A stretch of DNA of 21,689 nucleotides, from IMG/VR virus record IMGVR_UViG_3300042445_001953, positions 1 through 21,689 of that record. The stretch is one strand, 5' to 3'. The position numbers and the translations under genes were made by a program. Below, one piece after another: positions 1 to 21,689 of this stretch (its first letter is position 1; each line of letters begins with the position of its first letter). Source of the DNA: a virus. The notes under the pieces are model-generated. The model was given only the letters and a program-made list of their open reading frames with translations, was not told the origin of the DNA and did no database searches.

Positions 1-68
1 TGTTCTTCACAATACCCTTTGAGAAGTTCATGGGTTTCTTTTTTGATTTGTAACATTGCGTATTTCAT
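1..68 (-). CDS. Start of a minus-strand gene, partial (runs off left edge)
   Basis: The reverse complement of 68-1 opens with ATG and reads 22 codons without a stop: MKYAMLQIKKETHELLKGYC followed by EE. A second in-frame ATG lies at codon 5. The lysine/glutamate-rich amphipathic start resembles small phage proteins with a helical or ribbon-helix-helix-like N-terminus, but too little is present to name a family. It is transcribed away from the fibre gene at 169, so 69-168 is a divergent intergenic region. The good coding composition and the position next to a promoter-like gap favour a real gene. Confidence 0.5.
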   Translation of the reverse strand, partial: MKYAMLQIKKETHELLKGYCEE

Positions 69-75
69 AACTTAT

Positions 76-119
76 TTAGTTTTCTTTAGTATTATATAAT
101 GTATATTAGTTTTCTTTAG
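76..119. repeat. 14-bp direct repeat TTAGTTTTCTTTAG, two copies 30 bp apart
   Basis: Two identical copies of TTAGTTTTCTTTAG lie at 76-89 and 106-119. The 30-bp start-to-start spacing is close to three helical turns, so both copies face the same side of the DNA. Such an arrangement suits a regulator-binding site, but no protein partner is known and the low complexity of the region weakens the case. Confidence 0.5.
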
Positions 120-148
120 ATAAATATTGTATTATTATTTTTTAAAGA

Positions 149-156
149 TATTTATG
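149..156 (+). promoter_or_regulatory. TATTTATG element upstream of the fibre gene
   Basis: TATTTATG, within GATATTTATG, ends 12 nt before the ATG at 169. It differs by one base from the TATTTATA found before the genes at 11148, 17050 and 20155. A promoter or leader role is inferred from recurrence only. Confidence 0.25.
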
Positions 157-168
157 TAAAAAGATTTA

Positions 169-3100
169 ATGGCAGTTATACAAAAAACTTTATTTGCTAA
201 AAACTTAGATAGGTATAATGTATTGGTAAATGATACAGAACCCAATAGTAAATATTTTAAAGTAACGGAATTAACTGATACTTTAACAGGCGGTAAAAAT
301 GCCTTTTTAATTGCAGGGTCAAAAGAATTAGTACCTGATACAAAAATACAAATAGAATTAAAGGACTCAGCTGGCAATATAATTTATCACGAACCAGGAG
401 AAGGATACATTTCATCATCTTTAAACGGAGTACCATTTGTTACTGAATACTATGAAGGTGTTTCTAAAGTAGTTTCGGTTTATGTTTATCCAGATACTGC
501 ATATGGCCCATGTACTCTTACCATATTGGGTGAATTAAGTGAATATACTGATACAAATGGAATAGTTGCACCGGTTCCTTTAGATTGGGAAAATAAATAT
601 AATGTTAAATGGACAAAAACAATAAATGTAAATCCAACATTAGCTAATACTACAAAGATTAGATTTTACCAAAGGCCTGTAGCTACAATTACTGAAATAA
701 TATCTCCAATTTTTAGAATAGAAAGTGGTTCAAAAGTAAATTCTGGAATCAACCAGTCATTTGCAAACATTAAACTTTCAAAATTAGAAACATTTGCAGG
801 TGATGTTAAAAGAGTAAAAGTATTTAGAACTTCACAAGGTGACATATCGGATTTTGATTTAATACAAGATATATTAGTTGAGTCAAAAGAATTATTAACA
901 ACCACTCAATTATCCGGAAGTGTTATAGGAAATACAGGAACATTTACAACAGAAACACTTAAAAGCTTTTGGAATACTGGTTCGTTAAATACACAACTAA
1001 CATCTAGTAGAGTTGAAAGTGGAGTTAAATTAACAGGTGGTGGGTATTTTACATATACATCATCGTTAGACATTAAAAGTGCAAACACTTATGAATTAAA
1101 TTTAGATGCATTTTATTCGGCATCTATATCAACTAATTTAGGAATTTATTTAGTTTCAGGTTCGGAAAGTAGTAGTATTGCAACTTTAGTAGGAACACAA
1201 CCTACAAAAAATTTATTAGATACAATAATTCCATTTAAAATAGATAAAGATTTTGTATCGGCAAGTTTATATTTTTCACAATCACAAGGAGAGTGGCATT
1301 TAGGAAATATTAGTTTAAAATTATCAGAGGATACTGCATTTTCACCAGATGAGATTTCATTCATTACTACAATGCCTACGGTAATTGGAAACGAAGATTT
1401 TAATTTTAAGTTTGAATTTTATGATGTAAATAATAATTTTGTTCCAGTAGCAGTTACACAAAGTGCAAATTTTACAGGAGGTTCTAATGCAATTACAAAA
1501 TTATTAACATTTGAATCGGATAGAACGGCATTTAGATTTTCAACAGGTTCATTTGCAAATCCGCCAAATCAATCGGTAAGATTTAAAACAATAAAAACAA
1601 ATTTTACAGGTTCAGTAACATATGCATCATCTGCATTTGATGTTGGTGGTAATTATATAGAACCATCGGCTTATGCCGGAACATATCCAGGTACATTCGT
1701 ATCTCAAAATGATAATGGTGCACTTTTAAATGTAAGTAGTTTTAGTGGAAGTGTTGCAAGTGTATTGGTTGGTTCAATTGTATATACCGCATCATGTGAA
1801 GGGTTTACTGAATTTGAAACAATATATCGTTTTGAAGATGGTGATAATGCACCTGGTGTTTTTGTAACTGCAAATACAAATCAATTTATTTACAAAGCAA
1901 CAGACTTATCATTAAACCCAACGGGACAAGTTATAACAATAGAAGCTAAACGAAAAAATTTAGCATCAGCAACTACACCTTTAACGGTAAACTCTGGAAG
2001 TGGAAAACCACCACTAACATATGTTTCTACAAATACAACAAATGGTGTTGATACATATACATTGTCAGGAACATCATATCCATATTCAATCGGTGAAACA
2101 GTTTATTCTATTTCTGGATCTGACCAATTTGGAAATGAATTTTCGGATGCAATTAAAATAAGTCCTGTAAAAATATTGGATGGTTTGTCCGTATCTTTAA
2201 CAAACGACAATGCATCTATACCAGCACGTTCTACTGGATTTATTGAAAGTGGTTCTTTTGTATTGAGTAGTGGTTCGGTTAGTGTTAAAGTTGGTAATGA
2301 AATTATAACACATAGTAATGGATTATCTACAAATAATAGATTTGACATTATATCTGCGATTGCAACAAATGTTCAAACTGGTTCATCAAATTATTCAACA
2401 ACGGATTATTTCATATCAAGATTGGATGCGGATAGTGGTTCTTTGAATTTGACTATAAGATATAAGGATGGAGGGGGTGATACATCGGATACAACAAAAT
2501 TGGTAACATATACTAAAAACAAAAGGGGTGCACCAATTTTACAAATTACATCAACACCAAAAGACCAAACGGTAACTGCAAAATCAACGGGTGAACAAGT
2601 AGACACATTTTCAAATGTAACCATATCGGTAAAAGAAGTTTATAATGGTACTACTACAAATTTAACAATAACATCTTTAACTGCAACATCTTCGGACATT
2701 GCAAGTATATCAACAACTCCGTCAACGGGATTAGTTACTTTAAATGGAAAAACTTTAGGAAACGGAGTAAATTCAACAACGGTAGATATCAGTGCAGTAG
2801 TTACAGATTCGGAAGGTGTAAGTAGAACTATAACAGATACATTGGCATTATCAAAAACTAAAAAGGCAGTTCCAAATGTAGTGATATCTGCAACACCTCA
2901 AGCACAATCAGTATTGGCAAATGCTTCGGGTGTACAAACTGCAGCACTAACAAATGTGACTATAACTGCATTGGAAGGTAGTACTAGTAGATTCACATCA
3001 ATGGCAATAGCTGGGACTACCGGATTCTCATCAGCATCTCTACCGACGATTAGTGGTAATATTCTAACAATGATAAGTGCAGTTATGAATGCACCAGAAG

Positions 3101-5310
3101 CTTCTGTGACATTAACTGTAACACATACCGATAGTGAAGGTACTACGGGTCAAACTCAAACAATTGTAATAAGATCAACAAAAGTAAGTATTGGAGAAAA
3201 TGGAGCTCCAGGAGCAACAGGTGGAAATGGTCCTGGTGTTGTATTTAGAGGTGTATGGAGTTCCGCAACAACATATTATGATACGGATGATTTTCCTACT
3301 CGTAGAGATGCGGTTTTGTATGAAGGAACTTATTATGCAACAAAAACAAATGCAAATATAAACTTAAATAAACAACCGGATATTCAATCTACTTTTTGGG
3401 AATCTTTGGGAACCGATTCTTATTTTGTAGCTGCGGAGATTGCAATATTTAGAGAATCATTTGTAAAACAAACTATAAATGTTGGTACAAATGCATCAGG
3501 TAATGCAAACATAACTATATACGGAAATGATACCTCTCCATATATTTCAATTGGACAAGCAACTAAAGGATATGATAATTTGGGTGCTTTTATAGGTAGT
3601 AATGGCACTACTGGTAGATTATCTTTAAAATCTGCTACAAATTCATTAAAATGGGATGGTTCTACATTGGATATAACTGGAAACATTAATATAGCCGGAG
3701 GTACGGCAGCAACTCAAATTACAGATGCAGCTGCATCCGGGTCAGTTGCCTGTGCAGCTGCCCTAACTGCAAATACGGCTGCAGGAGCTGCACAACTAAC
3801 TGCAACAAGTGCATGTGGTAACGCTGCAACTGCACAATCAACAGCAAATACAGCAATAACCAGAACAGTTGATGGTTGTGGTAAAATAACATTTGATCCC
3901 ACACCATCGGGAACAGGATTATTTATGAGTGCATGCAGATTGGGATTTTATTGTAATAGTTGTTGGAAAACTTATATGAACAACGGTGGGTGTTTTTTCT
4001 TAGCAGGTTCTGGAAATAATAGTTTAACTTGGGATTCATGTACATTAACTATAAATGGAGCAATTAATATAATAGGTGGAACTGCAGCAACACAAATTGC
4101 ATGTGCAGCCAGTTGTGGAATTAATGCATGTGCAGCTGCATCAAGTGCAAATACGGCTGCAGGTTGTGCACAACAAACTGCAACAACTGCGTGTAACAAT
4201 GCAGCAACTGCACAATCAAAGGCAGAACACGCGTGTAGTTGTAGTTATACGGCATTGGAAAGATCAGTAAATTCGGCCGGCAAAATAACGTTTGCTCCAA
4301 CACTAACGGGGAATGGATTATTTCTAAGTTCAACACATATGGGATTTTATTGTCATCCCAATTGGAAAACTTATATGAATTGTAGTGGTCATTTCTTTTT
4401 ATCCGGAACAGGCAATAATGGATTAAGTTGGGATGGTAGTACATTACTTATAGATGGAAATATTACGGCTAGAAGTGGTACATTTACCGGAAATATATGT
4501 TCATCTGCAACAATATCGGGTGGTTTTATTTGTGGTGCAACGGTTAGTGGTGGAAGCTTAGTTGGTGGATTACTAACTATGCCAAATTCACAAGGTACTA
4601 ATTTCTTTTGTATGAATTTAAATGGAGAATTTTGGATGGGCCCTATTTCAAGTATGTTTGTAATGGCTGATAGGGACTGGAAATGTGATCCACAGATACC
4701 ATTTGGTGGGAGGTGTATTGGTGGTAAGATTATTTTTTGGGATGATTTTGGGTGTAGATCTAACCCAAGGGACGCGCCAGCGATTTGTGCTTACAATGGA
4801 GATATATCTTCACTTACTTATTATTGTAATGGTGTTACTGAGGCCCGTTGGGTTCAACTGACTACACGATGTTATTTTAGCGTTAGTGTTTTTGAAGGAG
4901 GATTAATATACTATGCATGTACACAGGGTTTATATGTTGCGGGTGATGTTGTAGCTGGACAATCTGATAGGAGATTGAAAACTAGTATAATGAACATTCC
5001 AAATGCATTATGTAAAATAAATCAATTAAATGGGGTTTATTTTAATTGGAACGAATGTGCATGTGTATTAGCACAAAGAGATACAAATAAGAGAGAACTA
5101 GGATTCATTGCACAAGATATTAATAAAGTTTTACCAGAAGCAGTTGATTATGCAGCTTTTGATAGAATGCATGGTACTTCAATAAGTGGACAAAACTATT
5201 TAACAGTTAAATATGAAAAAATCACACCTTTATTATTAGAAGGAATAAAAGAGTTACATTGTGAAATGGAAGAATTAAGGTGTCAAATTAATATATTAAA
5301 AAGTAGATAA
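169..5310 (+). CDS. Large tail fibre / adhesin with C-terminal S74 chaperone domain
   Basis: A 1713-residue virion protein, probably a receptor-binding fibre. The N-terminal half is Ser/Thr/Gly-rich beta-structure, with Ig-like repeats around residues 795-1005 (each ends in a 'TDSEG' strand). A short Gly-rich collagen-like stretch follows near 1009-1023. Next come a small aromatic module (near 1025-1085) and tandem WDGSTL-type repeats (about 1159-1432). The last 115 residues (from 1599) match the endosialidase-type intramolecular chaperone (peptidase S74). S1599-D1600 is the expected autocleavage site and K1604 sits where the family's catalytic Lys does; a coiled coil closes the protein. In this family the domain trimerises the fibre and then cuts itself off. 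Residues from about 1190 onward hold 32 cysteines, against 2 in the preceding part. The stop overlaps the next start by 1 nt (TAATG). Confidence 0.85.
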   Translation: MAVIQKTLFAKNLDRYNVLVNDTEPNSKYFKVTELTDTLTGGKNAFLIAGSKELVPDTKIQIELKDSAGNIIYHEPGEGYISSSLNGVPFVTEYYEGVSKVVSVYVYPDTAYGPCTLTILGELSEYTDTNGIVAPVPLDWENKYNVKWTKTINVNPTLANTTKIRFYQRPVATITEIISPIFRIESGSKVNSGINQSFANIKLSKLETFAGDVKRVKVFRTSQGDISDFDLIQDILVESKELLTTTQLSGSVIGNTGTFTTETLKSFWNTGSLNTQLTSSRVESGVKLTGGGYFTYTSSLDIKSANTYELNLDAFYSASISTNLGIYLVSGSESSSIATLVGTQPTKNLLDTIIPFKIDKDFVSASLYFSQSQGEWHLGNISLKLSEDTAFSPDEISFITTMPTVIGNEDFNFKFEFYDVNNNFVPVAVTQSANFTGGSNAITKLLTFESDRTAFRFSTGSFANPPNQSVRFKTIKTNFTGSVTYASSAFDVGGNYIEPSAYAGTYPGTFVSQNDNGALLNVSSFSGSVASVLVGSIVYTASCEGFTEFETIYRFEDGDNAPGVFVTANTNQFIYKATDLSLNPTGQVITIEAKRKNLASATTPLTVNSGSGKPPLTYVSTNTTNGVDTYTLSGTSYPYSIGETVYSISGSDQFGNEFSDAIKISPVKILDGLSVSLTNDNASIPARSTGFIESGSFVLSSGSVSVKVGNEIITHSNGLSTNNRFDIISAIATNVQTGSSNYSTTDYFISRLDADSGSLNLTIRYKDGGGDTSDTTKLVTYTKNKRGAPILQITSTPKDQTVTAKSTGEQVDTFSNVTISVKEVYNGTTTNLTITSLTATSSDIASISTTPSTGLVTLNGKTLGNGVNSTTVDISAVVTDSEGVSRTITDTLALSKTKKAVPNVVISATPQAQSVLANASGVQTAALTNVTITALEGSTSRFTSMAIAGTTGFSSASLPTISGNILTMISAVMNAPEASVTLTVTHTDSEGTTGQTQTIVIRSTKVSIGENGAPGATGGNGPGVVFRGVWSSATTYYDTDDFPTRRDAVLYEGTYYATKTNANINLNKQPDIQSTFWESLGTDSYFVAAEIAIFRESFVKQTINVGTNASGNANITIYGNDTSPYISIGQATKGYDNLGAFIGSNGTTGRLSLKSATNSLKWDGSTLDITGNINIAGGTAATQITDAAASGSVACAAALTANTAAGAAQLTATSACGNAATAQSTANTAITRTVDGCGKITFDPTPSGTGLFMSACRLGFYCNSCWKTYMNNGGCFFLAGSGNNSLTWDSCTLTINGAINIIGGTAATQIACAASCGINACAAASSANTAAGCAQQTATTACNNAATAQSKAEHACSCSYTALERSVNSAGKITFAPTLTGNGLFLSSTHMGFYCHPNWKTYMNCSGHFFLSGTGNNGLSWDGSTLLIDGNITARSGTFTGNICSSATISGGFICGATVSGGSLVGGLLTMPNSQGTNFFCMNLNGEFWMGPISSMFVMADRDWKCDPQIPFGGRCIGGKIIFWDDFGCRSNPRDAPAICAYNGDISSLTYYCNGVTEARWVQLTTRCYFSVSVFEGGLIYYACTQGLYVAGDVVAGQSDRRLKTSIMNIPNALCKINQLNGVYFNWNECACVLAQRDTNKRELGFIAQDINKVLPEAVDYAAFDRMHGTSISGQNYLTVKYEKITPLLLEGIKELHCEMEELRCQINILKSR
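3643..4464 (+). repeat. Tandem fibre repeats (WDGSTL / GGTAATQI / GKITF / WKTYM units)
   Basis: The encoded motif WDGSTL or WDSCTL followed by a T/N-x-x-G-NI stretch begins near 3643, 4021 and 4420, giving periods of about 378 and 399 nt. Between occurrences both full units carry the same order: GGTAATQI, an Ala/Thr/Ser-rich helix-like stretch, GKITF, GFYC and WKTYM. This looks like tandem duplication of a roughly 130-residue shaft module. Cysteine positions differ between copies. Confidence 0.75.
4963..5307 (+). other. Peptidase S74 intramolecular chaperone domain (within fibre gene)
   Basis: Residues 1599-1713. It begins SDRRLK, the conserved start of the domain, with Ser-Asp as the expected scissile pair and Lys five residues later. 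ELGFIAQDI and VLPEAV are further family hallmarks. The C-terminal leucine/glutamate heptads would form the trimeric coiled coil. Four or more cysteines inside this domain are unusual. Confidence 0.85.
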
Positions 5311-6503
5311 TGGCATTACCAGCTTCAGGGCCTATTAAAATGTCGGAAATAAAGGCCTATTTCAATTCTACTTCATATTCATTGAGGGCATATGCCGCAG
5401 CTGCAAAAACTCAAACAGGTCTTGCAAAATTTGATGCACCTGATAAACTTAGTGAATTTTTAGGTTATGCAGCTCCTGAAGCTCCAACGGTAACACCAAC
5501 TGCAGCACCAACCGTAACACCAACCGTAACACCAACTGCTGCACCAACACAAACTACATTTACAGGATTTGTAAGTACAGTGGACGAACAGGCGGCTTGT
5601 GATGGTGGAGAATACGGACTTGTTACAATTACTGTTTTTGGAACAACAATATGTAATGCAACATCGGTACGATCATTAGGATCAGATATAATTGGTAATC
5701 TATACGGAGACTTTACTGCGAATCAAGTATTTTATGTAAGCAGACTTGGAAAAGTTAGAGTATTCACGCGTAATGGTAGTTTATTCAATGCATCACCCGA
5801 TGATGTGTGTTCTGATTGTCCGACGGCAGCACCAACGGTAACTCCAACTGCTGCACCAACTGTAACTCCAACCGATGCACCAACCGATGCACCAACTGTA
5901 ACACCAACCGATGCACCAACTGTAACACCGACCGCAGCACCAACCGCCGCACCAACTACATTTACAGGATTTGTAAGTTTAGCAGATGAGGGAACGGCTT
6001 GTGAAGGAGGAGAATATGGACTTGTTACAATTACTATTATTGGAACAACTTTATGTAATGCAACATCAATACGTGCATTATCATCAGCTACAATTGGTAA
6101 TTTATATTCTGATTTTGATGGAAGTCAAGTATTTTATGTAAGTAGACTTGGAAAAGTTAGAGAATTCACACGTGTGTCCACACTACAAAGGGGAACACCG
6201 ACTTCAGAATGTTCTGATTGTCCGACGGCAGCACCAACGGTAACTCCAACTGCTGCACCAACTGCAACACCAACTGTAACACCAACTGCAACACCAACTG
6301 TAACACCAACTGCAACACCAACTGCAACACCAACTGCAACACCGACTGTAACACCGACCGCAACACCAACTGTAACACCAACCGATACACCAACTGTAAC
6401 ACCGACCGCAACACCAACAGCTGCTCCGGTTTACTACATATCATTATCAACCGGTACAGACCCATGTGATGCAAAAACTAATTATGGAGGAGCTATACAA
6501 TAA
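5310..6503 (+). CDS. Modular tail/adhesin protein with two 88-residue repeats and Pro-Thr linkers
   Basis: A 397-residue probable virion protein. Residues 1-55 hold the ALPASGPI start and a 'KLSEFLGY' end that I recognise from structural proteins of Bacteroidota phages. Two modules of exactly 88 residues follow (83-170 and 217-304). They are clearly homologous: both have [32 protein letters not shown] and CSDC, with four cysteines each. Pro-Thr-Ala/Val linkers (about 59-80, 171-216, 305-373) separate them. The final 24 residues ([15 protein letters not shown] onward) look like the beginning of another module that ends early. ATG overlaps the upstream stop by 1 nt, so it is probably translationally coupled to the fibre. 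The linkers resemble substrates for O-glycosylation, and hydroxylase and glycosyltransferase genes lie just downstream. Confidence 0.75.
5484..5549 (+). repeat. Pro-Thr linker repeat 1
   Basis: A 66-bp stretch built of 6-nt CCA-ACN-type units encoding [10 protein letters not shown]-like sequence between the N-terminal domain and the first 88-residue module. The unit keeps frame if copy number changes. Confidence 0.8.
5556..5819 (+). repeat. 88-residue module, copy 1
   Basis: 264 bp encoding residues 83-170. It aligns end to end, without length change, with the copy at 5958-6221. It has four cysteines ([18 protein letters not shown]), so disulfides are possible in the mature particle. Confidence 0.85.
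5820..5957 (+). repeat. Pro-Thr linker repeat 2
   Basis: 138 bp encoding [14 protein letters not shown]-like sequence between the two 88-residue modules. Some Asp replaces Ala or Val. Confidence 0.8.
5958..6221 (+). repeat. 88-residue module, copy 2
   Basis: 264 bp encoding residues 217-304, homologous to copy 1 with all four cysteines kept. Nucleotide similarity is high near [10 protein letters not shown], which suggests a fairly recent duplication or ongoing recombination between copies. Confidence 0.85.
6222..6428 (+). repeat. Pro-Thr linker repeat 3 (longest, minisatellite-like)
   Basis: 207 bp encoding 69 residues dominated by [10 protein letters not shown]. At DNA level it is a near-perfect array of 12-nt units (CCAACTGCAACA / CCAACTGTAACA), long enough to be prone to slippage. 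Units are multiples of 6 nt, so length changes stay in frame. Confidence 0.85.
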
Positions 6504-6525
6504 AAAGAAAAATATTATATGAGAA

Positions 6526-6534
6526 TATTTAATA
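6526..6534 (+). promoter_or_regulatory. TATTTAATA element before the Hint-domain gene
   Basis: In the 52-bp gap 6504-6555, TATTTAATA lies 21 nt before the ATG at 6556. It is a looser version of the TATTTATA element seen in other gaps. The gap is almost pure A/T, so chance similarity is likely. Confidence 0.2.
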
Positions 6535-6555
6535 TAAAGAGTAAAAATTAATTTT

Positions 6556-7260
6556 ATGCCTGCAGGAATCAATAATGTTCAAAATTATGTAACCAGTTAT
6601 CAATGTTCTATTCAGGGGTTATCCATTGGGTGTCCTGTTGCTGGGGCCGATGGGTGGTACTCCGATGGTGTTAATTCATATTATGTACAAAATGGAAGTG
6701 TTATAACTGTTAATTCCGACCCTTGTTATGTTCCACCACCTCCGCCACCTCCACCACCTCCTCCGACAGAAGACCCATGTTTTCTTTATGGTACTGAAAT
6801 CAAAATGGCCGATGGTAGTAATAAACTAATTGAAGATTTAGTATTGGGAGACGTTCTTAGTAGTTTATCAATAGAAGGATTAGATAAAAATGTTGAAAAT
6901 AATTGGGTTACTTTTTCGGATAATAAATTTTCGTTTACTCCATCAACTGCGGTAATTGTAAATTTAATACACGGATCGTATTCTAACTATTATATTATAA
7001 ATAACTCAATACGAATAACATATGAACATCCGGTGTTTATAAAAAGAGATACTGAGTATAAATTTTGTAAAGTCCGTAATTTATTAGTAGGTGATTTATT
7101 ATTTAATACCGATGATACTTGGATTGAAATACAAACAATTGAATTTATTAATGAAACATGTCAAACTGTTGGTGTTAATATTGAAGATGATGATGTATAT
7201 TTTGGTAGTGGTATATTGGTACACAATGCACCACAGGATAAGGAGTTTCAACCTGAATAA
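6556..7260 (+). CDS. Hint (intein-like) domain protein with polyproline linker
   Basis: A 234-residue protein. Residues 1-57 form a small Cys-containing module (WYSDGVNSYYVQNGSV) of the kind often repeated in Bacteroidota phage tail proteins. An 11-proline run follows (60-70). A Hint domain spans about 75-224: Cys75 opens it, then GTEIKMADGS and IEDLVLGD (block A), T155-x-x-H158 (block B), and a C-terminal LVHN with H223-N224. The catalytic Cys, Thr-His and His-Asn are all present, so autoprocessing chemistry looks intact. The residue after Asn is Ala, not Cys/Ser/Thr, and no homing endonuclease is present. This fits a bacterial-intein-like domain that cleaves rather than splices. It may release or transfer the N-terminal module onto another virion component; that role is inference. 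Confidence 0.8.
   Translation: MPAGINNVQNYVTSYQCSIQGLSIGCPVAGADGWYSDGVNSYYVQNGSVITVNSDPCYVPPPPPPPPPPPTEDPCFLYGTEIKMADGSNKLIEDLVLGDVLSSLSIEGLDKNVENNWVTFSDNKFSFTPSTAVIVNLIHGSYSNYYIINNSIRITYEHPVFIKRDTEYKFCKVRNLLVGDLLFNTDDTWIEIQTIEFINETCQTVGVNIEDDDVYFGSGILVHNAPQDKEFQPE
6778..7227 (+). other. Hint / BIL-type autoprocessing domain
   Basis: Encodes residues 75-224, from the nucleophilic Cys to the terminal His-Asn. About 150 residues is right for a mini-Hint fold lacking an endonuclease. Confidence 0.75.
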
Positions 7261-7281
7261 TATTATATTAAATAAAAAGTT

Positions 7282-9186
7282 ATGAATAAAACAATATTTG
7301 TAAGTATAGCTTCATATAAAGATATTGATGTTACAAATACAATTGATGATATTTTTAATAGAGCATGTTATAAACATAGAATAGTAATTGGATTATTTTT
7401 ACAAGATACAAAAGAGGAAATTGATAGAATAACGAAATTATTAAGTACCAAACAATACTATAAAAACATAAATTTAAAGAGTGTAATATATACAGAAGCG
7501 AAGGGTTGTGGGTGGGCTAGAAATGTTATTTTATCAGAATTATATAACAATGAAGATTTTTTCTTTTGTGTTGATTCTCATTCTAGGTTTTTAAATAATT
7601 GGGATACTGAATATATAAGTTGGTTTGATAATTTACCATCTAAAGGTGTTATAAGTGTATTTCCTCAATTATTTGAATTTGATGAAACATATGAAGAATA
7701 TACAAAAAGAGAATCAACAACTATATATTCTACAAATGCTCCGGTATGGACACCGGAGTACGAACATCCACCATGTCAGAGAGTTTGTTATCAAGATTAT
7801 GAAAAAAATATGACCATCTCTGGTGGTAATATTTTTGGTAGTGGTGAAATAGTTAGTATTTTAAAAGTAGATAAATACTATAATCCAACTAAGGAACAAG
7901 AAATTTATTCTTTACTATTATATAAAAGTGGTTATGATATTTATGCAATTTCTAAAAATATAGTTTGGCATAAATATATAAAAAGTTCTAGTGAATCTTA
8001 TAGAGAATTATGTAATTGGAGTAAATTTAATCCTGAAAATGATTTTGTATCAAGTTTAAAATATTTTGGAGGAACCGAACGTAGTTACTTAATGTGGTTA
8101 TCAGAAATTTATAAAGAATGTGACGATTGTTATAAAAAAAAAATAAAAGAAAAAAATATATCAAAAACAATATCACATGAAAATGATAATTTAGATTATT
8201 CAAATAATTTAATTCATTTTTATTGGGATGGTGATATTTCTGAAAATAGATTAAAAATATTAAAAGATTCAATTTATTCTACAAGAATATACAATAAAAA
8301 CCACAAAATCATATTACATACAAATACATTAAAACAAAATATATTTGATGAAAAATTTAATATTGAAATAAATAATTGGAATGACTCTTTATTTGAAGAT
8401 TTACCACTAACGGATAATCAAATAGAAAAATATAAAAATTTACACCCAAGAGATTTTTCAGATTTATTTAGATTAATTATATTATGGAAATATGGTGGAA
8501 GTTATATGGATACCGATGATATATGTATACATTCAATATCCAATAAGCCAAATTTAATTTGTAGAAGTTATGATCCACATACCTCATCTTATAATAATGT
8601 AAAAGATGAAGAATGTATTCCTGGATATATCAGAGAAATAAGAGGATATGATCAAATTAATATGTTTCCAAGAAATGATTGTTGGCAAAATTTTGAAATA
8701 AAATCAAAATTCATAACCGATTTGTTATTTAGTAGTGAATTTTTAAACAATGAAAATTGTTTAAACATATTGGGAGAAAATAGTTGGCAATCTTTGGTGA
8801 ATAAACATTGTATAAATAAAATAAATGAATTTGGAAAAACATGGAATTATGGTTTAACACTTTTGTATTTATATGAAGATTTTGTAAGTACTAGTTCTTT
8901 TTGGGATAAGGGTAAAAATGGTGGAGAAATGCATGACATGTATAAAAATTTACCAAATATTGAAAAATTTGAATGGGGTAATTATAAATGTAATAGAAAA
9001 GATGCATACACTTTTTTAAGAGAGTTATTAATAAAATATCCATACTTAACACATATGTGGTTACATTCTAAAGATCAAAATGAGGAATGGTTAATTGAAG
9101 ATTTGGATATGGATAAACTATATTCAATTTCTACTTGGATATATAATAAAACAAAAAGAATGATAAAAAATTATGAAACAATATAA
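7282..9186 (+). CDS. Two-domain glycosyltransferase: Skp1-type GlcNAc-transferase plus DXD sugar transferase
   Basis: A 634-residue protein fusing two glycosyltransferases. Residues 1 to about 280 match the GlcNAc-transferase family typified by Skp1 GnT1 (Pfam 'GlcNAc', PF11397): VSIASYKD at the start, EAKGCGWARN, the family's DSH-x-RF signature (D98-S-H100-S-R102-F, with NNWD after it), a Gly-rich ISGGNIFG, and a distal VWHKY. Residues about 308-634 resemble the Gly_transf_sug / OCH1-like family: LIHFYWDG, then H388-PRDFSDLFRL and YGGSYMDTDD, with D410-x-D412 as the metal/nucleotide-sugar site. Studied members of the first family modify hydroxyproline. With the prolyl hydroxylase at 10489 this suggests addition of two successive sugars to hydroxyproline in phage fibres. 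Sugar and target specificity cannot be read from sequence. The end overlaps the next gene by 14 nt. Confidence 0.8.
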   Translation: MNKTIFVSIASYKDIDVTNTIDDIFNRACYKHRIVIGLFLQDTKEEIDRITKLLSTKQYYKNINLKSVIYTEAKGCGWARNVILSELYNNEDFFFCVDSHSRFLNNWDTEYISWFDNLPSKGVISVFPQLFEFDETYEEYTKRESTTIYSTNAPVWTPEYEHPPCQRVCYQDYEKNMTISGGNIFGSGEIVSILKVDKYYNPTKEQEIYSLLLYKSGYDIYAISKNIVWHKYIKSSSESYRELCNWSKFNPENDFVSSLKYFGGTERSYLMWLSEIYKECDDCYKKKIKEKNISKTISHENDNLDYSNNLIHFYWDGDISENRLKILKDSIYSTRIYNKNHKIILHTNTLKQNIFDEKFNIEINNWNDSLFEDLPLTDNQIEKYKNLHPRDFSDLFRLIILWKYGGSYMDTDDICIHSISNKPNLICRSYDPHTSSYNNVKDEECIPGYIREIRGYDQINMFPRNDCWQNFEIKSKFITDLLFSSEFLNNENCLNILGENSWQSLVNKHCINKINEFGKTWNYGLTLLYLYEDFVSTSSFWDKGKNGGEMHDMYKNLPNIEKFEWGNYKCNRKDAYTFLRELLIKYPYLTHMWLHSKDQNEEWLIEDLDMDKLYSISTWIYNKTKRMIKNYETI

Positions 9187-9805
9187 TGAATTTAAATTTT
9201 CAGTAATAATACCTACCATGTGGTATTGTGATTTGATATACCCATTATTAGATAATTTAACGGCCTCTAAATTGGTTGGGGAGATTATATTGATTGATAA
9301 CAATAAGAGTGCTAGACCATCTAAAGTTGTTAATACTAAAAAAATTAGAATAGTGGAACAAGAACAAAATATATTTGTAAATCCTGCTTGGAATTTAGGA
9401 GTAGAATTATCCAACTATCCAAACATTTGTATATCAAATGATGATTTGGTTTGGGATGTAAATGTATTACCATATATTTTAGAGAATTTACATTTGGGTA
9501 TAATTGGCCAATCTACAAGCAATTACTATGATGTAGAAGAAAAATTATCTATAAAAGAAATAGTCAACAGGCCGTGGGGATGGGGTTGTTGTTTTTGGTT
9601 ATCTAAAACCAATTGGGTTGAAATACCTTCCAAACTTAAAGTTGCCTGTGGAGATGATTGGTTAATTAAATACATCCATGCATGGGAAATTACAGGTCTA
9701 AAGTTAAAAACTGAACCACATCCCTGGTCAGTATCTCGTACTTCAAGCCGTCGTGAATTTAGTATAATGGGAGAAATGGATATGGAGGTATTCAAAACGT
9801 TATGA
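9173..9805 (+). CDS. Glycosyltransferase, GT-A fold (family 2-like)
   Basis: A 210-residue protein. FSVIIPTMWY near the N-terminus is the first beta strand of the GT-A nucleotide-sugar fold; EIILIDNN follows. CISNDDLVW (D90-D91) is a DXD-type metal site, and GDDWLI near residue 160 resembles the acceptor-side acidic motif. It is shorter than stand-alone GT2 enzymes but complete for a minimal domain. Its start lies 14 nt inside the previous gene and its stop overlaps the next start as ATGA, so the three glycosyltransferases are probably co-translated. The likely role is extension of a glycan started by the upstream enzyme; donor and acceptor are unknown. Confidence 0.7.
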   Translation: MKQYNEFKFSVIIPTMWYCDLIYPLLDNLTASKLVGEIILIDNNKSARPSKVVNTKKIRIVEQEQNIFVNPAWNLGVELSNYPNICISNDDLVWDVNVLPYILENLHLGIIGQSTSNYYDVEEKLSIKEIVNRPWGWGCCFWLSKTNWVEIPSKLKVACGDDWLIKYIHAWEITGLKLKTEPHPWSVSRTSSRREFSIMGEMDMEVFKTL

Positions 9806-10482
9806 TTTCGGTTTTAACACTAACTTATCAAAGATACGAATTATTAGAAGAAGCAATATATTCTTTTCTAAATCAAACTGAATTAGGGGATGCTGAAATG
9901 GTTGTAATAAATGATTCACCATTAGTAGAATACCGAATAGACAATCCAAAGGTAAAAATAATAAATCTAAATAAGAGATTTAGTTCCGTTGGAAAAAAAT
10001 TAGAATGGGGATTTACTCAATGTAAGGGTGATGTTATATATCGTTTAGATGATGATGATTTACTAACACCTTGGGCGTTAGAATTACAAAGGGAATACCA
10101 CACTACTGCACCGAATAACCACATATATAGATGCCAAAAACATTATTATTTTTCAAATAATGAATATCAATGTCTTAAGTCCTCTGTAAATAATGGTAAT
10201 GCGTATAAGAAAAATTGGGTAATTGATATCCAGATGATTGATACGTCTATAGCTGAAGATAACTGGTTAACATTTTTAAATAATGGAGACATATATACAG
10301 GAAATAATAAAAAATATTCTATGATATATAGGTGGGGGATGGATGTATGCCATATAAGTACAATTGAAAATATATCAAATGAATTTGTTTTTAAAAAAAT
10401 GGATGAAAAAAATACTGAATGTGGAATAATATATTTAAATCCTAATTTTAAAAATGATTATTGGAATCAACTTCCAAAATAA
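9802..10482 (+). CDS. Glycosyltransferase family 2
   Basis: A 226-residue GT2-like enzyme. It opens ISVLTLTYQRYELLEEAI with FLNQT, the classical GT2 N-terminal pattern, followed by VVINDSP (first acidic motif). D83-D84-D85-D86 in YRLDDDDLL is the DXD-type site. The C-terminal third is less conserved and carries several Trp residues. The start overlaps the previous stop by 4 nt (ATGA) and the stop is 6 nt from the hydroxylase gene. It probably acts in the same glycan pathway; capsule-like or DNA-base glycosylation are alternatives that sequence alone cannot exclude. Confidence 0.78.
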   Translation: MISVLTLTYQRYELLEEAIYSFLNQTELGDAEMVVINDSPLVEYRIDNPKVKIINLNKRFSSVGKKLEWGFTQCKGDVIYRLDDDDLLTPWALELQREYHTTAPNNHIYRCQKHYYFSNNEYQCLKSSVNNGNAYKKNWVIDIQMIDTSIAEDNWLTFLNNGDIYTGNNKKYSMIYRWGMDVCHISTIENISNEFVFKKMDEKNTECGIIYLNPNFKNDYWNQLPK

Positions 10483-10488
10483 TAAATT

Positions 10489-11061
10489 ATGATACAAATA
10501 ATTGATTACCAAATAACCCAAAATGAATGTCAAGAACTAATTGATATGGGTTCTAAAAATTTAACAAACGCATCTACATTAGGAACTCCAATTGAAAATT
10601 ATAGAGTTGCTGAAAACACTTGGATTTATTCAAAAACAGAATTGACAGAAAAAATAAAAAAGTTAATTTCAGATAATACCGGATTACCAATTGAACATCA
10701 AGAACAAATACATATAGTAAAATATAATGTTGGAGGTGAATATAAAACACATCATGATTTTTTTCATCCAAATACAGATTATTACGATACTACTATGAAA
10801 TCAGGTGGCCAAAGAGTATATAGTTGTTTATTTTATTTAAATGATGGTTTTATGGGTGGCGAAACCGAATTCCCTATTAAAAAAATAAAAGTAGTACCCA
10901 AAACAGGTAGACTATTAATTTGGAGAAATATTAATCCTGATGGTGAATTAGATCATGAATCATTACATGCTGGGTTACCCGTTATTGATGGTACAAAGTG
11001 GATTATAATTATTTGGGTTAGAGAAAAGTCAGTTATTAAAAATAAAACTAATATTAAATAA
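10489..11061 (+). CDS. Prolyl 4-hydroxylase-like 2-oxoglutarate/Fe(II) dioxygenase
   Basis: A 190-residue double-stranded beta-helix dioxygenase. The iron ligands are visible: H88-x-D90 in YKTHHDFF and the distal H160 in LHAGLPV. K170 in GTKWIIIIWV is the 2-oxoglutarate-binding Lys of the prolyl 4-hydroxylase family. GGQRVYSCLFYLND and FMGGETEFP are also characteristic of that family. The reaction expected from the family is O2- and 2-oxoglutarate-dependent hydroxylation of peptidyl proline. The upstream tail proteins offer Pro-Thr repeats and an 11-proline run as substrates, and the neighbouring GlcNAc-transferase-like domain belongs to a family acting on hydroxyproline. Hydroxylation of another amino acid or of a nucleobase is possible but less well supported. 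Confidence 0.85.
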   Translation: MIQIIDYQITQNECQELIDMGSKNLTNASTLGTPIENYRVAENTWIYSKTELTEKIKKLISDNTGLPIEHQEQIHIVKYNVGGEYKTHHDFFHPNTDYYDTTMKSGGQRVYSCLFYLNDGFMGGETEFPIKKIKVVPKTGRLLIWRNINPDGELDHESLHAGLPVIDGTKWIIIIWVREKSVIKNKTNIK

Positions 11062-11062
11062 T

Positions 11063-11094
11063 TTTGGAAAAGTCAAAAATTTTTAGTATGTTTG
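11063..11094 (+). promoter_or_regulatory. Candidate Bacteroidota-type promoter (TTTG-N20-TATGTTTG)
   Basis: TTTG at 11063-11066 and TATGTTTG at 11087-11094 are 20 nt apart. This matches the Bacteroidota primary-sigma consensus (-33 TTTG, -7 TAnnTTTG). Transcription would begin near 11100, leaving a leader of roughly 45-50 nt before the ATG at 11148. It lies in one of the few long gaps (86 bp), just after the modification cassette. Confidence 0.45.
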
Positions 11095-11136
11095 ATTAAA
11101 AAAGAACAGTAAGCAGCAAAACTGCAATATTTAAGA

Positions 11137-11144
11137 TATTTATA
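11137..11144 (+). promoter_or_regulatory. TATTTATA element before the 965-residue enzyme gene
   Basis: A perfect TATTTATA within AGATATTTATAG, only 3 nt before the ATG at 11148. So short a distance argues against a simple -10 box and fits better a leader or translational element, or a chance match. Confidence 0.25.
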
Positions 11145-11147
11145 GAT

Positions 11148-14045
11148 ATGAATTTAATAACAGAAGTAAATAAGCCAACAGTTACACAATCAATAATCAT
11201 TTATGGTGGTCGTTTTCAACCATTTCATAAAGGACATTATGCGGCATACCAAAATCTAGTAGCAGAATTTGGAAAAGCAAATGTATATATTGGAACGTCT
11301 AACGACACGAGTTCGGACAAATCACCTTTTACATTTAAAGAGAAAAAAGAAATTGCAACTAAGATGTTTGGAGTACCAGCATCTAAATTTGTGAAAGTAA
11401 ACAACCCTTACAGACCCGTAGAGATACTTTCTAAATACGATGGTAAGATTACTCAATACATTGCAGCAGTCGGAGAAAAGGATGCCAGTAGACTAAAGAG
11501 TGGATATTTTAAACCATATAAAGGTAAAGCCGGATATGGTTATGATGAGGTTGGTTATTACTATACAGTACCTTCGGAACAAAATCCAATAAGTGGTACG
11601 GATGTTAGAAAAAAATTAGGAAGTTCAAATAAAGAAGTAGCAAAAAAGTTTTTCTTAAAAGCATATCCATCATTTGATAAAGATATTTTCAAAATGATTA
11701 GTTCAAAATTAAATGAAGATGGTATGCCGGGTGGAATAGGTGTTGGATTAGTTTTACCAGGTGGATATATCAATGGTGCACCAACCGGTTCTAAAAACGA
11801 AATTATAGGTGAAATTGAAAATGATGTAAACGAATTTATAACACAATATTTTAATGAAGGTATTTCTGAATCAAAAGAAAACTCAATAAATCACTTTGTA
11901 GAGTATGCAACTAAAAAATTAAAGTTAAGTGAAAGACCAAAAATTACTTTATTAAGTGGTAGAGAATATTCAGAAGCAAAAACCAGTTTAGGTGGATATA
12001 ACCCAATGTCAAAAGAAATATATGTTGCAATAGAAGGTAGATTAACTGCGGACATACTTAGAACACTTGCACATGAGATGGTTCATAGAAAACAAGATGA
12101 ATTGGGTTTAGTAAAAGATGAAATCAAAGATGGTGCAACAGGTTCTCCAATTGAAAACCAAGCACATGCAGTAGCCGGTATCTTAATGAGAAATTATGGT
12201 AAGATAAATAAACAAATATACAACGAAAGTATTAATATAGATGTTGATAAGGGTGATACTGTTTTGATGGGAAAATTCAAAAATAAAAAAGTTGTTGTAA
12301 AAGATATTGGAAAAGATGACTACGGAATGCCAACAATAAATGGTAAGAAAGCAGCAACATTTAGATTGGGAGACAAAGGCCAAAACATATTCAAAAAAGA
12401 TGAAATAGATGAAGTAGGGGAAGGTTCATCAAAACCATATTCTTTTACTCAAAGAGAAAACCAAAAAGATAATAAAGTTTACGCATTTACTACCACTTCA
12501 GACGAACATTATAGAGTTGAGTTTGATTATAAAGATTTACGTGATGCCTGGGAGATGGAGTTTGATATATACTTTGGTTCGGGTGATGAGGTTATAAATA
12601 AAGGAGAGATATATTCCATAATGGCAACTGTAACTAATATCGCATTAGATTTTATTAAAAAAGTAAACCCTAAAATAATATATTTCAGAGCTGCGAAAAA
12701 CTTTAATAATGATAATAGACGTGAAAAACTTTATTTGGCTTATATAAAAAAACAACTTCCCAATTGGACATTAGGTAAACAATCTGGTTTAACCACATTG
12801 ACTAATCCTAAATATAAAAATCAATCAACTTTATCAGAAGGATTACTTTTAGAAGGTGGAGCATACGGACATATGGCACATCCATTTGATGATATGGATT
12901 TAACATTTGGCGATTTAAAAGATATTATTTCAAAAGCACTTAATGGTGATTTAGGAGTAGTTAGAGAAAAAACAGACGGCCAAGCTTTAGCAATAAGTTG
13001 GAAAAATGGTAGATTGATAGCAGCTAGAAATAAAGGTAATTTAGCAAACGCAGGAGCAAACGCAATGGGAATAGAGGATGTTGCATCAAAGTTCGGTGGT
13101 AGAGGTGGTTTAACAGATGCATACAATTTTGCAATGAGAGATTTATCTGCAGCAATAAGTGGATTATCCGATACACAAAGAAAAAAGATATTCAATGAAG
13201 GAAAGTGTTTTATGAATTTGGAAGTAATATGGCCTACATCGGTTAATGTTATTCCTTATGGCCAGGCATTGTTAGTATTTCATAATACAACTTGTTATGA
13301 TGAAAAGGGTGTGGCAATTGGAGCAGATGGTGGAGCAGCGGGAACTTTGGCCGGAATGATTAAGCAAGTCAACGCAGATGTTCAATCAAAATATACAATC
13401 CAAGGCCCTCCAATAACATCAATACCAAAGTCAGACGATTTAAGTGCAAAGCAAGGTAAGTATTTATCAAGACTTAAAAAACTACAATCGGAATTTGGAT
13501 TGAGTGATTCGGATAATGTTGCAGACTATCATCAAAGTTGGTGGGATTGGTGGATTACATCAAACGCACCTATTAAAGTTGACAAAATTACAAAAGAAGC
13601 ATTAATTAGAAGATGGGCATTTGGTGATAAAGGGTTTAGATTAAATACAATATCAAATTTAGAATTACAAAAGTGGGCAACTACAAATGATAAAGTAAAT
13701 GTTATAAAACAACAAAAAGACAATATCAAACCATTTGAAGAAATATTTTTAGGTGTAGGTGCAGATGTTTTAGAATTTGTTGGTAGTGTATTAACAGTTC
13801 ACCCTGAAAAAGCAATTAGAGCAATGAAACAAAAATTTGTATCTGTTGCATCACAAGTTAGAAGTGGTGGAAATCCTGCACAAATACAAAAATTAAAATC
13901 AGAACTAGAAAGATTAAATAAATTAGGTGGTATTGAAAAGATAGTAGCAAATGAAGGATTGGTATTTGTTTATAATGGTAAAACATATAAACTTACAGGT
14001 ACCTTTGCACCACTAAATCAGATACTTGGCATTTTTTACTCTTAA
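11148..14045 (+). CDS. Multidomain enzyme: HxGH nucleotidyltransferase, HExxH metalloprotease-like, ligase-like nucleotidyltransferase
   Basis: A 965-residue fusion. Residues about 14-175 are a cytidylyltransferase-like domain (GGRFQPF, H27-K-G-H30, then ISGTDVR at 148-154), the class that includes NMN and pantetheine-phosphate adenylyltransferases. Residues about 225-350 hold H309-E-M-V-H313 with a downstream QAHAVAG helix, a zinc-metalloprotease-like signature. Two small phage modules follow (about 365-550). The C-terminal part (about 560-965) has ligase-superfamily motifs: K608-T-D-G611 (motif I, candidate AMP-accepting Lys), NLEVIWP (690-696), E936-G-L-V939 (motif IV) and K948 (motif V-like). 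I recall similar C-terminal regions as DUF6267 in phages. The substrate is unknown; RNA or DNA repair or NAD-related chemistry are both possible. It is preceded by the candidate promoter in the gap after 11061. Confidence 0.7.
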   Translation: MNLITEVNKPTVTQSIIIYGGRFQPFHKGHYAAYQNLVAEFGKANVYIGTSNDTSSDKSPFTFKEKKEIATKMFGVPASKFVKVNNPYRPVEILSKYDGKITQYIAAVGEKDASRLKSGYFKPYKGKAGYGYDEVGYYYTVPSEQNPISGTDVRKKLGSSNKEVAKKFFLKAYPSFDKDIFKMISSKLNEDGMPGGIGVGLVLPGGYINGAPTGSKNEIIGEIENDVNEFITQYFNEGISESKENSINHFVEYATKKLKLSERPKITLLSGREYSEAKTSLGGYNPMSKEIYVAIEGRLTADILRTLAHEMVHRKQDELGLVKDEIKDGATGSPIENQAHAVAGILMRNYGKINKQIYNESINIDVDKGDTVLMGKFKNKKVVVKDIGKDDYGMPTINGKKAATFRLGDKGQNIFKKDEIDEVGEGSSKPYSFTQRENQKDNKVYAFTTTSDEHYRVEFDYKDLRDAWEMEFDIYFGSGDEVINKGEIYSIMATVTNIALDFIKKVNPKIIYFRAAKNFNNDNRREKLYLAYIKKQLPNWTLGKQSGLTTLTNPKYKNQSTLSEGLLLEGGAYGHMAHPFDDMDLTFGDLKDIISKALNGDLGVVREKTDGQALAISWKNGRLIAARNKGNLANAGANAMGIEDVASKFGGRGGLTDAYNFAMRDLSAAISGLSDTQRKKIFNEGKCFMNLEVIWPTSVNVIPYGQALLVFHNTTCYDEKGVAIGADGGAAGTLAGMIKQVNADVQSKYTIQGPPITSIPKSDDLSAKQGKYLSRLKKLQSEFGLSDSDNVADYHQSWWDWWITSNAPIKVDKITKEALIRRWAFGDKGFRLNTISNLELQKWATTNDKVNVIKQQKDNIKPFEEIFLGVGADVLEFVGSVLTVHPEKAIRAMKQKFVSVASQVRSGGNPAQIQKLKSELERLNKLGGIEKIVANEGLVFVYNGKTYKLTGTFAPLNQILGIFYS

Positions 14046-14079
14046 TTTGATATATATTATAATAATAAACAGTTACAAA

Positions 14080-14084
14080 AAGGA
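14080..14084 (+). promoter_or_regulatory. Shine-Dalgarno-like AAGGA
   Basis: AAGGA lies 8 nt before the ATG at 14093, a textbook spacing. It stands out because almost all other starts in the window lack such a site. The gap 14046-14092 also contains a TATATATTATAAT stretch that could be part of a promoter. Confidence 0.4.
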
Positions 14085-14092
14085 ACATTAGT

Positions 14093-14761
14093 ATGGCAAA
14101 AAGAAAAAGTTTTGATGAAAAAAACAAAAATATTCACAAATCTCGTAAACTAATTATAGATACGGTATTTGGTAGAGAGGATAATACTCAAAGAGTTCAT
14201 GGTTACGAAGGTGATGTAGAACAAAAGAGAGAAGTTGGAGAAGTGTGGACTGATAAAGATGGTAAGGAGTGGGAACAAAAAGAAGGTTATAAAACCAATG
14301 TTTCTATGATGGATGATGTAAGAGCATTTTTAGATAAACTAAATACATGCTCTTCTAAAAATTGTAAAACTATTGCTTATGACAGAATAGATAAAAAAAT
14401 AATTAGAAAAACAGGAATGTGTTTAGATTGTTTGCAAAAATTTGAACAAGGATTAAAAACAGACGGAACATATCCATTCTATGAAGATTATAAAATTACA
14501 CAAAATAAATTGGCATATGCAAGGGAGATGAAAGTTAGATGGGAGGAAGCATTAACAGGAATCAAACAACAAATTGAACAAGTTACAGAAGACGGTAGAG
14601 TTGAAAAGTGGACATGGGATGTAGATATTGAAAAAGTAAAAGCAGACATAAAAAAAGATATAGATGAAGCTTATGATGCAATAGAACAATTGTTACTTCG
14701 TAAAGCGGCATTAGAAAAAAAATTGGTTGAATTAAATCATCCAGAATTAGTAAAAAAATAA
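14093..14761 (+). CDS. Hypothetical protein with four-Cys zinc-binding-like motif and coiled coil
   Basis: A 222-residue, charged, soluble protein. C86-x4-C91 and C110-x2-C113 could bind one zinc ion. Residues about 135-220 are rich in Lys, Glu, Ala and Leu heptads and should form a long coiled coil. It lies two genes upstream of the terminase, and T4-like small terminases sit near gp17 and are helical. I see no specific small-terminase signature, so that role is only a guess. The product is otherwise unrecognised. Confidence 0.65.
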   Translation: MAKRKSFDEKNKNIHKSRKLIIDTVFGREDNTQRVHGYEGDVEQKREVGEVWTDKDGKEWEQKEGYKTNVSMMDDVRAFLDKLNTCSSKNCKTIAYDRIDKKIIRKTGMCLDCLQKFEQGLKTDGTYPFYEDYKITQNKLAYAREMKVRWEEALTGIKQQIEQVTEDGRVEKWTWDVDIEKVKADIKKDIDEAYDAIEQLLLRKAALEKKLVELNHPELVKK

Positions 14762-14766
14762 AAATT

Positions 14767-15408
14767 ATGAAAAAATTATTAAATTTAAAAAACATTGCAA
14801 TAGCAGTATTAGTTGTAATTGTATTATTAGAGTATTTCAATCCGGGTGGTAAAATGCCAGGTAGAAAAATTATCATTGAAGGAAAAGCATATGAAGTTAT
14901 TAAACATGACATTGACACAATTGATATAGTTAAAACAAAAGTAGTAACTAAAAAAGGTGAAGACATTTATCATGAAACAATTAAGGAAGTAATTATTCCT
15001 GCAATTGTAGATACTCAAGCTTTATTACAAGACTATTTTGCAAAGAACATTTATAAAGATACATTACAATTACCAGATAGTTTAGGAACTGTATCTTTAA
15101 TTGATACTATTACTCAAAACAAAATATTGGGTAGAACTTTCAACGCAAGTGTTAAACAAAGAACTATCAAAGAAACTACAATTGTAAAAGAATTACCAAA
15201 GACTAAACTATTTTATGGTTTTGAAGGTGGATTCAACAAAGCAGATGTAGTATCTCATTTAGGATTTGGTGTTTTAGTTAATACAAAGAAAGATAAGATG
15301 TTCCATTTAGGATTGGGTGTTGCAAATAGAACAACCGATGGTACAAGTGGTACTTTGGCACCTTACATTGGTGGTGGTGTATATTGGAAATTGAAACTTA
15401 AAAAATAA
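14767..15408 (+). CDS. Hypothetical membrane-anchored protein with C-terminal beta-strands
   Basis: A 213-residue protein. Positive residues followed by a hydrophobic segment (about 9-24, IAIAVLVVIVLL) suggest an N-terminal inner-membrane anchor; no lipobox is visible. The middle (about 45-140) is charged. The end (about 145-213) has alternating strands such as YGFEGGFN, HLGFGVLV, HLGLGVANR and YIGGGVYWKL, as in outer-membrane beta proteins. This could span the envelope, as a spanin or a superinfection-exclusion factor would, but no family is recognised. The stop overlaps the terminase start by 1 nt. Confidence 0.6.
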   Translation: MKKLLNLKNIAIAVLVVIVLLEYFNPGGKMPGRKIIIEGKAYEVIKHDIDTIDIVKTKVVTKKGEDIYHETIKEVIIPAIVDTQALLQDYFAKNIYKDTLQLPDSLGTVSLIDTITQNKILGRTFNASVKQRTIKETTIVKELPKTKLFYGFEGGFNKADVVSHLGFGVLVNTKKDKMFHLGLGVANRTTDGTSGTLAPYIGGGVYWKLKLKK

Positions 15409-17015
15409 TGGGAGTTCAAGGGCAACCTAAGAAATCATTAAAAGAGATAATAGCTGAAGAATATCGTAAATGTGCGTTAGACCCCATTTACTTTATGAAG
15501 AAGTATTGTATTATTCAACATCCGGTGAGAGGTAAAATACCCTTTCACCTTTTTCCATTCCAGGAAGATTGTTTAACTGACTTTAAAGATAATCGTTTAA
15601 ATATTATTCTTAAATCTCGTCAATTGGGTTTATCAACTCTATCTGCAGGATTTATTCTTTGGAAAATGTTATTCAACCAAGACTTTAATGCATTGGTTAT
15701 CGCAACTAAAGTAACCGTAGCAAAAAACTTAGTTGAAAAGGTAAGAGTAATGCACGACTTACTTCCTATTTGGTTAAGAGATGGTGGCAATAGTTCAGTT
15801 GAAGACAATAAACTTTCCCTTAAATTAAAAAATGGTTCACAAGTAAAAGCAATCGCGAGTTCTCCAGACGCAGGTCGTTCGGAAGCCTTATCACTATTAA
15901 TTGTTGATGAAGCTGCATTTATTAGAGATATTGATGAAATTTGGTTATCGGCACAATCTACATTATCAACAGGTGGTGCTGCAATCGTATTATCTACTCC
16001 AAATGGTGTGGGTAACTGGTTTCATAAAATGTGGGTAGATGGTGAAAGTGGTGCAAACGGATTTAATAATATAAATTTACATTGGACAAAACATCCAGAA
16101 AGAAATCAGGCATGGAGAGATGAACAAACTCGTATATTAGGAGTTAAAGGTGCATCTCAAGAGTGTGATTGTGATTTCGTTGGTTCAGGTGATACAGTAA
16201 TTGACCCAGCATTATTAACTTGGTATAAAGATACATATGTAATGGACCCGGTTGAAAAAACTGGCTTTGATGGTAACTATTGGAAATGGGAACATCCAAA
16301 TTACAATAGAGCATATATGGTAGTTGCCGATGTCGCGAGAGGTGATGGATCGGATTATTCTACATTCCAAGTTATTGATATTGAAGATAGTTCACAAGTT
16401 GCAGAATATAGAGGTAAAATAGAAACAAAAGATTTTGGAAACTTCTTAGTTGCAGTATCAACTGAATGGAATAACGCACTATTAATTATAGAAAACTCAA
16501 ATGTAGGGTGGGCAACTATTCAACAGGTAATTGATAGAGGATATGGTAACCTATTTTATATGAGTAACGACTTAAAATATATTGATGTTGAAAAACAAAT
16601 GTCCAATAAATTTTATAGAGATGAAAAAAAATTAGTTGCAGGATTTGGTACAACAATAAAGACAAGACCACTTATCATTTCAACATTAGACACATATATA
16701 AACAATAAAGACATCCTCATTCGTTCTCAAAGACTTATAGATGAACTCTTTACATTTATTTGGAGTGGTGGTAGAGCTGAAGCAATGAAGGGTTATAATG
16801 ATGACTTAACAATGGCATTAGCAATTGGACTTTGGGTTCGTAATACAGCACTTCGTTTGAAACAAGAAGGAATTGATTTAACAAAGACAATGTTAAACTC
16901 AACACAGGTAAATCAATATACTGGATTTGTATCTACGGGTAACCTAAAACAAAATCCGTATGAAATGGATATGGGTAAAAAAGGCGTAGAAAATTTAACT
17001 TGGTTAATTGGTTAA
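15408..17015 (+). CDS. Large terminase subunit (T4 gp17-like)
   Basis: A 535-residue DNA-packaging motor and headful nuclease. The N-terminal ATPase has a deviant Walker A at 70-77 (SRQLGLST), as in T4 gp17 relatives, and Walker B LLIVDEAAF with D167-E168. VLSTPNGVGNWF is the coupling motif. The C-terminal RNase H-like nuclease starts at VVADVARGDGSD, with D308 as the first metal-binding Asp; later acidic residues include LIIENSNVG and YNDDLTMALA. The length is a little shorter than T4 gp17. No intein or intron interrupts it. The start ATG overlaps the previous stop (TAATG). It docks on the portal encoded one gene downstream. Confidence 0.93.
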   Translation: MGVQGQPKKSLKEIIAEEYRKCALDPIYFMKKYCIIQHPVRGKIPFHLFPFQEDCLTDFKDNRLNIILKSRQLGLSTLSAGFILWKMLFNQDFNALVIATKVTVAKNLVEKVRVMHDLLPIWLRDGGNSSVEDNKLSLKLKNGSQVKAIASSPDAGRSEALSLLIVDEAAFIRDIDEIWLSAQSTLSTGGAAIVLSTPNGVGNWFHKMWVDGESGANGFNNINLHWTKHPERNQAWRDEQTRILGVKGASQECDCDFVGSGDTVIDPALLTWYKDTYVMDPVEKTGFDGNYWKWEHPNYNRAYMVVADVARGDGSDYSTFQVIDIEDSSQVAEYRGKIETKDFGNFLVAVSTEWNNALLIIENSNVGWATIQQVIDRGYGNLFYMSNDLKYIDVEKQMSNKFYRDEKKLVAGFGTTIKTRPLIISTLDTYINNKDILIRSQRLIDELFTFIWSGGRAEAMKGYNDDLTMALAIGLWVRNTALRLKQEGIDLTKTMLNSTQVNQYTGFVSTGNLKQNPYEMDMGKKGVENLTWLIG

Positions 17016-17023
17016 ATTCTTTA

Positions 17024-17031
17024 TATTTATA
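17024..17031 (+). promoter_or_regulatory. TATTTATA element after the terminase gene
   Basis: A perfect TATTTATA in the 34-bp gap between terminase and the next gene, 18 nt before the ATG at 17050. It is one of the clearer copies of the recurring element. Confidence 0.3.
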
Positions 17032-17049
17032 TAGTGAAACTATTGTAAA

Positions 17050-18309
17050 ATGAACGAAGACTTAAATAAGTGGTTTAAAGAAAAATGGGTAAACATCGGC
17101 AAAAAAGTTGATGGTAAACACCCACCATGTGGCACTTCGGGAGAAAAAAGAGGTTATGCAAAATGTGTTCCTGCAGCAAAAGCTGCCGGAATGAGTAAAA
17201 AAGAAAAAGAAAGTGCAACTCAAAGAAAAAGAGCTGCACAAAATGATGCAGGTAGAGGTGGTAAAAGTAGTAGTGGACAGGGTAAAGCACCAATAAATGT
17301 TTCTACTAAACCAAAAAATGAAGATTGGAGTAAAAAATATAAAAGTAGTATAGATTGTAATAATCCAAAAGGTTTCTCTCAAAAAGCACATTGTCAAGGA
17401 AAGAAAAAAAATGAAAATATGAATATAGAAGAAAGACTAAATTTATTTTTAGAAAAGAATTGTCCAACGGACCCAGGTAAATGGTCTGCATCTAAGTCTG
17501 CAGCAAAATCTAAATTTGATGTATATCCATCTGCATACGCAAACGGATGGGCAGCAAAAAATTATAAAGGTAAAGGTGGCGGATGGAAAACTTGTAGTGA
17601 AAATGTAGTAAACGAAGTAACAGGTAAAGAAGCAAAAGAAATTGCTAAATTAACGGGTACACGTGATAGTATAGTACAAAAGTTTATAGATGATTTTAAT
17701 TTGAATGCTAAAAACCTTTTTAACTTTATAGCTAAAGGAAAAGAAAAAGTTAGAAAAGATTTCGCAACCGCAATGTCGGGTAGACCTGGTAATAAATATC
17801 AAGGTGATTTTGTAGGTATGTTTGGAGAAGGTGTAGTAAACGAAGCTTGTTGGGAAGGATATAAACAAGTTGGTGGTAAAATGAAAAATGGTAAAATGGT
17901 TCCAAATTGTGTTCCTATAAGTGAGGATATCAATAGTGATGATGATGTTAATAACGGATTGGTTGAACCTGAAGAATATGATGTTGAAGATGAGGATATG
18001 GTAGATTTTATTTCTTTTATGAGAAATTATAGTAAAGAATTATCAGAAGCCAATTGTGGTTGTGTTTATGAAGCAGAATATCAGGGTAGAGAAGTTAAGT
18101 TGGGTAAACCAATGCAAGGTGATGTTAAGAAATTCAAAGTATATGTAAAGAACCCTGCAGGTAATGTTGTTAAGGTAAACTTTGGCCAAAAAGGAATGAA
18201 AATTAGAAAATCAAACCCTGCAGCTAGAAAATCATTTAGAGCAAGAATGAATTGTGATAGTCCAGGACCAAGACATAAAGCAAATTATTGGAGTTGTAGG
18301 AAATGGTAA
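17050..18309 (+). CDS. Mosaic Lys/Gly/Cys-rich phage protein (DUF5872-like modules)
   Basis: A 419-residue basic protein assembled from short modules. The first is WFKEKWVNIG with CGTSGEKRGYAKCVPAAKA (about 8-45), like DUF5872. KFDVYPSAYANGWAAKNYKG (about 153-172) comes next, then C267-WEGYKQVGGKMKNGKMVPNC. The protein ends with FRARMNCDSPGPRHKANYW and SCRKW (396-419). I recognise each as a recurrent element in proteins of large myophages, often fused to protease, scaffold or structural domains, but none has a known activity. The position between terminase and portal suggests a role in the capsid or packaging. The basic, Cys-containing segments could bind DNA or metal; that is inference. A hairpin overlaps its stop codon. 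Confidence 0.65.
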   Translation: MNEDLNKWFKEKWVNIGKKVDGKHPPCGTSGEKRGYAKCVPAAKAAGMSKKEKESATQRKRAAQNDAGRGGKSSSGQGKAPINVSTKPKNEDWSKKYKSSIDCNNPKGFSQKAHCQGKKKNENMNIEERLNLFLEKNCPTDPGKWSASKSAAKSKFDVYPSAYANGWAAKNYKGKGGGWKTCSENVVNEVTGKEAKEIAKLTGTRDSIVQKFIDDFNLNAKNLFNFIAKGKEKVRKDFATAMSGRPGNKYQGDFVGMFGEGVVNEACWEGYKQVGGKMKNGKMVPNCVPISEDINSDDDVNNGLVEPEEYDVEDEDMVDFISFMRNYSKELSEANCGCVYEAEYQGREVKLGKPMQGDVKKFKVYVKNPAGNVVKVNFGQKGMKIRKSNPAARKSFRARMNCDSPGPRHKANYWSCRKW

Positions 18310-18333
18310 TATTTGGAAATACCAAATATTTTC
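18308..18333 (+). terminator. Possible intrinsic terminator (AATATTTGG hairpin)
   Basis: AATATTTGG (18308-18316), loop AAATA and CCAAATATT (18322-18330) form a perfect 9-bp stem that begins in the stop codon of the gene ending at 18309. Only a short T run follows and the stem is A/T-rich, so termination would be weak. Transcript processing or protection of the 3' end are alternatives. Confidence 0.45.
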
Positions 18334-18337
18334 CGTA

Positions 18338-18345
18338 TATTTAGA
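18338..18345 (+). promoter_or_regulatory. TATTTAGA element before the portal gene
   Basis: TATTTAGA, one base from TATTTATA, lies 19 nt before the ATG at 18365 and just downstream of the hairpin. Terminator followed by promoter would make the portal gene start a new unit. Confidence 0.25.
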
Positions 18346-18364
18346 AAAATAGAATTATATAAAA

Positions 18365-20104
18365 ATGGCAGATAAATCAATATTTAGTAGGTTACAGAAA
18401 TTATTTTCAACAAACACTATTGTCCGTAAAACGGAAGATGGTGTTAAAGTTATTGACACGGATGAGTGGCAGAATATGACCACAAACTTAGTTGACCGCT
18501 TTATGAAAATGAAAGTGACAAACTATGGTACAGGACAAACAGCATCATCAATGGCATATCAACAAGTTAGAATTGATTTGTTTAGAGATTATGATTCAAT
18601 GGACTCAGATCCAATCTTATCATCAGCATTAGATGTATATTCGGATGAAACAACTGCAAGAAATGAAATGGGTAATGTTTTAAAAATTCATCATGAAGAC
18701 GACCAAATAAAACAATTATTAGAAAATTTATTCTATGATATTCTTAATGTAGAATTTAATTTATGGCCATGGACTAGAAACTTAGTTAAATATGGTGATT
18801 TTTTCCTACAATTAGAAATAGCAGATAAATTGGGTATTGTAAATGTAATGCCACTATCAACATATGAAGTTAGTAGAGTAGAAAATTTTGACCCAGAAAA
18901 TCCTCAAAGAGTTAAATTTATATATGCACCATACCAAAACCCATCCGGTGGTTATGGTCAAACTCCAAAGAAAGAATTTGAAAACTATGAAATAGCTCAC
19001 TTTAGATTAAATTCTGATTCAAACTTTTTACCTTATGGAAAATCAATGATAGAAGGTGCAAGGAGAGTTTGGAAACAATTGATGTTAATGGAAGATGCTA
19101 TGTTAATTCATAGAGTAATGAGAGCTCCTGAAAAAAGAATATTCAAAATTGACGTAGGTAATATTCCACCAAACGAAGTGGATAACTACATGCAAAAAAT
19201 TATCAATAGTTCTAAAAAAGTTCCATTTGTAGACGAAAGAACCGGTGATTACAATTTGAAATACAATATGCAAAACCTTATTGAAGATTATTATATGCCG
19301 GTAAGAGGTAATGATAATGGTACTTCAATTGATACTCTAAAAGGTTTGGAGTACAATATGATTGATGATATTAACTACTTAAAAGGTAAGTTAATGGCAG
19401 CATTGAAAATTCCAAAAGCATTCTTAGGATATGAAGAAGACGTAAATGGTAAAGCAACTCTTGCAGCACAAGATGTTAGATTTGCAAAAACAATTGAAAG
19501 AGTACAAAGAGTATTAATTTCAGAATTGACTAAAATAGCAATCGTACATTTATATGCACAAGGTATTACCGATGATAGATTGACTGATTTTTCTTTAGAA
19601 CTTACAATACCATCTAAAATTTACGAACAAGAACAAGTTGAGTTATATACTTCTAAAGTTGCATTAATTCAATCAATGCAAGCAACTAAAATGTTCTCAA
19701 AAGAGTGGATGTATGAATCCGTAATGAAACTTGCAAAAGATGAACAAGATACAATGACATTACAAGTATTAGATGATACAAAACAAGCATTCCGTTTAAC
19801 ATCAATTGAGACACAAGGTGTTGACCCTGCAAACGAAACGGGTACCGATGAACCAACTAATGTAGAAGAAGAATTGGACAGACTTAAATCGGAATTAGAA
19901 GAAGACGATAAAGGTGGTAGACCTAAAGACCCCGTTAGATATGGCAAAGATGACCATCCACAAGGTAGAGACCCATTAGGTATTAAGACTCTTAAACAAA
20001 AAGAAGGATCTGTAAAATACAAAGCAAGAGATTCATATTTAGAGATATTTAAAGATATGGACGGAAATAAAAAGACTATTTTAACAGAAGACAACACAAA
20101 ATAG
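18365..20104 (+). CDS. Portal protein (T4 gp20-like)
   Basis: A 579-residue head portal subunit, expected to form the dodecameric vertex through which the terminase packages DNA. Family hallmarks are DSDPILSSALDVYSDETT near residue 80, FYDILNVEFNLW, a long core with HFRLNSDSNFLPYGKSM, and MRAPEKRIFKIDVGNIPP (stem region). The crown-side segment LKIPKAFLGYEEDVNGKATL is also present. The length is close to T4 gp20 (about 520) with a longer, acidic, probably disordered C-terminal tail rich in Glu, Asp and Lys. It lies one gene downstream of the terminase. No sheath or tube gene lies between them, unlike T4. Confidence 0.92.
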   Translation: MADKSIFSRLQKLFSTNTIVRKTEDGVKVIDTDEWQNMTTNLVDRFMKMKVTNYGTGQTASSMAYQQVRIDLFRDYDSMDSDPILSSALDVYSDETTARNEMGNVLKIHHEDDQIKQLLENLFYDILNVEFNLWPWTRNLVKYGDFFLQLEIADKLGIVNVMPLSTYEVSRVENFDPENPQRVKFIYAPYQNPSGGYGQTPKKEFENYEIAHFRLNSDSNFLPYGKSMIEGARRVWKQLMLMEDAMLIHRVMRAPEKRIFKIDVGNIPPNEVDNYMQKIINSSKKVPFVDERTGDYNLKYNMQNLIEDYYMPVRGNDNGTSIDTLKGLEYNMIDDINYLKGKLMAALKIPKAFLGYEEDVNGKATLAAQDVRFAKTIERVQRVLISELTKIAIVHLYAQGITDDRLTDFSLELTIPSKIYEQEQVELYTSKVALIQSMQATKMFSKEWMYESVMKLAKDEQDTMTLQVLDDTKQAFRLTSIETQGVDPANETGTDEPTNVEEELDRLKSELEEDDKGGRPKDPVRYGKDDHPQGRDPLGIKTLKQKEGSVKYKARDSYLEIFKDMDGNKKTILTEDNTK

Positions 20105-20125
20105 TAATAAACCAATAATAAAATA

Positions 20126-20133
20126 TATTTATA
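20126..20133 (+). promoter_or_regulatory. TATTTATA element after the portal gene
   Basis: A perfect TATTTATA in the 50-bp gap 20105-20154, 21 nt before the ATG at 20155. The similar distance to the copies before 17050 and 18365 supports a shared function. Confidence 0.3.
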
Positions 20134-20154
20134 TCAGAATAATTGTATAATTTA

Positions 20155-21027
20155 ATGAAAAAAATAAAACATTCAAAGTTTAAAAATACGGGATTCTTAT
20201 TTGAATTATTAGTAAGACAAATTACTGCAGAAGTAATGTCATCTAGTAAGTCGGTAGCTGAAAAACTTTTGAAAGAACACTTTAATTCTAAACAAGAATT
20301 ATCAAAAGAATTGAAATTATATCAATATCTTATTAATGAAAAATATAATTCAGAATCAAAAGCTGAACAATTCATCAATACAATATTAGAAGCTCGTAAA
20401 AAAATTGACGAGAAAAAACTTACAAAGGAAAAATACAATCTTATAAAAGAGATTAAAGAAACTTATAATTTAGATGAGTTTATTAAATCTCCAATTTCTA
20501 ATTATAAAACATTAGCATCTATTTATAAAATATTTGAAACAGTTGTAACGGATACACAATACGAACCAACCGACATAGTATCAGCAAGATTTACAATTGC
20601 AGAAAATATTATCAATTCTTCTATTCAAAATAAAGATGTAAAACTTAAAGATGCAGTTTTAGAAGAATATAGAAAACAAGATGACGATTTAAGAGCAGTT
20701 TCTTATAAATTATTAGTTGAATCATTTAATAACAAATATAGTAATCTTACAAACGACCAAAAAGGTTTATTGAGAGAATATATTAATAATATCAATAATA
20801 CTGGTAAATTAAGTGAATATGTTTCAACCGAAGTAACTAAATTGGTAGAAGGATTAAAAGAAGTTGGTTCTAAAATTTCCGACAAAGTTACAAAAATCAA
20901 ATTAGCAGAAACAATTGCAAATATTAGAAAAATTAAATCTGTTAAAAAGATTAAAGAACAACACTTATCGGCAATGATGATGACATACGAATTATTAAAA
21001 GAATTAAAAGAATCAATTAAAAAATAA
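20155..21027 (+). CDS. Conserved-looking helical phage protein, head region
   Basis: A 290-residue, Lys/Glu-rich, almost entirely helical protein opening MKKIKHSKFKNTGFLFELLV. I recognise this opening from hypothetical proteins near portal genes of marine T4-like phages, without a known function. The ATG at 20155 is preferred over an in-frame TTG four codons upstream, because TTG starts are rare and the protein begins naturally with MKKIKHSKF. The C-terminal part has heptad-like Leu/Ile/Lys repeats. A scaffold or core role would fit the T4 order downstream of gp20, but no signature proves it. Confidence 0.7.
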   Translation: MKKIKHSKFKNTGFLFELLVRQITAEVMSSSKSVAEKLLKEHFNSKQELSKELKLYQYLINEKYNSESKAEQFINTILEARKKIDEKKLTKEKYNLIKEIKETYNLDEFIKSPISNYKTLASIYKIFETVVTDTQYEPTDIVSARFTIAENIINSSIQNKDVKLKDAVLEEYRKQDDDLRAVSYKLLVESFNNKYSNLTNDQKGLLREYINNINNTGKLSEYVSTEVTKLVEGLKEVGSKISDKVTKIKLAETIANIRKIKSVKKIKEQHLSAMMMTYELLKELKESIKK

Positions 21028-21030
21028 AAA

Positions 21031-21300
21031 ATGATAAATTATAGAATATTTAACGCAAAAGAATTTATAGCTTCAGGAGCTGGTACATCTGGTTCTTTAG
21101 AAAATGCATGGGGTGTAATGAGAGGTTCGGCAGTTTGTTCAGGTTCAGTAACATTAGAAGGATTTGTAACTCCATCAGGTTCAACACCGGCTAGCACTCG
21201 TTCTACATTAAAATTAGAATCATTAGCACAAGGTGAACCTATTCCTTGTTATATTAGAAGTATTACGGTAACAGCTGGAACAGCATATCTATTAGCTTAA
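21031..21300 (+). CDS. Small hypothetical protein, Ser/Thr/Gly-rich
   Basis: An 89-residue protein starting 3 nt after the previous stop. It is rich in Gly, Ser and Thr with short beta-like stretches (SVTLEGFV, RSITVTAGTAYLL) and two cysteines, and it lacks a signal peptide or membrane segment. The composition suggests a small beta-sandwich virion component, for example a decoration protein, but no family is recognised. Confidence 0.6.
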   Translation: MINYRIFNAKEFIASGAGTSGSLENAWGVMRGSAVCSGSVTLEGFVTPSGSTPASTRSTLKLESLAQGEPIPCYIRSITVTAGTAYLLA

Positions 21301-21318
21301 AATTAAACGGATAATCAA

Positions 21319-21689
21319 ATGCCAGAAACATTAAAAACAGAACAACTTAATAAAATAAGAGAAATTGTTCGTAAGATGGTGAGAGAAAGAATGATTGATG
21401 AAATGAGTACAACCGATAGTGTACAAGGATATAATACTCCATTTGCATTTACTGGTAAAGATGGCGAAAAGAAAAAAGCAAAAAGACAAGCAGACTTAAC
21501 AGGATATACTCCGGTTAATGAAAATAGATGGTTAGCATTGAAACAAGATGAATCAACTGCACAATCTAAAATAGGTAGAGGTATATCTAATATCAATAAA
21601 CAATTAAGAGAAATGGAAAGATTTCTTAATTGGTATGGTAAGATTAAGAATGAAAGTGGTGTTAGTAACAAATCTTATTGGAAAAGGAC
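21319..21689 (+). CDS. Hypothetical phage protein, partial (runs off right edge)
   Basis: ATG at 21319 opens a frame with no stop to the window end (123 codons). The N-terminal helix (about 1-30) is charged. YNTPFAFTGKDGEKKKAKRQ (about 38-57) is a motif I associate with small proteins next to structural genes of large phages. The rest is basic and helical. The function is unknown; the location suggests head assembly. Confidence 0.65.
   Translation, partial: MPETLKTEQLNKIREIVRKMVRERMIDEMSTTDSVQGYNTPFAFTGKDGEKKKAKRQADLTGYTPVNENRWLALKQDESTAQSKIGRGISNINKQLREMERFLNWYGKIKNESGVSNKSYWKR

Follow-up and report, generated by a model that had tools for sequence, protein, structure and literature searches.

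A putative self-processing, BIL-like Hint domain at the C-terminus of a phage tail-fibre-type protein

The 234-residue open reading frame studied here (Hint ORF) probably encodes a tail-fibre-type virion protein that ends in a self-processing, A-type-BIL-like domain, as judged from sequence comparison and a predicted structure. By every sequence test made the domain appears A-type-BIL-like, in a setting that is uncharacterised, and it seems to belong to a phage domain family that is widespread, being carried by dozens of otherwise unrelated fibre proteins. The window analysed is the whole of the 21,689-nt record IMGVR_UViG_3300042445_001953, and the features of interest are collected in Table 1. 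On rechecking the sequence, the reading frame, its numbering and every residue named in the preliminary description (C75, T155, H158, H223, N224 and A225) proved correct, as did the 11 prolines at 60–70 and the 10 residues after N224, whereas its term ‘Cys-rich adhesin module’ is generous for an N-terminal piece that holds just three Cys (17, 26 and 57) and for which searches with residues 1–59 returned only an identical contig and weak chance matches. That contig, a second IMG/VR entry (L001), carries the same Hint ORF and flanks with zero mismatches; no close variant of the exact ORF was found with which selection on it could be measured, and a plasmid search gave just short proline-run matches.

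Table 1. Positions of the Hint ORF, its parts and the two preceding genes in the window
Feature	Position	Strand	Description	Evidence or context
Tail fibre	169..5310	+	1713 aa, C-terminal S74 chaperone	Upstream of ORF2
ORF2	5310..6503	+	397 aa: short N-terminal region, two Cys/Tyr modules, Pro/Thr repeats	
Hint ORF	6556..7260	+	234 aa: short N-terminal module, 11-proline linker, C-terminal Hint domain	
N-terminal module	6556..6732	+	Residues 1-59, three Cys	Low-confidence model
11-proline run	6733..6765	+	Residues 60-70; TEDP next, then Cys75	
Hint (BIL-like) domain	6778..7227	+	Residues 75-224	Profile, alignment, AF2 model, fold search
Cys75 codon, block A	6778..6780	+	Predicted N-terminal nucleophile; -1 residue is Pro74	Invariant, alignment n=28
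Block B, T155-Y-E-H158	7018..7029	+		T155, E157, H158 and P159 invariant (n=28)
Block G, H223-N224	7222..7227	+	Predicted Asn-cyclization site	Invariant (n=28)
C-terminal tail, APQDKEFQPE	7228..7257	+	Predicted release by Asn224 cyclization	

The identity of the domain is indicated by several comparisons. The family PHROG 38766, annotated as virion structural protein, aligns with residues 73–225 of the Hint ORF at an E-value of 1.3e-12. Every Pfam match of the single sequence lies below the curated cut-offs, and the family is therefore invisible to ordinary annotation. An alignment of 28 relatives contains 12 invariant positions, C75, T155, H158, H223 and N224 among them, and the profile built from it ranks the Clostridium thermocellum BIL (2lwy, 6e-15) and Tetrahymena BIL2 (3e-12) ahead of the top intein (1e-7). 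The AlphaFold2 model of the domain has a pLDDT >90 over most of its length; in VIA-align, BIL2 (6y75) comes first (Z 18.9, rmsd 1.6 over 135 residues), followed by 2lwy (Z 17.5), both of them ahead of inteins and of Hedgehog (1at0, Z 16.3), and Foldseek also places 6y75 and 2lwy at the top. As VIA-align rows with a Z difference <1 count as ties, the fold comparison gives the BILs a modest lead over inteins and the profile a clearer one. Profile and structure nevertheless both rank BILs first and so agree on the type, and the intact-looking, BIL-type Hint domain that had been read from the letters alone is thus borne out as a complete domain whose closest solved relatives are, by profile and model, BIL domains, ahead of inteins and Hedgehog. 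As a separate observation, the block A region (window 6778-6880) resembles the ataxin-1 AXH domain in a phmmer search (E 1.4e-4), through chance or distant relation, and PF08517 (AXH) is matched by 7 of the 28 aligned sequences at 0.01; the AXH reading of the single sequence was rejected, as it falls behind BILs and many inteins once the profile is used.

The signature residues likewise place the domain with A-type BILs. Besides the Hint fold (AF2 model; BILs first in fold and profile searches), C75 and T155-x-x-H158 supply the N-terminal Cys/Ser and block B TxxH, the C-terminal His-Asn is present as an invariant H223-N224 (n=28), and Ala225 leaves no nucleophile at +1. In B-type BILs the C-terminal intein motif is absent or atypical, whereas the Hint ORF ends in a canonical LVHN followed by Ala225 and 9 further residues. 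With the C. thermocellum A-type BIL the window domain shares fold, top profile match, Cys1, TxxH, terminal His-Asn, a non-nucleophilic +1 residue and a place in variable proteins; it differs in forming the end of a fibre-type protein of a phage, where hardly any residues come after it, and the phage family differs in that the block F His is mostly replaced by Asp (28/33 members) and the Asp at F:4 is mostly lost (Asp in 7/33). The Hog Hint of Hedgehog is similar in fold, in lying C-terminal to the processed part and in the predicted N–S acyl shift at Cys, but the Hedgehog type was rejected as there is no sterol-recognition region after the Hint domain, where merely 10 residues remain, and the His-Asn end suits Asn cyclization.

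It is highly unlikely that the domain is, or once was, a genuine intein. Its block F/G sequence lies near the intein consensus and a sub-threshold Pfam Intein_splicing match is obtained, but class 1 inteins have Cys, Ser or Thr at +1, a C-extein and Asp at block F:4, whereas the Hint ORF has Ala at +1, only 10 residues thereafter and Gly206 at F:4. There is moreover no endonuclease, the domain is not within a conserved protein, and inteins from the same viral survey look different, with another start, an internal position in the protein and then a Ser-containing SDES junction. The intein reading was rejected on the +1 residue, the missing C-extein and the gene context.

Viral contigs were scanned with two alignments, which gave 78 and 80 loci, and the complete Hint domains formed 37 clusters at 70% identity. 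In 34 of the 37 the Hint domain is C-terminal, keeps C1, TxxH and HN and is followed by a tail of 3–44 residues (median ~9); conservation of TxxH and HN is partly built in because the scan patterns contained these motifs, a caveat that does not cover conservation of the Cys or the presence of both motifs in every match. The +1 residue of the 34 clusters is A in 9, V in 7, L in 4, F in 4, T in 3 and K in 2, with single others, is never Cys or Ser (0/34), and differs even among the close relatives L087, L088 and L090 (L, F and A, respectively). At –1, Gly is found in 25 clusters, often after poly-Gly, and Pro in 3 including the window. Among 27 full-length carriers the only invariant columns are C, G, T, H, H and N, and the N-terminal parts are unrelated, with collagen repeats (5/27), BACON (4/27), Calx-beta, PASTA and Pro/Thr repeats; tail-fibre PHROG matches are frequent. 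Values of dN/dS within five clades of relatives range from 0.05 to 0.37, pointing to purifying selection on the Hint domain in these relatives. Were there no catalysis, one would not expect precisely the residues C, T, H, H and N to stay unchanged across such divergent carriers, and a catalytically idle Hint fold, acting as a purely structural end domain or a binding domain, is in our view distinctly improbable, although the block F Asp is not conserved, the window ORF has Pro at –1, and degenerate stand-alone Hint-like ORFs without catalytic residues adjoin the gene in relatives.

Individual members of the family had already been seen, as the records of jumbo phage NCTB (BN7874_136 and _132) and Erwinia phage Y3 (Y3_110) carry the remark ‘phage tail protein, contains intein domain’. 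These PHROG 38766 proteins have a homologous C-terminal Hint domain in which HN is followed by 7–10 residues, and the Hint ORF has the same arrangement of C-terminal Hint, HN end and short tail on a putative virion-type protein; they differ in their collagen-like or other long N-terminal parts and are ~25–28% identical to the window domain. In NCTB, a complete Hint tail protein is immediately followed by a stand-alone Hint-like protein (BN7874_135, L007:701-1159) in which Cys1 is absent and HN is kept. Two further arrangements were encountered. In L148, L156 and L161 the Hint domain lies inside long proteins, with an apparent Ser start after GGGGKK and ~900 following residues that look like a tail-tip protein, and in L189, L191, L192, L232 and L236, proteins of Bacteroidota genomes stop after the Hint domain with LVHNK or LVHNKT and represent a cellular version of the C-terminal Hint cap. 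No literature on phage Hint/BIL tail proteins, or on a BIL family capping fibres, was found in a search outside which most subscription journals lie.

The window is assigned to a T4-like phage because it encodes a portal protein and a terminase that shares 53% identity with the terminase of Flavobacterium phage immuto, and its host is probably a member of the Bacteroidota. Its gene order is S74 fibre, ORF2, Hint ORF, glycosyltransferases, 2OG oxygenase and NMNAT. An S74 fibre gene directly precedes the Hint gene in seven relatives (L088, L090, L092, L029, L103, L131 and L160); the carrier is a single ORF of 1564–1640 aa in the first three and a Hint protein of 233–241 aa in L029 and L131. L087, L088, L090 and L092 have the downstream NMNAT gene in common with the window (73–83% identity), in the order Hint carrier, small ORF, further ORF and NMNAT, where the further ORF of L088 is a group 7 glycosyltransferase. 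The NMNAT-type protein of the window (11148-14045) has 965 aa and its relatives in these four loci are several hundred residues longer (at least 1343 aa). Taken with the tail-fibre family matches in relatives, the S74-fibre gene order supports the designation ‘tail protein’ in the preliminary description, as far as sequence can indicate it.

A role of the Hint domain as a self-removing folding or assembly aid, present during folding and then cut off much like the S74 chaperone, would accord with its nearly constant C-terminal position on fibre-type proteins and its adjacency to S74 fibre genes in several phages. The S74 endosialidase chaperone, found in the upstream fibre gene of the window, is a self-releasing C-terminal domain of tail fibres whose fold and chemistry are unrelated to Hint. 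Many Hint carriers are not collagen-like, and Hint domains usually occur as monomers and are not known to assist trimerization; we consider such a role improbable.

The start of ORF2 coincides with the fibre stop, as does that of the Hint carrier in relatives, and the last 24 residues of ORF2 with the first 58 of the Hint ORF resemble an extra copy of the Cys/Tyr module, albeit in a weak alignment. An origin of the two ORFs from a single gene is somewhat likely, if short of an even chance, and the existence of short stand-alone Hint proteins speaks against it. Searches for relatives of ORF2 returned only the identical contig and weak chance matches. Programmed frameshifting or bypass across the 52-base gap between the two ORFs was rejected, the stop-to-stop frames not overlapping and the RNA being less structured than shuffles (z +1.67).

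Other ORFs were noted directly after the Hint gene in relatives. Those of 147–154 aa in L088 (6486-6926), L090 (6476-6916), L087 (1117-1560) and L092 (6726-7187) look like degenerate Hint domains without Cys1, TxxH or HN (hhalign E 9e-7); their structural model is too weak to count alone, and inteins make up almost all of its PDB matches (Z no higher than 6.7). The window has no such ORF after its Hint gene. In L029 (4560-5036) and L131 (3026-3502) the ORF after the Hint gene seems to encode a GIY-YIG (SegE-like) endonuclease; PF19835 is matched by two scanned members, and the downstream ORFs of L029 and L131 have the same sequence start.

The Pro-rich ORFs of the window are followed (7282-11061) by genes for a GT60-like glycosyltransferase (PF11397), two GT2 enzymes and a 2OG-Fe(II) oxygenase (PF13640). 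We take the PF11397/GT60 family to include the Dictyostelium Skp1 hydroxyproline GlcNAc-transferase. Because of these downstream genes, the locus suggests that proline hydroxylation and glycosylation of fibre linkers may take place. Genes for 2OG oxygenases also come after the Hint gene in L028 (which has a GT60 gene too), L036, L079-L082, L104, L123 and L160, always downstream on the same strand and never (0) upstream. The ORF after the Hint gene in L160 (6687-7784) gives a 2OG oxygenase profile match (E 9e-12); one scanned downstream ORF is a SET-domain protein and, by sequence, is apparently this same ORF.

For the Hint domain itself, established Hint chemistry and the lack of a +1 nucleophile lead us to expect a thioester that water or an amine resolves, and a tail that is lost. 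Cys75 would attack the Pro74–Cys75 bond with the help of T155 and H158 to form the thioester, which water or a nearby amine, such as a Lys on a second protein of the virion or cell surface, would resolve, so that the N-terminal part is left with its linker end either free or joined to that partner; Asn224, helped by H223, would cyclize and release the 10-residue tail. In inteins, Thr B:7 and His B:10 affect the N–S acyl shift at Cys1, the terminal His-Asn pair drives Asn cyclization, and in class 1 the Asp of block F (F:4) influences reactions at the N-terminal splice site (PMC4031507). A-type BILs keep His-Asn, lack the +1 nucleophile and mainly self-cleave (reviews PMC7664689, PMC5874633 and PMC7765530), and BIL domains without a +1 nucleophile mostly cleave (PMC7664689, PMC7765530). 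Efficient splicing by the window domain is not expected, and the earlier prediction of cleavage or transpeptidation instead fits the computed evidence of a +1 position that appears unconstrained and is never Cys or Ser, and of an absent C-extein; this part of the preliminary reading stands together with its BIL type and tail protein, and its Cys-rich label does not. As the family keeps the machinery of the N-terminal junction but lets the tail and +1 residue vary, it is probably the reaction at the N-terminal junction that matters biologically. Pro74 at –1 and Gly206 at F:4 are specific reasons for caution on this predicted step. Pro at –1 is poor for N-terminal cleavage in several inteins, and since two other clusters also have it, Pro is either tolerated or the N-terminal step is slow there.

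Conjugation is a real alternative to release because the domain nearest in fold, BIL2, attaches its N-flank to lysine. As a specific form of the self-processing explanation, a lysine on an adjacent protein of the virion or host surface would intercept the Cys75 thioester and covalently fix the fibre end, an outcome that we regard as possible though rather unlikely. BIL2 of the Tetrahymena BUBL1 locus (6y75, 6tmm), which is the closest structural match and second by sequence profile, sits between ubiquitin-like domains and is reported to form an isopeptide bond between the C-terminus of its N-flank and a lysine of a ubiquitin-like partner (PMC8616854), whereas any acceptor for the window domain would be hypothetical. 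The family favours Gly-rich, unhindered acyl ends before Cys1, but the window has Pro there, and hydrolysis would leave the same sequence signature.

By analogy, the family may represent a portable BIL cap that joins the ends of many unrelated phage fibre types covalently to a virion protein or the host surface by ATP-free isopeptide formation, a joint proposal that we hold to be speculative and unlikely. If true, it would add a chemical cross-linking step to phage assembly or adsorption, of which no earlier description was found in the literature searched. An intact BIL that nearly always ends fibre-type proteins provides a concrete setting for testing the role of BILs, with fibre maturation by self-cleavage and covalent coupling as candidate roles. 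The C-terminal BIL family also explains the scattered ‘contains intein domain’ remarks on tail proteins, and warns that tail proteins with a C-terminal BIL should not be annotated as inteins. Finally, ligation tools may be gained from these new BILs, which are small and have Gly-rich junctions by nature.
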